DNA of 64,000 nucleotides from Vreelandella nigrificans. GTDB taxonomy: Bacteria > Pseudomonadota > Gammaproteobacteria > Pseudomonadales > Halomonadaceae. The notes beneath the pieces were generated by a model, which made no database searches, was not told the origin of the DNA, and saw only the letters and a program-made list of their open reading frames with translations. The DNA lies in NCBI RefSeq assembly GCF_002374315.1, contig NZ_NWUX01000009.1:62001-126000 (forward strand), in the 5' to 3' direction. The position numbers were made by a program, and so were the translations under genes. Shown here one piece after another: positions 1 through 64,000 of this stretch; the first letter of the stretch is position 1, and each line of letters starts with the position of its first letter.

Positions 1-160
1 CAGTCACCGGCGTACGATAAGGCGGCAGGCGGTAGCCTTGCTGGTTAAACAGCGCTGATGGCTCTTCGGCAGTTGCTGTCACATTGACAAGCATTCCACT
101 TAGCCAAACAACCAACGCCACGTTGCGGCGCACTACGTGCGCCGTGCGTTTGGTCGCCAT
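1..160 (-). CDS. PQQ-associated CXXCW-motif-type exported protein, N-terminal part
   Basis: Only the first 53 codons are inside the window; the gene runs off the left edge. The ATG at 160 lies 7 bases after the stop of the pentapeptide-repeat gene, so the two are probably cotranscribed. Residues 1-31 form a signal peptide: Lys/Arg-rich start, a VALVVWL core, then ATAEE. The mature start contains FNQQGYRLPPYRTPV, which resembles the opening of the rhodanese-like proteins called PQQ-dependent catabolism-associated CXXCW motif proteins. These sit next to quinoprotein dehydrogenases. The CXXCW motif itself lies outside the window, so the family call rests on the YR..YR.P pattern and on the neighbouring PQQ alcohol dehydrogenase. 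Function within the quinoprotein system is not established. Confidence 0.6.
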   Translation of the reverse strand, partial: MATKRTAHVVRRNVALVVWLSGMLVNVTATAEEPSALFNQQGYRLPPYRTPVT

Positions 161-167
161 ACGCTAT

Positions 168-941
168 TCAATCCCAATCAAATGGGCAGGCAGTACACCC
201 CTCCATTTGCGCTAGCTGGAAGTTACCATAGTGGATGCGTGCACCGGTCATATCGGCATTATTCAGGCGGGTAATATTCATTTTAGCCTCCTGCAGATTA
301 GCATCACGCAGATCGGCACCGATGAGATTGACCTTATTCATCCAGGCCATTTCCAAATTACTGCCTAACAGAATAGTCTCTTGCATGCTGGCCCCCGTTA
401 GGCGAGCAAACTCAAGATTGGCACCGGTTAAGTCGGCATGGTCAAAGGTCGCGCCTTGGGCGTAAATACTCCAGCTATCTAGCCCGACTAAGCTGGCGTA
501 TGAGAGATCCGCACCACGCAGGTGAGTGTTGGGCATACGCGCCCGGTTGAGATTGGCATGGCGTAGCGACGCACCTTCGAAATCAACGCTGCGTAGATTA
601 CTGTGGCGAAAGTCCGCATTATCTAAATTACTGCCCGCAAAGTTAGCACCTTGCAGATCGAGGTTGGAAAAATCACCGCCGGATAGATCCATATTGGCGC
701 ACTGCGTACCAGGCACCAGTTCACAGCCATTAAATACCGGAGGCTCAAAATCATCATAACTACTATAGCTATAATCACTATCACTACTGGTTGCTGAAGC
801 GCTGGCGGCAGTGCCGACCGCCCCTATACAGAGTCCCCCTATACAGAGTCCCCCTATACTGAGTAAAAAACCTACTAGGGGACGCGCTAGATGTCGAGCA
901 GTGTGGCAGCGGTATGGATGTTTGGCGTTACGATTTTTCAT
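168..941 (-). CDS. exported pentapeptide-repeat protein
   Basis: The protein has 257 residues. A start at 956 is possible, but the ATG at 941 has GGAGAG seven bases upstream and gives a normal signal peptide, so 941 is preferred. After the signal sequence and a Ser/Tyr/Asp-rich linker, residues from about 80 to the end are A(D/N)LXX-type pentapeptide repeats (for example LSGGD FSNLD LQGAN FAGSN LDNAD). These fold as a right-handed quadrilateral beta helix. Such proteins are scaffolds with no common enzymatic role. It lies downstream of the PQQ alcohol dehydrogenase, behind a terminator, and just ahead of the CXXCW-type gene. A periplasmic role linked to the quinoprotein is plausible from context only. 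The signal peptide core contains a 15-bp tandem repeat (three copies). Confidence 0.85.
   Translation of the reverse strand: MKNRNAKHPYRCHTARHLARPLVGFLLSIGGLCIGGLCIGAVGTAASASATSSDSDYSYSSYDDFEPPVFNGCELVPGTQCANMDLSGGDFSNLDLQGANFAGSNLDNADFRHSNLRSVDFEGASLRHANLNRARMPNTHLRGADLSYASLVGLDSWSIYAQGATFDHADLTGANLEFARLTGASMQETILLGSNLEMAWMNKVNLIGADLRDANLQEAKMNITRLNNADMTGARIHYGNFQLAQMEGCTACPFDWD
821..865. repeat. 15-bp tandem repeat, three copies, in a signal peptide
   Basis: Units 821-835 and 836-850 are identical and 851-865 is degenerate. On the minus strand they encode the IGGLC-IGGLC-IGAV stretch of the pentapeptide-repeat protein's signal peptide. The 15-bp period keeps the frame, so copy number would alter signal-peptide length only. 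Confidence 0.9.
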
Positions 942-958
942 TATTATTCTCTCCATCT

Positions 959-982
959 AAAAAAGGGCGGCTAATGCCGCCC
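959..982 (-). terminator. rho-independent terminator after the PQQ alcohol dehydrogenase
   Basis: On the minus strand the perfect 7-bp stem GGGCGGC/GCCGCCC with loop ATTA is followed by six T. It lies between the dehydrogenase stop (1000) and the pentapeptide gene start (941). The downstream pair of genes is therefore either on its own promoter or reached by read-through. Confidence 0.9.
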
Positions 983-999
983 AAGCACACGCAAATAGC

Positions 1000-2901
1000 T
1001 TAACGATTAGCCAAATCTTGGACGAAGGAAGGCAGCTTAAAGACCCAGAACGAGCCACCTTGTGCAATCGGCCGTGTCAGGTCAGCCATATCACCACCCC
1101 ACAGCGGGACAGCACCGCCATAGCCTGCTGTGACACCGATATACTGCTCACCATCCATTTCCCAGGTAATGGGTGGTGAGATGATGCCGGTGCCTACCTG
1201 GAATTTCCAAAGCTCCTCGCCAGTTTCAGCATGGAAGGCTTTGAAGTAGCCATCCCCAGTGCCGGTAAATACCAGATTACCGTGGGTAGCTAACACCCCT
1301 GCCCACAGCGGCATCGGCTCTTTGTGCTCCCAGGCGAACTCACCTGTTAGCGGATCAACGGCACGTAAAATACCGACATGGTCGTCGTACATACGCTTAA
1401 TACGGAAGCCCATGCCCAGGTAAGCAGCCCCTTCCACGTACTCAACCTCTTCGGTCCAGTAGTCTTCCTTCCAGTGGTTACCCGGTACGTAGAACAGTCC
1501 TGTGTCTTGGCTATAGGCCATGGGATTCCAGTTTTTGCCGCCAAGGAACGGTGGCGACACCTCAACGACTTCAGAGCGGGTTTCACCCTCTTCAAGACGC
1601 GCTGGACGCTGACCCTCCACCTCCACCGGGCGCCCTGTTTCCAGGTCAATGTGGGTTGCCCAAGTGATGTTATCGACAAACGGGAAGGCATTAATCAGCT
1701 CGCCATTGGTACGGTCGGTGATATAGAAGAAACCATTGCGATCCGCGTGGGCACCCGCATTGACCGTTTGGCCACTTTCATCTTCATATTCAAACAGCAC
1801 GATCTCGTTATTGCCTGAGAAATCCCATGTATCATTGGGCGTGTGTTGGTAGAACCACTTCACTTCACCGGTTGATGGGTCAATTCCAAGCTGGCCTGAC
1901 GTATAGAGGCTGTCATAGTCAGCCGGGTCGCCATCTTCCGAGGTGCGTGCCCAGCCATTCCAGGGCGCAGGGTTGCCTGCACCGATAATGATCGTGTTGG
2001 TATCGGGGTCAAAACTGGCACTCTGCCACGGCGCACCACCACCTTGGCTCCAGGATTGCACTTTGCCGGTTTCGCTATCTGGGTCATCGGGCCAGGAAGG
2101 TGCACTGGCATCACCGGTTGGCGTGCTCTCTTCACCGTTCAAGCGCCCCACATGGCCTTCAACGAAGGGCCGCATCCAGATCTCTTCACCAGTCTCGACG
2201 TCACGGGCGTAAAGCTTGCCGACAATGCCAAATTCGTTACCTGAAGAGCCATGTATAAGCATTACACGGCCTGTTTCCTGGTCTTCCACAACGGTGGGCG
2301 CCCCGGTCATGGTGTAACCCGAACGATGATCGCCAAAGCGCTCGCGCCATACCACATCCCCCGTATCTTTATTCAGCGCCACGATGCCCGCATCCAGCGT
2401 ACCGAAGAACACCTTATCGCCGTATATGGCCGCGCCGCGGTTAACCACATCACAGCAGGGGCGAATATCACTGGGTAGGCGGTGGTTGTAGGACCACAGC
2501 CGCTGGCCGGTACGCGCATCAATGGCGAAAATACGAGAATAGGATCCGGTAACGTAAATCACCCCGTCATGGATTAGTGCTTGGGACTCCTGGCCCCGCT
2601 GCATTTCATCACCAAATGAGTGCGACCAAGCGGGGGAAAGCATTGCTACGTTGTCAGCATTAATTTGATCAAGTGGGCTGTAGCGCTGCGCTTTCACGCC
2701 CATGCCATACATCAACACGGTTTCAGTGTTGTTATGGTCATTGAGAATATCATCCCAGGTCACTTGGCTAGCGTTAGCTGTCATGGCAACGCCGCCTACG
2801 CCTAGCGCAGAGGCATAAGCAACGGCGGCGGTGAGCGTACGCAGGCGAAAGGGCCACGAAATTTTGCGAACTAACGTGTTGTTATTGGAAGCGTATGTCA
2901 T
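1000..2901 (-). CDS. PQQ-dependent alcohol dehydrogenase, calcium type
   Basis: The protein has 633 residues. A TTG 33 bases further upstream is open, but the ATG at 2901 has GGATGGA in place and starts a good signal peptide cut near ANA-S (residue 44), so 2901 is preferred. It is a periplasmic quinoprotein oxidising primary alcohols with PQQ and a bound metal, passing electrons to a soluble cytochrome c. The eight-bladed propeller is supported by repeated A.DA.TG..LW motifs. Further marks are the adjacent Cys149-Cys150 of DIRPCCDVVNRG, the GNPAPWN motif and the catalytic Asp360 in NDTWDFSGNN. The residue two after the catalytic Asp is Ser362. Lanthanide enzymes (XoxF, PedH) have Asp there, so this looks like the calcium-dependent ExaA/PedE class. 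Divergent from its cytochrome c gene. Methanol versus ethanol preference cannot be read from the sequence. Confidence 0.93.
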   Translation of the reverse strand: MTYASNNNTLVRKISWPFRLRTLTAAVAYASALGVGGVAMTANASQVTWDDILNDHNNTETVLMYGMGVKAQRYSPLDQINADNVAMLSPAWSHSFGDEMQRGQESQALIHDGVIYVTGSYSRIFAIDARTGQRLWSYNHRLPSDIRPCCDVVNRGAAIYGDKVFFGTLDAGIVALNKDTGDVVWRERFGDHRSGYTMTGAPTVVEDQETGRVMLIHGSSGNEFGIVGKLYARDVETGEEIWMRPFVEGHVGRLNGEESTPTGDASAPSWPDDPDSETGKVQSWSQGGGAPWQSASFDPDTNTIIIGAGNPAPWNGWARTSEDGDPADYDSLYTSGQLGIDPSTGEVKWFYQHTPNDTWDFSGNNEIVLFEYEDESGQTVNAGAHADRNGFFYITDRTNGELINAFPFVDNITWATHIDLETGRPVEVEGQRPARLEEGETRSEVVEVSPPFLGGKNWNPMAYSQDTGLFYVPGNHWKEDYWTEEVEYVEGAAYLGMGFRIKRMYDDHVGILRAVDPLTGEFAWEHKEPMPLWAGVLATHGNLVFTGTGDGYFKAFHAETGEELWKFQVGTGIISPPITWEMDGEQYIGVTAGYGGAVPLWGGDMADLTRPIAQGGSFWVFKLPSFVQDLANR

Positions 2902-3076
2902 GGGTTTTCCATCCGAGTAATGATCACAATGCAATGGCTATCAAGCGGCCAAGCTGCTGCTTGCGTGGTGTTTGCAAGACTAAGCTCAGCTTAGAAGCTC
3001 GGATAAAAAACCAACCTACCCCTCCAGTCGCGTTCTCATCCTGATTTAGCACTACTTCCAAAGGAGGAGGCTAGCG

Positions 3077-3094
3077 ATGCCTAAGGTGCTATAG
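3077..3094 (+). other. five-codon mini-ORF with a near-perfect ribosome binding site
   Basis: In the 260-bp divergent region between the dehydrogenase and the cytochrome gene, AAGGAGGAG at 3061-3069 is followed after seven bases by ATG and a five-residue frame MPKVL with stop TAG. The cytochrome gene starts 67 bases after this stop. It could be a translated leader, the relic of a former gene start, or chance. There is no repeated codon pattern of the kind seen in attenuators. Confidence 0.25.
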
Positions 3095-3161
3095 GTGTTG
3101 CAAGTCGGCCTGCCTATGCTCACTCAAGTGATGTGACACTGACCCCTTGAGGAGTTTTCCC

Positions 3162-3746
3162 ATGACGCTACTTATTACAAAAACGCTACTTACAAAAACA
3201 GCATGTACAAAAACAGCACGTACAAAAACGGCGCTTATAAAAACCATACCGACAACAACGCCACCTACGAACAGCTTCACAACTGCTTCCCAGCGCTTCA
3301 CAAACCTATCCGGCCAAGTAGCTGCTATCGCCCTTGCTACTCTGCTGGCAGCCCCGCTGGCTTGGTCACATGGTGATGTCACCCCCCAGCCAGTTGATAT
3401 TAAAGGGCTAGAGCTCCTTGGTGACGAGTGGCTGGAAGAGAACCCCTACCGTGAAGACCATCCCCAGCACGAACTAGCGGTGGATATCGGTGCCCGTGCC
3501 TATAACAGTAATTGCGCTGCTTGCCACGGGCTAGAGGCAAAATCCGGTGGCATTGCTCCTGATCTACGCGAGTTGGAAAACGGCACGTGGGGCGATGAGT
3601 GGTACAAAGAGTTGGTCACCAACGGAGCCGAACGCAACGGTCGCGTACTGATGCCACGTATGTCCGATTACGTTAGCCAAGAAGGACTATGGGCCATTCG
3701 CACTTGGCTGGAAACGGTCAGTATGGAAACTACTCAAGGCCAATAG
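3162..3746 (+). CDS. c-type cytochrome, electron acceptor of the PQQ dehydrogenase (PedF/ExaB-like)
   Basis: The protein has 194 residues. The ATG at 3162 has GAGGAG seven bases upstream; a TTG at 3147 is less likely because it overlaps that site. A single heme motif CAACH is followed about 50 residues later by the axial Met in LMPRM. The mature domain resembles the cytochrome c-550 that accepts electrons from quinoprotein ethanol dehydrogenases and hands them to the oxidase. The oddity is the N-terminus: about 25 residues of TKT-rich repeat (five 15-bp units) and a Thr/Pro-rich stretch precede the hydrophobic VAAIALATLLAAPLAWS export signal. This gives an unusually long n-region, so a later start is possible, but no better start with a ribosome site is visible before the hydrophobic core. 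First gene of a plus-strand run. Confidence 0.88.
   Translation: MTLLITKTLLTKTACTKTARTKTALIKTIPTTTPPTNSFTTASQRFTNLSGQVAAIALATLLAAPLAWSHGDVTPQPVDIKGLELLGDEWLEENPYREDHPQHELAVDIGARAYNSNCAACHGLEAKSGGIAPDLRELENGTWGDEWYKELVTNGAERNGRVLMPRMSDYVSQEGLWAIRTWLETVSMETTQGQ
3175..3249 (+). repeat. 15-bp tandem repeat, five copies, in the cytochrome gene
   Basis: Five 15-bp units (3175, 3190, 3205, 3220, 3235) share a TACAAAAAC core. They encode a run of five-residue units ending in KT (LLTKT, ACTKT, ARTKT, ALIKT). The period keeps the reading frame. The reverse strand reads as an artificial Val/Phe-rich frame, which is not taken as a gene. Confidence 0.92.
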
Positions 3747-3766
3747 CACACATAGCGGGAGGCATC

Positions 3767-4588
3767 ATGGCTCTATCAACCCAGGCGTTTATCCCTTATC
3801 GACTCGCCATGACCTACGTGGCGCTGACCTGCTTATTGGTCACCTCATTGGCACCGATGGCTCACGCAGCATCGGCTAGCAGCGCCGAGCAGGACCCGCT
3901 TAATTCGTTTATGTGGCCCGTCCACCGTGAAAGGTTTCTGGGTGACTCCCCAGTGGTATTTGATGAGCGAGTTATCGTTAACGCGCCAGGGTTCGCCGAG
4001 GACTCAGGACAAGTGCCTATTGAGTTAGACGCCAGCGCTCTGGAAGTCAGTGACGAGCCGATTACCAACATCGTCGCCTGGGTGGATCTCAACCCTATCC
4101 CTCAGCTGTTTAGCTACTCACCAATGAGTCACGGCCTAGCCAAGCTATCGCTGAATATTCGCTTGGAACAAGCTTCCGCCGTGCGGGTAGCGGTGAAACA
4201 GGGGGGGACCTGGTATGTAGGAGGCACTTACATTGAAGCAGAAGGCGGCGGCTGCACCACTCCCGGTATCGCCACCGCCGACAACGACTGGGAGAACACC
4301 TTCGGCGAGCTACAGGGCCGCTTGTTTGCCAATGACGCAGAACAGCGCCTACGGGTGCGGCTGTCTCACCCGATGGATAGCGGCTTGATTCCCAGCCAGC
4401 CGGCCTTCTACGTGCAGTCCTTTGAGCTGCTCGACCAACAGGGCCAGCAGGTTGCTACACTGGATATCGAAGCATCGGTGAGCGCTAACCCAACCTTAGG
4501 GTTACATATGCGCCCCTCCCCAGGCGGCTATGTGATTGGCGCCAAGGACAACAACGGCAACCGCTTTGCCATTGGTTTACAGCCATGA
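3767..4588 (+). CDS. quinoprotein-associated SoxYZ-like carrier
   Basis: The protein has 273 residues, with the ATG at 3767 after a GGGAGG site and 20 bases after the cytochrome stop. A signal peptide ends at AHA-A. The first half is SoxY-like and contains a Gly-Gly-Cys motif at residues 161-163 (EGGGCTTP). In SoxY the Cys of a GGC(G) swinging arm carries the sulfur substrate. The second half (about residue 180 on) is SoxZ-like beta sandwich. Such SoxYZ fusions are found near PQQ dehydrogenases and are named quinoprotein dehydrogenase-associated SoxYZ-like carriers. Their cargo is not known. Here the Cys is internal, not at a C-terminus as in SoxY. It overlaps the next gene by 4 bases (ATGA), indicating translational coupling with the metallohydrolase. 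Confidence 0.85.
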   Translation: MALSTQAFIPYRLAMTYVALTCLLVTSLAPMAHAASASSAEQDPLNSFMWPVHRERFLGDSPVVFDERVIVNAPGFAEDSGQVPIELDASALEVSDEPITNIVAWVDLNPIPQLFSYSPMSHGLAKLSLNIRLEQASAVRVAVKQGGTWYVGGTYIEAEGGGCTTPGIATADNDWENTFGELQGRLFANDAEQRLRVRLSHPMDSGLIPSQPAFYVQSFELLDQQGQQVATLDIEASVSANPTLGLHMRPSPGGYVIGAKDNNGNRFAIGLQP

Positions 4589-5529
4589 AAGCATGTTTTC
4601 TGGCCGCCTTAAGCACACTGCTGATCACGCCGCTGGCGGCCAGCGAATCCGTCATGTTTTGCGAACGTCCACTCATGGCGCAACAGGTCGCGGAAAACAC
4701 CTGGATGGTGGAAGGCTTAAAAGAAGAGCTTTCTAGCAACAACTGCGGCCATATCGGTAACCAAGCGTTTATTGTCACGCCCAACGGCGTCATTCTCATC
4801 GACAGCGGCAGCAGTCCGGCATTTGGCGAAGCATTAAAAACACTGATTGCTCAATACACCTCCCAACCCGTACGCTGGGTACTCAATACCCATCACCATC
4901 CCGACCACTTTTTTGGTAACGCCGCCTTTGGCGAGGCACAGCATCTCACCTTAGCCAGCACTCGCGCGTTAATGTCACGGGATCGTGAAGCACTGATTGA
5001 TAACGTAGAGCGACTGACCGGACGCACCCTTGAGCGCTCCCACATCGCGTTGCCCGACGTAGTCGAAGCAGGCGAACTCATGCTGGAGAGCTACCCACTC
5101 ACGCTTTTCGCTCTGGGCGGCCACAGCGGTGGAGACTTGGTCATTATGGATGACTCCACCGGCGTGCTGTTTCTAGGTGATATGGGTTTCTACCAACGCG
5201 CGGCTGCCACCGCTCATACCCCTGGCCTCCACCAGTGGCAGGAAGAACTGAACGAACTACGAACCCTAGATGCCAAAATTGCTATACCGGGCCACGGCCC
5301 CAGCGCGCATCCCGACACAATTATTGATCAAACGGCGGGCTATCTCGCCTGGTTGGACCAACACTTAAGCGCAGTGGCGAGCGAAGGGTTAGGGGCAAAT
5401 CACGCACTGGCCGTCGAGATCCCCGGCGCGTTCAGCGCCCTGGCACTCGCCGAATACGAGCTCACCCGCAGCATTATGCAGCTTTATCCCCGTTACGAAG
5501 CTCGGCTGCTGTGGGACACTCCACCATAA
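4585..5529 (+). CDS. quinoprotein relay system zinc metallohydrolase (MBL fold)
   Basis: The protein has 314 residues with a short signal peptide (MKACFLAALSTLLITPLAA). The metallo-beta-lactamase motif is complete: H103-x-H105-x-D107-H108 in NTHHHPDHFFGN, a further metal His in LGGHSGGD, Asp in FLGDMGF, and the last His in IPGHGPS. Relatives (SoxH-like) occur beside PQQ dehydrogenases with the SoxYZ-like carrier and a cytochrome, exactly as here. The substrate is unknown; hydrolysis of a group carried on the SoxYZ-like Cys is an inference from the constant pairing. ATGA overlap with the carrier gene. Confidence 0.87.
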   Translation: MKACFLAALSTLLITPLAASESVMFCERPLMAQQVAENTWMVEGLKEELSSNNCGHIGNQAFIVTPNGVILIDSGSSPAFGEALKTLIAQYTSQPVRWVLNTHHHPDHFFGNAAFGEAQHLTLASTRALMSRDREALIDNVERLTGRTLERSHIALPDVVEAGELMLESYPLTLFALGGHSGGDLVIMDDSTGVLFLGDMGFYQRAAATAHTPGLHQWQEELNELRTLDAKIAIPGHGPSAHPDTIIDQTAGYLAWLDQHLSAVASEGLGANHALAVEIPGAFSALALAEYELTRSIMQLYPRYEARLLWDTPP

Positions 5530-5540
5530 GGAGCACACCA

Positions 5541-7298
5541 ATGCTGCTTACCCTGGCAGATGCCGCCGAACCCACCGACACATTGGCCGAGCTGCACAGT
5601 GACGCCCAGGCTATTTACTGGCTGGCCCGTTGCCCACTGACCGGCACCATGCAGCTTTGGCAATGGCGTGCCGACAGCAGCGAGCCGCCGCACTGCTTGG
5701 TAAACGATGCGGTAGGTAGCCGTGTGAACCAGTATGGTGGCGGCAGCTATACGCCCCTGCTAGGTGATGTCATATGGGTACGCCAGCATGACCAGGCCAT
5801 CATGCACACCGACGACCAAGGTGTCAGCCACTGCTGGCAGAAGCGCCCGCAAACCGCCTACGGCGGACTATGCGCTGACCCTAAACGCCAACGGATATTG
5901 GCGGTGGAAGAAGATGTCCATGGGCAGCGTCTGGTGGCCATTACAGGCAGTAATCGACAGATATTGACAGAAGGGGCTGATTTCTACGGCGCGCCGATAT
6001 TAAGCGACGATGGCAACTATTTAGCCTGGGTACGTTGGTCACTACCCCATATGCCTTGGCAGCGCAGCCAAATATACCTCGCCCAGATGACACCCAGCGG
6101 CCAGCTCACAGAGACTCAGCATTGGGATTTTGGCGCAGCACTTAGCCAGCCGCAATTCGGCCCTCGCAACGCGCTGATCTGTATGAGTGACCACACTGGC
6201 TGGTGGCAACCCTGGCAGGTTAACTTGACCACCCCACGTTGCCTCAGTGATGACCCCGTCGATCACATCTCCACACCGTGGCAGTTGGGCGAACGTCAGC
6301 ACGCCTGGCGAGACCATCGGCAAATCTACTGCCAGTTGCACCAGGGAGCGGCTCACCTTTACCGGCGCACCGGCGAGCAGAAGGCAACTCTCCTAACCGA
6401 GCCTGGCCGCGTGGCGAGCATCGCGCTGGCCGAGCACGGCGACTACGCGATTGTGCAAAGCGCTACCAGTGGCGCCCAGCTTATACGCTTTGCTGAAGAG
6501 CACTCACACCATCGCCTGGTGGGCCGGCCATTGACACTGACGACGACCCCTGCCCAGTGGCTGGAAGCCCCGGTTGGCAACGCAGGCGAAACGGTTCAAG
6601 GTTTTTTCTACCCAGCGCTTGCCGACGACTCTGCACCACTAATCGTGCGCGTTCACGGCGGACCAACCGCCGCCACTTACCCGATCTACGACCCGCTGGT
6701 CGCTTATTGGCAGCAGCAGGGCTTTCATGTACTGGATATCAACCCACGGGGCAGCGGTAACTTTGGCCGCCATTACCGAGAGTGTTTAGCAGGCCAGTGG
6801 GGCATCAGTGATACCGACGATGTGACTGCCCTGGTTGATGCTGCCTGCACACGCTTTCCGATAGACTCAGCGCGCTGCTTTATTCGTGGCCAAAGCGCTG
6901 GCGGGTTCACTGCACTCAATGCCCTGGCGGCCACCTCGCTATTTGCTGCGGCGACGAGCCTGTACGGCGTGACCGATGCGTTAACGCTAGCGGCAAAAAC
7001 GCACCGTTTTGAGTCCGGCTACTTGAGTTGGCTAATTGGCAACGACTCTCTGCTCACCCAGCGCAGTCCTGCCTATCAGCTCACCCGCTGCAAACGCCCT
7101 TTGCGGGCACTGTTTATTCAGGGTGGCCAAGACACTGTCGTGGTGCCGGAACAGACCCACGCCATGGCGCGGCACATTGAGCACTATGGTGGCCAAGCTC
7201 ACACGCTGCTGTTTGCTAACGAACGCCACGGTATTCGCCACCCGACAGCCCGCCAAACCATGCTGGACCGTGAGCTACGCTTTTATCAACATTTCTAA
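5541..7298 (+). CDS. pqqH: S9-family prolyl-oligopeptidase-like peptidase, PqqH-like
   Basis: The protein has 585 residues. The ATG at 5541 follows AAGGAG at the right distance; an upstream in-frame start at 5511 would overlap the previous gene and is less likely. There is no signal peptide, so it is cytosolic. An N-terminal propeller (about 1-340) is followed by an alpha/beta hydrolase domain with the nucleophile in GQSAGGF, an Asp in QGGQDTVV and a His in NERHGIRH. In Pseudomonas aeruginosa an S9 peptidase named PqqH sits directly before ercA and ercS, the same order as here, and is coregulated with PQQ synthesis. A role in PQQ precursor processing is inferred from that synteny, not shown by sequence. 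The symbol is assigned with moderate confidence. Confidence 0.78.
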   Translation: MLLTLADAAEPTDTLAELHSDAQAIYWLARCPLTGTMQLWQWRADSSEPPHCLVNDAVGSRVNQYGGGSYTPLLGDVIWVRQHDQAIMHTDDQGVSHCWQKRPQTAYGGLCADPKRQRILAVEEDVHGQRLVAITGSNRQILTEGADFYGAPILSDDGNYLAWVRWSLPHMPWQRSQIYLAQMTPSGQLTETQHWDFGAALSQPQFGPRNALICMSDHTGWWQPWQVNLTTPRCLSDDPVDHISTPWQLGERQHAWRDHRQIYCQLHQGAAHLYRRTGEQKATLLTEPGRVASIALAEHGDYAIVQSATSGAQLIRFAEEHSHHRLVGRPLTLTTTPAQWLEAPVGNAGETVQGFFYPALADDSAPLIVRVHGGPTAATYPIYDPLVAYWQQQGFHVLDINPRGSGNFGRHYRECLAGQWGISDTDDVTALVDAACTRFPIDSARCFIRGQSAGGFTALNALAATSLFAAATSLYGVTDALTLAAKTHRFESGYLSWLIGNDSLLTQRSPAYQLTRCKRPLRALFIQGGQDTVVVPEQTHAMARHIEHYGGQAHTLLFANERHGIRHPTARQTMLDRELRFYQHF

Positions 7299-7310
7299 CA
7301 ACGCTTGCCT

Positions 7311-7406
7311 TAGTACTTGCATCAGTACTTGCATCAGTACTTGCATCAGTACTTGCATCAGTACTTGCATCAGTACTTGCATCAGTACTTGTATGAGCAC
7401 TTGTAT
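7311..7406 (+). repeat. 12-bp tandem repeat, eight copies, upstream of ercA
   Basis: Eight consecutive 12-bp units with consensus CAGTACTTGCAT run from 7311 to 7406. The inner five are identical and the outer ones carry one to three changes. They fill about half of the 211-bp gap between the S9 peptidase and ercA. The frame is open through into ercA and would read as repeated CIST, but ercA has its own ribosome site at 7510. There are no spacers, so it is not a CRISPR array. Confidence 0.95.
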
Positions 7407-7509
7407 CAACGACGCACGTTTACCCTATAGCGACAGCACCAAGGTCGTAGCGCCACAACCCCCGAAGGTGCTTAAGATAATGGTTAACAACGATAAGCAG
7501 GACCGACCC

Positions 7510-8673
7510 ATGACATCGCCACTCACACAGCTGCGTAAGTTTGTCGCTCCTGAAATTATTTTTGGCGACGGGGCACGCCACGCTGCAGGCAACTACGCCA
7601 CCACCTTTGGCGCAGAAAAGGTGCTCCTGGTATCCGACCCAGGCGTGCTGCTGGCAGGCTGGGTTGCCGATATTGAAGCTAAACTGCTGGAAGCCAACAT
7701 TGCTGTTGAACGCTTTACTGCCGTATCGCCCAACCCACGGGTCGATGAGATTATGGCCGGTGCCGAGATCTATCGAGAAACCGGCTGCAAGGCGATTGTG
7801 GCGATAGGCGGCGGCAGCCCCATGGACTGCGCCAAGGGGATTGGCATCGTCACCGCCCACGGCGGCCACATTCTCGACTTCGAGGGTGTGGATACCATTC
7901 GCGTGCCGATTCCTCCACTGATTTTTATTCCTTCAACGGCGGGCACCTCGGCGGATATTTCTCAGTTTGCGATTATTTCCGATCAGCAGCGCCGCATGAA
8001 GTTCTCAATCATCAGCAAGGCAGTGGTGCCGGATGTGTCGCTGATCGACCCTGAAGTCACCATGACCATGTCGCCCTACCTCACCGCCTGCACCGGGGTT
8101 GACGCGTTAGTGCATGCCATTGAAGCCTTCGTTTCAACCGGCAGTGGCCCACTCACTGATGCCCATGCTTTAGAAGCTATGCGTTTGATTAGCAGCCATC
8201 TCGAAGCGCTGGTCGCCAACCCCGCCGACGGCGAGCTGCGCGCCCAGGTAATGCTGGGCAGCATGCAAGCGGGGCTAGCATTTTCTAATGCCATCCTGGG
8301 AGCGGTACACGCTATGTCCCATAGCTTGGGCGGCTTTTTAGATTTACCCCATGGCCTGTGCAATGCGATGCTGTTAGAACACGTGGTCGCCTATAACTAC
8401 GAAGCCGCACCAGAGCGCTTTAAACGGGTCGCCGAGGCAGTCGGCATCGACTGCCGGGGGCTGTCACAGCAGCAGGTCAAACAGGCGCTGTTCCAGTACC
8501 TAGTCGATTTAAAGCACGCAGTTGGCCTAGGGGGGACGCTTGGCAAGATGGGTGTCTCACGCAGCGACGTGCCGTTTCTTACCAACCATGCGCTAGGCGA
8601 TCCCTGCATATTGACCAACCCTCGCCGCTCCAACTCACGAGACGTGGCAGTGGTGTACGAAGAGGCGCTATGA
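7510..8673 (+). CDS. ercA: iron-containing alcohol dehydrogenase, ErcA-like
   Basis: The protein has 387 residues, the usual length of group III Fe-dependent alcohol dehydrogenases. A longer open frame continues upstream through the 12-bp repeat, but the ATG at 7510 has AGGA seven bases before it, and family members start MTSPLTQLRKF as here. The NAD(P) motif GGGSPMD is present, and the metal site is seen in GVDALVHAIEAF and HAMSHSLGGFLDLPHG (one Asp, three His). In P. aeruginosa ErcA lies next to the kinase ErcS and is needed for full ethanol oxidation control; here the kinase overlaps it by 4 bases. Its real substrate is unsettled: it may serve signalling by removing an aldehyde rather than carbon flow. 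Confidence 0.88.
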   Translation: MTSPLTQLRKFVAPEIIFGDGARHAAGNYATTFGAEKVLLVSDPGVLLAGWVADIEAKLLEANIAVERFTAVSPNPRVDEIMAGAEIYRETGCKAIVAIGGGSPMDCAKGIGIVTAHGGHILDFEGVDTIRVPIPPLIFIPSTAGTSADISQFAIISDQQRRMKFSIISKAVVPDVSLIDPEVTMTMSPYLTACTGVDALVHAIEAFVSTGSGPLTDAHALEAMRLISSHLEALVANPADGELRAQVMLGSMQAGLAFSNAILGAVHAMSHSLGGFLDLPHGLCNAMLLEHVVAYNYEAAPERFKRVAEAVGIDCRGLSQQQVKQALFQYLVDLKHAVGLGGTLGKMGVSRSDVPFLTNHALGDPCILTNPRRSNSRDVAVVYEEAL

Positions 8674-10367
8674 AAAAAGCCAACGACCCGTCAGGTTTTT
8701 CGGTCAGCGACCTGCTCGGGCTCGGTCAGCAGTCAGCACGCAAAAGCTACTATCGTGAGCTTTCTGTGCGTTTAGAAGAGCTTGAGGTTGAGCGCAACCG
8801 CTATAAATGGCTATTTGAAAACGCGCTACACGGTATTTTTCAAGCATCGCTTTCCGGCACGCTGCGCGCTGCTAACCCCGCGCTCGCCGCCATGCTCGAC
8901 GACCCTAGCGTAGCGCATACGCTAGAGCGTTGTGCGCGCTTTGACGCGCTATTTGTCAGTAGCACAACTGGCCAGCAGCTACGCGACCTGCTGATCGTTC
9001 AAGGACACGTAACATGCCAAACCACCTTGCTACAGGGGGCTTCTGGTAACCAAGTGCCCGTCGCCATTACGCTGATCAAGAAGCCCGCCGAACTTGCCGG
9101 CGACGAAGACCTGATCGAGGGCTTTGTGGCAGATATTACCGAACGTGAGCGTGCCCGCCAGCATTTAGAAACACTCAATGCCCACTTGGAAGCACGGGTA
9201 GCTGACCGCACCCAGGAACTTGAACGGCTCAACGAAGCGCTTAGAAGCGCCCGCGATGCCGCTGAGTTTGCGAATCAGAGCAAAGACCGCTACTTAGCCG
9301 CCGCTAGCCACGACCTATTGCAACCGATGAACGCTGCACGGTTACTCGTGGCTTCGCTGCAGGAACGGCTGACCGACAGCGATAACTTAGCCTTGATTGA
9401 AAGCGTGCAAAATTCATTGGAAGGTGCCGAAGCGATTCTTTCCGACCTGCTGGATATCTCCCGTCTGGACCATGGTCAAGTGCAACCCCAACTGCGCCAC
9501 TTTAAACTCGACGATATCCTGTGCAATCTCGCCGATGAGTTTGCTCCAGTAGCGCAGCGCAAGGGGCTAACGCTGCGCTATGTACCTTCACATCAAGCGG
9601 TAACCAGCGACCCTTATCTACTCAGCCGTATTGTGCGCAACTTTCTTGCTAACGCCTGTCGCTATACTCAGCGCGGCGGCATCTGCCTAGGCGTTCGCCG
9701 TCATAGTGACGATAGGCTGGCCATTCAAGTGGTCGATAGTGGTATCGGTATTCCCGAAAGTGAATATCAGCTTATTTTCCGTGAGTTTCACCAGCTCAAC
9801 GCCACCCGCGCACGGGATCGCCAAGGTGTAGGTCTGGGGCTTGCCATTGTGGAACGGATTAGCCAGCGCCTCGAGCATCCGCTTGCTGTACGTTCAGCGC
9901 CGGGCCAGGGCTCCTGTTTTGCAGTTGAGGTGCCCCGAGCCAGCGGCATCTCCTTTAGCCAAATACCCTCCCCCAGCGCACCGCCTTCGGCTGGCGATGA
10001 GTTCGAAGGGCTTCGCGTACTGATACTGGATAACGAGCCGACTATTCTCGAAGGTATGGCACTACTGCTAAGCGAATGGCAAATCAGTTGCGATACCGCA
10101 CTGGACCTGGATGCTGCAAAAGCCTGCCAGGAGGCACCAGATATGCTGTTAGTAGACCTGCACTTAGACGACAACGTCACTGGCCTGGAGGCCATTCGAC
10201 AGCTGCGCCAGCACTGGCATGACCCACACTTACCAGCCGCTATTCTCAGCGCCGACCGCTCCGACCACTGGCAACGCCGACTTCGCCATGCGGGCGTGCC
10301 GCAGCTAAACAAGCCGGTACGCCCTGGAAAACTACGCGCACTGCTGCGTAGTCTGCTCAATGGCTAG
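8670..10367 (+). CDS. ercS: cytosolic PAS hybrid histidine kinase, ErcS-like
   Basis: The protein has 565 residues with no membrane segment or signal peptide. Order: PAS-like sensor (about 40-160), a coiled coil (165-205), a HisKA domain with phospho-His214 in ASHDLLQPMNAAR, an ATPase domain with NFLANACRYT, VDSGIGIP and GVGLGLAIV, then a C-terminal receiver with acceptor Asp496 (LLVDLHLDD). The SHDLLQP H-box is typical of the NahK/ErcS/ErcS' kinases. ErcS is part of the kinase network that controls ethanol oxidation genes through ErbR in P. aeruginosa, and it is adjacent to ercA there too. It overlaps ercA by 4 bases and the following M16 gene by 8. The likely partner is the response regulator at 12548-13219. 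The signal is unknown. Confidence 0.83.
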   Translation: MKKANDPSGFSVSDLLGLGQQSARKSYYRELSVRLEELEVERNRYKWLFENALHGIFQASLSGTLRAANPALAAMLDDPSVAHTLERCARFDALFVSSTTGQQLRDLLIVQGHVTCQTTLLQGASGNQVPVAITLIKKPAELAGDEDLIEGFVADITERERARQHLETLNAHLEARVADRTQELERLNEALRSARDAAEFANQSKDRYLAAASHDLLQPMNAARLLVASLQERLTDSDNLALIESVQNSLEGAEAILSDLLDISRLDHGQVQPQLRHFKLDDILCNLADEFAPVAQRKGLTLRYVPSHQAVTSDPYLLSRIVRNFLANACRYTQRGGICLGVRRHSDDRLAIQVVDSGIGIPESEYQLIFREFHQLNATRARDRQGVGLGLAIVERISQRLEHPLAVRSAPGQGSCFAVEVPRASGISFSQIPSPSAPPSAGDEFEGLRVLILDNEPTILEGMALLLSEWQISCDTALDLDAAKACQEAPDMLLVDLHLDDNVTGLEAIRQLRQHWHDPHLPAAILSADRSDHWQRRLRHAGVPQLNKPVRPGKLRALLRSLLNG

Positions 10368-12558
10368 GCTGAGCTTTCCCCAGGCTTATACCTCACTGCC
10401 TAACGGAGCGCAGGGAGTACTGGCCCACGCGCCACACTTAGCCCGCGCTCACGTCAGTATCGCTATTTCGGCAGGCTATCTGGATGAGCCACACGCCCTA
10501 CCAGGGTTGGCCCACTTGCTGGAGCACGTGCTCTCCACTGCCCCGCTGGCTGCATCACCTAATACCAGTCTGCTAGCTTGGTTTACCCAGCACCAGGGCA
10601 GACTGAACGCCCGCACGGATGACTACGTCACCGATGTGCACTTTTCGATACCGGTCAGCAAGCTAGCAGCGGCAGCGATAACGGTTGCCGCCCAGCTGGC
10701 CAACCCACGTATGCCCCTACCGACTATTCACGCCGAGGTCGCGGCCATTGATGCCGAGTGGCAAGCTCGCCAACATAGCCGCCAGATGCAGCGCCTGGAT
10801 GCTCTCGCGGCATTGGCTAACCCACAGCACATCGGTGCAGGCTGCCGTCACGGCAACGCACAAACGCTGGGCCAGGACGCAGAGGCACTATTAAAGATGC
10901 TGACCAGATTTCACCGCGACCATTACCACGGCGGCCGCGTTAGCATCGCGATGATCAGCTCCTGGCCCATGGAAGAGATGGGCAGCCTTGCCGAACACAT
11001 GGCAGCGTTGTTTACCCCACCGCCACCTCAAGCACCAACGCTAGCCATAACGCCCCGCTGGGGCCGCTTACCCAACGCAAAGGTGAGAGAGTCTAACGAG
11101 AGAGGGGCTAACAATAACGTTGAGTATTTCTGGCCACTGCCGTCGGTCACTTCATATCATCAGTTTAGCGCCCTTATCAACTTAGCTGATTCGCTAAACC
11201 AGGGCCACTTAGCTGAGCAGCTGCCTGATTCGGTTACTCACTACCACGCCACTACCGCCCCTGCTGGGGCAACGGATAGCTTTAGCCTGCAGCTTAGCGG
11301 TGCTTTACAACCAGACGCAGTGCTGGCACCGCTGACCGACCAGCTCAACCAATGCATCAGTGGTCTAGGCTTTGACATACTTCGCGAACGTGGCAACGCT
11401 TGGCAACCACCTACCGATACCGTACAGCTAGCCCCTGCTTGGTTTGCACACGCCCGCCACCAAGCAGTTGCTCGCCGCTACGCCACGCTACCTGCTAACC
11501 ACCAGCCATTAGCGGGTTCTATGTTCACCATTGGCAATGCTCGCTGGCTAATAGGAGATGCGCCAACGGCCCCTGCTGCTGCCACTTTTGACATAAAGCC
11601 AACACCTCCCCCCACAGTGCAGTGTTGGTATGGCCAGTACGATGTTCAGGCTGATTTCAATACGCTTACCGATGATGCCTGGGCGGCCTGCTTTATACCT
11701 GGAGCAGTGATCGTACCCAGCCCACTAATCGCTCAGTGGCTAGCCCGTCAGGGTATGGTCTTCAAGCAGGAGAACTCGCCTCGCGGCAGTTGGGTGATGG
11801 TCGTCGGCAGCAGGGCGAACCATGCCATGCTGGCGCTGTTGGAAGCAGCGACATTAGCGCTACCCGCAGCCCAAGAAGGGCTGCTAGCTCAACAATTGAT
11901 ACAGCGCCTAATGTCACTGCCTGCCACGCCAGCGGTATGGGTCTCCCATCAGGCGGAGTCAGGCACAATCACTCAGGCAGTTGCCGACCTCGTTAGTCGC
12001 TTACCAACCTATGCTGGCAACATATCTGGAGGCACTCCATCAGCCGCCGGTTCCCACCCAGCGAGTACCGCAGTAATGCGCACGCTGCGTTTACCAGGCA
12101 CGCCTGTTCAACGCTGGCTATTAGCGGTCGCGGAAACGCATCACAGCGCACTATTTTTTCAACAGGCACGCGACAAACATCGCTTGGGCTATGTGGCAGC
12201 GGTTCGTAGGGGCGATGGTGCGCCCTGCTCGCTGGGCTATGTGGTGCAAACCCAAACCAACGAAGACGTAGGCTCTATTGAGGAAACGCTTAAGGCGATT
12301 ACCGGTGCCCTATGGCAAGGGACGAATAGCACTCAGTGGAAACAACCAGCCACTCCAACAGCGCCTGAAACGCCGTTGGCCGCGCTGATCATCCAGTGGC
12401 AAAGCCTACTTTCCGGTGCCGTTCAGCCGTTACATCGGCTAGCGTGGGAAAACCTTACCCCGGAAGCATTTACCGAGTTACTAACTCAGCTAAACACCTT
12501 CGGACGCTGGCAAACCCACCGACTGGATAGCACTGGCCACTATCTCGTCAGCGATTGA
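10360..12558 (+). CDS. pqqF: M16-family metallopeptidase, PqqF-like
   Basis: The protein has 732 residues, slightly shorter than typical PqqF. The inverted zinc motif HLLEH is near residue 50 ([13 protein letters not shown]), with the downstream acidic residues in [10 protein letters not shown] that complete the zinc site of insulinase/pitrilysin peptidases. PqqF cleaves the PqqA peptide after the PqqE crosslink during PQQ synthesis. The C-terminal half is poorly conserved, with Ala/Thr/Pro-rich linkers. No pqqA-E genes are in this window, so they must lie elsewhere if the pathway is complete. The gene overlaps the kinase gene upstream and runs 11 bases into the convergent regulator gene. Confidence 0.8.
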
Positions 12559-13219
12559 GGAACTGTGAAAAATCGATATCGTTAGCCGATAAAACTGCCT
12601 GTACGCGGCTGGTAACCCCCAGTTTGCGCAAAATAGCCGACACATGGGCCTTCACCGTGGTTTCGGCAATATTCAGGTGATAAGCAATCATCTTATTGGA
12701 TTCGCCACGGGTCATGTGCTCTAGCACTTGCAGCTGTTTACGGGTGAGCAGTCGTAGCTGCTCTGCAGTAAAGCCCTGCTCCTGGTGACGGCGCTTGTGA
12801 ATGCTATCTGGGGCACGCATGGCCTCGGCAGGCAGAAAGATATTCCCCTCCAGCACCTGGGCAATGGCGAGGCACATCTGATCACGAGGCAATGACTTGG
12901 TAATAAACCCCGCCGCACCACAGGAGACCGCCTGAAGGATAATCTGCTTATCCTCTTCAGCCGAGACAATCACCACTGGAATAGTGGGTTGCTCGTTGCG
13001 CAGCTGCAAAAGTCCCGTTAAGCCGTTCATTCCCGGCATATTTAAATCTAGCAATATCAAATCAATATCAGAGTCTTGCTGAGCATGGGCGAGGGCCGCA
13101 TCGAAGTTTTCCACTTCGATAACGTCAGCATCTGCATAAGCCTCACGGACCACACGTGCCATAGCCTCGCGCACCAGGGGATGGTCGTCGGCAATCAGGA
13201 ATTTGTAAGTCGCTGTCAT
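12548..13219 (-). CDS. LuxR/NarL-type response regulator, ErbR/AgmR-like
   Basis: The protein has 223 residues. A receiver domain (1-125) carries the acidic pair Asp11-Asp12 (the first in IADDHPLV), acceptor Asp58 in [11 protein letters not shown] and Lys in FITKSLP. A LuxR-type helix-turn-helix occupies about 155-215 ([35 protein letters not shown]). This matches the AgmR/ErbR class that switches on PQQ synthesis and quinoprotein dehydrogenases in pseudomonads. Being at the end of a run of pqqH-ercA-ercS-pqqF supports control of this locus, possibly with the adjacent kinase. It is transcribed toward pqqF and the two stop codons overlap by 11 bases, so antisense interference is possible. Confidence 0.85.
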
Positions 13220-13320
13220 TATTATGGTTGCCTATGGTTAAGCTAAATCCCGCTTACGGTATCCTGTTTAACACTTTACTGATTCGCCCGCTTTTATTGA
13301 AGTAACTTCCACGCCTTTAT

Positions 13321-13464
13321 CATGCACTAACGCTGGCCTGTGGTGGCTTCTACTGGCTGGCGGACACTACTATGCAGCGCCAGGCCATACTGGAACAGGA
13401 CCGCAGGGCGGTTCGGTTCCAGCTTGTGTCCCGCACAATTGGCGGAGGTTTACGCAGAATTTTG
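13321..13464 (+). pseudogene. possible sensor-kinase N-terminal remnant
   Basis: The gap after the response regulator contains an open stretch without a start or ribosome site. It reads TLACGGFYWLADTTMQRQAILEQ and then a charged segment: a membrane helix followed by the kind of juxtamembrane stretch found at the start of DctB-like sensor kinases. Nothing follows it; the next gene is on the other strand. It is probably a decayed gene, but the match is short and from memory. Confidence 0.25.
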
Positions 13465-14115
13465 CTACATGCACTCTCGGCTCTGATCACTCTCATCAAC
13501 AGTTTTGTTTAAAAATAATCTTCCGAGCTGGTAAATATCATGCATATACATATCAAGCCTTGAAATAACATAAGTTAATAAGATCAGTGCATAAATGGAT
13601 AGCATGACTATTAACGGATCATTCAGCCAGACCAACAGGGGCATCGACACTTCATAATGAACGGTATAGATACTCATAGCACCTAGCAATTGGATCAAGA
13701 AGCAGTTCACAATCACCAGGGTAATTAACATCCCGCGAACATCCACGCTAGGTAGTCTGGTCCTCCAGAAAGGAAGATGACGAACTTTCACATTACCGTT
13801 ATAACTTAGTCTTGCTTTCCTTCGTAACAAGGGGATCGCATAAGTACTCTCCTCTTTTTCAGTAAATGCCTTTAATGCTACTTTCCGGTCAAACTGAGGA
13901 CCGAAAATATTATCAATCATTTGGCCAAAATCTGAATACACACTTGGTTGCGTGGTAACTTTTGCCTTTTCAGAGAGCTCTTTTAAATAGTTTTTATCAG
14001 TATCTGACAACCTCTTTTGATTACCAGCATTTATACTGTAGTGCGTTTCATATACTTGGTATAAAGCGGTCGTCACACCCACAAATATCATGAAAAAAAT
14101 AGCGAACATCAGCAT
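13465..14115 (-). CDS. membrane protein of unknown function, AT-rich
   Basis: The protein has 216 residues and no recognised family. The start ATG at 14115 is 11 bases after AGGAGG; a second ATG at 14109 is too far. Hydrophobic segments are at residues 1-18, about 125-147 and 158-182. Between them is a polar, Lys-rich region of about 100 residues. Codon use is clearly more AT-rich than the neighbours, and the gene lies beside remnants of a kinase and a transposase, so recent acquisition is likely. No partner gene is evident. Confidence 0.7.
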   Translation of the reverse strand: MLMFAIFFMIFVGVTTALYQVYETHYSINAGNQKRLSDTDKNYLKELSEKAKVTTQPSVYSDFGQMIDNIFGPQFDRKVALKAFTEKEESTYAIPLLRRKARLSYNGNVKVRHLPFWRTRLPSVDVRGMLITLVIVNCFLIQLLGAMSIYTVHYEVSMPLLVWLNDPLIVMLSIYALILLTYVISRLDMYMHDIYQLGRLFLNKTVDESDQSRECM

Positions 14116-14145
14116 ATTACCGAATACCTCCTGAACACAAATTCA

Positions 14146-14168
14146 GCCAGCTGGTAAAACCAGCTGGC
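14146..14168. terminator. strong hairpin between two unknown genes
   Basis: A perfect 10-bp inverted repeat (GCCAGCTGGT/ACCAGCTGGC) with a 3-base loop lies 32 bases upstream of the membrane protein gene and downstream of the 14347-14850 gene. No long T run follows on either strand (TGAATTTG on minus), so it is at best a weak terminator or a transcript-end hairpin. Confidence 0.5.
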
Positions 14169-14346
14169 AATTTGACGGCAATCTCTACACACCGACCATA
14201 CCGACACGCACACCATGCCCACACCCCTATCACATGTACAGGATCAGAACGCCTTTATAAAAGCGGATCAGATCCAGTGATCGCAGGCCTTCGATAAGAT
14301 TCATGGCGTCAGGAGGTTACGCACCTGGGCTTCACCACTTTCACCA

Positions 14347-14850
14347 CTACTCTTCACGTGCCAGAGCTACATCAAAAGAGACGTCAATATCCATCGTATC
14401 ACTGTGGTCATGCCCCTCTGACATAGAAGTCACATGGGTAAGCGAAGCCGTAATGTGCCCTTTTGCTCGGCCAGTATCGCCGTCAATATCGAGCAATTCT
14501 AACTCGATTGGCACCTCATCCTCGGTTCCATAGTGGGGCAGGATTGAGCTTTCTGGGAAATAAGTCACCACGGCACTGTTGGCTTCACCGTCCATCACCA
14601 TAAAGCTAATGCTCAACGTGCCCTGAGTTGCGAATTCCTGTTCTCGATGGCCTTGGATGGTGACATCCGTCATGCCTGGCATCAGTTCACTAAAATTAGC
14701 GGTTGAACCATCTGCATGAGTAATAACATGCCACTGCTTAGGCTCTCCACCCAGTGTTCCACTGATCTCATCAGCCAGCACATGCCCAGCCGCCAACATC
14801 AAACCGCCCATTAGTAGTGCACAACTCATAAGCCGTTGTTGATTTATCAT
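14347..14850 (-). CDS. exported protein of unknown function
   Basis: The protein has 167 residues. A signal peptide (LMSCALLMGGLMLAAGHVLA-DE) is followed by an acidic, mainly beta-type domain without cysteines. Near the C-terminus is a His/Asp-rich stretch (SEGHDHSDTMDIDV) that could bind a metal, but no family is recognised. It lies in line with the next exported protein (14910-15557), 59 bases apart, so the two may be cotranscribed in the order 15557 to 14347. Confidence 0.75.
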   Translation of the reverse strand: MINQQRLMSCALLMGGLMLAAGHVLADEISGTLGGEPKQWHVITHADGSTANFSELMPGMTDVTIQGHREQEFATQGTLSISFMVMDGEANSAVVTYFPESSILPHYGTEDEVPIELELLDIDGDTGRAKGHITASLTHVTSMSEGHDHSDTMDIDVSFDVALAREE

Positions 14851-14909
14851 TGCACTGCTCCTCTTTGATAGTCTGTTTAGTCAGTGGTTAGATACTCTGA
14901 CCAGCGTCC

Positions 14910-15557
14910 CTAGCGAGCGCTTTGCTCACGCACAGCAGCAAGATCCCAGTCACGCATCAGATCAATCGCAACATCCTGTGAATCGAGGTTTTCACCACTC
15001 ACCTGCAACATGATGCGCCCATCGAGCATTAGTGTAACCTCTGCGCGGGAGCGTTCAGGTTCCCATTTCACTACGGCGGCTTCACGCCCCAGGCGAATAC
15101 GCTCCATATCGGGTTGAGCGGCAATCATTGCAGGATTGTTGAACAGCGCCCCCATGCTTTGTATCAGAGGACTATCAAGCATCATGCTGGCCGTTAACTG
15201 ACCATTGCCGTCATTCTGCTGATAAATACGTTCAAGTGAAGTACCGCCAGCGCCAAACATGGCCGCTGCTCCACTACCTGCACTACTTGACGTTGCTTCC
15301 TGTGCCGTCCAACCATCCGGGGCATCCGGGAAAGTTTGCGCAATCTGCCCAGACATCAATTTGCGCATATCTTCAATGGCAAACTCCAGCTCGGTAATCG
15401 CTGCGCCATACTCTTGTTCGTTATACAACTCAAGACCCAGTTCGATCTGTTCAACAATGTCATCCGCCAGGACACTTTGTGCGGCTGGAAACATTAGGAC
15501 GCTAGCCAATGCAACAGCCTTGAGACGGTGAGTTAATAAGGTAGTATTAGTTTTCAT
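14910..15557 (-). CDS. exported protein of unknown function with TPR-like start
   Basis: The protein has 215 residues. The ATG at 15557 follows a GAGGGAAGGG ribosome site; the open frame up to 15605 has no better start. The signal peptide ends at VLA-DD. The mature start (EQIELGLELYNEQEYGAAITELEFAIEDMRKL) looks like a single TPR helix pair. Next come a Ser/Gly/Ala-rich linker and a beta-rich domain ending in a stretch rich in charged residues. No family or function is recognised. Confidence 0.75.
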   Translation of the reverse strand: MKTNTTLLTHRLKAVALASVLMFPAAQSVLADDIVEQIELGLELYNEQEYGAAITELEFAIEDMRKLMSGQIAQTFPDAPDGWTAQEATSSSAGSGAAAMFGAGGTSLERIYQQNDGNGQLTASMMLDSPLIQSMGALFNNPAMIAAQPDMERIRLGREAAVVKWEPERSRAEVTLMLDGRIMLQVSGENLDSQDVAIDLMRDWDLAAVREQSAR

Positions 15558-15871
15558 GGCCCTTCCCTCTTTAGTTGGTTTTGTTGGGTATTTCGAGCAC
15601 ACCAAGCCATTTTGCTACTTTTATCTGACGCCTCTTTCCTCTGCCTACCTCACATCATTTGCTTGTGTTACTTTCTCAATCTTCTCCATAGCCACTTTTA
15701 ACATTAGCTGGTGAATTTTGTTTCGACATTTCCTTTAGCTCCAACGCCTTCTCTCCTGGTAGTGAAAATATTGATGAAATATTGGATACAGTGCACGAGC
15801 AATCACATGAAAACATGCTCAGCAGCAACGTCCCTTGGTAGGCAGACGCCCTGCTGTTGTCGGTGTGCTAC
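15558..15871. other. gene-free stretch
   Basis: No gene with a credible start is seen in these 314 bases. They hold the promoter region of the exported-protein gene. An open stretch without a start codon (about 15694-15839, ending in ENMLSSNVPW) may be older debris of the insertion element whose tail follows. Confidence 0.5.
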
Positions 15872-16030
15872 TGGAAGTGGACCGCGCGTGCAACGGCACA
15901 TGATCGCGGCATCAATGCCGCGATCAGGCAGGGGATTATCCAATTACAGGCCGAAGGACTATCGGTTCCTGCCAATGGAGGCTTGCCCACCTGGGAAGGA
16001 AGCAGTCACATAAAAAGCGTCGGCAGCTAA
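15872..16030 (+). pseudogene. C-terminal remnant of an IS200/IS605-type OrfB transposase
   Basis: The last 52 residues of the frame read WKWTARATAHDRGINAAIRQ and then GIIQLQAEGLSVPANGG. This matches the C-terminal OrfB pattern W.C..C...HDRD.NAA.NI..EG.......S..A.GG, with the zinc-ribbon cysteines changed (C to R/T). No start, no upstream transposase body and no TnpA are present. It is a decayed copy. It marks the boundary between the PQQ/accessory part and metY. Confidence 0.65.
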
Positions 16031-16049
16031 CTGCTAAGTCAGAGGTGCT

Positions 16050-17324
16050 CTACCCTTGAGAAGCCGCTAGAGCTTGATCAATATCCGCCAGCAGGTCGTC
16101 GATATGTTCAATACCGATCGACAAGCGCACCATATCCGGAGTGACGCCAGCGGCCTTTAATTCTTGCTCATTTAACTGGCGGTGCGTAGTGGAGGCCGGA
16201 ATAGAAGAACAGCTCTTGGCATCACCAATATTCACTAAGCGCAGAATGAGTGATAGAGCATCGTAGAAGCGCTCACCTGCGGCCTGCCCACCTTCAATAC
16301 CAAAGCTAAGAATCCCCGAGGCATGGCCATTCATGTAATGCTGGGCCAACGCATGATCGGGGTGATTTTCCAAGCCTGCGTAGTGCACCCACTTCACTAA
16401 CGGATGACTTTCCAGGTGCTTGGCAACGGCTAACGCATTGGCACAAATGCGTTCAATGCGCAGCGACAGCGTTTCTAGCCCCTGCAGCAGGTTCCAGGCG
16501 GCCTGGGCAGAGAGCGCCGCGCCCATATTGCGTAGCGGCACTACGCGAGCCCGGGCAATAAACGCCGCTTCTCCCACATCACGGGTATAGCTAACCCCAT
16601 GATAGGAGATATCCGGCTCGTTAAGCAGCGCGAAACGTTTCGCATTTGCCGCCCAGGGGAATTTACCTGAGTCAACAATCACACCGCCAACCGTGGTGCC
16701 GTGGCCGCCAATATATTTGGTCGCAGAGTGAACGACAATATCTGCTCCATGTTCAATTGGCCGACACAAAAACGGTGTTGCAGTCGTATTATCAACAATC
16801 ACCGGCACCCCATGGCGATGCGCTGCTTCAGCCAGTTTTTGCAGGTCTACCACACCACCAGATGGATTACCGATGCTCTCGCAGAAAACCGCTTTAGTGT
16901 GCTCATCAATCAGCGCTTCAATGCCACCGATATCGTCCTTGTCAGCAAACCGCACCTCAATGCCTTGGCGTGGCAAGGTGTGGGCAAACAGGTTGTAAGT
17001 ACCACCATACAACTCGCTAATCGAGACGATATTATCTCCTGCTTCAGCGATGGTCTGGATGGCATAGGTAATCGCCGCCATGCCAGAGGCCACCGCCAAA
17101 CCAGCAATTCCCCCTTCCAGCGCAGCCACTCTCTGCTCCAACACAGCGCAGGTTGGATTCATAATGCGCGAGTAAATATTGCCTTCCACTTTCAGATCAA
17201 AGAGATCCGCTGCGTGCTGGGCGTTATCAAATGAAAACGACGTTGTTTGATGAATCGGCACGGCAACAGCATTTTGTGAGTCAGGCGAATAGCCATGATG
17301 GAGGGCAATAGTTTCAGGCTTCAT
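16050..17324 (-). CDS. metY: O-acetylhomoserine sulfhydrylase
   Basis: The protein has 424 residues, full length for MetY. This cytosolic PLP enzyme makes homocysteine from O-acetylhomoserine and sulfide. Family marks are the opening ETIALHHGYSPDSQNAVAVPIHQTTSFSF, PLP contacts in SGMAAITYA and IVDNTTATPFL, the PLP-lysine motif HSATKYIGGHG, and the C-terminal RLSIGIEHIDDLLADIDQAL. It is separate from the sox operon but could help remethylation, because betaine catabolism competes for methyl groups. No regulator site was recognised upstream. Confidence 0.92.
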   Translation of the reverse strand: MKPETIALHHGYSPDSQNAVAVPIHQTTSFSFDNAQHAADLFDLKVEGNIYSRIMNPTCAVLEQRVAALEGGIAGLAVASGMAAITYAIQTIAEAGDNIVSISELYGGTYNLFAHTLPRQGIEVRFADKDDIGGIEALIDEHTKAVFCESIGNPSGGVVDLQKLAEAAHRHGVPVIVDNTTATPFLCRPIEHGADIVVHSATKYIGGHGTTVGGVIVDSGKFPWAANAKRFALLNEPDISYHGVSYTRDVGEAAFIARARVVPLRNMGAALSAQAAWNLLQGLETLSLRIERICANALAVAKHLESHPLVKWVHYAGLENHPDHALAQHYMNGHASGILSFGIEGGQAAGERFYDALSLILRLVNIGDAKSCSSIPASTTHRQLNEQELKAAGVTPDMVRLSIGIEHIDDLLADIDQALAASQG

Positions 17325-17414
17325 GAGAGCGGCTCGCTAGTTTTTTATTAAAGGACAGCATTAATCCTAAACAAGCGTCACACTGAAGGCCAGCAATCGT
17401 TCATCAATCCCTTA

Positions 17415-18797
17415 TTAACACTCAATGGCATTAACGGCTAATCCGCCTTTGGATGTTTCTTTATACTTATCCAACATATCTCTGCCTGTATCGCGCATGG
17501 TCCGAATTACCTTATCTAACGATATGAAGTGAGTACCATCGCCACGCAAGGCCATTTGAGCGGCATTAATCGCCTTTACCGTTGCAATGGCATTGCGCTC
17601 AATACAAGGAACCTGAACCAACCCACCAACAGGGTCACAAGTTAATCCTAAATTGTGCTCCAAGCCGATTTCGGCCGCATGCTCGACTTGTTCGGGCGTT
17701 CCCCCCATCACATCAGCCAAGCCAGCAGCTGCCATGGCACAAGCTGAGCCAACCTCTCCCTGGCAGCCTACTTCGGCTCCGGAGATCGAGGCATTTTTCT
17801 TGCAAAGAATGCCAATGGCGCCTGCCGCCAATAAAAAATCCACCACGCTTTTCTCACTGGCATTGGGCTGAAACTTCATATAATAGTGTAAGACGGCTGG
17901 AATAATGCCCGCCGCACCGTTGGTGGGCGCCGTTACCATGCGCCCCCCTGCAGCATTCTCTTCGTTAACGGCGAGGGCAAAAATATTCACCCACTCCATC
18001 GCTGAGAACGTTGAGGCTATCAGGCAATCGTTCTGCTCTGCCGCTTGAAGACGCTGGTGAAGCAGCTTAGCCCTGCGCTTAACTTTTAACCCGCCCGGCA
18101 GTATCCCTTCGTGGGTTAATCCATTGTCGATGCATTCACACATCACTTGCCAGATACGCCACAGTTCGTTTCTGACCTCTTCCTCCGTCCGCCATACTTT
18201 CTCATTTTCCAGCATCAGCCGGCTGACACTTAGCTGCTCTTTTTTACATAGCGCCAAGAGTTCGTCTGCCGTATCGAAGTTGTAAGGAATGGTAACGCCA
18301 CCCAAATCGTCTAGCGGCATATCCACCTGGGCTTGTTCAACCACGAAGCCGCCACCCACCGAGTAATAGGTATTTTCATACACCAATTCGCTCTGGTGCG
18401 TAAAAGCCGCCAGCTTCATGGCATTAGGGTGGTGAGGCAAGCTCTCTTCATGGAAATACAGGTCACTCTCCCAAACAAACTTCACTGCTTTTTGTCGGCC
18501 AAGCTGTAGTGATTGGCTCTCTTTAAGCGCCTGAATGGATGGCTCAATAATCGAGGGGTCTATTGTGCTAGGGCGTTCGCCCATCAATCCCATAATAATC
18601 GCGTTATCGGTGGCATGTCCGATACCCGTGGCGGATAACGAGCCATAAAGATGGACTTCAAGATGCCCTACCTCATCGAGCAGGCTGTTTTCGCGCAGGG
18701 TTGTTACGTACTTAAAAGCTGCCTGCATGGGCCCGACGGTATGGGAACTGGAGGGGCCTACTCCAATCTTAAAAAGGTCGAAAACACTGATAGGCAT
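17415..18797 (-). CDS. sdaA: L-serine ammonia-lyase, single-chain iron-sulfur type
   Basis: The protein has 460 residues, the usual length of SdaA/SdaB. An N-terminal beta domain ([25 protein letters not shown]) is joined to the alpha domain with the [4Fe-4S] cysteines in [30 protein letters not shown] and [16 protein letters not shown]. It deaminates serine to pyruvate in the cytosol. It lies upstream of the glyA-sox-purU operon on the same strand side, and it would drain the serine that GlyA makes from betaine-derived glycine. AGAGG before the ATG supports the start. The 287-bp gap upstream is very AT-rich and probably holds the promoter. Confidence 0.93.
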
Positions 18798-19084
18798 TGG
18801 AGCACCTCTTGACGTATAAACAGGGGAAAATCAGGCGGCGCCTGAAAAGTTTAATAAGTTATTGATATGATAATAAATGAAACTTAACTATCTTCTATTT
18901 ATGTTATTTTTATACTTATCAAATAACACTTTTAAGTAATACTTATCACGATTACGCATAACAAAGGGCTACTTAGTGCACTGGAAAAAGCTTAGCAGCA
19001 ACAGCAACCCAATTATAAAAGCGCGCTCTAACTGTTTACGTTTACCAACAACAGCATTATGTAGAAAGCGTTAGTTCTTAAAAA

Positions 19085-19951
19085 CTAGTTACCAAAAACC
19101 ACCGTGCGCCCTGAATAAAAAAACACGCGCCGTTCTAAGTGATAGCTAATCGCTCTGGCCAGGGTTAGACACTCAATATCACGTCCCTTGGCAACCAGAT
19201 CCTCGGGATAATGGGTGTGATCCACAGGCTCGACCCCTTGGGCAATTATCGGCCCTTCATCAAGGTCATTATTAATATAGTGCGCCGTTGCACCAACCAG
19301 TTTGACCCCCTTTTCGTAGGCCTGATGATAAGGCTTGGCGCCCTTAAAGCCGGGTAGTAGCGAGTGATGAATATTGATCGCCCGTCCAGCTAATAGCTCA
19401 CACATGGAAGGTGAAAGCACTTGCATATACCTTGCCAGCACCACCAGTTCAGCATCGGTATCCGCGATGATTTCGCGTACCTGGGCCTCCTGCTGCAGTT
19501 TCGTCTCGGGTGTGATCGGCAGATAGTGGTAGGGCAAATCATGCCATGCGGCCAATGGCTCCAGATCAGGATGATTGGAAATCACCGCTTTGATATCCAG
19601 AGGAAGCTGCCCTGTCCGATAACGGTAGAGCAGATCATTCAAGCAGTGATCGGCCTTGGAGACCATAATCACGGTGCCGGTGCGTTTGCCAGGGGCCGTC
19701 AATTCGAACTGCATATCGAATTCGCTTGCCCGCGCTGAAAAATCGGTGTGAAAGCGCTCTTCATGAAACTCATCTCGCTCTGGGCGAAACTCGGCGCGAA
19801 TAAAAAAGCGCCCGCCAAGCCGGTCATCGAAAGAGTTGAGTTCAGTGATGTAACACTGCTGCTCTTTTAAAAAGCGTGTGACGACATCCACCGTCCCCAA
19901 ACGACTTGGGCACTGGGCGGCAAGAATCCAGGTATCACTCATTCGGCTCAT
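19085..19951 (-). CDS. purU: formyltetrahydrofolate deformylase
   Basis: The protein has 288 residues. An N-terminal ACT domain (about 5-85, DTWILAAQCPSRLGTVDVVTRFL) precedes a formyl-transferase-like domain. The catalytic set is Asn, His and Asp in NIHHSLLPGFKGAKPYHQA and THYPEDLV. It hydrolyses 10-formyl-THF to formate and THF. Last gene of the glyA-soxBDAG-purU run. It returns THF to the sarcosine oxidase and feeds formate to the dehydrogenase at 29.9-34.5 kb. An ATG at 19942 is an alternative start. Confidence 0.93.
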   Translation of the reverse strand: MSRMSDTWILAAQCPSRLGTVDVVTRFLKEQQCYITELNSFDDRLGGRFFIRAEFRPERDEFHEERFHTDFSARASEFDMQFELTAPGKRTGTVIMVSKADHCLNDLLYRYRTGQLPLDIKAVISNHPDLEPLAAWHDLPYHYLPITPETKLQQEAQVREIIADTDAELVVLARYMQVLSPSMCELLAGRAINIHHSLLPGFKGAKPYHQAYEKGVKLVGATAHYINNDLDEGPIIAQGVEPVDHTHYPEDLVAKGRDIECLTLARAISYHLERRVFFYSGRTVVFGN

Positions 19952-20013
19952 AGTGCATGTATCTCTATTAGCGGCAGATGATAGCGGCCGGAACGCTGTT
20001 CCGGCCTGCCTGC

Positions 20014-20649
20014 TTATGGTTGTACGTTGACGTCATACTCTGCTGCTGCATCCAGTAGCCAGCGGTAGCAGTAGTCGGCAAAACTGCGCCGTACCACTAA
20101 CTCCCAGCGCTCTTCACTAGGGCGACGAAGGATAGTAGTCGCCTTAGCGAAGACAGTAGTGACGCCCTTCCCCACCGGGAAATTGCTAGGATGAACATCG
20201 TAGACCACCGTTTTCATCAACAGCTCTCGGGCCGCCTCACCGGAAAGCTCTAGCAATGTCTGGCCACCGCTGACATCACTAATCGCAAAATGGGCGTCCC
20301 CCAGACGCTCACGCAACTGCGTCTCTAATGGGAACTCCTCGCCACCGGGTACGATGACCAGCCACTCATCTGGGGAAAGCCACTGGATAGAACGTTCACC
20401 GCTGGCATCTTGCACCAACGCCTGGGGTTGGCCTGGTAAACTAATTCCCAGCACGTCGCGCACCGCCTCGTCGAGAACGATGGCGCCCCCCCGCAGGATC
20501 AGATGCCCAAGCATTGCCCTCTCGCGTAGCTGAAGTCGGCTTGAGCTGCCGGCCCGAGGAGCGCCGCTATGACGATAGCTATAAGCTAACGGGGACTCTA
20601 CCGGGATAGCGGTATCAGTACGGGTGTCGAAGGTGGCCGCGTTAGACAT
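20014..20649 (-). CDS. soxG: heterotetrameric sarcosine oxidase gamma subunit
   Basis: The protein has 211 residues from the ATG at 20649, which overlaps the end of soxA by 8 bases. The open frame continues upstream to 20760 inside soxA, but the product would lack homology there. SoxG carries a GcvT-like fold without catalytic residues and stabilises the alpha-beta complex; the recognised block is SIQWLSPDEWLVIVPGGEE followed by ISDVSGGQTLLELSG. It is cotranscribed with soxBDA. Confidence 0.9.
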   Translation of the reverse strand: MSNAATFDTRTDTAIPVESPLAYSYRHSGAPRAGSSSRLQLRERAMLGHLILRGGAIVLDEAVRDVLGISLPGQPQALVQDASGERSIQWLSPDEWLVIVPGGEEFPLETQLRERLGDAHFAISDVSGGQTLLELSGEAARELLMKTVVYDVHPSNFPVGKGVTTVFAKATTILRRPSEERWELVVRRSFADYCYRWLLDAAAEYDVNVQP

Positions 20650-23600
20650 TCTGGCGCTCTCCCTTGGGGTCATAGAAAACGGTGCTGACAATTTCGGCTT
20701 CAAAGGTCTGGCCGTCCGCCATCGGTAGGTAGACTGTTTCGCCCAACTTCTGGAGGCCACCCTTAACCACCGCTAGCGCAAACCCTGACTTCAGTGTCGG
20801 GCTGTAGTAGCTGGAAGTGACATGTCCGACCATCGGCATAGGGATCGCATGCTTAGGATCAAGCACGATCTGGGCTCCCTCTTCGAGTACCACCTTCGGG
20901 TCCTTCGGCCTGAGCCCCACCAACTGCTTGCGATTTTCGCGTTTGGTATCACTGCGCGTCAGGGCTCGCTTGCCAATCCATGAGAAGGGCTTGTCGTAGC
21001 CTACGCACCATTGCATACCCAGGTCTTCCGGAGTAACGGAGCCGTCGGTTTCCTGACCAACAATGATGAAACCCTTTTCAGCCCTCAGGACGTGCATGGT
21101 TTCGGTACCATAGGGCGTTAAGCCATACTTCTCACCATGCTTAAACAGAGTCTGCCAGACGTGCATGGCATAGTTGGCTTGCACGTTGATCTCGAAGGTC
21201 AGCTCACCAGTAAAGGAGATGCGGAAGACTCGGGCAGGCACCCCCGCCACTTTCCCGGACCGCCAATCCATAAACTTAAAGCTATCGCGGTCAAGATCAA
21301 TATCAGTGATCTCAGCGAGCAACTTGCGCGCTTCCGGACCAGTGATGGTCATGGTGGCCCAGTGGTCAGTCACTGAAGAGAAGTAGACATCCAGTTCCGG
21401 CCACTCGGTCTGATGCCATAACTCCAACCATTCCAGGATCGCTGCAGCGCCACCGGTGGTGGTGGTCATCAAAAAGTGGTTTTCAGCAAGACAGCTGGTC
21501 ACGCCGTCATCGGTGACCATACCGTCATCTTTGCACATCAGGCCGTAGCGGCACTTGCCGACTGCCAACTTCTCCCACTTGTTGGTGTAAATCCGCGCCA
21601 GGAATTCACGCGCATCTGGCCCTTGAATATCGATCTTGCCAAGCGTCGAGGCATCGAGGATACCGACCTTCTCGCGCACGGCCAGACACTCACGAGCCAC
21701 CGCCTCGTGCATCGTCTCGGTCGTGCCATTCACCTTCTGTGGATAGTACCAGGGGCGCTTCCACTGACCGACGTCCTCAAACTCAGCCCCGCGTTCTACG
21801 TGCCACTGATGAAGTGCGGTGTAGCGTTCAGGGTCGAACAAATCACGACAGTGGCGACCGACGATGGCACCGAAGGTGACCGGGGTATAGTTGGGACGGA
21901 ACACCGTAGTGCCCACTTCTGGGATGGATCGCCTCAGGCTGCGGGCTGCAATCGCCATACCGTTGATATTGCCCAGTTTTCCCTGATCCGTACCGAAGCC
22001 CATCGCGGTGTAGCGCTTGATATGCTCAATGGACTCGAAGCCTTCCCGGGTCGCCAGCTCGATACCCGCCGCAGTAACGTCGTTCTGCAAATCGACGAAC
22101 TGCTTGGGGCCGCGCAGCGTTGGCTTCTCGTGAGGCACCTGGAAGAGAGCCACCGCTGGTCCCTGCTGGAGCCGTTCGACGCTAGGCAGATTGACTGCCT
22201 GAGCAGCATGCCCCGTGGCAGCTGCTGCTTTGATGCCCGCCTCAACACCTTCGGCGAGTACCTCACCCAACGCATAAGTACCATTAGCACCGCCACACGC
22301 CTGCACGCCCTTCACCAGCCCCGGCACAAAGCCGATAATATCGTCACGCCAAGTAGGCCGCGCGCCGGTGTGGGAAGCCAGGTGAATCACCGGACTGTAA
22401 CCTCCGGAGCTGGCGATGGTGTCGCAGGCCAGTTCCTGAACCGGGCCGCTCACTTTGAAAGCTTCAATATCGATCTTGGCGACTCGTGCTGCGGTGACCC
22501 GATTGCTGCCCTTCGCCTCGATAACGGCGCTGCCGGTAATAATCTTGATGCCCTGGGCGCGCGCGGCATCGACCCAATCGCCCGCCGGTGCCTCGCGGGC
22601 ATCCACGATAGCGACAACCTCGCAGCCAGACTCTTTCCAGTCCAGGGCAGCGCGGTAGCCATAGTCGTTGCTGGTGGAGAGTACCAGTTTACGGCCCGGT
22701 GCCACGCCGTAACGGCGAATGTAGGTCGATACAGCGCCAGCCAATAGGTTGCCCGGCACATCGTTACCCGCATACACCAATGGCCGCTCGTGAGCACCTG
22801 TGGCCAGAATCACCTGACCAGCACGTACCCGGTGCATGCGGGAGCGCACCGGGCGATGGCCATTGATCACAGAGGCCGTTTCACCCAAGTGCTCAGTACG
22901 CCGCTCATGCAGAGTCACAAAATTGTGATCGTGGTACCCGTTAACGGTAGTGCGTGGTAGCAGCGTGACATTCTCATGCTCGGCTAACTCCTCAAGCACT
23001 TGAGCAACCCACTGATCTGCCGACTTACCATCCAGAGTTTCGCGACTATCCAGCAGCGATCCGCCCACCTCCTCCTGCTCATCGGCAAGCATCACTCGTG
23101 CACCACTGCGAGCAGCAGCCAACGCCGCAGACAAGCCAGCCGCACCAGCGCCAACGACCAGCACATCGCAGTGCTGATTAAAGTGATCATAGCTATCCGG
23201 ATCAGCTTCCATGGGACTACGGCCCAGACCAGCCGCCTTACGAATATACTTTTCGTAGGTCAACCACATCGACGCTGGGGCCATAAAGGTCTTGTAGTAG
23301 AACCCCGGCGGCATAAACTGCCCCCCAAGCTTGCCGAACAGGCCCATCAGGTCACGTTGAACATTAGGCCAGCCATTGGTGCTTCGAGCAGTCAAGCCGT
23401 TAAACAGCGTCTGCTGAGTGGCGCGCACATTAGGCACCTGGGCCGCTTCACTGCTACCCAATTGAACAATGGCATTGGGTTCTTCAGCACCTGCGGCAAC
23501 GATGCCTCTGGGGCGCGAGTATTTAAAGCTGCGGTTAACGATATCAACACCGTTAGCCAATAGCGCTGAAGCCAGGGTATCCCCTGGATGCCCTTGGTAA

Positions 23601-23692
23601 TGTTGACCGTTAAAGGTAAAGCTCAGCGTGCGGGAGCGATCGATACGGCCGCCTGCGTTAAGGCGGAACACTTGTTGCTTGGACTGGCTCAT
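20642..23692 (-). CDS. soxA: heterotetrameric sarcosine oxidase alpha subunit
   Basis: The protein has 1016 residues, as expected. Order: an N-terminal Fer2-like domain of about 100 residues (FNGQHYQGHPGDTLASALLANG), a dinucleotide-binding domain with VLVVGAGAAGLSAALAAARSG near 180 and a second GG motif (VILATGAHERPLVYAGNDVPG), then a C-terminal aminomethyltransferase (GcvT-like) THF domain from about 610. With SoxB it oxidises sarcosine to glycine and H2O2 and transfers the methyl to THF as 5,10-methylene-THF. ATGA overlap with soxD. Confidence 0.95.
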   Translation of the reverse strand: MSQSKQQVFRLNAGGRIDRSRTLSFTFNGQHYQGHPGDTLASALLANGVDIVNRSFKYSRPRGIVAAGAEEPNAIVQLGSSEAAQVPNVRATQQTLFNGLTARSTNGWPNVQRDLMGLFGKLGGQFMPPGFYYKTFMAPASMWLTYEKYIRKAAGLGRSPMEADPDSYDHFNQHCDVLVVGAGAAGLSAALAAARSGARVMLADEQEEVGGSLLDSRETLDGKSADQWVAQVLEELAEHENVTLLPRTTVNGYHDHNFVTLHERRTEHLGETASVINGHRPVRSRMHRVRAGQVILATGAHERPLVYAGNDVPGNLLAGAVSTYIRRYGVAPGRKLVLSTSNDYGYRAALDWKESGCEVVAIVDAREAPAGDWVDAARAQGIKIITGSAVIEAKGSNRVTAARVAKIDIEAFKVSGPVQELACDTIASSGGYSPVIHLASHTGARPTWRDDIIGFVPGLVKGVQACGGANGTYALGEVLAEGVEAGIKAAAATGHAAQAVNLPSVERLQQGPAVALFQVPHEKPTLRGPKQFVDLQNDVTAAGIELATREGFESIEHIKRYTAMGFGTDQGKLGNINGMAIAARSLRRSIPEVGTTVFRPNYTPVTFGAIVGRHCRDLFDPERYTALHQWHVERGAEFEDVGQWKRPWYYPQKVNGTTETMHEAVARECLAVREKVGILDASTLGKIDIQGPDAREFLARIYTNKWEKLAVGKCRYGLMCKDDGMVTDDGVTSCLAENHFLMTTTTGGAAAILEWLELWHQTEWPELDVYFSSVTDHWATMTITGPEARKLLAEITDIDLDRDSFKFMDWRSGKVAGVPARVFRISFTGELTFEINVQANYAMHVWQTLFKHGEKYGLTPYGTETMHVLRAEKGFIIVGQETDGSVTPEDLGMQWCVGYDKPFSWIGKRALTRSDTKRENRKQLVGLRPKDPKVVLEEGAQIVLDPKHAIPMPMVGHVTSSYYSPTLKSGFALAVVKGGLQKLGETVYLPMADGQTFEAEIVSTVFYDPKGERQNV

Positions 23693-24030
23693 GCCCGCAC
23701 TCCTTCTTTTTGGCTTACCGCGGCGGCCTCACGAGACGGGCCCTGGCTGTCGGCGGTAATCGACGGCTGCTCGCCCATTTTGTAGGTCTCGAGAATTTCG
23801 TAGCTCACCGTGTGGCGCGTTACGTTGAAGAATTTGCGGCAACCCACAGCATGCACCCACATTTCGTGATGCACACCTCGGGGGTTGTCGCGGAAGAAGA
23901 GGTAGTCCCCCCACTCTTCGTCACTACACGCCTCGGGCTCCTTGGGTCGCTCGATATGCGCCTGGCCCTTGGGGTGGAATTCCTCTTCCTCACGGTGTTC
24001 GCCGCAGTAGGGGCAGTAAATATAGAACAT
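23689..24030 (-). CDS. soxD: heterotetrameric sarcosine oxidase delta subunit
   Basis: The protein has 113 residues, the small zinc-binding subunit. The zinc site begins with CPYCG at residues 6-10; a His and Cys follow in HAVGCRKFFNVTRHTVSYEI. It has the family segments FRDNPRGVHHEMWVH. GAGGAG lies seven bases before the ATG. It is somewhat longer than the usual ~95-100 residues because of a Ser/Ala/Glu-rich tail. Confidence 0.93.
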   Translation of the reverse strand: MFYIYCPYCGEHREEEEFHPKGQAHIERPKEPEACSDEEWGDYLFFRDNPRGVHHEMWVHAVGCRKFFNVTRHTVSYEILETYKMGEQPSITADSQGPSREAAAVSQKEGVRA

Positions 24031-24054
24031 GCGGATACTCCTCTCGTATGAACC

Positions 24055-25305
24055 CTAGTGGGCCACGCCGGCAGCGCCGTGCTCGTCAATCAGCGCACCG
24101 CTATGGAAGCGGAACATGGAGAACGGCTCAGCGATGGGGTGCATCTCACCCTTGGCCAGGCTGGCGGCGAACACATGCCCCGATCCTGGAGTAGCTTTGA
24201 AACCACCGGTACCCCAGCCGCAGTTGAAGTACAGACCCTTCACCGGCGTTTTAGAGATAATCGGACAGGCATCTGGACAGGTATCAACAATACCGCCCCA
24301 CTGACGGTTCATGCGCACCCGCGAGAAGATCGGGAACATTTCAACGATAGCCTGGAGAGTGTGCTCCACAGTGGGATAACTGCCGCGCTGACCATAGCCG
24401 TTATAGCCGTCAATACCCGCGCCGATGACCAAGTCGCCCTTATCTGATTGGCTGATATAGCCATGCACGTGATTGGACATCACTACAGTATCGAGGATTG
24501 GTTTGATTGGCTCAGAGACTAGGGCCTGGAGCGGATGGGACTCCAGCGGCAAATTAAAGCCACCCATCTTGGCCAGCACACTGGAATTACCCGCAGCCAC
24601 GCAACCCACCGTCTTGGCCTCAATGTCGCCACGGTTGGTATGGACACCATAGATCTGACCATCACGAATTTTGAAGCCAGTGACTTCGGTCTGCTGGAGA
24701 ATATCCACGCCGTGAGCATCGGCGCCGCGGGCATAGCCCCAGGCTACGGCATCGTGGCGTGCCACACCGGCACGCGGTTGCCAGGAGGCTCCCATCACCG
24801 GGTAGCGAGCGTTCTTGGAGCAGTCCATGATCGGTACAAGCTCCTGCACCCCTTTGGCGTCTAATACTTCTCCGTCAATGCCATTCAGCCGATTGGCATT
24901 AACTCGACGCTGGATATCACGCATATCCTGCAGGGTATGCCCTAAGTTGAGCACCCCTCGCTGGGAGAACATGACGTTGTAGTTAAGATCCTGGGAAAGC
25001 CCTTCCCATAGTTTCATGGCGTGTTCGTAAAGGGCAGCCGCTTCGTCCCATAAATAATTGGAACGCACGATGGTGGTATTACGGGCGGTATTACCACCGC
25101 CCAGCCAGCCTTTCTCAATCACCGCCACGTTCTTGACGCCGAACTCTTTGGCCAAGTAATAGGCCGTGGCCAAGCCGTGACCGCCACCACCGACGATGAT
25201 TACATCGTACTGCTTCTTGGGTGTGGGGTTGCGCCACTGGCGCTCCCAGTTCTCGTGGTGGCTCAGCGCGTGCTTGACCAGGCCGAAGCCGGAATAGCGT
25301 TGCAT
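24055..25305 (-). CDS. soxB: heterotetrameric sarcosine oxidase beta subunit
   Basis: The protein has 416 residues. A DAO-type FAD enzyme with the Rossmann motif [20 protein letters not shown] near residue 35 and the family motif [20 protein letters not shown]. The HisArg region is the likely covalent FMN site shared with SoxA. It demethylates sarcosine. AAGGAG before the ATG; 47 bases after glyA. Confidence 0.95.
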
Positions 25306-25352
25306 AGTGGTCTCCTTAGTTCAGCCGCGCCGGGCCCTGCCGGCAAGCCGAT

Positions 25353-26666
25353 TCAAGCAATAGATACGGCGGTTTCAGCAACAGCTTCAGCATAAACAGG
25401 ATGCCGTGCACATATATCGGTCACCTTGGCCCGTACCTCAGCCTCGATGGCATCGGTATCACTACCTGCTGCCAAGGCATCTAGAATGTCGCAGATCCAT
25501 CCAGCCAGCTCGTTACACTCCTGGGCATCAAAGCCGCGAGTAGTTACCGCCGGGGTGCCGATACGCAACCCAGAGGTTACGAAGGGGCTTTGGGGATCGT
25601 TGGGTACCGTATTCTTATTAACCGTAATATGCGCACGACCCAAGGCAGCATCCGCATCTTTACCAGTCACGCCCTGCTGGATAAGCGACACAAGGAAGAG
25701 ATGGTCATCAGTTCCGCCAGATACCACATCATAGCCACGCTCGACGAACACCTTGGCCATAGACTGAGCATTATCAATCACTTGCTGCTGATAGCGCACA
25801 AAGTCCTGATTCATGGCTTCCTTAAATGCCACTGCCTTAGCGGCAATCACATGCATCAATGGGCCACCCTGCTGGCCTGGGAAGACCGCACCATTAAGCT
25901 TTCTGTAGAGATCTTCGTCGCCATGAGCGGAGAGAATCAGACCCCCGCGTGGGCCACGCAGCGTTTTGTGGGTCGTCGTGGTCACTACATGGGCGTAAGG
26001 CAGCGGGCTCGGATAAAGGCCAGCAGCCACCAGGCCTGCGACGTGTGCCATATCGACCATCAACCAAGCGCCTACCTCATCGGCGATGTCGCGAAAACGC
26101 CGCCAATCCACTACTCGAGAGTAGGCAGAGAAGCCAGCGATAATCATCTTAGGCTGGTGTTCACGAGCCAAACGCTCAACCTCTTCGTAGTCGATCTCAC
26201 CGGTTTCCGGCTTAAGGCCGTACTGTACAGCGTTGTAATGCTTGCCTGAGAAGTTAGGGGCGGCGCCATGGGTTAAGTGCCCACCGTGGGCCAAACTCAT
26301 ACCCAAAACTGTATCGCCTGGCTTAACCAGCGCCATAAATACAGCGGCATTGGCCTGGGCACCGGAATGCGGCTGCACATTGGCATAGTTGGCACTGAAA
26401 AGGCTGCAAGCCCGCTCAATGGCCAACGCTTCAACCTTGTCCACGAACTCACAACCGCCGTAGTAGCGACGGCCTGGATAGCCTTCTGCATACTTGTTGG
26501 TCAGTTGTGTGCCCTGCGCTTCCATAACAAGTTTACTGGTATAGTTTTCGGAGGCGATTAATTCAATATGTGCTTCTTGGCGAACTGTTTCTTCAGCAAT
26601 TGCTTCGGCAAGCAGACTGTCGTAATTGGCCAAACGGGCTTTGGGGGAAAAATTATTCTGAAGCAT
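25353..26666 (-). CDS. glyA: serine hydroxymethyltransferase
   Basis: The protein has 437 residues from the ATG at 26666, which has GAGGAGG six bases upstream; the ATG-like start at 26687 is within the same leader and is less likely. It is a PLP enzyme with the lysine in [15 protein letters not shown]. It joins glycine with the 5,10-methylene-THF released by sarcosine oxidase to give serine. First gene of the sarcosine operon, so this is probably a catabolic GlyA paralogue distinct from a housekeeping copy. The promoter should lie in the 220-bp gap before the terminator of gbcB. Confidence 0.94.
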
Positions 26667-26886
26667 TACCGCCTCCTCATTAGTCACTTTATTATTAAGT
26701 GCCGGACATACTCTTTAATGCTGATGAACCCAGGTCGCTATCAACCAAAGACCCTATCAACGCGTTCTTACCGCGATACTATCGTTGGTTCCTGAGCCCA
26801 AGATGCTTACCGACGTCACCACTCGATGTATTTGCGACATTGGCATCAATTAGTCAGGCTGCGTAAATAGAGCTTCATTTATTACC
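26667..26886. promoter_or_regulatory. upstream region of the glyA-sox-purU operon
   Basis: A gene-free stretch that must contain the operon promoter. It holds TGCGACATTGGCATCA near 26833 on the plus strand. No confident sigma-70 pair or known binding site could be assigned by eye. Confidence 0.4.
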
Positions 26887-26933
26887 AATAAAAATAAAGC
26901 GCCCTAAACGGCAAAAACCATAAAGGGCGCTTT
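26887..26933 (-). terminator. rho-independent terminator after gbcB
   Basis: On the minus strand a 10-bp perfect stem (AAAGCGCCCT/AGGGCGCTTT) with an 18-base loop is followed by a T-rich run TTTATTTTTATT. It sits 57 bases past the gbcB stop at 26990. Confidence 0.85.
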
Positions 26934-26989
26934 ACTATCTGTATTAAAAATACTGTATTAAAAATCTGTATTAAAAGCGTCTGCCAGCG

Positions 26990-28096
26990 CTAGAAATCGA
27001 CGATGAGATCCCCTTTCGGACGACTACAACAAGACAGAATATAACCTTCCTCAACATCCTCATCGGTAATACCACCGTTATGTTCCATTTCAACCTCACC
27101 CGATTTGAGCTCAACTCGGCAAGTACCACAAATCCCCATACCACAGGCCTTGGGAATATGCAGACCAAGCTTCGCTGCTGCTGCATGAACAGTCTCGCCC
27201 GGCTGAATACGCACGCTTTTTCCTGAAGACTCGAACTCTACACTGTACAGGTCACTGCTATCGATATTTTCGGCGTCAACTTCTGCTTGCTCAGCCAGCT
27301 CAAGGGCCTCCTCCTGTACCTCCACTGGGGTCGCTCCGAATGACTCCTCGTGGTACCGGGTCATATCGAAACCATTATTCTTGAGCAGGTTCTTGACGGC
27401 ATTCATATAGGGCGTGGGACCACAGCAGAAGATCTCCCGATCCATGAAATCAGGGGCCATCAGATCCAGCATGGCCTGACTCAGGTAGCCGCGGAAGCCG
27501 GCCCAGGCCTCGCCCAGCTCATCGCTACGTTCACAGACAATATGCAGTTTGAACTCGGGGATTCGCGAGAAGATATGCTCCAACTCGCGGTGAAAGATGA
27601 TATCGCGGGGCGAGCGAGCACTGTGGATAAACTCCAGGTCGACCAGGGAGTTGGTGTCAAAGAACCAGCGCGCCATGGACATCAGCGGGGTGATACCGAC
27701 GCCGCCGGAGAGCATCAGCAATTTCTCCGCCGGGTAGTCAATAGCATTGAAGTTACCCACCGGGCCATGCACTGCTAGCTCATCGTTGATCCTGAGGTTG
27801 TCATGTAGCCAGTTAGAGACACGCCCCCCGGGCACCCGCTTGACAGTGATAGAAAAACTGTAGGGCACCGAAGGAGAACTGGAGATGGTGTAGGAGCGCA
27901 TCACCTGCTCGCCATCGATCTCCAGCTCAAGGGTCACGAACTGCCCTGGTTTGAAGAAGTACAGCACCGGCTGCTCGGCCATGAAGCAGAAAGTACGCAC
28001 GTCCCAGGTCTCCTGGATCACCTTGACACAGCGCACCAGATGGCGGCCATTGGTCCAGGTTTGGGTCGTGACCGGATTGAAGAAATTAGTTGTCAT
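26990..28096 (-). CDS. gbcB: glycine betaine monooxygenase reductase component
   Basis: The protein has 368 residues. FAD domain (about 15-120) with RSYTISSSP, NAD domain (about 120-235) with MLSGGVGITPLMSMARWF and FCCGPTPYMNAVK, then a plant-type [2Fe-2S] ferredoxin domain (about 280-368) with CGMGICGTCRVELKSG and a final Cys pair SCCSRP. It passes electrons from NAD(P)H to GbcA for oxidative demethylation of betaine to dimethylglycine. AGAGG before the ATG. Divergent from gbcA across a 362-bp region. Confidence 0.93.
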   Translation of the reverse strand: MTTNFFNPVTTQTWTNGRHLVRCVKVIQETWDVRTFCFMAEQPVLYFFKPGQFVTLELEIDGEQVMRSYTISSSPSVPYSFSITVKRVPGGRVSNWLHDNLRINDELAVHGPVGNFNAIDYPAEKLLMLSGGVGITPLMSMARWFFDTNSLVDLEFIHSARSPRDIIFHRELEHIFSRIPEFKLHIVCERSDELGEAWAGFRGYLSQAMLDLMAPDFMDREIFCCGPTPYMNAVKNLLKNNGFDMTRYHEESFGATPVEVQEEALELAEQAEVDAENIDSSDLYSVEFESSGKSVRIQPGETVHAAAAKLGLHIPKACGMGICGTCRVELKSGEVEMEHNGGITDEDVEEGYILSCCSRPKGDLIVDF

Positions 28097-28458
28097 TATC
28101 GCCTCTGCCTGACCAAGCCACCGTCTTATGCATCACCGGCCCGTATCTGTTACATGGCCAGCACCTTTGATGTGCATTTTGGGGACGCACCTCCTAGCCG
28201 ACTTACCTGACAGCGACGCACACTTACCTCGTGCCACTCTTTATCGTTTAGAAACCTTTGTTTTAGTCGCCACTACGCCATCTGATGTCGCGGGCAGATA
28301 ATTGATAGGGGTTAGCCTGCAACACAATCTGTCACTGACATCAGATCTCAGCTGAATAAAACGCCAGGTTACGCAACAGAACAACAAGATATGCAATCTT
28401 GACTAACGGCCGTATCGCAGCCCTTGAGGGGGAAGCGGTGGTTTATGAGGATACTGGT
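28097..28458. promoter_or_regulatory. divergent control region of gbcA and gbcB
   Basis: No gene is seen. In Pseudomonas these genes are activated by GbdR. A GbdR site is expected here, but none can be named by eye. The open frame of gbcA extends upstream to a TTG at 28399 without a ribosome site. Confidence 0.5.
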
Positions 28459-29742
28459 ATGGAAAAAAGTGTTTCTATGATGGACGACCCACTCGCTGCG
28501 GCTCGTGAATCAATGGCCAAGATGCTGCAAGAAAGGGCGCACACCTTCTCGCTTCCGCAGCCGTTTTATAACGACGCTCGCCTATTCGCTCTTGATATGC
28601 AAGAGGTTTTCGAGAAAGAGTGGCTGTTCGCGGGCATGACCTGTGAGATCCCTAGCAAGGGTAACTTCATGACATTGGATATCGGTGATAATCCAATTGT
28701 CATCGTACGCGGCAGTGAAGGCACCATTCATGCGTTTCACAATGTGTGCCGCCACCGAGGATCGCGCCTTTGTGTGAAGGATAAGGGCAAGGTGGCAAAA
28801 CTCGTATGCCCCTACCACCAGTGGACCTACGAACTGGATGGCCGCTTGTTGTTTGCCGGCAGCGATATGGGCAGTGACTTCGACCTCGATCAATTTGGAC
28901 TCAAACCGGTCAGCGTGTGTACAGCCGGCGGCTTCATCTTTATCAGCCTTAGCGATGAACCACCCGCTATTGATGATTTCCTGCAAACGCTCGAGCATTA
29001 TCTTGAGCCGTACCAGATGGACAACGTCAAGGTCGCCGCAGAGTCCAGTATCGTCGAGCAAGCCAACTGGAAGCTCGTCATCGAAAATAATCGTGAATGC
29101 TATCACTGTAACGGCTCTCACCCTGAGCTGCTTAACTCGCTGCAAGAGTTTGATGACACCGAAGACCCGCGCGCAACGCCTGCCTATAAGGAACTGGTGG
29201 CATGCAAACAAGCAGATTGGGATGAGGAACAAATTCCCTATCAGTTGAAGCGCTTTGGCAAACGTAATCGCCTGACCCGCACTCCGCTGTTGGATGGCAT
29301 TGTGTCGATGACGATGGATGGCAAGCCCGGCTGCAAGAAGTTAATGGGGCGTTTATCAAGCCCTGATATGGGTTCACTGCGTATCCTGCATCTACCCAAC
29401 TCATGGAACCACTTCATGGGTGACCATGCGGTGGTATTCCGCGTGCTACCACTTGGCCCGCAGCAGACCGTAGTGACCACTAAGTGGCTGGTTCACAAGG
29501 ATGCAGTAGAGGGTATTGACTACGACCCCGATCAACTTCGTCGAGTATGGGATGCCACCAACGACCAGGACCGCCAACTCGCTGAAGAGAATCAGCGTGG
29601 CATTAACTCGAAGGCTTACCAACCCGGCCCTTACTCCAAAACCTATGAGTTCGGTGTTATCGACTTTATCGACTGGTATGCCACCCGCATACTTGAGAAC
29701 TTAGACCGCGAGGCTCCCACGCTACAGTTAGCCAAAGGTTAG
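28459..29742 (+). CDS. gbcA: glycine betaine monooxygenase, Rieske oxygenase component
   Basis: The protein has 427 residues. The ATG at 28459 lies after AGGA with a normal gap; ATG at 28477 is an alternative. Rieske [2Fe-2S] ligands are Cys97-x-His99 and Cys117-x2-His120 (CRHRGSRLC, CPYHQW). The mononuclear iron site is in ENNRECYHCNGSHPEL with His216 and His221. It converts glycine betaine to dimethylglycine and formaldehyde. Followed by a strong terminator. Motif spacing and the divergent GbcB support the assignment over other ring-hydroxylating oxygenases. Confidence 0.94.
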   Translation: MEKSVSMMDDPLAAARESMAKMLQERAHTFSLPQPFYNDARLFALDMQEVFEKEWLFAGMTCEIPSKGNFMTLDIGDNPIVIVRGSEGTIHAFHNVCRHRGSRLCVKDKGKVAKLVCPYHQWTYELDGRLLFAGSDMGSDFDLDQFGLKPVSVCTAGGFIFISLSDEPPAIDDFLQTLEHYLEPYQMDNVKVAAESSIVEQANWKLVIENNRECYHCNGSHPELLNSLQEFDDTEDPRATPAYKELVACKQADWDEEQIPYQLKRFGKRNRLTRTPLLDGIVSMTMDGKPGCKKLMGRLSSPDMGSLRILHLPNSWNHFMGDHAVVFRVLPLGPQQTVVTTKWLVHKDAVEGIDYDPDQLRRVWDATNDQDRQLAEENQRGINSKAYQPGPYSKTYEFGVIDFIDWYATRILENLDREAPTLQLAKG

Positions 29743-29770
29743 AGAATACATCCAACGCAATACAGTCAAT

Positions 29771-29803
29771 AAACTGGGCCCGCTGTTGCGGGCCCAGTTT
29801 GTT
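29771..29803 (+). terminator. rho-independent terminator after gbcA
   Basis: A 13-bp perfect stem (29771-29783 with 29788-29800) with a 4-base loop, ending in TTTG. It is 28 bases after the gbcA stop. Confidence 0.92.
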
Positions 29804-29940
29804 TGAATACACATGATACCTGTTGATCAATCCCCCCCTCTCAGCGTGAAAAGCGCTATGTCACATTTGATTACCAGCTCCTACTTACTGCCTTCCCTGG
29901 CATTATTCTGTGGATCCCCCAGTTAATTTAAACAGTTACT

Positions 29941-32796
29941 TTAAATACTGGTCTCCTCCACCTGCGCCGCTTCCGAGCGGCTCAACCGGCAGGCGGCGTA
30001 CTTGAACTCGGGTATCTTCCCATCCGGATCCAGCGCCGGATTGGTGAGTAGATTCGCCGCCGCTTCCACGTAGCAGAAGGGCACGAACACCATGCCCTCA
30101 GGCATCCCAGGATCCACCCTCGCTTTGAGGGTGATGGAGCCTCGCCGGGTGGCGATTTTCAGATCATCGCCCGGCGCCATCCCAAGCCGAATAAGCTCAG
30201 CGGGCGCCAAACTCGCCACTGCTTCCGGCTCCAAGTCATCGAGCACTTTGGCACGGCGGGTCATGGAACCCGTGTGCCAGTGCTCTAACTGACGCCCGGT
30301 AGTCAGCACCGTGGGATAGTCGTTATCTACCGGCTCATCAGGTGGCAGCGGGCGCGTAGGTGCGAACTTCGCCCGGCCGCTGGCGGTTGGGAAGGCCTCG
30401 CTGAAGACCACGTCTTGTCCCAGTGCGTCCTCCGCTGGACAGGGGTAGGTCACCGACTGCTCACGCTCCAAACGCTCCCAGGAAATATGGTCAAGAGAGG
30501 CCATGCCTTGCTTCATCTCAGCGAAGACGTCCCGTGGATGTTGATAGTCCCAGTCCAGGCCAAAGCGTTTGGCGATTTCCTGGATAATCCACCAATCCGG
30601 CTTGGCCTGGCCCGGTAGCGGCAACGCCGCACGCCCCATCTGCACCTGACGGTTGGTGTTGGTGACAGTACCATCCTTCTCCGGCCAGGCGGAGGCAGGC
30701 AGAATGACATCGGCAAACTGGGCAGTCTCAGTGACAAACAGATCCTGCACCACCAGATGCTCCAGCTTGGCCAGGGCGGCCCGTGCATGAGCCAGATCCG
30801 GATCAGACATCGCCGGGTTTTCGCCCTGGATATACATGCCACGAATAGTGCCCGCGGCGATAGCATCCATAATTTCCACCACAGTGAGGCCCGGCGTGGG
30901 ATCCAGTTTGGTATTCCACAGCTCTTCGAAAGCACTGCGTACCTGAGCATCGCTGACCGGCTGGTAGTCCGGCATCACCATGGGAATCAGGCCAGCATCC
31001 GAGGCCCCCTGAACATTGTTCTGGCCGCGTAACGGGTGCAGACCAGTACCCGGGCGCCCAGTCTGGCCACAGGCCAACGCCAGCGAGATCAGGCAGCGGG
31101 CGTTATCAGTGCCATGCGTGTGCTGGGAAATCCCCATGCCCCAGAAAATCATCGCCCGCTCGGCATTGGCATAGAGCCTGGCCACTTCTCGGATGGTCTC
31201 TGGTTCAACACCGCACAGGCCGCTCATCGCTTCGGGGGTCATATCCACCGTATGCGTTTTGAGCGCCTCAAAGCCTTCGGTATGCTCGGCGATATAGGCC
31301 GTGTCATAAAGCTCTTCGCTGATAATCACATTGAGAATGGCATTAAACAACGCCACATCGGCGCCGGGTGAAAAGCGTACGCTCAGGTGGGCATAGGCAT
31401 CCAGCGCCTGACCACGAGGGTCGAGAATCACTATTTTGGTACCGCGCTTGGCGGCCTGTTTAAAGAAGGTAGCCGCCACCGGATGGTTTACCGCCGGGTT
31501 ACAGCCGGTAAGTATCACCACATCGGACTGGCTGGCCTGCATAAAGGAGGCGGTTACCGAGCCTGAGCCAATACACTCCATGAGTGCCGCCACCGAGCTG
31601 GCATGGCACAAGCGAGTACAGTGATCTACATGATTGGAGCCAAAGCCGGTACGCACCAGCTTCTGAAACAGCCACGCCTCTTCGTTAGAGCACTTGGCGC
31701 TACCGAACCCCGCCAGGGCATCAGGGCCATGGGCCGCTTTAAGGTTTACAAGTCTGCTGGCGGCAGCCTCCAGGGCTTCATCCCAGCTCGCCTCGCGGAA
31801 ATGAGTCAGGGGATTGGCGGGATCGAAGTCCGGGTCGATCCCCTTCGCGACACCCTCGCGACGAATCAGCGGGGTAACAAGCCGGGATGGATGGCGCGGA
31901 TAGTCATAGCCAAAGCGGCCTTTGACACATAGCCGATTCTCGTTAGAGGGGCCATCGCGGCCCTCCACATAAAGGATCTCATCGTCCTTGATATGGTAGG
32001 TGAGCTGGCAGCCTACGCCACAGTAGGGGCATACCGAGTCGACCTTACGGTCGGCCACGGCAGAATCGCCGCGGCCCGTCTGATCGATCAGGGTAGCGGG
32101 CATCAGGGCGCCGGTGGGGCAGGCTTGAACGCACTCGCCACAGGCTACGCAGGTGCTATCCCCCATAGGGTCGTCGAAATCAAACACGATCTTGGACGCC
32201 GCCCCACGGTGAGCCAATCCAATCACGTCGTTAACCTGTACTTCGCGACAGGCACGCACACACAGGTTGCACTCGATGCAGGCGTCAAGATTGACGCGCA
32301 TGGCAGAGTGGCTGCTGTCCTGCGCTAGGCTATCCGCCCGGGACGCCACATGGTGCACGGTGGGCGTCTCGCGTTCTTCGCGCTTGGGCAGCTTGCGGCG
32401 CACCGCCGTGGCATCAATGGCCAGCTGGTCAGCCATGGCCCAGAAATGGCTTGAGCTGTCGGGGCTCTCTTCCCTCTCAGGCTGGTCGACCAGCAGCATT
32501 TCCATGACCATCTTGCGGGCCGTGTAGGCTCGTTCGGAGTTGGCGCTCTTGACCACCATACCGGGGGCCGCTTCGCGCAGACAGCTGGCCGCCAGTGCCC
32601 GCTCGCCCTCGATTTCCACCATACAGGCGCGGCAGTTGCCGTCGGCGCGGTAACCGCTGGCGTCCTTGAAACACAGGTGGGGAATGGTCTCGCCTGCGCG
32701 TTTGGCCACCTGCCAGAGGCTTTCACCTGGCTGGGCACTCACTTCGATGCCATCCAGGGTCAGGGTAAAGCTTTGGTTTAAGCTCTGTTCACTCAT
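29941..32796 (-). CDS. NAD-type formate dehydrogenase alpha subunit (molybdenum)
   Basis: The protein has 951 residues. The ATG at 32796 has AAGGGAG at a better distance than the one at 32802. Order: [2Fe-2S] ferredoxin domain (CFKDASGYRADGNCRACMVEIEG), a His-Cys region, two [4Fe-4S] clusters (CIECNLCVRACREV, CVACGECVQACP), then the Mo-bis-MGD domain opening with CPYCGVGCQLTYHI. The Mo ligand is Cys in HCTRLCHASSVAAL, not selenocysteine. A C-terminal molydopterin-binding domain ends near LSRSEAAQVEE. It oxidises formate to CO2, and its context is the methyl-oxidising pathway. FdsA- or FdhF-like naming is ambiguous, so no symbol is given. Confidence 0.92.
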   Translation of the reverse strand: MSEQSLNQSFTLTLDGIEVSAQPGESLWQVAKRAGETIPHLCFKDASGYRADGNCRACMVEIEGERALAASCLREAAPGMVVKSANSERAYTARKMVMEMLLVDQPEREESPDSSSHFWAMADQLAIDATAVRRKLPKREERETPTVHHVASRADSLAQDSSHSAMRVNLDACIECNLCVRACREVQVNDVIGLAHRGAASKIVFDFDDPMGDSTCVACGECVQACPTGALMPATLIDQTGRGDSAVADRKVDSVCPYCGVGCQLTYHIKDDEILYVEGRDGPSNENRLCVKGRFGYDYPRHPSRLVTPLIRREGVAKGIDPDFDPANPLTHFREASWDEALEAAASRLVNLKAAHGPDALAGFGSAKCSNEEAWLFQKLVRTGFGSNHVDHCTRLCHASSVAALMECIGSGSVTASFMQASQSDVVILTGCNPAVNHPVAATFFKQAAKRGTKIVILDPRGQALDAYAHLSVRFSPGADVALFNAILNVIISEELYDTAYIAEHTEGFEALKTHTVDMTPEAMSGLCGVEPETIREVARLYANAERAMIFWGMGISQHTHGTDNARCLISLALACGQTGRPGTGLHPLRGQNNVQGASDAGLIPMVMPDYQPVSDAQVRSAFEELWNTKLDPTPGLTVVEIMDAIAAGTIRGMYIQGENPAMSDPDLAHARAALAKLEHLVVQDLFVTETAQFADVILPASAWPEKDGTVTNTNRQVQMGRAALPLPGQAKPDWWIIQEIAKRFGLDWDYQHPRDVFAEMKQGMASLDHISWERLEREQSVTYPCPAEDALGQDVVFSEAFPTASGRAKFAPTRPLPPDEPVDNDYPTVLTTGRQLEHWHTGSMTRRAKVLDDLEPEAVASLAPAELIRLGMAPGDDLKIATRRGSITLKARVDPGMPEGMVFVPFCYVEAAANLLTNPALDPDGKIPEFKYAACRLSRSEAAQVEETSI

Positions 32797-32807
32797 GCTC
32801 ATCTCCC

Positions 32808-34526
32808 TTATCCCTTGACGATAACGTTCTGGGCAGCCAGTTCACTGCGAAAATCCTTGAGCAAGCCCAATACTGGGTTAGGTGCCGCCTGACCCAGTCC
32901 GCAAATAGAGGCATCTATCATCACTTGGGAAAGCTGCGTCATAAGCCCAGCATCCCATTCATTACGCTCGAGCAGGGTGAGCATTTTTTCCGTGCCCACT
33001 CGACAGGGGGTACATTGACCACAGGACTCATCGGCAAAGAAAGCCAGTAGGTTGGTAGCAACCCCGCGCAGATTGTCCTGATCAGAAAGCACGATCACCG
33101 CAGCGGAGCCAATAAAACAGCCGTGCTCCTGGAGGGTATCGAAGTCGAGAGGAATATTAGCCTTGGTGGCAGGCAGAATACCGCCTGAGGCGCCACCGGG
33201 TAGGTAGGCAGCCAAACGATGGCCTTCAGTCATGCCGCCGCAATACTCGTCAATTAACTCGCTTAGCGTGATCCCAGCAGGTGCCAGATATACGCCAGGA
33301 TGCTTGACCCGCCCCGAAACCGAGAAACTACGCAGCCCCACGCGGCCGTGGCGGCCCTGGCTAGAGAAAGCCTCTGCGCCGCGCTGCCAGATCATCGGGA
33401 TCCAGTAGACGGTCTCGACGTTATTGACCAACGTTGGGCGGTCAAATAGCCCCTTCTGGGCGACAAAAGGGGGACGATGGCGGGGCTTGCCTGGTTTGCC
33501 TTCCAGGGACTCAATCATCGCCGACTCTTCACCGCAGATGTAAGCACCCGCGCCGCGGCGTAGCACGATATAGCCCGGCGTCACCAAGCCAGCAGCCTCA
33601 AGCTCGCCAATGGCCTCGCGCAGCACGCTATGCAAGGCAGGGTACTCATCACGCAAATAGATATACAGTGCCTCAGCCTCTACTGCCCAGGCACTGACTA
33701 AGGCTCCTTCAAGAAACTGGTGCGGCGAGCGTTCCAGATAATAGCGGTCCTTGAAGGTACCGGGCTCGCCTTCGTCGGCGTTGATCGCGCAGTAACGGGG
33801 GCCAGCCTCCTGACGTACGAATGTCCATTTTTTGAAGGTAGGGAAACCCGCGCCACCCAAGCCACGCAGATTGGCCTGCTGCATCGCCTCCATCAGCGCT
33901 TCTACTGTAACGCTGCCGTCGTGACAGGCCTGGAGCAACGCCATACCGCCCTTGCGGCGATAGTCGTCCAACCGCTGCCAGTCGACGGGGGCGGGGTGAA
34001 AGTGACCCTTTTCGATCACCGACGAGATACGCGCCTGGGTGGCGAACAGCACATGATGGTGCCCTACTTCAACTACTGGCGCCGTGTCGCAACGACCCAT
34101 GCAGGGCGCCCGCAGCACCCGTACCTGTTCGATATCCACGTTCGCTTCAAGCTGTGCCTTAAGCGCCTCGGCGCCAGCTAGCTGGCAGGTTAGGGAATCG
34201 CAAACGCGAATGGTCACTGCCGGCGGCGGCAGCTGATCGTCGTGAATGACGTCGAAGTGAGCATAGAAAGTGGCCGTCTCGTAGACGGTCGCCATGGGCA
34301 GGTTCATATAAGCCGCCAGGGCACGCAAATCCGCCAGCAGTAGATGGCCCCGGGCATCCTGAATGGTATGCAGATGTTCAATTAATAGGTCGCGGCGGCG
34401 CAGCGTGGCGTTCTGTCGCTCGTCGCCCAGCAGTTCACGCAACCCCTCAAGAAGACTGGGATCGAGATCACGGCCGCGGGGCTTGCCGCGAAAGCGGCGC
34501 TTGGGGGTCACGGTCTGGACGGTCAT
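32808..34526 (-). CDS. formate dehydrogenase NADH-binding subunit, NuoE-NuoF fusion
   Basis: The protein has 572 residues. The ATG at 34526 lacks a good ribosome site; an upstream open frame to 34580 runs into a terminator hairpin. The first ~160 residues are NuoE-like with [2Fe-2S] cysteines in CDSLTCQLAG and RAPCMGRCDTAP. The rest is NuoF-like: GLGGAGFPTFKKW (FMN), ADEGEPGTFKDRY, GAYICGEESAMIESLEG (NADH) and [4Fe-4S] CGQCTPCRVGTEKM. It passes electrons from formate to NAD. In FdsGBA systems NuoE and NuoF parts are separate genes; here they are fused. It is 11 bases ahead of the alpha subunit. No accessory fdhD or mob gene is beside it. Confidence 0.9.
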   Translation of the reverse strand: MTVQTVTPKRRFRGKPRGRDLDPSLLEGLRELLGDERQNATLRRRDLLIEHLHTIQDARGHLLLADLRALAAYMNLPMATVYETATFYAHFDVIHDDQLPPPAVTIRVCDSLTCQLAGAEALKAQLEANVDIEQVRVLRAPCMGRCDTAPVVEVGHHHVLFATQARISSVIEKGHFHPAPVDWQRLDDYRRKGGMALLQACHDGSVTVEALMEAMQQANLRGLGGAGFPTFKKWTFVRQEAGPRYCAINADEGEPGTFKDRYYLERSPHQFLEGALVSAWAVEAEALYIYLRDEYPALHSVLREAIGELEAAGLVTPGYIVLRRGAGAYICGEESAMIESLEGKPGKPRHRPPFVAQKGLFDRPTLVNNVETVYWIPMIWQRGAEAFSSQGRHGRVGLRSFSVSGRVKHPGVYLAPAGITLSELIDEYCGGMTEGHRLAAYLPGGASGGILPATKANIPLDFDTLQEHGCFIGSAAVIVLSDQDNLRGVATNLLAFFADESCGQCTPCRVGTEKMLTLLERNEWDAGLMTQLSQVMIDASICGLGQAAPNPVLGLLKDFRSELAAQNVIVKG

Positions 34527-34566
34527 GGGGTACTCATTATTATCTTGATCGGTTTTATACCGGATG

Positions 34567-34595
34567 AACAAAAACGGCACCCCTCGGGGCGCCGT
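34567..34595 (-). terminator. terminator after formaldehyde dehydrogenase
   Basis: On the minus strand a 10-bp stem with one mismatch (ACGGCGCCCC/GGGGTGCCGT type) is followed by TTTTTGTT. It lies after fdhA (stop 34693) and only 41 bases before the start of the formate dehydrogenase genes, so those need a promoter in that short gap or read-through. Confidence 0.75.
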
Positions 34596-34636
34596 CTAGG
34601 GTCGCACTAACCTACCCTCAGGCAGGGGGTCGGGGC

Positions 34637-34678
34637 TTATTACTCAGTATTTATTACTCAGTACTTATACTGGGTACT
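34637..34678. repeat. 14-bp tandem repeat, three copies
   Basis: Units at 34637 and 34651 share TTATTACTCAGTA and the third at 34665 is degenerate. It lies between the fdhA stop and its terminator. Confidence 0.8.
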
Positions 34679-34692
34679 TATTAAATAAGTTA

Positions 34693-35883
34693 TTAAGCCA
34701 CGCTGCCATGGGGGTCAATGACGAATTTCTTAGCAGCACCACCATCGAAGTCGGCGTAACCCTGGGGTGCCTGATCCAGCGTGATCATCTGGACGTTAAC
34801 TGCATCGGCGATCTTAACCTTACCGAACAAGATCGCCTGCATCAGTGGGCGATGGTACTTCATCACCGGGCACTGTCCAGTATGGAAACTATGAGACTTG
34901 GCCCAACCTAGGCCAAAGCGCATGCTCAAAGCACCCTGCTTGGCGGCCTCATCAGCGGCGCCGGGATCTTCAGTTACGTATAGACCCGGAATGCCGATCT
35001 GGCCACCCGCACGGGTCAACGACATCGCTGAGTTCAGTACTGTCGCAGGCGCTTCTTTGCCGTGATTACAACCACAGGCGTGGGCTTCGAAGCCGACGCA
35101 GTCGACAAAGGCATCGACCTCGCGCTCACCGAGGATCACCTCAATCTTATCAGCCATGTCACCGTCCTGGGTCAGGTCGATGGTCTCGCAACCAAAGCTA
35201 CGGGCCTGAGCTAGACGCTCTTCGACCATATCGCCGACAATCACACAGGCTGCACCCAGCAGTTGAGCGGAAACGGCCGCTGCAAGTCCTACTGGGCCAG
35301 CACCGGCAATATAGACAGTGCTGCCGGGGCCGACACCGGCAGTAACGCAACCATGAAAGCCCGTAGGGAAAATATCGGAGAGCAGGGTCAGATCTTTGAT
35401 CTTCTCCATGGCCTGATCGGCATCCGGGAACTTGAGCAGGTTAAAGTCGGCATAGGGAACCATGACATATTCAGTCTGGCCGCCGACCCAGCCGCCCATA
35501 TCCACATAGCCGTAGGCGGCACCAGGACGGGCTGGATTGACGTTGAGGCAGATACCGGTGCGGCCTTCTTTACAGTTACGGCAGCGACCACAGGCAATAT
35601 TAAACGGCACCGAAACCAGGTCGCCGGGTTGAATAAATTCGACATCGCGACCGCACTCGACCACGAGGCCAGTGATTTCATGGCCGAGCACTAGGCCGGA
35701 TGGAGCGGTGGTGCGACCACGGACCATATGCTGGTCGCTACCACAGATATTAGTGGTGACTACCTTAAGGATCACGCCGTGATCGCACTTGCGATTTCCG
35801 ATGGCGAGCTCAGGATAGGCAATGGATTCAACGGCGACTTCACCCGGCCCTTTGTAGACCACTCCGCGATTGGCTGCATTCAT
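34693..35883 (-). CDS. fdhA: glutathione-independent formaldehyde dehydrogenase
   Basis: The protein has 396 residues, a zinc alcohol dehydrogenase of the Pseudomonas putida FdhA type. Catalytic zinc: Cys in TTNICGSDQH and His-Glu in GLVLGHEITG. Structural zinc: ACGRCRNCKEGRTGIC. NAD-binding motif GAGPVGLAAAVSAQLLGA. It oxidises formaldehyde to formate with tightly bound NAD, matching the formaldehyde made by GbcAB and DgcAB. AGGAG before the ATG. Confidence 0.94.
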   Translation of the reverse strand: MNAANRGVVYKGPGEVAVESIAYPELAIGNRKCDHGVILKVVTTNICGSDQHMVRGRTTAPSGLVLGHEITGLVVECGRDVEFIQPGDLVSVPFNIACGRCRNCKEGRTGICLNVNPARPGAAYGYVDMGGWVGGQTEYVMVPYADFNLLKFPDADQAMEKIKDLTLLSDIFPTGFHGCVTAGVGPGSTVYIAGAGPVGLAAAVSAQLLGAACVIVGDMVEERLAQARSFGCETIDLTQDGDMADKIEVILGEREVDAFVDCVGFEAHACGCNHGKEAPATVLNSAMSLTRAGGQIGIPGLYVTEDPGAADEAAKQGALSMRFGLGWAKSHSFHTGQCPVMKYHRPLMQAILFGKVKIADAVNVQMITLDQAPQGYADFDGGAAKKFVIDPHGSVA

Positions 35884-36126
35884 GGCTGGCTCCTATTGTT
35901 TATTGTTCTACTCAAAATCATTAATGGTCCTTCCCACCCTATCCCCTCCACACCTTAGGACTTACCCCATAAAGGCATCTACATATCTATTCAAGACATC
36001 CTAGCCAAGATGAATAGATGAAGGTCGTTTTCACGACACTCATCCTCCCAAACAGGCTCAACAATTCGGGGCGTCGGCGATGGTGACGCATATCCGACAT
36101 CTAACAAGAACCACCAAGGAACCCCT

Positions 36127-37707
36127 ATGAAGAACAATGACGACCCGGTTCTGTCGCCTGGACAGGATAATACCCAGATAATGGGGTTAGACTTTCATAA
36201 CCCTGTTTTTCCACTCTCCGCTCTCGCCATTCTGCTGTTCATTCTTTACGCACTGGTATATCCAGATGCTGCTAATACCCACCTGGGACTTGCCAAGAAC
36301 TGGTCGATTGAACACTTCGACTGGCTCTTCATGATTGCAGGCAACGTTTTCGTGGTGTTCTGCCTCGTACTGATCTGCTTACCACTTGGGCGGATTCGTC
36401 TAGGCGGCAAAGATGCGAAGCCGGAATATTCGCGCACCTCTTGGTTTGCCATGCTGTTTGCGGCGGGCATGGGCATCGGCCTGATGTTCTGGAGCGTTGC
36501 TGAGCCAGTGGCCTACTACACCGATTGGTACGGCACCCCACTGAATGCTCCTGCTGGCACGCCGGAAGGCGCTAGTGCCGCCATGGGCGCAACAATGTTC
36601 CATTGGGGGCTGCACCCCTGGGCAATCTACGCAGTAGTTGCACTCTCGCTGGCCTTCTTTGCCTATAACAAGGGCTTACCACTTACACTGCGCTCCGCCT
36701 TTTATCCGATTCTAGGCGAGCATACCCGCGGCTGGGCAGGCCATATCATCGATATCCTTGCCGTACTGGCCACTATTTTTGGCTTGGCCACCTCGCTTGG
36801 CTTTGGCGCTACCCAAGCGGCTGGCGGCCTAGCCTATCTGTTCGATATCCCCAATACCATCGGTACGCAGCTGGCGATTATCCTAGTGGTCACGGTGATC
36901 GCTCTGTTCTCGGTATGGAGGGGGATCGATGGTGGCGTTAAGCTGTTTTCGAACATCAATATGGTCATTGCGGTGGCGCTGCTTCTGTTTGTGGTTGTAG
37001 CGGGGCCTACCTTAATGATTCTGACAGGCATTGGCACCACGGCACTGGACTACGCGGGCCACCTTCTGCCGCTATCGAACTGGATTGGCCGCGATGATGA
37101 CATTTGGTATCACGGCTGGACCATCTTTTACTGGGCGTGGTGGATCTCCTGGTCACCGTTTGTCGGCATGTTTATCGCGCGCGTATCCCGCGGACGCACG
37201 GTGCGTGAGTTCCTTATCGCCGTACTGCTAGTACCGACACTGGTCACGCTGGTGTGGATGAGTGCATTTGGCGGTACGGCACTTTTCCAAGCCTCCAACG
37301 GCGTGGGTGAGCTGGCCAACGGAATTAGTGATGTCTCACTTGCCATGTTCCATATGCTGGAGCAGCTGCCCTTGACCAGCATCACGTCGACACTGGCAAT
37401 TATTCTGGTGCTAGTGTTCTTCATTACCTCGTCAGACTCCGGCTCGCTGGTCATCGACAATATCACCGCAGGTGGCAAGACCGATGCACCCAAGGGTCAG
37501 CGAGTATTTTGGGCGGCGTTGGAAGGCGTGATTGCCGGTGTGCTGCTATACGGCGGAGGCAGTACCGCCCTTAGCGCGCTTCAGGCGGGCGCAGTGGCCA
37601 CAGGGCTACCCTTTACGCTAGTGCTCCTGCTGATGTGCTTCAGTCTTTATAAGGGACTTCACAAGGAGTGGCGTGAAATTAACGCGGTGCCAAAAACCGC
37701 TAGGTAA
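36127..37707 (+). CDS. BCCT family transporter, likely glycine betaine
   Basis: The protein has 526 residues with twelve membrane helices. The family core segment is FYWAWWISWSPFVGMFIARVSRGRTVREF, and the Gly-rich helix GMGIGLMFWSVAEPVAYY contains the GMGIG element typical of the BCCT helix 3. The Trp-rich segment WISWSP provides the aromatic box that binds trimethylammonium substrates. Uptake of betaine, choline or carnitine is possible; the neighbouring catabolic genes favour betaine. AAGGA six bases before the ATG. Confidence 0.93.
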   Translation: MKNNDDPVLSPGQDNTQIMGLDFHNPVFPLSALAILLFILYALVYPDAANTHLGLAKNWSIEHFDWLFMIAGNVFVVFCLVLICLPLGRIRLGGKDAKPEYSRTSWFAMLFAAGMGIGLMFWSVAEPVAYYTDWYGTPLNAPAGTPEGASAAMGATMFHWGLHPWAIYAVVALSLAFFAYNKGLPLTLRSAFYPILGEHTRGWAGHIIDILAVLATIFGLATSLGFGATQAAGGLAYLFDIPNTIGTQLAIILVVTVIALFSVWRGIDGGVKLFSNINMVIAVALLLFVVVAGPTLMILTGIGTTALDYAGHLLPLSNWIGRDDDIWYHGWTIFYWAWWISWSPFVGMFIARVSRGRTVREFLIAVLLVPTLVTLVWMSAFGGTALFQASNGVGELANGISDVSLAMFHMLEQLPLTSITSTLAIILVLVFFITSSDSGSLVIDNITAGGKTDAPKGQRVFWAALEGVIAGVLLYGGGSTALSALQAGAVATGLPFTLVLLLMCFSLYKGLHKEWREINAVPKTAR

Positions 37708-37730
37708 TCACATCAAGTATCTGTTGATTT

Positions 37731-37761
37731 CAGGGGCGCCAATTTCATGGTGCCCCTTTTA
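37731..37761 (+). terminator. rho-independent terminator after the BCCT gene
   Basis: A 9-bp stem (AGGGGCGCC with GGTGCCCCT, one G-T pair) with an 8-base loop, ending in TTTT. It is 24 bases after the stop. Confidence 0.85.
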
Positions 37762-37875
37762 GTTTGCGGATATCGTGTCGTGATTCCTGCACTGCGTGCC
37801 GCTAATGGCAATGAGTAGACAGGCAAAGCGCTGCACCATGGCTAAACAACATCAACAACCCCACGGCTTATTTCA

Positions 37876-39627
37876 ATGATCTACACCATCGCAATACTGC
37901 TTAGTCTGGTTGGCTATTTTGTTATCGGACATCTGGCTGGGAGACGCGTCAAAGGACTTGATGACTATCTGGTAGCCGGTCGTAATGCACCCACCTTCTT
38001 TATTCTCGGCACGCTGGTGGCAAGCTATCTAAGCACCAGCGCCTTTCTCGGCGAAACGGGCTTTGCCTATCAGGGCTATCCGTTTGTGATGCTGATCTTT
38101 GCGGCGGTCAGCACTTCGGGCTGCCTACTTGGCGCACTGGTGTTTGGCCGTTATCTGCGCCGCAGCGGGGCGAGAACCGTGCCGGAGTTTTTTGGCAAGC
38201 GGTTTGCCTCACGCCGGGTGCAGATCATTGCCGGGCTGACCACGATCATCGGTCTGGGCGCTTACTTGCTAGGCGTGATGCAAGGCGCGGGCATTATGTT
38301 TTCGGAGCTGACCGGCATGCCCTACTGGGTGGGCCTGGTGTTGGTGTGGGCGACCTACACCGGCTTCATTCTCTATTCTGGTTCACCCGGTGTGATGCTG
38401 ACCGATACCATCATGTTCGTGATTTTCTCGCTGGCCGCGGTGGGCGGGTCGCTCTACGTGATTCAGGATCTGGGCGGCTGGAGCGGAGTAGTAGAGGGGC
38501 TTCTGACCCAGACCGACAAGCCCGGCATTGCCCTGTGGCATGGGGTGCTGGAAGGTCCCAATGCCAGTTTCTCCTCCCCGGGCGAAGCGCTTACCTGGGG
38601 TTTGACACTTGGCCTTGTGTGGGCGGCGGTGCTGGCGGCCAGCCCCTGGCAATCCAGTCGCTACCTGATGGCACGCAACGAACACGTGGTGATGCGCTCA
38701 GCCATGTTGACGGCGGTAGCGCTGGCCATCTTCTACGCACTAATGATGATGACCGGCGCGGCGATCAACCTTTACGACCCGAACCTTGATCCGGAGCGCT
38801 CCATGATCTGGGTGGCGCTCAACGTACTGCCGACCTGGCTTGGCGTGGTCATTCTTACCGGCGTCTTCGCGGCTGGCCTCTCCTCCTGCTCGACGTTTCT
38901 GTCGATCATCGGCTTCAGTCTTTCCAACGATATTCTGCCCGCGTCGCTAGACGAAAAGTCAGCGATGCGCAAAAGCCGTATCGCGGTGCTCTCAGCAGGC
39001 CTGATTGCCCTGCTGCTGGCGCTGTTTCAGCCGCCAGCGGTCATGTCGGTAGTGTGGTTTGCCGCGACACTGTTTGCCTCCTCCTGGGGGCCGGTGGCGC
39101 TGATGAGTATCTGGAGCAAACGAATCACTGCGACAGGCGCCGGCTGGGGGCTGGCGGTAGGGTTTATTGGCAACGTTGTACTATCGATGATGATTCAAGC
39201 CAAGTGGCTTAGCCTACCGGTGTATCTGCACCCGGTGCTGCTGAGTACGCTGATGGCGCTTGTCGCGATTACGCTGGCCTCCCGGGTATCCCGCGTCAGC
39301 CAGGCCGAGAAAGAGTATCAAGCGTTTCTGCACACGTTTGATGCCCAGGCAGTTAGCGGTTGGGTAACGGGCACACGTTTGATCGCGCTTTGCACGATGC
39401 TGTCCGGCGTGGCCATCGGGGTGTTTCTATGGCAGCAGTATGCAGTGACGCTTGACGGATTTGCCGCACAGTTCAGCGTAGCCGCTGGTGCCGTGCAGGG
39501 CGGCTACGCTCTGGCAATCGGCTGCGGCAGCATGCTCTTGATGGCCGGAGCAGTGGGCCTTTGGGTGGCTTGCCCCCGCCAGCAGAAGACCTCTGCAGAG
39601 CGAATGGTCATGTCGAATGGCCGTTAG
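37876..39627 (+). CDS. sodium:solute symporter (SSS family)
   Basis: The protein has 583 residues with about 13-14 membrane helices. Family marks are the start MIYTIAILLSLVGYFVIGHLAGRRVKGLDDYLVAGRNAP and the helix SYLSTSAFLGETGFAYQGYP. The substrate cannot be read; organic acid, amino acid or betaine-related solutes are all possible. There is no clear ribosome site before the ATG, which is unusual for this window. Confidence 0.85.
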   Translation: MIYTIAILLSLVGYFVIGHLAGRRVKGLDDYLVAGRNAPTFFILGTLVASYLSTSAFLGETGFAYQGYPFVMLIFAAVSTSGCLLGALVFGRYLRRSGARTVPEFFGKRFASRRVQIIAGLTTIIGLGAYLLGVMQGAGIMFSELTGMPYWVGLVLVWATYTGFILYSGSPGVMLTDTIMFVIFSLAAVGGSLYVIQDLGGWSGVVEGLLTQTDKPGIALWHGVLEGPNASFSSPGEALTWGLTLGLVWAAVLAASPWQSSRYLMARNEHVVMRSAMLTAVALAIFYALMMMTGAAINLYDPNLDPERSMIWVALNVLPTWLGVVILTGVFAAGLSSCSTFLSIIGFSLSNDILPASLDEKSAMRKSRIAVLSAGLIALLLALFQPPAVMSVVWFAATLFASSWGPVALMSIWSKRITATGAGWGLAVGFIGNVVLSMMIQAKWLSLPVYLHPVLLSTLMALVAITLASRVSRVSQAEKEYQAFLHTFDAQAVSGWVTGTRLIALCTMLSGVAIGVFLWQQYAVTLDGFAAQFSVAAGAVQGGYALAIGCGSMLLMAGAVGLWVACPRQQKTSAERMVMSNGR

Positions 39628-39669
39628 CCAAATGTACATGCGATGAGACGGGGCTCCGCTGCAACGTGT

Positions 39670-39703
39670 AACCACTCTCCATTGGGAGAGTGGTTATCTT
39701 TTA
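39670..39703 (+). terminator. rho-independent terminator after the SSS gene
   Basis: An 11-bp perfect stem (AACCACTCTCC/GGAGAGTGGTT) with a 4-base loop, followed by ATCTTTTA. It lies 42 bases after the stop and before the EamA gene. Confidence 0.9.
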
Positions 39704-39724
39704 TACCAACCGGGGGTCAATATC

Positions 39725-40612
39725 ATGCAGTTAAGTGTTTACCAGCGCGGTCTGCTAATGGTGGTGCTGGGCGTAGTGCTTCTGAGCTTCGATGGCCTAT
39801 TGATCCGCCTTGCCGATACCGACGGCTGGACTATCGTGTTCTGGCGCGGTTTTCTAATGTTCTGCGTACTGGGGATAATGTGCTGTGTCGGCAATCGACT
39901 GACGGCGCTGAGAAGCAACCCGTTCCCCTCACTGGCCTCAGCGCTGCTTCTGGGCCTGATCTCCAGCCTTTTTGTGCTGGCAGTCATGAACGCCAACGTG
40001 GCCAACGTGGTAGTGATCCTGAGTACCGCGCCGCTGTTTGCCGCGCTGTTTTCGCGGATTTTCCTGGGTGAAAGAGTCGCGCAGCGAACGCTAGTGGCCA
40101 TTGCCGTCTGCATGTTGGGAATGAGCCTCGTGTTCATGGGCGAGGGGGACATGGGGATGCTGGCAGGTAACCTCTATGCCTTGGCGACCGCGGCGGCTAT
40201 CGGCGGTAACCTGACCCTGTTGCGCCGCTATCCAGCGATTGATCCCATGACGGTGATTGCCGGTGGCGGGCTGCTCTCCGCAGCAGTTGCTCTGCCCATG
40301 GCCTCGCCGCTAGCATTGGATGCCCAGCGCTATGGCGTACTGGCGCTGATGGGACTGGTGCAGATGCCCTTGGCCACGGTACTGATCAACAGCGCCACCC
40401 GTTACCTGCCTTCTACTGAGGTGGCGCTGTTTTATCTGGTCGAAACCGCATTGGGTACACTGTGGGTCTGGTGGCTACTAGGAGAGGCTCCCACGGCCAC
40501 AACGCAGCTCGGCGGTAGTGTGGTTATTATGGTGCTGGTATTGCATGCCTGGATAGGTTTGCGGCTTGAGAGGCAGCGCCTGCAACTTTACCCGGGCTTT
40601 ATCGGCAAATAG
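39725..40612 (+). CDS. EamA/DMT family exporter
   Basis: The protein has 295 residues with ten membrane helices in two EamA halves (about 10-140 and 155-280). DMT proteins of this type export amino acids or other metabolites. The substrate is unknown. GGGGGT precedes the ATG. It converges on the etf/dgc operon across a long hairpin. Confidence 0.87.
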   Translation: MQLSVYQRGLLMVVLGVVLLSFDGLLIRLADTDGWTIVFWRGFLMFCVLGIMCCVGNRLTALRSNPFPSLASALLLGLISSLFVLAVMNANVANVVVILSTAPLFAALFSRIFLGERVAQRTLVAIAVCMLGMSLVFMGEGDMGMLAGNLYALATAAAIGGNLTLLRRYPAIDPMTVIAGGGLLSAAVALPMASPLALDAQRYGVLALMGLVQMPLATVLINSATRYLPSTEVALFYLVETALGTLWVWWLLGEAPTATTQLGGSVVIMVLVLHAWIGLRLERQRLQLYPGFIGK

Positions 40613-40637
40613 CCAATAAAGCCATGTGGGCCATTGC

Positions 40638-40677
40638 CCACCGTTCAAGCCCGCCGAGTGGCGGGCTTGAACGGTGG
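40638..40677. terminator. long perfect hairpin between convergent genes
   Basis: An 18-bp perfect inverted repeat (40638-40655 with 40660-40677) with the loop GAGT lies between the converging EamA and etfB genes. The T tract is poor on both strands, but a stem of this length likely ends transcripts in both directions. Confidence 0.8.
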
Positions 40678-40701
40678 TTAGAGGCGTGATGAACCAGACC
40701 T

Positions 40702-41544
40702 TCAGCGCAGCACCTCCTCTTCCTTGAGTAGTTTATAGATCGCCTCGGCGCCCTGCTCAGGGGTAACGTCGGTGAGTACCTGCCCGCCCTTGCCCTCGGC
40801 TTTTGAGGCTGCCGCCTTGAAGCGATCCCTGGCCGAAGCGGCTTTGACGATTTTCAGGCGCTTAGGCCGTTTACGTGCAGGGGCCAAATGCCACTGGGCC
40901 AGCTCGCTGTCGGCTTCAGGGGTAGTGGGCGTGATCGCAAAGGTGGCTCGACGAGCCGGGCCGAAGGCGCTCTGGCGCGCCGCCGGCGCTGCTTCATCCA
41001 CGCTGATGATGGCAGGCAGGCGCACCTTGAGACGACGACGCTGGCCCCGTGGCAACGCCTGAAGCAGCGTTACCACGCCATTTTCCACTTTCTCTACCGA
41101 GGCCAAGCTATTAACCAATGGCCAGCCAAGATGCTCTGCCAACGCATAGGGCAAAAGCCCAGAGCCTTCACCACGCTCTGCCCGGGCACCGGTAATCACT
41201 AGCTGAGGCGAGGTAGCGGCCAGGTGTGCCGCCAGAGCCGGAATGGCGTCACTGCCCTCGGGCTGCTCTAGAAGGGTCATAGACTCAAGCCCCATGCCGA
41301 CGCCTGTGGCCATACCTAAGTAACCGCGCAGAGCTGCCTCGCTGCCATCGCCCTGGGGACCCGCATGCAGCATGCTGATCCGGGTGCCCGGCAATTCGGC
41401 TTCCATGGACAGCGCAAGCTCCAGGCCCCGGGCATCCTGTTCGGCGCGCCTCGCACGGCCGGTGGTAGGGTGACGGCCGATGGAGACCAGCACCGCCACG
41501 TCGATCCCTTGTTGCTGTTGCTTCTGCTGTTGATCAGGCCGCAT
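40702..41544 (-). CDS. etfB: electron transfer flavoprotein beta-type subunit of dimethylglycine demethylase
   Basis: The protein has 280 residues. An ETF beta domain (VLVSIGRHPTTGRARRAEQDARGLELALSMEAE; VEKVENGVVTLLQALPRGQRRRLKVRLPAIISV). It overlaps etfA by 11 bases and is last in dgcA-dgcB-etfA-etfB, the order known for PA5398-PA5401 in P. aeruginosa. It carries electrons from DgcA/DgcB to the quinone pool. A charged N-terminal Gln run and a Lys/Arg-rich linker (about 225-250) are unlike typical EtfB. Confidence 0.9.
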   Translation of the reverse strand: MRPDQQQKQQQQGIDVAVLVSIGRHPTTGRARRAEQDARGLELALSMEAELPGTRISMLHAGPQGDGSEAALRGYLGMATGVGMGLESMTLLEQPEGSDAIPALAAHLAATSPQLVITGARAERGEGSGLLPYALAEHLGWPLVNSLASVEKVENGVVTLLQALPRGQRRRLKVRLPAIISVDEAAPAARQSAFGPARRATFAITPTTPEADSELAQWHLAPARKRPKRLKIVKAASARDRFKAAASKAEGKGGQVLTDVTPEQGAEAIYKLLKEEEVLR

Positions 41545-42808
41545 CGCGCTGCCCTCCCCGCTGCTGTTCCACCATAGCCACTAACGCGGCAAGGATTTGC
41601 GCGCTGTCGCCAATCACCGCCAAGTCGGCGCGTTTGATCATGTCGCACCCCGGATCGAGGTTGATCGCCACCACCTTGTCGCAGCGCTGAATGCCCTGCA
41701 GATGCTGGATAGCGCCTGAAATACCCACTGCCATATAGACTCGGGCGGTTACCCAGGTGCCAGTCGCCCCTACCTGACGATCGCGGGCCATAAAGCCGTC
41801 GTCCACCGCAACACGCGACGCCCCCTCGGTAGCGCCGAGCACTTTCGCAGCATGGTGGAAGGCATCCCACTGTTTGATGCCATTGCCGCCAGAGAGGATA
41901 AACTCTGCCTCGGCCAGCGCTACCCCAGCGGGATCCACCGCTACCTGCCCCAGATCTTCAATACGTGACAGGGTGGTGGGAAGTGACGCTGCAAGGGTCA
42001 GATGCTCAGCCGCATGCCGGGTCTCATCCACTGGCTCAGCGCACTCGGCCAGCGCCAGCGCCACCCTCGGCAGCGGGCGTTGAATATCCAGGCTCCCGGC
42101 GCCGCCACGAGCCGTACAGCGCCACCCCCGCGGCGCCTCATTGTCAGCTTCAATCTGCCAAACCCCCGTGGCAGCGCGCTCGCCCAAGCGCACGGCCAGC
42201 CGCCGCCCCAGATCGGCTCCGCCCAGGGGTGAGTCCGGCAATAACCAGAAGCGCGGCGTCATCTCCCGCTCGACGGCGCTTAAAGCCGCTAGACGCGCTT
42301 CGGGCGCAAACCCTGCGTAAAACTCATCATCAAGATGCACGACGCGATCGATACCGGCTTCGCCCAGTGCCTCTTCCTTATGCTCACCAAACAGGATCGC
42401 CACCACGGCGCCCGGCTGTTCAGTATCGGCATCCGCCACACGCCGGGCCAAACCTAGCAGATCCTTATCATGCCCGGAGAGACGTCCGCCGGTCAGGTCG
42501 GGCACCACGGCCACCAGGAAGGCGGGCTGATCAATGGTCACCATGCGGCGGCTATCGCGGGCCGACGTGGTGGTCGCGGTGGTCTGCCCGCCTTGCTGGA
42601 GGCCACTACGATCAATCCGTTTGATGCCATTGGGGCCGATAAAGCCGATGGCACGAGGGTCCTTGCGAACCACGCCATTGGGGCCCAGCCACTCGCTGAC
42701 CGCTCCGCCGCTTACACCAAGGGCAGCAAGCACACTGGCGTGCTCGGGATGCAGGCGGTTTCGGGCGATCCATTCACGACGCGGGTCGCGGCGAATAATC
42801 TCACTCAT
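41534..42808 (-). CDS. etfA: electron transfer flavoprotein alpha-type subunit of dimethylglycine demethylase
   Basis: The protein has 424 residues. The C-terminal FAD domain has VAEAEFILSGGNGIKQWDAF, DDGFMARDRQVGATGTWV and YMAVGISGAIQHLQGI. The N-terminal ~60 residues (IIRRDPRREWIARNRLHPEH) are an extra region seen in the dgc-linked paralogues. GAGGAGG before the ATG, which overlaps the dgcB stop by 4 bases. Confidence 0.92.
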   Translation of the reverse strand: MSEIIRRDPRREWIARNRLHPEHASVLAALGVSGGAVSEWLGPNGVVRKDPRAIGFIGPNGIKRIDRSGLQQGGQTTATTTSARDSRRMVTIDQPAFLVAVVPDLTGGRLSGHDKDLLGLARRVADADTEQPGAVVAILFGEHKEEALGEAGIDRVVHLDDEFYAGFAPEARLAALSAVEREMTPRFWLLPDSPLGGADLGRRLAVRLGERAATGVWQIEADNEAPRGWRCTARGGAGSLDIQRPLPRVALALAECAEPVDETRHAAEHLTLAASLPTTLSRIEDLGQVAVDPAGVALAEAEFILSGGNGIKQWDAFHHAAKVLGATEGASRVAVDDGFMARDRQVGATGTWVTARVYMAVGISGAIQHLQGIQRCDKVVAINLDPGCDMIKRADLAVIGDSAQILAALVAMVEQQRGGQRDAA

Positions 42809-44808
42809 ACGATCGCCTCCTCAGCAGTTATCATCTCAGCAGTCCCTTGGGATCCGCCAGACGCATTCCCCGCGGGACGCTCTACCAGGGCATCGGCCAC
42901 TAGCTCGGCAATATCGCGCACCTCAGCGCTGGCATCTACCACGCCTTCCAACATAGCGGTGCACTGCGGGCAGCCCACCGCGACCAGCTCGGCGCCGCTC
43001 TCCTTGACGTCATTCATGCGCATATCGGGGATACGCCGTTCACCAGGAATATCGGTGATAGGCGCACCACCGCCACCACCGCAGCAGCGCGAGCGGAAGC
43101 CAGAGCGCTCCATCTCATTGACCTTAATGCCCAATGCCTTAAGCACTCGCCGCGGTGCCTCGTATTCACCGTTATAGCGTCCCAAGTAACACGGGTCATG
43201 ATAAGTAACGCTGCCGCCTTTCCAGGGCGCGAAGGCCAGCCGGCCAGCGTCATACAGCTCAGCGATAAAGGTGCTATGGTGGTACACCTCATAATTGCCG
43301 CCCAACTCGCCGTATTCATTGCCCAGCACATGAAAACTGTGGGGATCACAGGTTACGATCTGTTGGAAACGGTACTTGGCCAGAGTGGCAATATTGCGCT
43401 TAGCCAGGGATTGGAACGTCGCTTCGTCGCCCAGACGTCTTGCCACATCACCACTATCGCGCTCTTCAGCACCCAACACCGCGAAATCTACTTCAGCGGC
43501 GCGCAGCACTTTGACCAATGCGCGCAAGGTGCGCTGGTTGCGCATATCAAAAGCGCCATCCCCTAGCCACAACAGCACATCGACCTGCTTAAGATCTGCC
43601 ATTAGCGGTAGGTTAAGATCCGCCGCCCAGTTGAGTCGCGAGCCAGGATCGAAACCACCGGGATTGTCGGTGGCGATCAAATTGTCGAGCACCTCAGCGC
43701 CTTTATTGGGCGTTTTGCCACGCTCCAGGGTCAGGTGGCGGCGCATATCGACAATCGCATCCACATGCTCAATCATCATCGGACACTCTTCCACGCAGGC
43801 TCGGCAGGTCGTACACGACCAGAGCGTATCGGCGTCGACCAACGCCTTTCCTTCCAGCGCCACGATAGGCCCGTGGGGCGCTCCCGCGTGCTCACCCACC
43901 GGCTTGCCAGGGTAGGCGGAGCCGGCATAGGCGGCATCACTGCCCCCCGCCATACCCACCACCATGTCCTGGATCAGCTTCTTGGGGTTAAGCGGCTGAC
44001 CGGCGGCAAATGCCGGGCACACCGCCTCGCAGCGACCGCACTGCACACAGGCGTCGAAACCCAGTAGCTGGTTCCAGGTAAAGTCGGCAGGCTTTTCCAC
44101 GCCCAGAGGCGCCGCTTCATTCTCCAGGTTGAGCGCCTTGAGGCCCGTTGACCGGCCGACGCCGCCTTTTTTCGTGGAGAAGCGCTCGGCGCGGCGATGG
44201 AAAGCCAGATGTAAGGCGCCAGCGAAGGCGTGCTTCATGGGCCCGCCCCAGGTCATGCCGAAAAACATTTCCCCCAAGCCCCAGGCCACAACGCCCGCTA
44301 ATACCAGCGCCAGCAGCCAACTACTGCCCCCTTCAAGCAAACCTTCAGGCAGCAGACCTACCGTGGGCAGTGTGATCAGGAAGACACCTATCGAAAACGC
44401 CATTAGGCTCTTGGGCAGGCGCATCCAGGGGCCCTTGGAGAGCCGAGCAGGAGGGTTAAGCCGCCGCCGCGCCACGAAGAGGCTACCGACGAACATGGAG
44501 GCGCTAGCCAGTAGCAGTAATCCACCTAGCAATGGGTTGGCAATACCCAGACCGTGCACCAGGGTCATCAGCACGGCAGCGGCCACGAAGCCACCGGCGG
44601 TGGCCACGTGAGTGTTGGAGATCATTTTGTCACGCCCCACTACATGGTGCAGATCCACCAAATAGCGACGTGGCAAGGCCACCAGCCCCTGGAACAGGTT
44701 AACCCGCGAGGGGCGCCCCTGACGCCACAGGCGTATACGGCGTACAGCGCCGATTACCGCCAGGGCCAGGGCAGTAAAAATCAGTATCGGCAAGAGCGTT
44801 TCGAGCAT
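42805..44808 (-). CDS. dgcB: dimethylglycine demethylase iron-sulfur membrane subunit
   Basis: The protein has 667 residues. A GTG at 44817 is possible, but the ATG at 44808 has GAGG at the right distance. Membrane helices occupy the first ~200 residues. Two [4Fe-4S] sets follow (CVQCGRCEAVCPAF, CTTCRACVEECPMM) and then CCG-type heterodisulfide reductase motifs (CCGGGGGAPI). It passes electrons from DgcA to the ETF and quinone. A 74-bp gap separates it from dgcA. Confidence 0.93.
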   Translation of the reverse strand: MLETLLPILIFTALALAVIGAVRRIRLWRQGRPSRVNLFQGLVALPRRYLVDLHHVVGRDKMISNTHVATAGGFVAAAVLMTLVHGLGIANPLLGGLLLLASASMFVGSLFVARRRLNPPARLSKGPWMRLPKSLMAFSIGVFLITLPTVGLLPEGLLEGGSSWLLALVLAGVVAWGLGEMFFGMTWGGPMKHAFAGALHLAFHRRAERFSTKKGGVGRSTGLKALNLENEAAPLGVEKPADFTWNQLLGFDACVQCGRCEAVCPAFAAGQPLNPKKLIQDMVVGMAGGSDAAYAGSAYPGKPVGEHAGAPHGPIVALEGKALVDADTLWSCTTCRACVEECPMMIEHVDAIVDMRRHLTLERGKTPNKGAEVLDNLIATDNPGGFDPGSRLNWAADLNLPLMADLKQVDVLLWLGDGAFDMRNQRTLRALVKVLRAAEVDFAVLGAEERDSGDVARRLGDEATFQSLAKRNIATLAKYRFQQIVTCDPHSFHVLGNEYGELGGNYEVYHHSTFIAELYDAGRLAFAPWKGGSVTYHDPCYLGRYNGEYEAPRRVLKALGIKVNEMERSGFRSRCCGGGGGAPITDIPGERRIPDMRMNDVKESGAELVAVGCPQCTAMLEGVVDASAEVRDIAELVADALVERPAGNASGGSQGTAEMITAEEAIV

Positions 44809-44891
44809 GGTGCTCACCTCATCTTTGGTGCCATTGGCTTCGGCGGCGGGGCTGCTCTGGCGCCCCGCATTATTGTTGGCTTTTGCCTAAG

Positions 44892-46976
44892 TCAAAAGTC
44901 CTTGCAGATTCGCAGGGCGTCGTAAATGGCCGCATGGGTGTTACGTGGTGCCGTGCAGTCGCCCAGGCGGAAGAGTAGGAAGCCATCTCCTTCTTCGCCG
45001 TTCTTATCAATCAGGCTCGGCTGAGGCTGAATGGCGTAGAGCGCCTCCAGATCCACCTGCCCTTTATTGCGGGACTGCTCTTTGAGGGCGTAGTAAAGCG
45101 CCTCATCAGGGCGTACGCCGTTCTCGACCACTACCTGATCCACCACACGCTCTTCCAAAGCACCGGTGTACTCATTTTCAAGCACCGCCACCAGGCCATC
45201 GCCCTCGCGGTAAACCTTATGCAGCATCAAGTCGGAGGACATGATCACCTCCTTCTCGTAGAGGCTGCGGTAGTAGGTGGGGAAGGTGGTGCCGCCCACC
45301 GCCGCGCCGGGCTTGATATCGTCGGTGACGATCTCTACCTTGGCGCCCTTGTCGGCGAGAAAATCCGCCGCCGAGACGCCGGAGAATTCGCAGATGGCGT
45401 CATAAATCAGCACGTTTTTACCTGGCGCCACTTTGCCTGAGAGAATATCCCAGGTGCTGACCACCAGGCTCTCCTCGGCATTCTCCGAGTAGCCCCACTC
45501 TGGGTACTGGCTAAGGAAGGGCTGGCCACCGGTAGCAAGCACCACGATATCCGGGCGCAGATCGAGCAGCGTTTCCTCATCGGCGCGAGTACCCAGACGC
45601 AGGTCGACTTTAAGACGCGCCAGCTCCAGCTGGTACCAGCGGGTGATACCAGCGATCTGATCACGCTGGGGCGCTTGGGCGGCAATCGTAATCTGCCCGC
45701 CCAAGGCGTCAGCGGCCTCAAACAGAGTGACATCGTGACCGCGCTCGGCGGCTACCCGCGCTGCCTCCATACCGCCGGGGCCACCGCCTACTACGACGAC
45801 TTTGCGTTTGGCGCCCTCAGTTTTCTCAATGATGTGGGGCAGCCCCATGTACTCCCGGGACGTCGCCGCATTCTGGATGCACAGTACATCCAGGCCCTGG
45901 TACTGGCGGTCGATGCAGTAGTTAGCGCCCACGCACTGCTTGATCTGATCGATCTGGCCCATCTTGATCTTGGCGATCAAGTGAGGGTCGGCAATATGTG
46001 CCCGGGTCATGCCCACCAGGTCTACGTAGCCCCCTTCGAGGATACGCTGGGCCTGATTGGGATCCTTAATGTTCTGGGCGTGGATCACCGGTACGTTTAC
46101 CACTTCCTTGATCCCCGCCGCCAGGTGTAGGAAAGGCTCCGGCGGGTAAGACATATTAGGGATAACGTTGGCGAGGGTGTTGTGAGTGTCGCAGCCAGAA
46201 CCGATAACGCCGAAGAAATCCACCATGCCGGTGGCATCGTAGTAGGCGGCAATCTGCTTCATATCGTCGTGAGAAAGACCATCCGGGTGGAACTCGTCGC
46301 CACAGATACGCATACCAACAACGAAGTCGTCACCCACTTCAGCACGTACCGCTTTAAGCACTTCCATACCAAAGCGCATACGGTTCTCGAAGCTACCGCC
46401 CCACTCATCCTCACGCTTATTGACCCGTGGGCTCCAGAACTGATCAATCAAATGCTGGTGCACGGCAGAGAGTTCAACACCATCAAGCCCGCCTTCCTTT
46501 GCCCGCCGCGCAGCCTGGGCAAAGTCACCAACAATACGCCAGATCTCTTCTTCCTCAATGGTCTTACAGGTAGAGCGGTGCACCGGTTCACGGATACCGG
46601 AAGGCGACACCAGCGTCGACCAGTCAAAACCGTCCCAACGGGAGCGGCGCCCCATATGGGTAATCTGGATCATGATCTTGCCGCCATGCTTATGCACGGC
46701 ATCGGCCAAATTCTGAAAGTGTGGAATAATGCGATCAGTAGAAAGGTTTACTGAGCTCCACCAGCCCTGAGGGCTATCGATGGAAACCACCGAAGAGCCA
46801 CCACAGATACATAGCCCACAGCCGCCCTTAGACTTCTCTTCGTAATACCTAACGTAGCGCTCAGTCGTCATGCCACCGTCAGTGGCATGCACCTCAGCGT
46901 GAGCGGTACTAACCACACGATTGCGGATGGTCAATTTGCCAATCTGTATCGGCTCGAAAATTGCGTCGAATGCCAT
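44892..46976 (-). CDS. dgcA: dimethylglycine demethylase, OYE-type flavoprotein
   Basis: The protein has 694 residues. An N-terminal FMN TIM barrel of the NADH:flavin oxidoreductase class (FEPIQIGKLTIRNRVVSTAHAE; HGGKIMIQITHMGRRS; RVNKREDEWGGSFENRMRF) with a [4Fe-4S] set CVGANYCIDRQYQG...C. A second dinucleotide-binding domain starts at VVVVGGGPGGMEAARVAAERG (about 390). It demethylates dimethylglycine to sarcosine. GAGGAG before the ATG. Confidence 0.94.
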   Translation of the reverse strand: MAFDAIFEPIQIGKLTIRNRVVSTAHAEVHATDGGMTTERYVRYYEEKSKGGCGLCICGGSSVVSIDSPQGWWSSVNLSTDRIIPHFQNLADAVHKHGGKIMIQITHMGRRSRWDGFDWSTLVSPSGIREPVHRSTCKTIEEEEIWRIVGDFAQAARRAKEGGLDGVELSAVHQHLIDQFWSPRVNKREDEWGGSFENRMRFGMEVLKAVRAEVGDDFVVGMRICGDEFHPDGLSHDDMKQIAAYYDATGMVDFFGVIGSGCDTHNTLANVIPNMSYPPEPFLHLAAGIKEVVNVPVIHAQNIKDPNQAQRILEGGYVDLVGMTRAHIADPHLIAKIKMGQIDQIKQCVGANYCIDRQYQGLDVLCIQNAATSREYMGLPHIIEKTEGAKRKVVVVGGGPGGMEAARVAAERGHDVTLFEAADALGGQITIAAQAPQRDQIAGITRWYQLELARLKVDLRLGTRADEETLLDLRPDIVVLATGGQPFLSQYPEWGYSENAEESLVVSTWDILSGKVAPGKNVLIYDAICEFSGVSAADFLADKGAKVEIVTDDIKPGAAVGGTTFPTYYRSLYEKEVIMSSDLMLHKVYREGDGLVAVLENEYTGALEERVVDQVVVENGVRPDEALYYALKEQSRNKGQVDLEALYAIQPQPSLIDKNGEEGDGFLLFRLGDCTAPRNTHAAIYDALRICKDF

Positions 46977-46999
46977 GTTTGTCTCTCCTCGTACCCAGG

Positions 47000-47545
47000 T
47001 TAGCGGGCAGCGTCGGTCATCGGCTGGACAGTAAAGATGCCTACATCACAGCCGTGTTCGGCGGCACTTTGCGTCTGCTCAGCAACGGTACGCAGTGAAC
47101 TTCCGCGTGCAGCGAGGATTTGGTCCATGGCACCGGCAAACCAGCCGGTGAACATGTATTCAACCTTACGGCCTACCTTGCCCAGCTGGTAAACGAAGGC
47201 GCTGTGCTCTAGCCGTACTCTTGCTGTACCGGCATCAAGATCGATCTGCTCCGTAATAAAGAGCCCCCAGCCACGCTGGGAGAGGCGCAGCATATAGTGT
47301 TCAAAAACGTCCACGCCCTCGAGCCCATGGCATTCGGCCTCTTTCTCGCACCAGTGCCAGGCGCTCTTGTAGCCAGCGTGGTAGAGAATTTCAGCGTACT
47401 TCTCGACACCTAGCGCCTCCTCTACCGCCACATGGTTGTTAATAAAGAAGTGTCGCGGCACATAGAGCATAGGCAGGGCATCGCTCGTCCAGACGCCGGT
47501 TTCGCTATCCACTTCGATGGGCAGTGCGGGGGCTAGTTTGGTCAC
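47000..47545 (-). CDS. dgc-linked DUF5943-type protein
   Basis: The protein has 181 residues with a GTG start at 47545 after AGAGGAT. It contains a V4R-like region (EEALGVEKYAEILYHAGYKSAWHWCEKEAECHGLEGVDVFEHYMLRLSQRGWG) found beside dgcA across pseudomonads and halomonads. The activity is not known; a methylamine-type or one-carbon sensor role is only guessed. It lies 23 bases before dgcA. Confidence 0.82.
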   Translation of the reverse strand: MTKLAPALPIEVDSETGVWTSDALPMLYVPRHFFINNHVAVEEALGVEKYAEILYHAGYKSAWHWCEKEAECHGLEGVDVFEHYMLRLSQRGWGLFITEQIDLDAGTARVRLEHSAFVYQLGKVGRKVEYMFTGWFAGAMDQILAARGSSLRTVAEQTQSAAEHGCDVGIFTVQPMTDAAR

Positions 47546-47629
47546 GGTTGTTATCCTCTACATCATTATTCTTGGCTAAGGAGCAGGGTATGCCGTCGCC
47601 CCTATCAATCAATCTTATGGAGCTGGCGT

Positions 47630-48607
47630 TTAGGCGCCCCACACGTCCTTGAGCACGCGCACCCAGTTCTCACCCATGATCTTGCGCACCTGGGTCTCAC
47701 TCATGCCACGCTTGAGGAGCGCCTCGGTGAGGTTAGGGAACTCCCCAATGGTGCGGATTCCTTTGGGATTGATAATCTTGCCGAAGTCAGTAAGGCGACG
47801 GGCGTAGCCTTTGTCGTGGGTCAACCACTCGAAAAACTCTTGGCCATGCCCTTGGGTGAAATCGGTACCGATGCCAATGGCATCCTCACCGACGATATTC
47901 ATGACGTACTCGATCGCCTCGCAGTAGTCTTCGATGGTTGAGTCGATGCCCTTTTTGAGGAACGGCGCAAACATGGTTACACCAACAAAACCGCCGTGGT
48001 CGGCTATGAACTTGAGCTCTTGATCGGATTTGTTACGCGGGTGCTCTTTGAGGCCGGAGGGCAAGCAGTGGGAGTAACAGACCGGTTTTTTGGATTCGAG
48101 AATCACCTCTTCAGAGGTCTTGGCACCGACGTGAGAGAGGTCGCACATGATGCCAACCCGGTTCATCTCAGCAACGATTTCGCGGCCAAAGCCAGACAGA
48201 CCACCATCACGCTCGTAGCAGCCGGTGCCCACCAGATTCTGGGTGTTGTAGCACATCTGTACGATACCCACGCCCAGCTGTTTGAAGATCTCAACGTAGC
48301 CAATTTGGTCTTCAAAGGCATGGGCATTCTGGAAACCGAAGATGATACCGGTCTTGCCCTCTTCTTTAGCGCGAGAGATATCAGCGGTGGTGCGAACAGG
48401 GCGTACCAGATCACTACACTCCGCCATCAGCTGGTTGGACTTGACGATATTATCGACCGTGGCCTGGAAACCTTCCCACACTGAGACTGTGCAATTGGCA
48501 GCGGTAAGGCCGCCGCGGCGCATGTCTTCGAGTAGCTCACGGTTCCATTTGGCGATAATCAGACCATCAATGACGATGGCGTCATTGTGCAGTTCAGAGG
48601 GGGTCAT
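47630..48607 (-). CDS. membrane-dipeptidase-family peptidase of the betaine cluster
   Basis: The protein has 325 residues of the renal dipeptidase (M19) class. Zinc ligands: an early HN/DG region (NDAIVIDGLI), the bridging Glu/His in DLSHVGAKTSEEVI and SHCLPSG. The genome position (before DUF5943-dgcA) matches PA5396 of P. aeruginosa. The usual HxD at the N-terminus (DGH) is changed to IDGLI here. Substrate is unknown. GGAG before the ATG. Confidence 0.85.
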   Translation of the reverse strand: MTPSELHNDAIVIDGLIIAKWNRELLEDMRRGGLTAANCTVSVWEGFQATVDNIVKSNQLMAECSDLVRPVRTTADISRAKEEGKTGIIFGFQNAHAFEDQIGYVEIFKQLGVGIVQMCYNTQNLVGTGCYERDGGLSGFGREIVAEMNRVGIMCDLSHVGAKTSEEVILESKKPVCYSHCLPSGLKEHPRNKSDQELKFIADHGGFVGVTMFAPFLKKGIDSTIEDYCEAIEYVMNIVGEDAIGIGTDFTQGHGQEFFEWLTHDKGYARRLTDFGKIINPKGIRTIGEFPNLTEALLKRGMSETQVRKIMGENWVRVLKDVWGA

Positions 48608-48780
48608 AGCTAAGCTCCAACATTAGTTAATGTAGCGAGCATAGCGCTGACGTTGGATTGGACTGCTCTTGGAAACGACGGCGGAAATTCCAAAAGCGTC
48701 ATTGCGTCGTGAACACGACAACTACGCATGCTCCTGCAAACACTGCATCGAAGTCGTATTAGCTGAGGGAGTAGCGACCA

Positions 48781-48816
48781 TTAAAAAAACGTGCTGCCCG
48801 AAGAGTGGCAGCACGT
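48781..48816 (-). terminator. rho-independent terminator after the GbdR-like gene
   Basis: On the minus strand a 10-bp perfect stem (ACGTGCTGCC/GGCAGCACGT) with an 8-base loop is followed by seven T. It is 27 bases past the regulator stop. Confidence 0.93.
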
Positions 48817-48842
48817 TTCAAACCTTGGTGTCGCAAGGGGTA

Positions 48843-49985
48843 TCAGTTCAATAGCTGCACACTGGCAAAGGTGGGTTCACCCTGAGCGCAGGCTAGCGCC
48901 TGCTGGGCGCTTGAAAGAGGCTCACTTTTGTAGGGCTCGCCTCCCCATCGCTTGATTGACGATGGCGAATTACTGTTACTTCCCTGGCGATCCAATCCAC
49001 CCAAGCGTTCATTTCTCGGCGGCACACCAAAGTATTCACGATAACACTTAGAAAAATGGGGCGTTGACACGAAACCGCAAACAGAAGCGATCTCTATAAT
49101 CGATAAAGGCGTTTGCTTGAGCAATTGCCGAGCGCGGACTAAGCGCAATTTGAGGTAATAGCGCGACGGTGAACAGAGTAGGTAGCGTTGAAACAGCCGC
49201 TCTAACTGGCGACGCGAAACATTGACATAACTTGCCAATTCGTCGAGCTCTATGGGCTCTTCAATGTTAGCTTCCATCAAGGCGACGATTTCCAACAGCT
49301 TAGGTTGGGTAGTGCCCAGCACATGTTTAAGAGGAACTCGCTGCTGGTCTTGCTCGTTACGCACGCGCTCATAGATAAACATCTCAGAAATGCCTGCCGA
49401 AAGCTCACGTCCGTGATCGTGGGCAATCAGATTGAGCATCATATCGAGCGGTGCAGTGCCGCCAGAGGCGGTAAAGCGATCACGATCAATAGAGAAAAGA
49501 TGCGGTGTCAGAATAACGTTAGGGAAAGCCTCCTGCATGGATGCCAGGCATTCCCAATGCACACTGGTTTCATAGTGATCCAGCAACCCCGCCTGCCCTA
49601 GGGCCCAACTGCCTGTACATACTGAGCCTAGTCGTTTTAGCTGGCGTGACTGGGACTGAAGCCAGCGTATGTGTTCACGGGTAACGCTGTGTTGTGGGCC
49701 TACCCCGCCACACACGACCACCCACTCAAGCGATAGCGGGGTATGCATAGAGGCATCAGGCGTTACCTGCAACCCATCACTAGCGCGTACGGGGAGGCCA
49801 TCCTGGGTCAGGGTATACCAGCGATACAGCTCACGGCCGGCCAACTGATTAGCCATCCGCAAAGGGTCTATCGCTGACGCAAGAGAAATCAGAGTAAAAT
49901 TATCTAACAGTAGAAAGCCAAGGGTTTGCGGTTCGCCCGCACGATTGGTATTTGCTGCCGGGTCTTTTGCTTGGTTTGATGTCAT
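48843..49985 (-). CDS. gbdR: AraC-family regulator, GbdR-like
   Basis: The protein has 380 residues from the ATG at 49985, seven bases after GGAGGG; an in-frame start at 50003 is less likely. An N-terminal class I glutamine-amidotransferase-like (GlxA-type) domain (TLGFLLLDNFTLISLASAIDPLRMAN; CTGSWALGQAGLLD) is joined to a C-terminal AraC domain with two helix-turn-helices (LDELASYVNVSRRQLERLFQRY; IIEIASVCGFVSTPHFSKCYREYFGVPP). GbdR senses betaine and dimethylglycine and activates gbcAB, dgcAB and sox genes in Pseudomonas. Context fits that regulator, though carnitine regulators (CdhR) share the architecture. Confidence 0.85.
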   Translation of the reverse strand: MTSNQAKDPAANTNRAGEPQTLGFLLLDNFTLISLASAIDPLRMANQLAGRELYRWYTLTQDGLPVRASDGLQVTPDASMHTPLSLEWVVVCGGVGPQHSVTREHIRWLQSQSRQLKRLGSVCTGSWALGQAGLLDHYETSVHWECLASMQEAFPNVILTPHLFSIDRDRFTASGGTAPLDMMLNLIAHDHGRELSAGISEMFIYERVRNEQDQQRVPLKHVLGTTQPKLLEIVALMEANIEEPIELDELASYVNVSRRQLERLFQRYLLCSPSRYYLKLRLVRARQLLKQTPLSIIEIASVCGFVSTPHFSKCYREYFGVPPRNERLGGLDRQGSNSNSPSSIKRWGGEPYKSEPLSSAQQALACAQGEPTFASVQLLN

Positions 49986-50443
49986 GGTCCTACCCTCCGT
50001 CACCTTTTAAATCATCAATTTTTTCTTATTAGAATATTTTAGGTGTCGCTGGCGTCTTTTAGTTTCCTATCACAGAAGTGAACACTCACTCGCGCAGGGG
50101 TTGCATTGCTATTTGGTCGTATATTGGCACGAATAGGGCGGATAGCGACAAAACAAATGCTCCAATTCAGCAACTGGTCGCAAATAGGACACTAGAGGTC
50201 GCCCCAAAGCTCTTTAACGGATTACGAAGGGCACGGTTCAGAAGGTAGTGGAAACAGGGTGTATTAGCCATTGCGTATCAGAAAAATAAGGCAATCAAGC
50301 AAAGGGCGTTTCTGCCACACGCGGCTGGGTGTCTAGGGTTATATATCGATATACAGTATAATTAACGAGTGCTTATGTATGCAGAATGCTTACTTAGCGA
50401 CTCATATAATTGTTAAACACATAAATCGACAAAGGAACTGGCG
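49986..50443. promoter_or_regulatory. divergent region of the GbdR-like and M48 peptidase genes
   Basis: 458 bases without a gene. A perfect 12-bp palindrome TATATCGATATA (50342-50353) lies four bases before a consensus -10 TATAAT (50357-50362) for the peptidase gene. A good -35 is absent, so the palindrome may be the activator or repressor site. The gbdR side holds two GTCGC-type elements near 50145 and 50188. Confidence 0.45.
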
Positions 50444-51205
50444 ATGCAAACAACGCCTCTAGTACGCAAAACATCTTGTATTTTAGGACTAGCCACCGCC
50501 CTGGCTCTCAGTGGCTGCCAATCAGGCGCTGATATCGGAGGCCTGATGTCGGCGGGCAGCAGTTTAGCAGGTGCTGCCACCATGACAGATCAGCAAATGC
50601 ATCAACTTGGGGATCAAACTATTGCCCAACTTGATGCCCAGCATCACGTTGTCTCTGCCGACAGCGATTATGCAGAACGCCTAGCCCGTCTTACCCAGGG
50701 ATGGGAAGTCGTCGACGGACACACTTTGGATTACGACGTCTACCAACTGGACGAAATCAATGCCTTTGCAGTCCCTAACGGCGCTATCCGGCTGCATACT
50801 GGGCTGATGGATGAAATGACAGATGATGAAGTGAGTTACGTGATTGCCCACGAAATTGGACACGTTGTGTTGGGGCACTCCAAACGCGCTTTTCAAGTTG
50901 CTTACGCCGCATCTTCCGCACGTGAAGCTGCTGCCGCCAGCGGAAGCGCCACCGCTGCTGCACTTTCAAGCTCTGAACTTGGTGAGTTGGGCGAAAAGCT
51001 GGTAAATGCCCAGTTCTCCCAGCGTCAGGAAAATGAAGCTGATGACTACGCCATCGAGTTAATGCAGCGTCACGATATGGATGCAAGTTCTGCCGTCACC
51101 GCTCTACGTAAACTAGAAGATAAATATGGCAACAGCAGCAGCTTCTTCTCCAGCCATCCAGCCCCGGGAGCTCGTGCCGAGCGTCTGGAAACAGCGCTTA
51201 ACTAA
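50444..51205 (+). CDS. M48-family metallopeptidase lipoprotein, LoiP-like
   Basis: The protein has 253 residues. A lipoprotein signal ends in the lipobox LALSGC (Cys at 25). The M48 zinc motif is VIAHEIGHVVLGH, and the third ligand Glu is in QENEADDYAIELM. It is an outer-membrane-anchored periplasmic protease similar to LoiP (YggG) of Escherichia coli. A hairpin follows the gene. Confidence 0.88.
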   Translation: MQTTPLVRKTSCILGLATALALSGCQSGADIGGLMSAGSSLAGAATMTDQQMHQLGDQTIAQLDAQHHVVSADSDYAERLARLTQGWEVVDGHTLDYDVYQLDEINAFAVPNGAIRLHTGLMDEMTDDEVSYVIAHEIGHVVLGHSKRAFQVAYAASSAREAAAASGSATAAALSSSELGELGEKLVNAQFSQRQENEADDYAIELMQRHDMDASSAVTALRKLEDKYGNSSSFFSSHPAPGARAERLETALN

Positions 51206-51271
51206 TTATTTAAGTTAATTACTGGCTAAGTAAGCTAATCATTGGCTTCTAAACACTCAGTAATCGCACCG

Positions 51272-51310
51272 CCTTGCCAAGTAAGTTCTAACGAGCCTTA
51301 CTTGGCAAGG
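51272..51310. terminator. 14-bp perfect hairpin downstream of the M48 gene
   Basis: Arms 51272-51285 and 51297-51310 with an 11-base loop. No T run follows, so it may be a transcript-end hairpin. Confidence 0.5.
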
Positions 51311-51339
51311 GTAGAAGCTAAAAAGGTAGAAGCTAAAAG
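51310..51339. repeat. 15-bp tandem repeat, two copies
   Basis: Two units of GGTAGAAGCTAAAAA type (51310-51324 and 51325-51339), directly after the hairpin. Confidence 0.8.
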
Positions 51340-51441
51340 GGTAGCTGTTGTCTGCACGACAATGGCAGGCCTAACAGCTATCAATGCACTCAGCACTCAG
51401 CACCCCGCAAAGGCTCATTACAAAGAGGGGCACTTGTACCA

Positions 51442-51473
51442 TTAAATTTCTTTATCATTAAACTTCTTTATCA
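51442..51473. repeat. 16-bp tandem duplication across a stop codon
   Basis: Two 16-bp units TTAAATTTCTTTATCA and TTAAACTTCTTTATCA. The second contains the stop codon of the small membrane protein gene; the first repeats its last codons past the stop. Confidence 0.85.
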
Positions 51474-51682
51474 TTAAACATAGACAGGCGACGTTTGATG
51501 GCTTGAGCCACTCTAGGAACCGCTACTAAACGAATCAGATAGGCAATAACTAGGCCAGCGATAATCGAAAATAGCATGCCCATCCCTACACGAAACATCA
51601 GTGCCGTAAAAAAAGCAGCCAGTACCGCGGTTAGAATTTCTTCTAGATGACCTTGAATCCATTCTCGCCAGCTGGGTTGCAT
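51458..51682 (-). CDS. small membrane protein
   Basis: The protein has 74 residues. AGGAGG is five bases before the ATG at 51682; the longer frame to 51769 has no such site. One long or two short hydrophobic helices (about 14-55: LTAVLAAFFTALMFRVGMGMLFSIIAGLVIAYLIRLVAV) are followed by a basic tail. The function is unknown. A 16-bp duplication covers its end. Confidence 0.7.
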   Translation of the reverse strand: MQPSWREWIQGHLEEILTAVLAAFFTALMFRVGMGMLFSIIAGLVIAYLIRLVAVPRVAQAIKRRLSMFNDKEV

Positions 51683-51888
51683 AAACACCTCCTGATTAGT
51701 GAAGTCGTCACAATGACTTACCATAGCGACTGAGCATGCCACTCTAAAGCAGCCCACACACGCCCGCAAATTATCCTATATATCACCTTACCCGCTTTCA
51801 GAGCCTACTGGTTATCTTGGCGATTGCCTGCTCACTCTACGAACAACTCACCCTACGCCCCCCTTCTTACCAATGTCTGTTGGTGTGC

Positions 51889-51984
51889 TTAGTCATCTAG
51901 CCAAGCGATAATTTCTCTACCAACAAGCTCAGGATGCGTCATGTGAATACAGTACCCGTCGCTTGCTATGATGCGCAGTGTGCT
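51889..51984 (-). pseudogene. C-terminal remnant of an alpha/beta hydrolase
   Basis: On the minus strand 31 residues read STLRIIASDGYCIHMTHPEL and then VGREIIAWLDD with a stop. This matches the end of alpha/beta hydrolases where the catalytic His is followed by PELV...I..WL. A stop codon lies just upstream in frame and no body remains. Confidence 0.45.
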
Positions 51985-52122
51985 TTAGACATAGGCGCAT
52001 GAACATAACGACCCGCTTCGGGGCTGGCAGGGTGCCGGCCTGACTAGCGAAACGCTCAGGGCTTGCAATTGCTGGCTATGTTTCATTCTTTTATTAGTAC
52101 GTTCGAACTCCCCCTCAGTTTT

Positions 52123-53865
52123 TTAATTAACCACACCTTTAAATTTCTTTTGAAACTCCCACTGGTGCCATTCGGCAATCCACCGTCCAAAATCTTGAGC
52201 AGGCATTGGGCGGGCAATGAAATAACCTTGCCCACATTCGCAGCCTAGCCCAATGAGCTGCTGACTATGCTCTAGCACTTCAACACCTTCAGCGACTAAA
52301 TCACAGTCGAATGCTCGTGCAAAACCAATAACGCCTTTAAGAATGGCGAGGTCACCCGTGCTAGTTAGCATGTTCTGCACAAAACTACGGTCGATTTTGA
52401 GCGTGTCGACCGATAGGTCTCTGAGATGGCTTAAAGAGGAATAACCAGTACCAAAGTCATCTAATGAGATTCGGATACCCATCCCCCTACAGGCATTAAG
52501 GACGGAGTAAACATGCTTCACATCCTCGATGGTGCTTGTTTCCAATACTTCAAGCTCAAGCCGCTGTTTGGGCAGGCCTGGAAAACAGGCCAGTATATTA
52601 CTTAAAGCGTGAAGAAACTGAGAGTGCTGTAAGTGGTACCCATCAACATTGACACTAACATGCAAGTCCAGACCTTGCTGAAGCCACGTCTGCAATTGAC
52701 AAAGTGCACTAGTGATAACCCACTTCCCTAGCTCCACCCCGGTAGGGGTATTATTGAGAGCAGGTAGAAAAGTTGCCGGCGATTTCAGCCCTTCACTGGG
52801 ATGATTCCAGCGTATTAGTGCCTCAGCCCCCAGCACTCTCCCGGTAACCATGTTAACTTTAGGCTGGTAATAGAGCTCAAACTCACCAGCTTTCATGGCT
52901 GCCCTAATAGCAGATAGCTCTGCGTGTTTTCCTTTCTGGATTCGCTCGTTATCCACATTAAATAGGCAGACTTGGTTCTTTCCCGCCAGCTTGGCTTGAT
53001 ACATTGCTTGGTCGGCTTGGCGAATTAATTGATCAGGTTCAACCTCTTTCGGTTGTGGGTAGAGCGTAACGCCGATACTTGCAGAGAGCTTTAGCCGTAC
53101 TGAATCTATATCGAAAGGTTCAGCGAGTTTCTTGATAAGCCGAGAGAGTGACTCCTCAACTAGACCCGCACTAAAACGACCATTTAAAAAAATAACGAAC
53201 TCGTCACCACCAAAGCGGGCAATTAAGTCATCAGCTCTTAGATTGCTGGATAACCGCTTTGCGACTAACTGAAGTATCTTGTCACCCAAGTGGTGCCCAT
53301 GGAGATCATTGACCTCTTTGAAGCCATCAAGGTCGACAAACGCAAGCGCAAATGCAATATCATCTTTTTTTCGCGCAATAACCTTTTGATCAAGGTATTT
53401 AGCCAATGCAGCGCGGTTAGGTAAGCCTGTCAGCTGATCAGTGTCAGAGGCCCTTCGTAGCAAGGACGCCTTCTGCTCAAGCAGGTTTTTGGTTTTCGTC
53501 AGCTCTTCAAACAATTGCTCAGTTCGGCTGGCACTACTGATGCTCCAGAAAAATCGCTCATTAGTGCAGTCATTACACAAAATACTGACCATTATAGGTA
53601 AAGTGTGTTTGGATTTAGTCTCCATGGTCAGACGAATCTCGTAACACTTTTTCTCCCGCTCCAAAATGGGCACGATATAAGTGTCATACATAATTTGTGA
53701 CGCCTTGTTCAGCAATGTAAACAAGTCAGCGCCCAGCAACTCTTCCGTTGAATAACCGTGACACTCTTCAAGGTGGCGATTACAGTAAATAATCCGACGC
53801 TTATTGTCGGTAACCATGCATCCCACAGGGAAAGCGTCGAGCGAAAATAGGTTGGATGTATACAT
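52123..53865 (-). CDS. PAS-GGDEF-EAL cyclic-di-GMP protein
   Basis: The protein has 580 residues, cytosolic. A PAS domain (about 5-125), a GGDEF domain (about 145-310) with intact RFGGDEF and an RxxD inhibitory site (RADD) five residues upstream, and an EAL domain (about 320-575) with EALIRW, the DDFGTGYSSLSHL loop and LKIDRSFV. Both cyclase and phosphodiesterase motifs are complete, so net activity cannot be predicted. No neighbour suggests its target. Confidence 0.92.
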   Translation of the reverse strand: MYTSNLFSLDAFPVGCMVTDNKRRIIYCNRHLEECHGYSTEELLGADLFTLLNKASQIMYDTYIVPILEREKKCYEIRLTMETKSKHTLPIMVSILCNDCTNERFFWSISSASRTEQLFEELTKTKNLLEQKASLLRRASDTDQLTGLPNRAALAKYLDQKVIARKKDDIAFALAFVDLDGFKEVNDLHGHHLGDKILQLVAKRLSSNLRADDLIARFGGDEFVIFLNGRFSAGLVEESLSRLIKKLAEPFDIDSVRLKLSASIGVTLYPQPKEVEPDQLIRQADQAMYQAKLAGKNQVCLFNVDNERIQKGKHAELSAIRAAMKAGEFELYYQPKVNMVTGRVLGAEALIRWNHPSEGLKSPATFLPALNNTPTGVELGKWVITSALCQLQTWLQQGLDLHVSVNVDGYHLQHSQFLHALSNILACFPGLPKQRLELEVLETSTIEDVKHVYSVLNACRGMGIRISLDDFGTGYSSLSHLRDLSVDTLKIDRSFVQNMLTSTGDLAILKGVIGFARAFDCDLVAEGVEVLEHSQQLIGLGCECGQGYFIARPMPAQDFGRWIAEWHQWEFQKKFKGVVN

Positions 53866-54062
53866 GATCTACCTTGAATAGTGTCACGATGATCTATGCG
53901 TAAAATTTTTACATTCCCATATAATCTCCGATAACTAGCCAAGTTGCTATTTTTATGGCGTAACCAATTGATACCAATTATAAATAAACCCACCAAACCT
54001 ACACATTATCAAAGAGGTTTAATGTACCCTCACTTAATAATTCTCCGAGACATCATAAGTAC

Positions 54063-55391
54063 TTACCCATTACCCAGCCGCCGCCACTGCCTTACTACCA
54101 GTATCAGCACTAGCGAAGACAACACTACGTTAGAAACGGGCACAGCTAACCAAACACCATTGATCCCCAACAACTGCGGCAAAAGAAGCAAAAAAGGCAC
54201 CTGAATGGCCATATTGCCCAACGTAATCATCGTCGCTGGACGCGCTTGGCCTAATGACTGAAACCAGGTGGCCGTGATCACCAGAAAACCATCTAGAAAC
54301 ATGGCGAGCATGAAAAGCCGTAGCGCGTGGCTTGTGGTCTCTAATAAAGCAGTATCTGTATCACTAATGAAAAACTGCGCGAAAAAGCTAGGGGACCACT
54401 GCACTGCCAGCACAAAGCACAAGCCCACCGATAAGACGATCAAACAAGCCAACCGGTAAGACGCCTGAATTTTTCGCTTTTGCTCAGCCCCATGGTAGAA
54501 ACTGGTGATCGGCTGCATGCCCCCAGCGACGCCTTCCGCTAGCAAGTAATAGAATGTCATTAAATAACCGGCAATGCTGAAAGCAGCGACGTGTAACGAC
54601 GTTCCATGCTGTAACAGCAGCATATTGTGCAGCACAATGGAAAAGCTGATGTACAGATACATCAACATGCTTGAAAAACCGGTTTTCAGCAGGTCCCACG
54701 CTTTTTGGCTTCGCCACGCTAGTTGGCCCCATGAGATAGCCAGCTGACTATGGCGACTACATAAATAACCCAGGCACAACACCACCGGCAGGAGTTCGCC
54801 CAACAAGGTAGCTAATGCAGCGCCTTCCAATCCATAGCCGAGATAACCCAGAAACAGTGCATCCAGCGCGATATTAGCCACCGCCCCTAAGCCCATCGCG
54901 AACGTTGCCAGGCGTGGCGCACCGGCATTGCGTACCAGCAGCGGTAACGCGATGCTGCCTAGCACAATAGGTGTGCCTGCCAGCATCCAGTTTAGGTAGC
55001 GCTGCCCAAAAAGTAGAGCCTCCCCTTCCGCCCCCTGAAAGGACAGAAATAAAGGGCTTATAAAGAACAGTACCACGCCCAAAAGTACACTGAAGCCCAT
55101 TAAAAGAAACAGCGCTTGGATAAGGTATTCACGGGCCTTATTGGGCTGCCGAGCCCCTAGTTGAATGGAAGCGTGTGCTCCGGCACCAATGCCAACCATC
55201 ATACCGACGGCCAGTAGCACGCCTATTAATGGCCACGCAAGGCTAATGGCAGCAAGGCCGTTGCCGCCTACAAAGTGCCCAACGAAAATACCATCCACAA
55301 TTTGATAGGTACCGCTGACCATTAAGGCCGCAACAGAAGGCAACGTATAGTGCCAGAACGCTTTGGAAACAGTGGCTTGATGTAAGTTCAT
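54063..55391 (-). CDS. MATE-family efflux transporter
   Basis: The protein has 442 residues with twelve helices in two halves, each opening with a family motif (VDGIFVGHFVGGNGLAAISLAWP; YHGAEQKRKIQASY). It exports cationic compounds with Na+ or H+. ATGA overlap with the MarR gene ahead of it suggests a self-regulated resistance pair. Confidence 0.92.
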   Translation of the reverse strand: MNLHQATVSKAFWHYTLPSVAALMVSGTYQIVDGIFVGHFVGGNGLAAISLAWPLIGVLLAVGMMVGIGAGAHASIQLGARQPNKAREYLIQALFLLMGFSVLLGVVLFFISPLFLSFQGAEGEALLFGQRYLNWMLAGTPIVLGSIALPLLVRNAGAPRLATFAMGLGAVANIALDALFLGYLGYGLEGAALATLLGELLPVVLCLGYLCSRHSQLAISWGQLAWRSQKAWDLLKTGFSSMLMYLYISFSIVLHNMLLLQHGTSLHVAAFSIAGYLMTFYYLLAEGVAGGMQPITSFYHGAEQKRKIQASYRLACLIVLSVGLCFVLAVQWSPSFFAQFFISDTDTALLETTSHALRLFMLAMFLDGFLVITATWFQSLGQARPATMITLGNMAIQVPFLLLLPQLLGINGVWLAVPVSNVVLSSLVLILVVRQWRRLGNG

Positions 55392-55861
55392 AGGTGTTTG
55401 TAAGGCTGGCTAGAAGGCTTGGGGGGAGTCAGAGCACCTAAGCTCAAGTTGCTACAGGCTTTGCCCATCAGCGCAGTAAACTGCTCAAGCTCCTCCTCTG
55501 TCAGTGCGTGCTTAAAGTGTTGCAGTGCTGCCTGATATATTTCAGGCTCTTTATGCTTCAGAGTTAGGGCTTTAGCGCTTGGAAGCAAGCGCTGTGCACG
55601 GGCATCTTCTGGGCAAGGACGACGCAGCAAATATCCCCGCTGCTCCAACTTTCTCACCATCGTGCTAGCAGATGCTTTGCTGACATGCATGCACTCAGCC
55701 AGCTCAGTCAGACGCATACCTGTCTCATCCCACGCCAATAGGGTGTACAGATACTGCAACTCACTAGTGCTTAGTTCCAGATGTTCACTATGCTGCGCTT
55801 GTTCGCGCCACTGGTTCCAGAGGTGCCATTCAAGCCGCTGCAAACTTTGCCGTAAATCCAT
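55388..55861 (-). CDS. MarR-family regulator
   Basis: The protein has 157 residues. A winged helix with LTELAECMHVSKASASTMVRKLEQRGYLLRRPCPEDARAQRLLP. It probably represses itself and the MATE gene. An imperfect palindrome lies 33 bases upstream. AGGT precedes the ATG. Confidence 0.9.
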   Translation of the reverse strand: MDLRQSLQRLEWHLWNQWREQAQHSEHLELSTSELQYLYTLLAWDETGMRLTELAECMHVSKASASTMVRKLEQRGYLLRRPCPEDARAQRLLPSAKALTLKHKEPEIYQAALQHFKHALTEEELEQFTALMGKACSNLSLGALTPPKPSSQPYKHL

Positions 55862-55893
55862 CGCGTTTTTACCTAATCAGGTTACCATCTATG

Positions 55894-55910
55894 TTAGTAA
55901 GTCTAACTAA
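55894..55910. promoter_or_regulatory. putative MarR operator
   Basis: A 17-bp imperfect palindrome TTAGTAAGTCTAACTAA with one mismatch per arm lies upstream of the MarR-MATE operon; a second short dyad ACCTAATCAGGT is at 55871-55882. This is the size and form of MarR sites, and it is inferred only. Confidence 0.5.
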
Positions 55911-56044
55911 TTAAATGAGAAAATAAAAGCATTCTACAACCGCTAACCGAGACAGCTTGATGCTGTTGCGCTGATATCTCTGGGGATGAAGGGATTGCCA
56001 CTTGCTTAATGCCGAAACCGACATCTGCTTAAGCTGTTGGATGT

Positions 56045-57169
56045 TTATGAGCGATCTTGCTCTGGCAGGCTTTCTGCAGTGAGCTTGTCCTGATCGTTCT
56101 TTAGCACAAATCTCTGAAGGAAACTGCGAAGTAGCCACCCAAGCCACTTCGGGTTGGCTTGCACCCAGGTATAACAGGCTTCCAAGCGACAGCCCATCTC
56201 GATTTTTCCTTGCTCGTTGGAGATCCCAAAGTTGATACTCCGCATTCCTTTGCTGATGGCATGACGCACGATTTGGTAGCCCATCACACGGTGGATGGGC
56301 AGGCGTCCTGTTGCCTGTAGATCCACACCGCAATAGGTAGATTCCAGGTGATCGCCTAGGGTAAAGCAGAGGTCGAACGCATCAATGCGTCCGTCCTTTC
56401 GTAGCAGCAACCATACTGCATGCTTGAGCTGCCCCATATGCAGAAAAAAATCTTGAGGGACCATAATCTGGTCGGGCGAGCGGTGTTTCTGGTAAAGCTG
56501 TAACCACAAGGCATGCAAGCGCTGCGCCTCATCTAGCGAGAGCGCTTGCCCTTCACGAACGTCAACGGTGTAGCCTGCTTTTTCCAGAGTCCGCATATCC
56601 CGACGTAGGCGTTTGCGCTTGGGGTGTTGCATCAGATACTGACCGAAATCTGCCCAGGTAAGCTCCAAATGTGCACAGTTGTAGAGCTTGTCCAGCGGCA
56701 GCTTCTGGAGGTAGTCAGGTGCAGGAAAATCCCGCCCGACGAATAATCGAACTCCATGCTTCATCGAAGCCTGTTCCAGCGCAGCTACCAAGCGGTAACG
56801 TAGGCTTGTTGAGTTCGGGGTTGCTGCCAGCATCAGTGGCAACCCAGTATTGACGGGCGTTCCCATGGTGGTGACACGCAATGAGGCTTTATATGGCAGG
56901 TGGATGCGCCATATGGTGGCGACAGCAGCGCCAACCATTTCGCCATTGGAAATGGCCAGCGCATAGAGATACTGGCACTCCAGACCGCTGGCCTCAAGAG
57001 CAGCCATATACTCATAGCTGCAGAACTGATGGGGGTGACACAATTGATTCCAAGACGTTCGATCAATCGTGGCAATCGAATCCCTTATATCAATCAGTAC
57101 CGCCGCCTCAGCGATATCTTCTGTGCGGCTTGGAAAACCGGACCGCACCACCTGCTCCACGCGCTTCAT
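56045..57169 (-). CDS. GNAT/BioF2-like N-acyltransferase
   Basis: The protein has 374 residues, cytosolic. GGGAG lies seven bases before the ATG. Two GNAT-fold halves resembling the BioF2/FemAB-like group: SYEYMAALEAS in the first half, and in the second the segment KRKRLRRDMRTLEKAGYTVDVREG, ALWLQLYQKH and INFGISNEQGKIEMGCRLEACYTWV. Such enzymes N-acylate amines, and members act as bacterial ceramide synthases or peptidoglycan amino acid transferases. It is 15 bases after an alpha-oxoamine-synthase-like gene, so the likely acceptor is the amino ketone made by that enzyme. The donor acyl group is unknown. Confidence 0.72.
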   Translation of the reverse strand: MKRVEQVVRSGFPSRTEDIAEAAVLIDIRDSIATIDRTSWNQLCHPHQFCSYEYMAALEASGLECQYLYALAISNGEMVGAAVATIWRIHLPYKASLRVTTMGTPVNTGLPLMLAATPNSTSLRYRLVAALEQASMKHGVRLFVGRDFPAPDYLQKLPLDKLYNCAHLELTWADFGQYLMQHPKRKRLRRDMRTLEKAGYTVDVREGQALSLDEAQRLHALWLQLYQKHRSPDQIMVPQDFFLHMGQLKHAVWLLLRKDGRIDAFDLCFTLGDHLESTYCGVDLQATGRLPIHRVMGYQIVRHAISKGMRSINFGISNEQGKIEMGCRLEACYTWVQANPKWLGWLLRSFLQRFVLKNDQDKLTAESLPEQDRS

Positions 57170-57184
57170 TGTGCGGCTCCCAGC

Positions 57185-58450
57185 CTAATTCATCTCCACC
57201 AACAGCGGCTCATTCACGAGTCTGGATGGATCACTGTCACCAAGCAGCACCTCCAGGCTTTGGGCAAAACCTTCAATCTCCGCATCAGTGTGGTATCTGT
57301 GCAGGATCAGCCGTATCAATGCCTGATTGGGCTTGACTGCCGGGTAACGGAAAATCGGTACGCAAAAGCCTTGTTTCTCCAACTGCTCTCGCACTTGCTC
57401 GGCCTTACTGTCCTTCCCGATCAGTACCGACGTTATATAGGACGGCGTGTCATTGAGCTGCAGGCCACTATCAAGCAAGCGCTGTCGGAACGCCAAGCTT
57501 CTGCATAGGTAATCATCCATGATGGATGGGTCCTGCTTGAGCTGCTCAATGATGGATGCCGCTGCGTCCGCTGTGGGTGGCTGAATGGCTGCAGTGAAAA
57601 TCGACGTTCCACTCAATACTTCGAAGGCATCAATGTACTCAGCGTTGGCACTGATTGCGCCGCCTTCCAGACCCACTGATTTTGAGAGAGAAATCATGAT
57701 GAAGTCGGCACGACGAAGATGTTGGAACTCCTCATAGAAATTACGCTGAGGCTCGCCATACACCATGAAGCCATTGGCATCATCGATGTAACTCAGGGCT
57801 TGGAAGCGTTCACATACATCCAGAATTTCTCCGATAGGTGCCACGCTTCCATCTGAAGAATAGACACTTTCAAAGACGACGATCGCTTTGCGATCTCCAA
57901 CGTTCTGCAGAACACGTTCCAGATCAGCGACATCGTTATGCTTGAATGCCATTAGCGATTCACCGTATTTCAAGTGGCTCGCTGCTTTCCAGAGACTCCA
58001 GTGGCAATCACGATCGAAGACTAACACGGCATCCCGATTGTCAATGCCGCTGCTGGTGGAGAAATTGAACTTTGCCGTCATCGCATTGATGAAGCCGAGG
58101 TTGGCCAACATGCCCGATGCAAACGTTAGCGTTTTGTCTTTACCATGATGCTCGCTGAGCAACGTTTCCAATCGGAAATGCGGCTCACAAACACCCTGCG
58201 TCGCCCTTGAACCACCGGTGGAGAGCCCATAGCGCTTGACCGATTCGCAGAATGCATCAAGCACCTGTGGATCCTGCTGCCAGCCAAGATAGTTAATCCC
58301 CGAGAAATTCACATAAGGGAGACCATTACGCGTGATACGTGAACCGGACATCCCCTGCATGATGACGGGTTCTCGCAGAAACCCCTCAGAGACTGAAGAC
58401 TCAACGAAGCGTTGAAAGCCCCAGCGGTCCACCTTTGGCAAGATATCCAT
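57185..58450 (-). CDS. alpha-oxoamine synthase-like PLP enzyme
   Basis: The protein has 421 residues. GGAGGGGG precedes the ATG at 58450; a longer frame to 58501 is unlikely. It shares the fold of AONS, KBL, serine palmitoyltransferase and the autoinducer synthase CqsA: GGSRATQGVCEPHFRLE, ASGMLANLGF, stacking His150 (FDRDCHWSLW), FESVYSSDGSVAPI, and PLP-Lys257 (ISLSKSVGLEGG). It deviates where the family has DE(A/S)H: here it is DDAN (223-226), so the conserved His is Asn. These enzymes condense an amino acid with an acyl-CoA or acyl-ACP. The companion acyltransferase suggests an N-acylated amino-ketone product, a small lipid or a signal. No bioA-D, cerR or acp gene is next to it. Confidence 0.8.
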   Translation of the reverse strand: MDILPKVDRWGFQRFVESSVSEGFLREPVIMQGMSGSRITRNGLPYVNFSGINYLGWQQDPQVLDAFCESVKRYGLSTGGSRATQGVCEPHFRLETLLSEHHGKDKTLTFASGMLANLGFINAMTAKFNFSTSSGIDNRDAVLVFDRDCHWSLWKAASHLKYGESLMAFKHNDVADLERVLQNVGDRKAIVVFESVYSSDGSVAPIGEILDVCERFQALSYIDDANGFMVYGEPQRNFYEEFQHLRRADFIMISLSKSVGLEGGAISANAEYIDAFEVLSGTSIFTAAIQPPTADAAASIIEQLKQDPSIMDDYLCRSLAFRQRLLDSGLQLNDTPSYITSVLIGKDSKAEQVREQLEKQGFCVPIFRYPAVKPNQALIRLILHRYHTDAEIEGFAQSLEVLLGDSDPSRLVNEPLLVEMN

Positions 58451-58502
58451 AAACCCCCTCCATTCGTCCTGACTGCTATTTGCATTTGACAAATTCATCA
58501 AA

Positions 58503-58532
58503 TTGCATTAGGCGACTTGCATTCCTTATAAT
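58503..58532 (+). promoter_or_regulatory. sigma-70-like promoter of the two-component system
   Basis: TTGCAT (58503-58508) and TATAAT (58527-58532) with an 18-base spacer, on the plus strand, 113 bases before the regulator GTG. Confidence 0.5.
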
Positions 58533-58592
58533 GACAGATGATCGTCCCACCGATTTACTGACACTTTTCAGAAGCGGGTTTATCGTTGCAGC

Positions 58593-58636
58593 GCAATATC
58601 AAGCAACGTTCAAGAATACATCAAGATTTCATGAAG
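58593..58636 (-). promoter_or_regulatory. four-fold 11-bp direct repeat (CTTSAT array A)
   Basis: On the minus strand half-sites CTTCAT, CTTGAT, CTTGAA and CTTGAT start at 58636, 58625, 58614 and 58603, each exactly 11 bases apart. This is one helical turn, as in OmpR/PhoB/PmrA-class sites. The array lies 142 bases ahead of the alpha-oxoamine synthase gene and overlaps the ribosome site of the response regulator gene, so it may act on both. The binder is inferred to be the adjacent regulator. Confidence 0.65.
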
Positions 58637-58645
58637 GAGTGGCCA

Positions 58646-59344
58646 GTGAGCTTGGGACGTGTATTGATCGTCGAGGATGACTTCGATGGGGCCGAGGTGC
58701 TCGAAGCCTACCTTGGCAGGGATGGCTTCAAGACCCGACATGCAGCAGATGGGGATCAAGCACTGGAGTACCACGCGCGTTGGCGCCCGGATTTAGTGCT
58801 GTTGGACATCATGCTGCCAGGGCTAAGCGGTAATGAGGTGCTCACCGCCATTCGCCAGCATTCAGCAACACCGATCATCATGGTGACTGCTGTCGGGCAT
58901 GAACCCAGCCGTATTAATTCGCTACTTTATGGGGCCGATGACTACGTCGTTAAGCCATATAACCCAGGTGAAGTAGTCGCGCGGGTTCACGCGGTATTAC
59001 GCCGTTGGCGTGGTGGTGGCCTCGGGCAGACCACCTTGCTACGCCATGATCGCTTGGTTATCGATCTCAATGCAGCGCTGGCTACCATTGAAACTGATGG
59101 CGTGACTCAGCCCCTGGAGTTAACTCGCACCGAGTTCAGCCTGCTGTCGATGATGATGGCAGCACCTTCTCGTATGTACACCCGCGCGGAGCTACTTGCC
59201 AACTGCCTTCCAGAAAGTGATGCAATGGAACGGGTGGTTGATGCTCACCTATACAACCTACGACGCAAACTGGAGCGTGCCGGTATTAATGGTGTCGTAT
59301 TGACAGTACGGGGGCTAGGTTACCGCTTCCGCAATCCTTCATGA
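58646..59344 (+). CDS. OmpR-family response regulator
   Basis: The protein has 232 residues from GTG at 58646, six bases after AAGGAG; upstream in-frame starts (ATG 58631) would include that site. A receiver with acceptor Asp54 (LVLLDIMLPGLSG) and Lys in DDYVVKPYNPGE, and a C-terminal winged helix (LELTRTEFSLLSMMM; VVDAHLYNLRRKLE; VRGLGYRFR). Similar to BaeR/QseB-type regulators of envelope stress. It overlaps the kinase gene by 4 bases. Candidate binder of the CTTSAT arrays. Confidence 0.93.
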   Translation: MSLGRVLIVEDDFDGAEVLEAYLGRDGFKTRHAADGDQALEYHARWRPDLVLLDIMLPGLSGNEVLTAIRQHSATPIIMVTAVGHEPSRINSLLYGADDYVVKPYNPGEVVARVHAVLRRWRGGGLGQTTLLRHDRLVIDLNAALATIETDGVTQPLELTRTEFSLLSMMMAAPSRMYTRAELLANCLPESDAMERVVDAHLYNLRRKLERAGINGVVLTVRGLGYRFRNPS

Positions 59345-60516
59345 GCACGGCAAAGAAAGGCCGTTCCCGGCAACTCTGGTACTGGATCAGCCTACGAATG
59401 ATTGGCCTCGCGCTGATGGCCATACTGGTCGTGGGTGCCGGTATGTGGCTACGCTTTTTCTGGTGGGAAACCAAGCTGCGAAACGCACTCCCCAAGGAAA
59501 TACTCCAAGAATTGAAGCTGCTGGAAACCGATCATGTCGCCAATGCTGAGCGTCTGCGTGAAATCTATGGGCAATATCTCTATGGCGATTACTTTACACC
59601 AGAGGTGCTACATGCGGACCTGCTGTGGTTCAGTGGACTTGTACTGATCGCCCTTCCTCTTATCATTGGCGGGGGTATTTGGGTCTCATTGCGTCTATCA
59701 CGCCAGCTCAGTGTTGTTGCAATCGCGGCAAGGCACATTGCTGGCGGTGATTTCCGCTCGAGAGCAAGTATTATTCCCGATGCTCCCGCCGCACTCCACC
59801 ATTTAATAGCCGACTTCAATCACATGGCCGAACGCTTAGAACGCCATGAACGGGAGTTACAGGCATCCAGTGCCGCCATCGCCCATGAACTGCGTACGCC
59901 TCTCACCGCCGCCAAAGGGAGGCTGCAGGGCCTGATAGATGGTGTCTTCGAAGCCTCGCCACAGCAACTAAGCACCATCATGCGGCAACTAGATCAACTT
60001 AATCGTCTGATCGATGATTTGTACTTGTTATCGCTGGCGACAGCAGGTCAGTTGGTTTTGATACCATCAAGCTTTGCCCTCAAACCACTGATGGAAGAGC
60101 GAGTGGTCTGGGCAGCACCACGATTACAGCAGCACCCCATGAAGATTGTGATCGACTGCCCGGACGATGTACTTCTAAATGCCGATCGCGATCGCCTCGG
60201 TCAGGTAGTTTCCATCCTGATCGACAATGCATTGCGCTACGCTGCAACTGGCGACTATTTGGCACTACGCGCCACCCGACAAGGAACGAAGGTATTGATC
60301 GATGTCGAAGACGCTGGCCCTGGTTTTGCACCGGAGCATATAGAGCGTGTGTGCGACCGCTTTTGGCGTGCCGAGCATTCACGCTCGCGCCATGCAGGCG
60401 GCAGTGGGCTGGGGTTATCGGTGGCAGTAGCTATATGCCAAGCCCATGGTGGACAGTTGAGTGTTCACAATCGAGGGACGGGCGGCGGGCGCATCCACAT
60501 CGAGTTACCTGCCTGA
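59341..60516 (+). CDS. HAMP-containing sensor histidine kinase
   Basis: The protein has 391 residues. Membrane helices at about 18-40 and 94-116 flank a small 53-residue periplasmic loop. HAMP (about 117-170), HisKA with phospho-His182 (AAIAHELRTPLTAAKGRLQG), and HATPase with DNALRYA, VEDAGPGFAP and GGSGLGLSVA. A loop this short suggests sensing of membrane or periplasm-edge signals. Partner of the regulator ahead of it. Confidence 0.93.
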   Translation: MSTAKKGRSRQLWYWISLRMIGLALMAILVVGAGMWLRFFWWETKLRNALPKEILQELKLLETDHVANAERLREIYGQYLYGDYFTPEVLHADLLWFSGLVLIALPLIIGGGIWVSLRLSRQLSVVAIAARHIAGGDFRSRASIIPDAPAALHHLIADFNHMAERLERHERELQASSAAIAHELRTPLTAAKGRLQGLIDGVFEASPQQLSTIMRQLDQLNRLIDDLYLLSLATAGQLVLIPSSFALKPLMEERVVWAAPRLQQHPMKIVIDCPDDVLLNADRDRLGQVVSILIDNALRYAATGDYLALRATRQGTKVLIDVEDAGPGFAPEHIERVCDRFWRAEHSRSRHAGGSGLGLSVAVAICQAHGGQLSVHNRGTGGGRIHIELPA

Positions 60517-60569
60517 TTATAGGCGGCATTACTCTGAAAACGGATGCTTGTTGAGCCCGCTCCACGGCT

Positions 60570-60591
60570 CTTGATGAAGTCTTCATCTTTT
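60570..60591 (+). promoter_or_regulatory. 11-bp direct repeat (CTTSAT array B) before mipA
   Basis: Half-sites CTTGAT (60570) and CTTCAT (60581) are 11 bases apart, and weaker matches CTGGAC (60592) and CTTGTA (60603) keep the phase. It is 67-88 bases before the MipA-like start. Confidence 0.6.
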
Positions 60592-60657
60592 CTGGACGAT
60601 ACCTTGTAGTGAGGAGGGTTCACTACCGGGGTAACAACTCGGAAAGGATGAACAACC

Positions 60658-61527
60658 ATGCGTAAGCCTGCTTCTCAACGGATGCAAAAAGGGTGTTTGG
60701 CAAGCCCTGCCTTATCAATTATTGCAAGCGCCGTCTGCCTGCTGATGCCACTGCAAAGTTTGGCTCAGCAGCATCACCAAACTCAGCAACAGGGCACCGA
60801 TACACCCGCCAGCCTATTCGGCGATACAACTGAAGTTGTGGTGGGGCTGGGGGCGGCCTACATTCCCCGTTACCTCGGCGCAAAAGATTCACGAGCCATA
60901 CCGGTACCAACACTGAGCATATACCGCGGTATCTTCTTTGCCGATACCGTGCGCGCCATCGGGACAGAGTACCTGACTCAAAACGGGCTTTACGCCAGCA
61001 TGGCGATTAGCTACGACTTCGGCCGAACCGAAAAAGACAGTGACTGGCGCCCTGGATCAACGCGTCTCCAGGGAATGGGGGAAGTTAAGGGTGCGACTAC
61101 CGCTAACTTCCTGCTGGCTCAGGAGTTGACCTCCTGGCTCTCGGTCAATGGTGAAGCTGATCTGCGTGTAGCTGGCCATGAGCGAGGCAATCGTTACCGA
61201 CTAGGCCTGGAAAGCACCATACTGCGAACGGACAACGATGTGTTCACTCTCGGCGTAAACATGCACGCCGGTGATGGCCGCTACAACCGCACCTATTTCG
61301 GCGTGAACGATGCGCAAGCTCAAGCTTCGCGATTTTCCCATTTCAATGCTGAATCCGGCGTCTACGCCTATTCGCTCTCGGCAGACTGGCATCATGACTT
61401 CAACAGGCACTGGACGATGTCTCTTGGGGTGAATGTCATGGAGTTCAGCGACAAGGCGCGTAACAGCCCAGTGGTGGAAGAAAAGACCGGTGTGGCGGGG
61501 TTTGCTGCATTGCACTACTCGTTCTAA
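60658..61527 (+). CDS. MipA/OmpV-family outer membrane protein
   Basis: The protein has 289 residues. Signal peptide (about 1-38) ending at LAQQ, then a beta barrel with alternating strands (VVVGLGAAYIPRYLGAKDSRAIPVPTLSIYRGIFF; LSADWHHDFNRHWTMSLGVNVMEFSDKARNSPVVEEKTG) ending in the C-terminal aromatic F required for outer membrane insertion. MipA is a scaffold of murein synthesis or an outer membrane stress protein; it is often induced by envelope stress. AAGGAT lies before the ATG. Confidence 0.9.
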   Translation: MRKPASQRMQKGCLASPALSIIASAVCLLMPLQSLAQQHHQTQQQGTDTPASLFGDTTEVVVGLGAAYIPRYLGAKDSRAIPVPTLSIYRGIFFADTVRAIGTEYLTQNGLYASMAISYDFGRTEKDSDWRPGSTRLQGMGEVKGATTANFLLAQELTSWLSVNGEADLRVAGHERGNRYRLGLESTILRTDNDVFTLGVNMHAGDGRYNRTYFGVNDAQAQASRFSHFNAESGVYAYSLSADWHHDFNRHWTMSLGVNVMEFSDKARNSPVVEEKTGVAGFAALHYSF

Positions 61528-61538
61528 GGCAGGCAACA

Positions 61539-61757
61539 ATGATGTGCGCATATAAGCAGACAACCTCCGCATTACGCTCCCGATGCCGGATACTTATTTG
61601 GCTGGCCTGCATCTTGGTGACCGCCTTATTGTTGGTAAGTGGTGTTCGGTTTCTTATGAGCGAGCCACCTAGGCCAGTACTGGATAAAGCAACTCAGAGT
61701 CACCCTGTGCCAGACAATTCTGTGCAGAGTGATCCGGTACAGAGCCCCCCTCCTTAA
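61539..61757 (+). CDS. small single-span membrane protein
   Basis: The protein has 72 residues, 11 bases after mipA. One hydrophobic helix (about 18-41) and a Pro/Ser/Gln-rich tail (SHPVPDNSVQSDPVQSPPP). No family is recognised. Probably translated with mipA. Confidence 0.6.
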   Translation: MMCAYKQTTSALRSRCRILIWLACILVTALLLVSGVRFLMSEPPRPVLDKATQSHPVPDNSVQSDPVQSPPP

Positions 61758-61820
61758 AGACTCCCTAGCCTCTCATAATTGATCGGCCAATAGCGGATAA
61801 TGCAAAGGTGCCCCTCTCCT

Positions 61821-61875
61821 GGTTCGTCACGAACCAAGCACTGATCAGTGATAGGCCCGCCATGTTTAGGCGGGC
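61821..61875. promoter_or_regulatory. three consecutive hairpin/dyad elements
   Basis: A 6-bp dyad around 61821-61835, a perfect 12-bp palindrome CACTGATCAGTG at 61839-61850, and a 7-bp stem GCCCGCC/GGCGGGC at 61855-61875. The last could terminate the mipA operon, since T is scarce but a ten-C run follows. Confidence 0.5.
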
Positions 61876-61876
61876 T

Positions 61877-61886
61877 CCCCCCCCCC
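61877..61886. repeat. ten-C homopolymer
   Basis: Ten consecutive C on the plus strand between the hairpin and array C, upstream of the efflux gene. Such tracts vary in length in other bacteria and can be sequencing errors. Confidence 0.9.
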
Positions 61887-61889
61887 GCA

Positions 61890-61933
61890 CTTGATGAAAC
61901 CTTGATAAGACATTGAAAGGTCGTTGACGGGTA
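61890..61933 (+). promoter_or_regulatory. four-fold 11-bp direct repeat (CTTSAT array C) before the efflux gene
   Basis: Half-sites CTTGAT (61890), CTTGAT (61901), ATTGAA (61912) and GTTGAC (61923), 11 bases apart, with TTGA kept in all four. It is 25 bases before the outer membrane factor start. Confidence 0.65.
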
Positions 61934-61957
61934 AAGAGCACACTTCCGTTCAGGCTC

Positions 61958-63439
61958 ATGGATCGGAAATCTCACATCATGTCATTGCACTGGAATGCAG
62001 CACTTCTGACCGTGCTGCTATCAGGCTGTACCACTTTGATACCGCCTCACACCCTCCCTGAAAGCACTTTACCTACGCATTACCAGCAGGGGTATGGCCC
62101 CAACACCAAGGATGCTGCATCGGCCTCAGCGGCTAATATCGCCTGGCAGGACTATTTTCGTGATCCTCACTTACAGAACGTAATCCTTCAGGCACTACGC
62201 CACAACCACGACCTGCGTAGTGCTGCTTTACGGGTTCAACTGGCACAGGCAGCCTACCGCATTGAGCGCAGCGCACAGCTACCCGGTGTTGACCTGGGAA
62301 TGGATGCGAAGCGCTCGCGCACCCCGTCCGATTTGTCGGCCACCGGCAGCGCCCTGAGCAGCAATGAGTTTCAGGTAGGCGTGGGGGTTACCAGTTGGGA
62401 AGTCGATCTCTGGGGCCGTATCGCCAGCTTGAACGAAGAGGCCTTGCAAACATTTTTGGCAACTAATGCTGGCCAGCGAGCAGTGACAATCAGTTTGGTG
62501 GCACAGGTAGCCGATACCTGGCTTAGCTTATACGAGCTGAATGAACGGCTGCGTCTCGCTCAAGCGACTCAAGCCAACCAGAGCGAATTACTGCGCATCT
62601 TCACGCGGCGGTTTGAGGTGGGAGCAGTCACCAAGCTGGAGCTCACCCAGGTACAGACGCTGGTGAACCATGCAGAGGGCTTGGTGCTGCAACTGCAGCA
62701 GCAACGTGATCTGCAGCGCAATGCACTACACCTACTGATCGGCCGGGCTGACCTCATCGACTTCAACTATAAGCCTTTTGCCAATTCCCCTCTGCTTCAG
62801 CCTCTGGATGCGGGACTACCATCCGACCTGCTAACCAACCGCCCGGATATCGTCGCCGCTGAGCATCGCCTGCGCGCGGCTAACGCGCATATCGGCGCAG
62901 CCCGAGCGGCCTTCTTCCCACGTATCAGTCTGACTACTTTCGGCGGTTTAGCCAGTGGCGAACTGAGCGATTTACTCGAGGGAAGCAGCCGTGCCTGGAA
63001 CTTTGCTCCTAGCCTGTCGTTGCCAATCTTCGATGCTGGGCGGAACCAAGCCAACCTGGACTTGGCGGAAGTGCGCAAAGACCTTGCCGTCGTCGAGTAC
63101 GAACAAACCATCCAAAGTGCCTTCCGCGACGTCGCAGATGCCTTGGCTAACCAGCACTGGCTACAGCAGCAACTATCCGTACAGCAGCAAGCCGTCGAGA
63201 TTCAGGCCGAACGCAGCCGACTGGCACACCTGAGCCATGAACGTGGTCGCGCCAGTTTCTTGGAAGTGCTTGATGCCGAGCGTGACCGCCTGGAGACCGA
63301 ACAGCAAAAGGTGCAAGCGCAGCATGCACTACTCCGCAGCCGGGTGGCGCTGTACGCCGCACTGGGTGGTGGTACGCAGCACCTGCCCCCAGCCGATCAA
63401 CCGGTGTCTGCCCTGTCTTCAAATATCGCAGAGAAGTAA
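61958..63439 (+). CDS. NodT-type outer membrane efflux factor (lipoprotein)
   Basis: The protein has 493 residues. The ATG at 61958 gives a basic n-region before the signal; one at 61979 is an alternative. Lipobox LLSGC with Cys, then two OEP halves (about 60-260 and 275-470) with the conserved N..DL..A.LRVQLAQAAYRIERSAQLPGVDL, and RPDIVAAEHRLRAANAHIGAARAAFFPRISL. It forms the outer membrane channel of a tripartite exporter with the HlyD protein that follows. Confidence 0.92.
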   Translation: MDRKSHIMSLHWNAALLTVLLSGCTTLIPPHTLPESTLPTHYQQGYGPNTKDAASASAANIAWQDYFRDPHLQNVILQALRHNHDLRSAALRVQLAQAAYRIERSAQLPGVDLGMDAKRSRTPSDLSATGSALSSNEFQVGVGVTSWEVDLWGRIASLNEEALQTFLATNAGQRAVTISLVAQVADTWLSLYELNERLRLAQATQANQSELLRIFTRRFEVGAVTKLELTQVQTLVNHAEGLVLQLQQQRDLQRNALHLLIGRADLIDFNYKPFANSPLLQPLDAGLPSDLLTNRPDIVAAEHRLRAANAHIGAARAAFFPRISLTTFGGLASGELSDLLEGSSRAWNFAPSLSLPIFDAGRNQANLDLAEVRKDLAVVEYEQTIQSAFRDVADALANQHWLQQQLSVQQQAVEIQAERSRLAHLSHERGRASFLEVLDAERDRLETEQQKVQAQHALLRSRVALYAALGGGTQHLPPADQPVSALSSNIAEK

Positions 63440-63446
63440 CTCAACC

Positions 63447-64000
63447 ATGAGTATATCTATCAAGAAAACAGTCGTCGTATTTACCGCCATTGCAGTCATT
63501 GCCGCTATCGGCTGGGTCGGCTGGGATTGGTTAAATCAACGTGGCGCCCCAGAGGGACTGCTGGTCAGCAATGGACGGATTGAAGCCACCGAAGTGGATG
63601 TGTCCGCCAAATTCGGTGGTCGTGTTGTACAGATTCTGGTCGATGAAGGTGATCAGGTCCAGGCTGGGCAGGTGCTGGCACATATGCAGGTCGACTCACT
63701 GCAGGCCCAACTACGTGAGGCACTAGCCCAGTTACAACAGGCAGAACATACCGTTCAAGCCTCTCAGGTGCAGGTGAGCATGCGACGTGGCGACCAACTG
63801 GCGGCCGAGGCCGTCGTAGTTCAACGCCAGACAGAGCTGGATGCCGCCCAACGGAGACTCGTTCGTACCGAGGCGCTGATCAATGACGGTGCGACGACGG
63901 GCCAGGAGCTGGATGATGACCGCGCCAGTGTGGCCAATGCTCGCGCTGCGCTAGATGCTGCGCGGGCCCAGGCTAGCGCAGCCGAGTCAGCTATTGAAGC
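63447..64000 (+). CDS. HlyD-family membrane fusion protein, 5' part
   Basis: Partial: 184 codons are in the window. An N-terminal membrane anchor (about 5-28), a biotinyl-lipoyl half (NGRIEATEVDVSAKFGGRVVQILVDEGDQVQAGQVLAHM) and a coiled-coil hairpin (about 75 to the edge). The opening and length suit the YbhG/YhiI class that serves ABC-2-type exporters, so ABC transporter genes are expected beyond the edge. It starts 7 bases after the efflux factor stop. Confidence 0.9.
   Translation, partial: MSISIKKTVVVFTAIAVIAAIGWVGWDWLNQRGAPEGLLVSNGRIEATEVDVSAKFGGRVVQILVDEGDQVQAGQVLAHMQVDSLQAQLREALAQLQQAEHTVQASQVQVSMRRGDQLAAEAVVVQRQTELDAAQRRLVRTEALINDGATTGQELDDDRASVANARAALDAARAQASAAESAIE

Follow-up and report, generated by a model that had tools for sequence, protein, structure and literature searches.

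Predicted operators of an AdeR/DzrR-like response regulator: phased CTTGAY arrays at a mipA locus of Vreelandella nigrificans

Introduction

Three patches of CTTSAT-like direct repeats surround a two-component system in Vreelandella nigrificans, and they raise the question of which protein reads them and what that protein controls. An association of mipA with a neighboring two-component system is common, and a signaling role for it has been proposed (PMC10936184, excerpt). The locus lies in the window, by which we mean the entire stretch of 64,000 nucleotides that was analyzed. A first-pass annotation of the window had proposed that the repeats mark one small regulon of the adjacent OmpR-type system. 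Our analysis leads from the three repeat patches to a predicted regulon and to a recognition rule, in which residues of the recognition helix of the regulator correspond to letters of the operator.

Results

Three phased arrays in the window

The features of the locus are collected in Table 1. MipA matched its family at 128.8 bits (cut-off 24.2). The gene for the efflux factor is the first of an operon, and is followed by an HlyD adaptor, a fused double ATPase/permease and an ABC-2 permease past the window edge.

Table 1. Genes, arrays and candidate promoter elements of the locus, in window coordinates.
Feature	Coordinates	Strand	Remarks
FemAB/GNAT-like protein	56045..57169	-	operon likely shared with the oxoamine synthase
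alpha-Oxoamine synthase	57185..58450	-	divergent from regulator; likely start ATG 58450 after GGAGG
Candidate regulator promoter CTGACA-17-TATCGT	58558..58586	+	overlaps candidate -10 on opposite strand
Candidate -10 AACGAT	58582..58587	-	10 bp past last half-site of A; weak, 3/6 letters; position predicted from relatives
Array A	58598..58636	-	in leader of regulator gene, directed toward divergent oxoamine-synthase operon; half-sites CTTCAT 58631-58636, CTTGAT 58620-58625, CTTGAA 58609-58614, CTTGAT 58598-58603
Response regulator, AdeR/DzrR-like, OmpR/PhoB subfamily	58646..59344	+	GTG start after AAGGAG
Sensor histidine kinase	59341..60516	+	HAMP, HisKA, HATPase
Array B	60570..60608	+	5' of mipA; half-sites CTTGAT 60570, CTTCAT 60581, CTGGAC 60592, CTTGTA 60603
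Candidate -10 TTCACT	60619..60624	+	10 bp past B; weak, 3/6 letters
mipA, outer-membrane protein	60658..61527	+	PF06629
Array C	61890..61928	+	5' of outer-membrane-factor operon; half-sites CTTGAT 61890, CTTGAT 61901, ATTGAA 61912, GTTGAC 61923
Candidate -10 CACACT	61939..61944	+	10 bp past C; weak, 3/6 letters
Outer-membrane efflux factor, NodT type	61958..63439	+	start possibly 61979

A scan of the window for four CTTSAT half-sites at 11-bp steps returned A, B and C as the top three places, with scores of 23, 20 and 20 on a 24-point scale. The next place at this step scored 17 (registers overlapping the three arrays set aside), and the window maximum at eleven other steps (7-10 and 12-18) was 17 or 18. 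The phasing described in the first-pass annotation is real, the three arrays being the best in the window at step 11 and at that step only. For array A, the strand and the end at 58636 were given correctly, and the start is moved from 58593 to 58598. Two of the four half-sites of B are weak. The pairs in the window are of the CTTSAT type; they differ from the CTCCAY-N5-CTCCAY box of AdeR, and the window arrays lack the two CTCCAT repeats of the DzrR type.

Conservation beside related regulators

At least 80 loci of relatives were kept, 28 of which were taken forward together with 14 loci of the family. The same array recurs, in the same place, beside related regulators of Pseudomonas, Xanthomonas and Enterobacterales. 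Upstream of the regulator, 20 of 28 loci scored at least 17 at step 11 (19 of the 26 loci of the CTTGAY clade, plus L110, of the other type), compared to zero to two loci when fourteen other steps were tried and no more than two in 30 shuffles. The loci compared (28 upstream, 25 downstream) all had a regulator identity of 51.5% or more, and a shuffle could be shortened by up to 3% of its length. Seven of the 26 loci of the CTTGAY clade fell below 17 upstream of the regulator; at L010 and L033 the array sits instead at the mipA operon, which in these loci is far from the regulator and still has the array on its 5' side.

A matrix made from 34 arrays of the relatives ranked C (38.0), A (30.7) and B (21.7) first to third in the window, the best of 30 random windows reaching 16.6; the test is partly circular, since the relatives' arrays were picked by eye and by their score with the motif of the first-pass annotation. 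In L105, the nearest relative, the array preceding mipA (8073) scored 7.2, under the best random score. A second matrix match in L105 (13.8) shortly precedes what by eye looks like the 5' end of a 16S rRNA gene, and was set aside as an ordinary promoter.

Promoter layout and the direction of control

Across 24 upstream and 10 downstream arrays of the relatives, the matches to a -10 hexamer have their peak precisely 10 bp past the last of the four half-sites. At activated promoters of the PhoB type the operator replaces the -35 box, and the pho box is placed approximately 10 bp upstream of the -10. The sharp peak in the relatives has this layout, while the hexamers at the same distance in the window match at only three of six letters each.

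The position of array A, within the regulator gene's leader and just downstream of a candidate promoter, would also suit a regulator whose binding to the arrays chiefly represses transcription or forms a roadblock, instead of activating. We consider this unlikely. The -10-like hexamer of the relatives is fixed 10 bp past the array, the arrangement to be anticipated if an activator takes over from the -35 box, and the candidate regulator promoter scored no higher than shuffle expectation. Activation remains our preferred reading, with a possible autoregulatory effect at A.

Identity of the regulator and its recognition helix

The regulator has a receiver domain (PF00072, 93.8 bits) and a Trans_reg_C domain (PF00486, 64.8 bits), both over cut-off, which places it in the OmpR/PhoB subfamily; an OmpR-type regulator is indeed encoded at the locus. 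The predicted sites have the direct repeats of this subfamily, at 11-bp steps and conserved beside the relatives. Among the best 25 models, AdeR (NF012227) was the best-scoring named relative, at 227.2 bits and below its cut-off of 340; BaeR (NF007982; 159.5 bits, cut-off 380) and PhoB (TIGR02154; 175.8 bits, cut-off 296.2) were likewise below theirs. AdeR (5x5l) is also the best solved DNA-binding domain for the regulator. PmrA was rejected as the nearest kin (103 bits, versus 227 for AdeR), and QseB is absent from the best 25 models. Of the earlier assignment to a PhoB/PmrA/QseB class, the OmpR/PhoB type stands, as does the 11-bp spacing, which fits the family (PMC4832192, excerpt), and AdeR takes the place of the closest named regulator.

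The recognition-helix residues are V, Y and N, and not the T, S and K of AdeR. This difference (V, Y or H, and N replacing T, S and K) is apparently why CTTGAY, rather than CTCCAY, would be read. The nearest relative, L105, scored 11/12 for CTTGAY versus 9 for CTCCAY. Operator type tracks the recognition-helix residues and divides on a single branch of the tree (100/99); the tree labels were set after the operators had been seen, L010, L018, L033 and L036 are unlabeled, and the tree program flagged long branches. Linkage to mipA was found in 25 of the 26 CTTGAY-type loci versus none of the 16 of the other type, in a survey of RR/HK matches of at least 38% identity and matches of at least 80 residues. 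The rule from helix to operator agreed with all 33 further loci (16/16 non-redundant), several margins being one point; 17 of the 33 are near-copies or had already been seen, and the sites of L144-L146 were seen before scoring. L036, outside these 33 loci, has a helix of the CTCCAY type, yet no clear operator was found there. These patterns place the regulator in a clade that is sister to AdeR/DzrR, with CTTGAY-N5-CTTGAY as its probable operator versus CTCCAY-N5-CTCCAY for theirs.

Could the arrays serve another OmpR-type regulator of the genome? Many members of the subfamily bind direct repeats about one helical turn apart (PMC4832192, excerpt), and the link between site and protein is a computed one here. 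The half-site letters nonetheless vary with the clade of the adjacent regulator and with its recognition helix, and this regulator is the only one in its own genome matched at E <= 1e-60. A search of 201 family genomes for the four-half-site pattern with at most one mismatch found it, moreover, in three: in this genome (A and C, both free of mismatches) and once each in two others. We regard control by another regulator as improbable, somewhat more so than repression, and keep the neighboring regulator as the protein that would bind the arrays.

Occurrence across the genome

The genome scan suggested in the first-pass annotation gave six exact matches to CTTSAT-N5-CTTSAT, compared to three for a reversed-pattern control. 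Three of the six are within the 3.3 kb of this locus (binomial chance of at least three of six, 6e-9). One exact match, on C15, sits within a long coding frame, which we take to resemble rnr. The four-half-site pattern with up to three mismatches gave nine matches (control 3), namely A, C, B, two overlapping registers on C8 and four others. The C8 matches mark one more strong array elsewhere in the genome (C8:62942-62980); the hexamer 10 bp past it, GAAGTG, is unlike a -10. Eight of 61 genomes of the genus (own included) match part of this stretch, and the array is covered only in the own genome. Allowing three mismatches, the four-half-site pattern matched five places in G018 (control 2), one of which is the array upstream of the regulator; the remaining four are taken as chance.

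Short half-sites, several of them degenerate, and the abundance of one-mismatch pairs (96 across the genome, 32 for the control) would suit an origin of the arrays by chance, as a series of short AT-rich repeats. This origin is rejected, being contradicted by the step, shuffle, genome-wide and cross-species controls and by arrays kept at fixed places in distant relatives.

The consensus had been thought specific to this locus. The strong array on C8, and the same operator beside related regulators in other bacteria, rule out a locus-private consensus; CTTGAY appears to be a clade-wide operator.

Discussion

The computations establish the arrays, their conservation, the -10 spacing in the relatives, the association of clade, helix and operator, and the linkage to mipA. 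We hold it highly probable, from these patterns in sequence, that A, B and C are operators through which the adjacent response regulator activates the mipA, efflux and oxoamine-synthase/acyltransferase operons. The small regulon of the first-pass annotation gains credence from arrays that recur beside orthologous regulators, precede distant mipA operons and change their letters with the helix. It probably comprises mipA, the ABC-type efflux operon and the divergent oxoamine-synthase/acyltransferase operon; one distant site may belong to it as well.

A mechanism may be envisaged as follows. In response to what would be envelope stress, the phosphorylated regulator would bind the four CTTGAY half-sites head to tail, as two dimers or as a tandem tetramer. 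With the -10 following 10 bp further on, the final half-site would stand in for the -35 box in the manner of PhoB. The bound regulator would activate mipA from B, the outer-membrane-factor/HlyD/ABC efflux operon from C and the divergent oxoamine-synthase/acyltransferase operon from A. On A, just downstream of its own candidate promoter, it could also damp its own synthesis.

More broadly, and with less assurance, we lean to the view that AdeR/DzrR-like regulators form two sister clades with one promoter design (four 11-bp half-sites and a -10 hexamer 10 bp on), which read CTCCAY or CTTGAY by virtue of two or three helix residues. The CTTGAY clade would then constitute a separate and widespread mipA-centered envelope response, with a regulon predictable from sequence; at this locus, a lipid-like oxoamine-synthase/acyltransferase operon would have come under the control of its operator, in the divergent place occupied in relatives by mipA or the efflux operon. 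Within the scope of our search of the open-licence literature, we found no description of a CTTGAY direct-repeat operator.

Comparison with known systems

PhoB, a winged-helix protein, binds direct repeats head to tail (PMC3973317, PMC4832192, excerpts), as proposed here; its box, CTGTCAT-(A/T)4-CTGTCAT (PMC4832192, excerpt), is unlike the CTTGAY arrays, and it has other helix residues and governs the phosphate regulon. ParRS-MipBA of Pseudomonas aeruginosa is, as here, a two-component system adjoining mipA, in which MipA is a proposed polymyxin sensor; it includes MipB, unlike the present locus (PMC10936184, excerpt). The regulon of BesRS of Burkholderia thailandensis has a MipA/OmpV gene and answers envelope disturbance, whereas its proposed cis element differs from the arrays here (PMC9426598, excerpt).

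The closest parallels are with the AdeR-like regulators. DzrR of Dickeya oryzae (DesABC) is one such regulator, of envelope-stress efflux, and reportedly acts independently of phosphorylation and of its adjacent kinase; its two direct repeats are 11 bp apart, as in the arrays here, whereas its half-site is CTCCAT and its target an RND pump (PMC10052836, excerpt). AdeR of Acinetobacter baumannii (AdeRS-AdeABC) shares with this locus the divergent layout and the 11-bp direct repeats. It differs in its target (an RND pump, versus mipA, the ABC-type efflux operon and the oxoamine-synthase operon), in its half-site (CTCCAY, versus CTTGAY) and in its helix (T/S/K, versus V/Y/N). Most of the AdeR-like loci compared also have four half-sites that are followed, after 10 bp, by a hexamer. 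The AdeR box, AAGTGTGGAGN-AAGTGTGGAG (PMC10052836, excerpt), is CTCCAC-N5-CTCCAC on the opposite strand. This suggests that AdeR and DzrR, whose boxes were described as different (PMC10052836, excerpt), share a single box that had been read from opposite strands.

Phased arrays in the window and across the genome

The three CTTSAT-like arrays are present as the first-pass annotation described them. Scored as four half-sites at an 11-bp step, arrays A (upstream of the regulator gene), B (before mipA) and C (before the outer-membrane-factor operon) reached 23, 20 and 20 of 24, and the next-best place in the window, with registers overlapping the three set aside, reached 17. At eleven other steps (7-10 and 12-18) the window maximum was 17 or 18, which supports the 11-bp phasing. 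Only the start of array A, placed at 58593 in that annotation, required correction (see table).

Features of the locus and of the further array
Feature	Position	Strand	Remarks
Alpha-oxoamine synthase	57185-58450		divergent from the regulator
Candidate regulator promoter	58558-58586		CTGACA-17-TATCGT; overlaps the opposite-strand candidate -10 of the divergent operon
Array A	58598-58636	minus	strand as in the usual arrays of the clade; half-sites read from sequence
Regulator	58646-59344		OmpR/PhoB-type; GTG start
Sensor kinase	start 59341		after the regulator
mipA	start 60658		after the kinase
Small frame	61542-61757		between mipA and array C; 71-residue peptide, one hydrophobic stretch
Run of ten C	61877-61886		three bases upstream of array C
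NodT-type outer-membrane factor	start 61958		heads its operon
918-aa protein	8518-11274 of fetched locus L009		two ABC ATPase domains fused to an ABC-2 membrane domain; separate ABC-2 permease adjoins
Fourth strong array	C8:62942-62980 (L007 7943-7981)		CTTGAT three times, then CTGGAC, at 11-bp steps; C8 lies elsewhere in this genome

The genome (4.93 Mb, 84 contigs) holds six exact matches to CTTSAT-N5-CTTSAT, against three for the reversed control. These are arrays A, B and C, two overlapping registers of the single C8 array, and one pair within a long coding frame; for three or more of the six to fall inside this 3.3 kb by chance, the probability is about 6e-9. Allowing one mismatch makes the pair frequent (96 matches, control 32), so weight can be placed on exact pairs or longer arrays alone. 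Three of 201 family genomes were found to contain the four-half-site pattern when no more than one mismatch was allowed. Arrays A and C match it without mismatch, and two other genomes, of one genus, hold one match each, near-identical to each other and with one mismatch (L177 in G081 and L178 in G011). Tracts such as the C run beside array C can vary in length.

Conservation beside related regulators

One scan yielded at least 80 loci with related regulators, and 28 of these plus 14 loci of the family were analysed. Among the 28 loci taken for the upstream test (regulator identity at least 51.5%), the best upstream array scored at least 17 at step 11 in 20, compared with 0-2 loci at fourteen other steps and at most 2 in 30 shuffles; the mean best score was 16.96 versus 13.3-14.3 and 13.6, respectively. 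The window's clade, with 26 of the loci, supplies nineteen of the 20; the remaining one (L110) is of the CTCCAY type discussed below. The clade arrays usually lie on the minus strand immediately upstream of the regulator start, as does array A. Downstream of the kinase gene, scores of at least 18 occurred at step 11 in 8 of 25 loci, and in none at other steps.

With the window and the nearest relative's locus (L105, genome G018) excluded, 34 arrays found in relatives (effective number 16) were used to build a matrix. Its three highest scores in the 64 kb fell on C (38.0), A (30.7) and B (21.7), in that order. The next score was 10.9, with a register overlapping A set aside; among 30 random windows the highest value was 16.6. 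This test is partly circular because the relatives' arrays were picked with the first-pass motif; the step controls are free of that circularity. The C8 array scored 24.9. Its neighbours are a gene with an isochorismatase domain and one for an AraC/DJ-1-type regulator; it lies 155 bp upstream of the first and is oriented away from it, and no -10-like hexamer was found at the expected distance. The array is possibly a distant target of the regulator.

The operator appears to go with mipA or its operon, since in L033 an array precedes an outer-membrane-factor/mipA pair at a distance of 6.6 kb from the regulator, and in L010 one precedes mipA at about 6.5 kb (matrix 16.3, just below the best random score). 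Counter to this, L105 has a weak array before mipA (7.2), although its regulator is preceded by a strong one (29.4). In the relatives examined the divergent position is usually held by mipA or an outer-membrane-factor operon; in the window it is held by the oxoamine-synthase operon, and mipA and the efflux operon each have their own array. Sequence comparison supports the proposal of a small regulon of the neighbouring OmpR-type regulator, but not the view that the consensus is limited to this locus: the array would be a clade-wide operator rather than a one-locus motif.

Two operator types and the recognition helix

Loci L106-L118, from the same family but with more distant regulators (47-52% identity), carry CTCCAY-N5-CTCCAY instead. 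The pair scored 11 or 12 of 12 in 13/13 loci, with means of 8.6-9.6 at seven other steps. According to PMC10052836, DzrR recognises CTCCAT repeated once at an 11-bp interval, AdeR has the box AAGTGTGGAGN-AAGTGTGGAG, and the two boxes are different. On the opposite strand the AdeR box is, in our reading, CTCCAC-N5-CTCCAC, and both boxes can be taken as a single CTCCAY-N5-CTCCAY element written from opposite strands. Judged by its sequence, the operator of L106-L118 is this AdeR/DzrR box.

In a tree of 43 regulators (four loci unlabelled; long-branch warnings issued), one branch with support 100/99 separated the 24 CTTGAY rows from the 15 CTCCAY rows. At three positions of the recognition helix, all 24 CTTGAY rows have V, Y or H, and N; of the 15 CTCCAY rows, 14 have T, 15 have S and 14 have K there. 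By our alignment and numbering, these positions correspond to PhoB 194, 200 and 201; PhoB Thr194, Val197 and Arg201 touch bases in both half-sites, according to the available part of PMC3973317. A mipA gene lies inside the fetched stretch in 25/26 CTTGAY-side loci versus 0/16 CTCCAY-side loci, the lone exception (L032) being cut upstream by a contig end.

The rule that Y or H followed by N predicts CTTGAY, and S predicts CTCCAY, was tried on 33 later-fetched loci. In all 33 the predicted operator was the one that scored better in the stretch before the regulator, as it was in 16/16 (11 CTTGAY, 5 CTCCAY) after near-copies and stretches already examined were dropped; margins were narrow in a number of CTTGAY loci (10 vs 9 of 12) and in L146 (10 vs 8), and for L144-L146 the sites were displayed ahead of scoring. 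L036, fetched earlier, has a CTCCAY-type helix and no clear operator.

Promoter geometry and a proposed mechanism

Likeness to TATAAT after the fourth half-site peaked at exactly 10 bp in both array sets, with means of 3.79 of 6 in 24 upstream arrays (next-best distance 2.25) and 4.30 in 10 downstream arrays (3.30). Among the CTCCAY loci displayed, 14/15 have CAGACT, CAAACT, CACACT, CACAAT or TATAGT at 10 bp, L035 being without such a hexamer. The window hexamers, AACGAT (A), TTCACT (B) and CACACT (C), match at 3 of 6 each and would be compatible with this -10 layout, if weakly. Array A would fall just downstream of the start point of the candidate regulator promoter, which is only a suggestion because the scan gave one promoter-like site versus 2.5 expected in shuffles.

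The arrays, their conservation, their spacing and their association with the clade are computed results; from these we infer the most likely course. An envelope signal would pass through the kinase to the regulator, which, once phosphorylated, would bind cooperatively along the array. Lying 10 bp from the -10, the last half-site would set the regulator where contact with the sigma factor is possible, and mipA, the efflux operon and the oxoamine-synthase operon would be turned on.

Gene content and origin of the locus

The best NCBIfam model for the regulator is AdeR, with a score of 227 bits that falls short of the model's cut-off (340). The outer-membrane-factor operon also holds an HlyD adaptor, the 918-aa protein and an ABC-2 permease past the window end. 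In G018 (L105 8197-13270), genes for an HlyD-type adaptor and for what looks by eye like an RND-type pump come after mipA, and the gene divergent from the regulator encodes the outer-membrane factor; the window's efflux operon is of the ABC type instead. The oxoamine synthase gene is followed by one for a FemAB/GNAT-like protein, and the two products may make an acylated amino-ketone lipid.

The synthase (E <= 1e-110) was found in 1/201 family genomes, the present one, and mipA (E <= 1e-45) in 2/201, this genome and G018. Regulator matches (E <= 1e-60) occurred in 15/151, the closest being those of this genome (100%) and G018 (75%), with the remainder at 47-52%. These distributions suggest that the locus may have been acquired in this lineage.

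Relation to known systems

The available portions of the cited sources describe direct-repeat binding by AdeR-like regulators in A. baumannii and E. cloacae (PMC11892822) and in Dickeya and Burkholderia (PMC10052836), and for M. tuberculosis PhoP cooperative binding that reaches three and four phased motifs (PMC4832192). MipA is described as a polymyxin-binding outer-membrane protein working with ParRS, and a two-component system adjoins mipA in most mipA loci screened there (PMC10936184, in part). The BesRS regulon of Burkholderia thailandensis includes a MipA/OmpV gene, but its proposed cis element, as given in the accessible text, differs from the CTTGAY arrays (PMC9426598). A CTTGAY direct-repeat operator was not found described in the open-licence literature searched.
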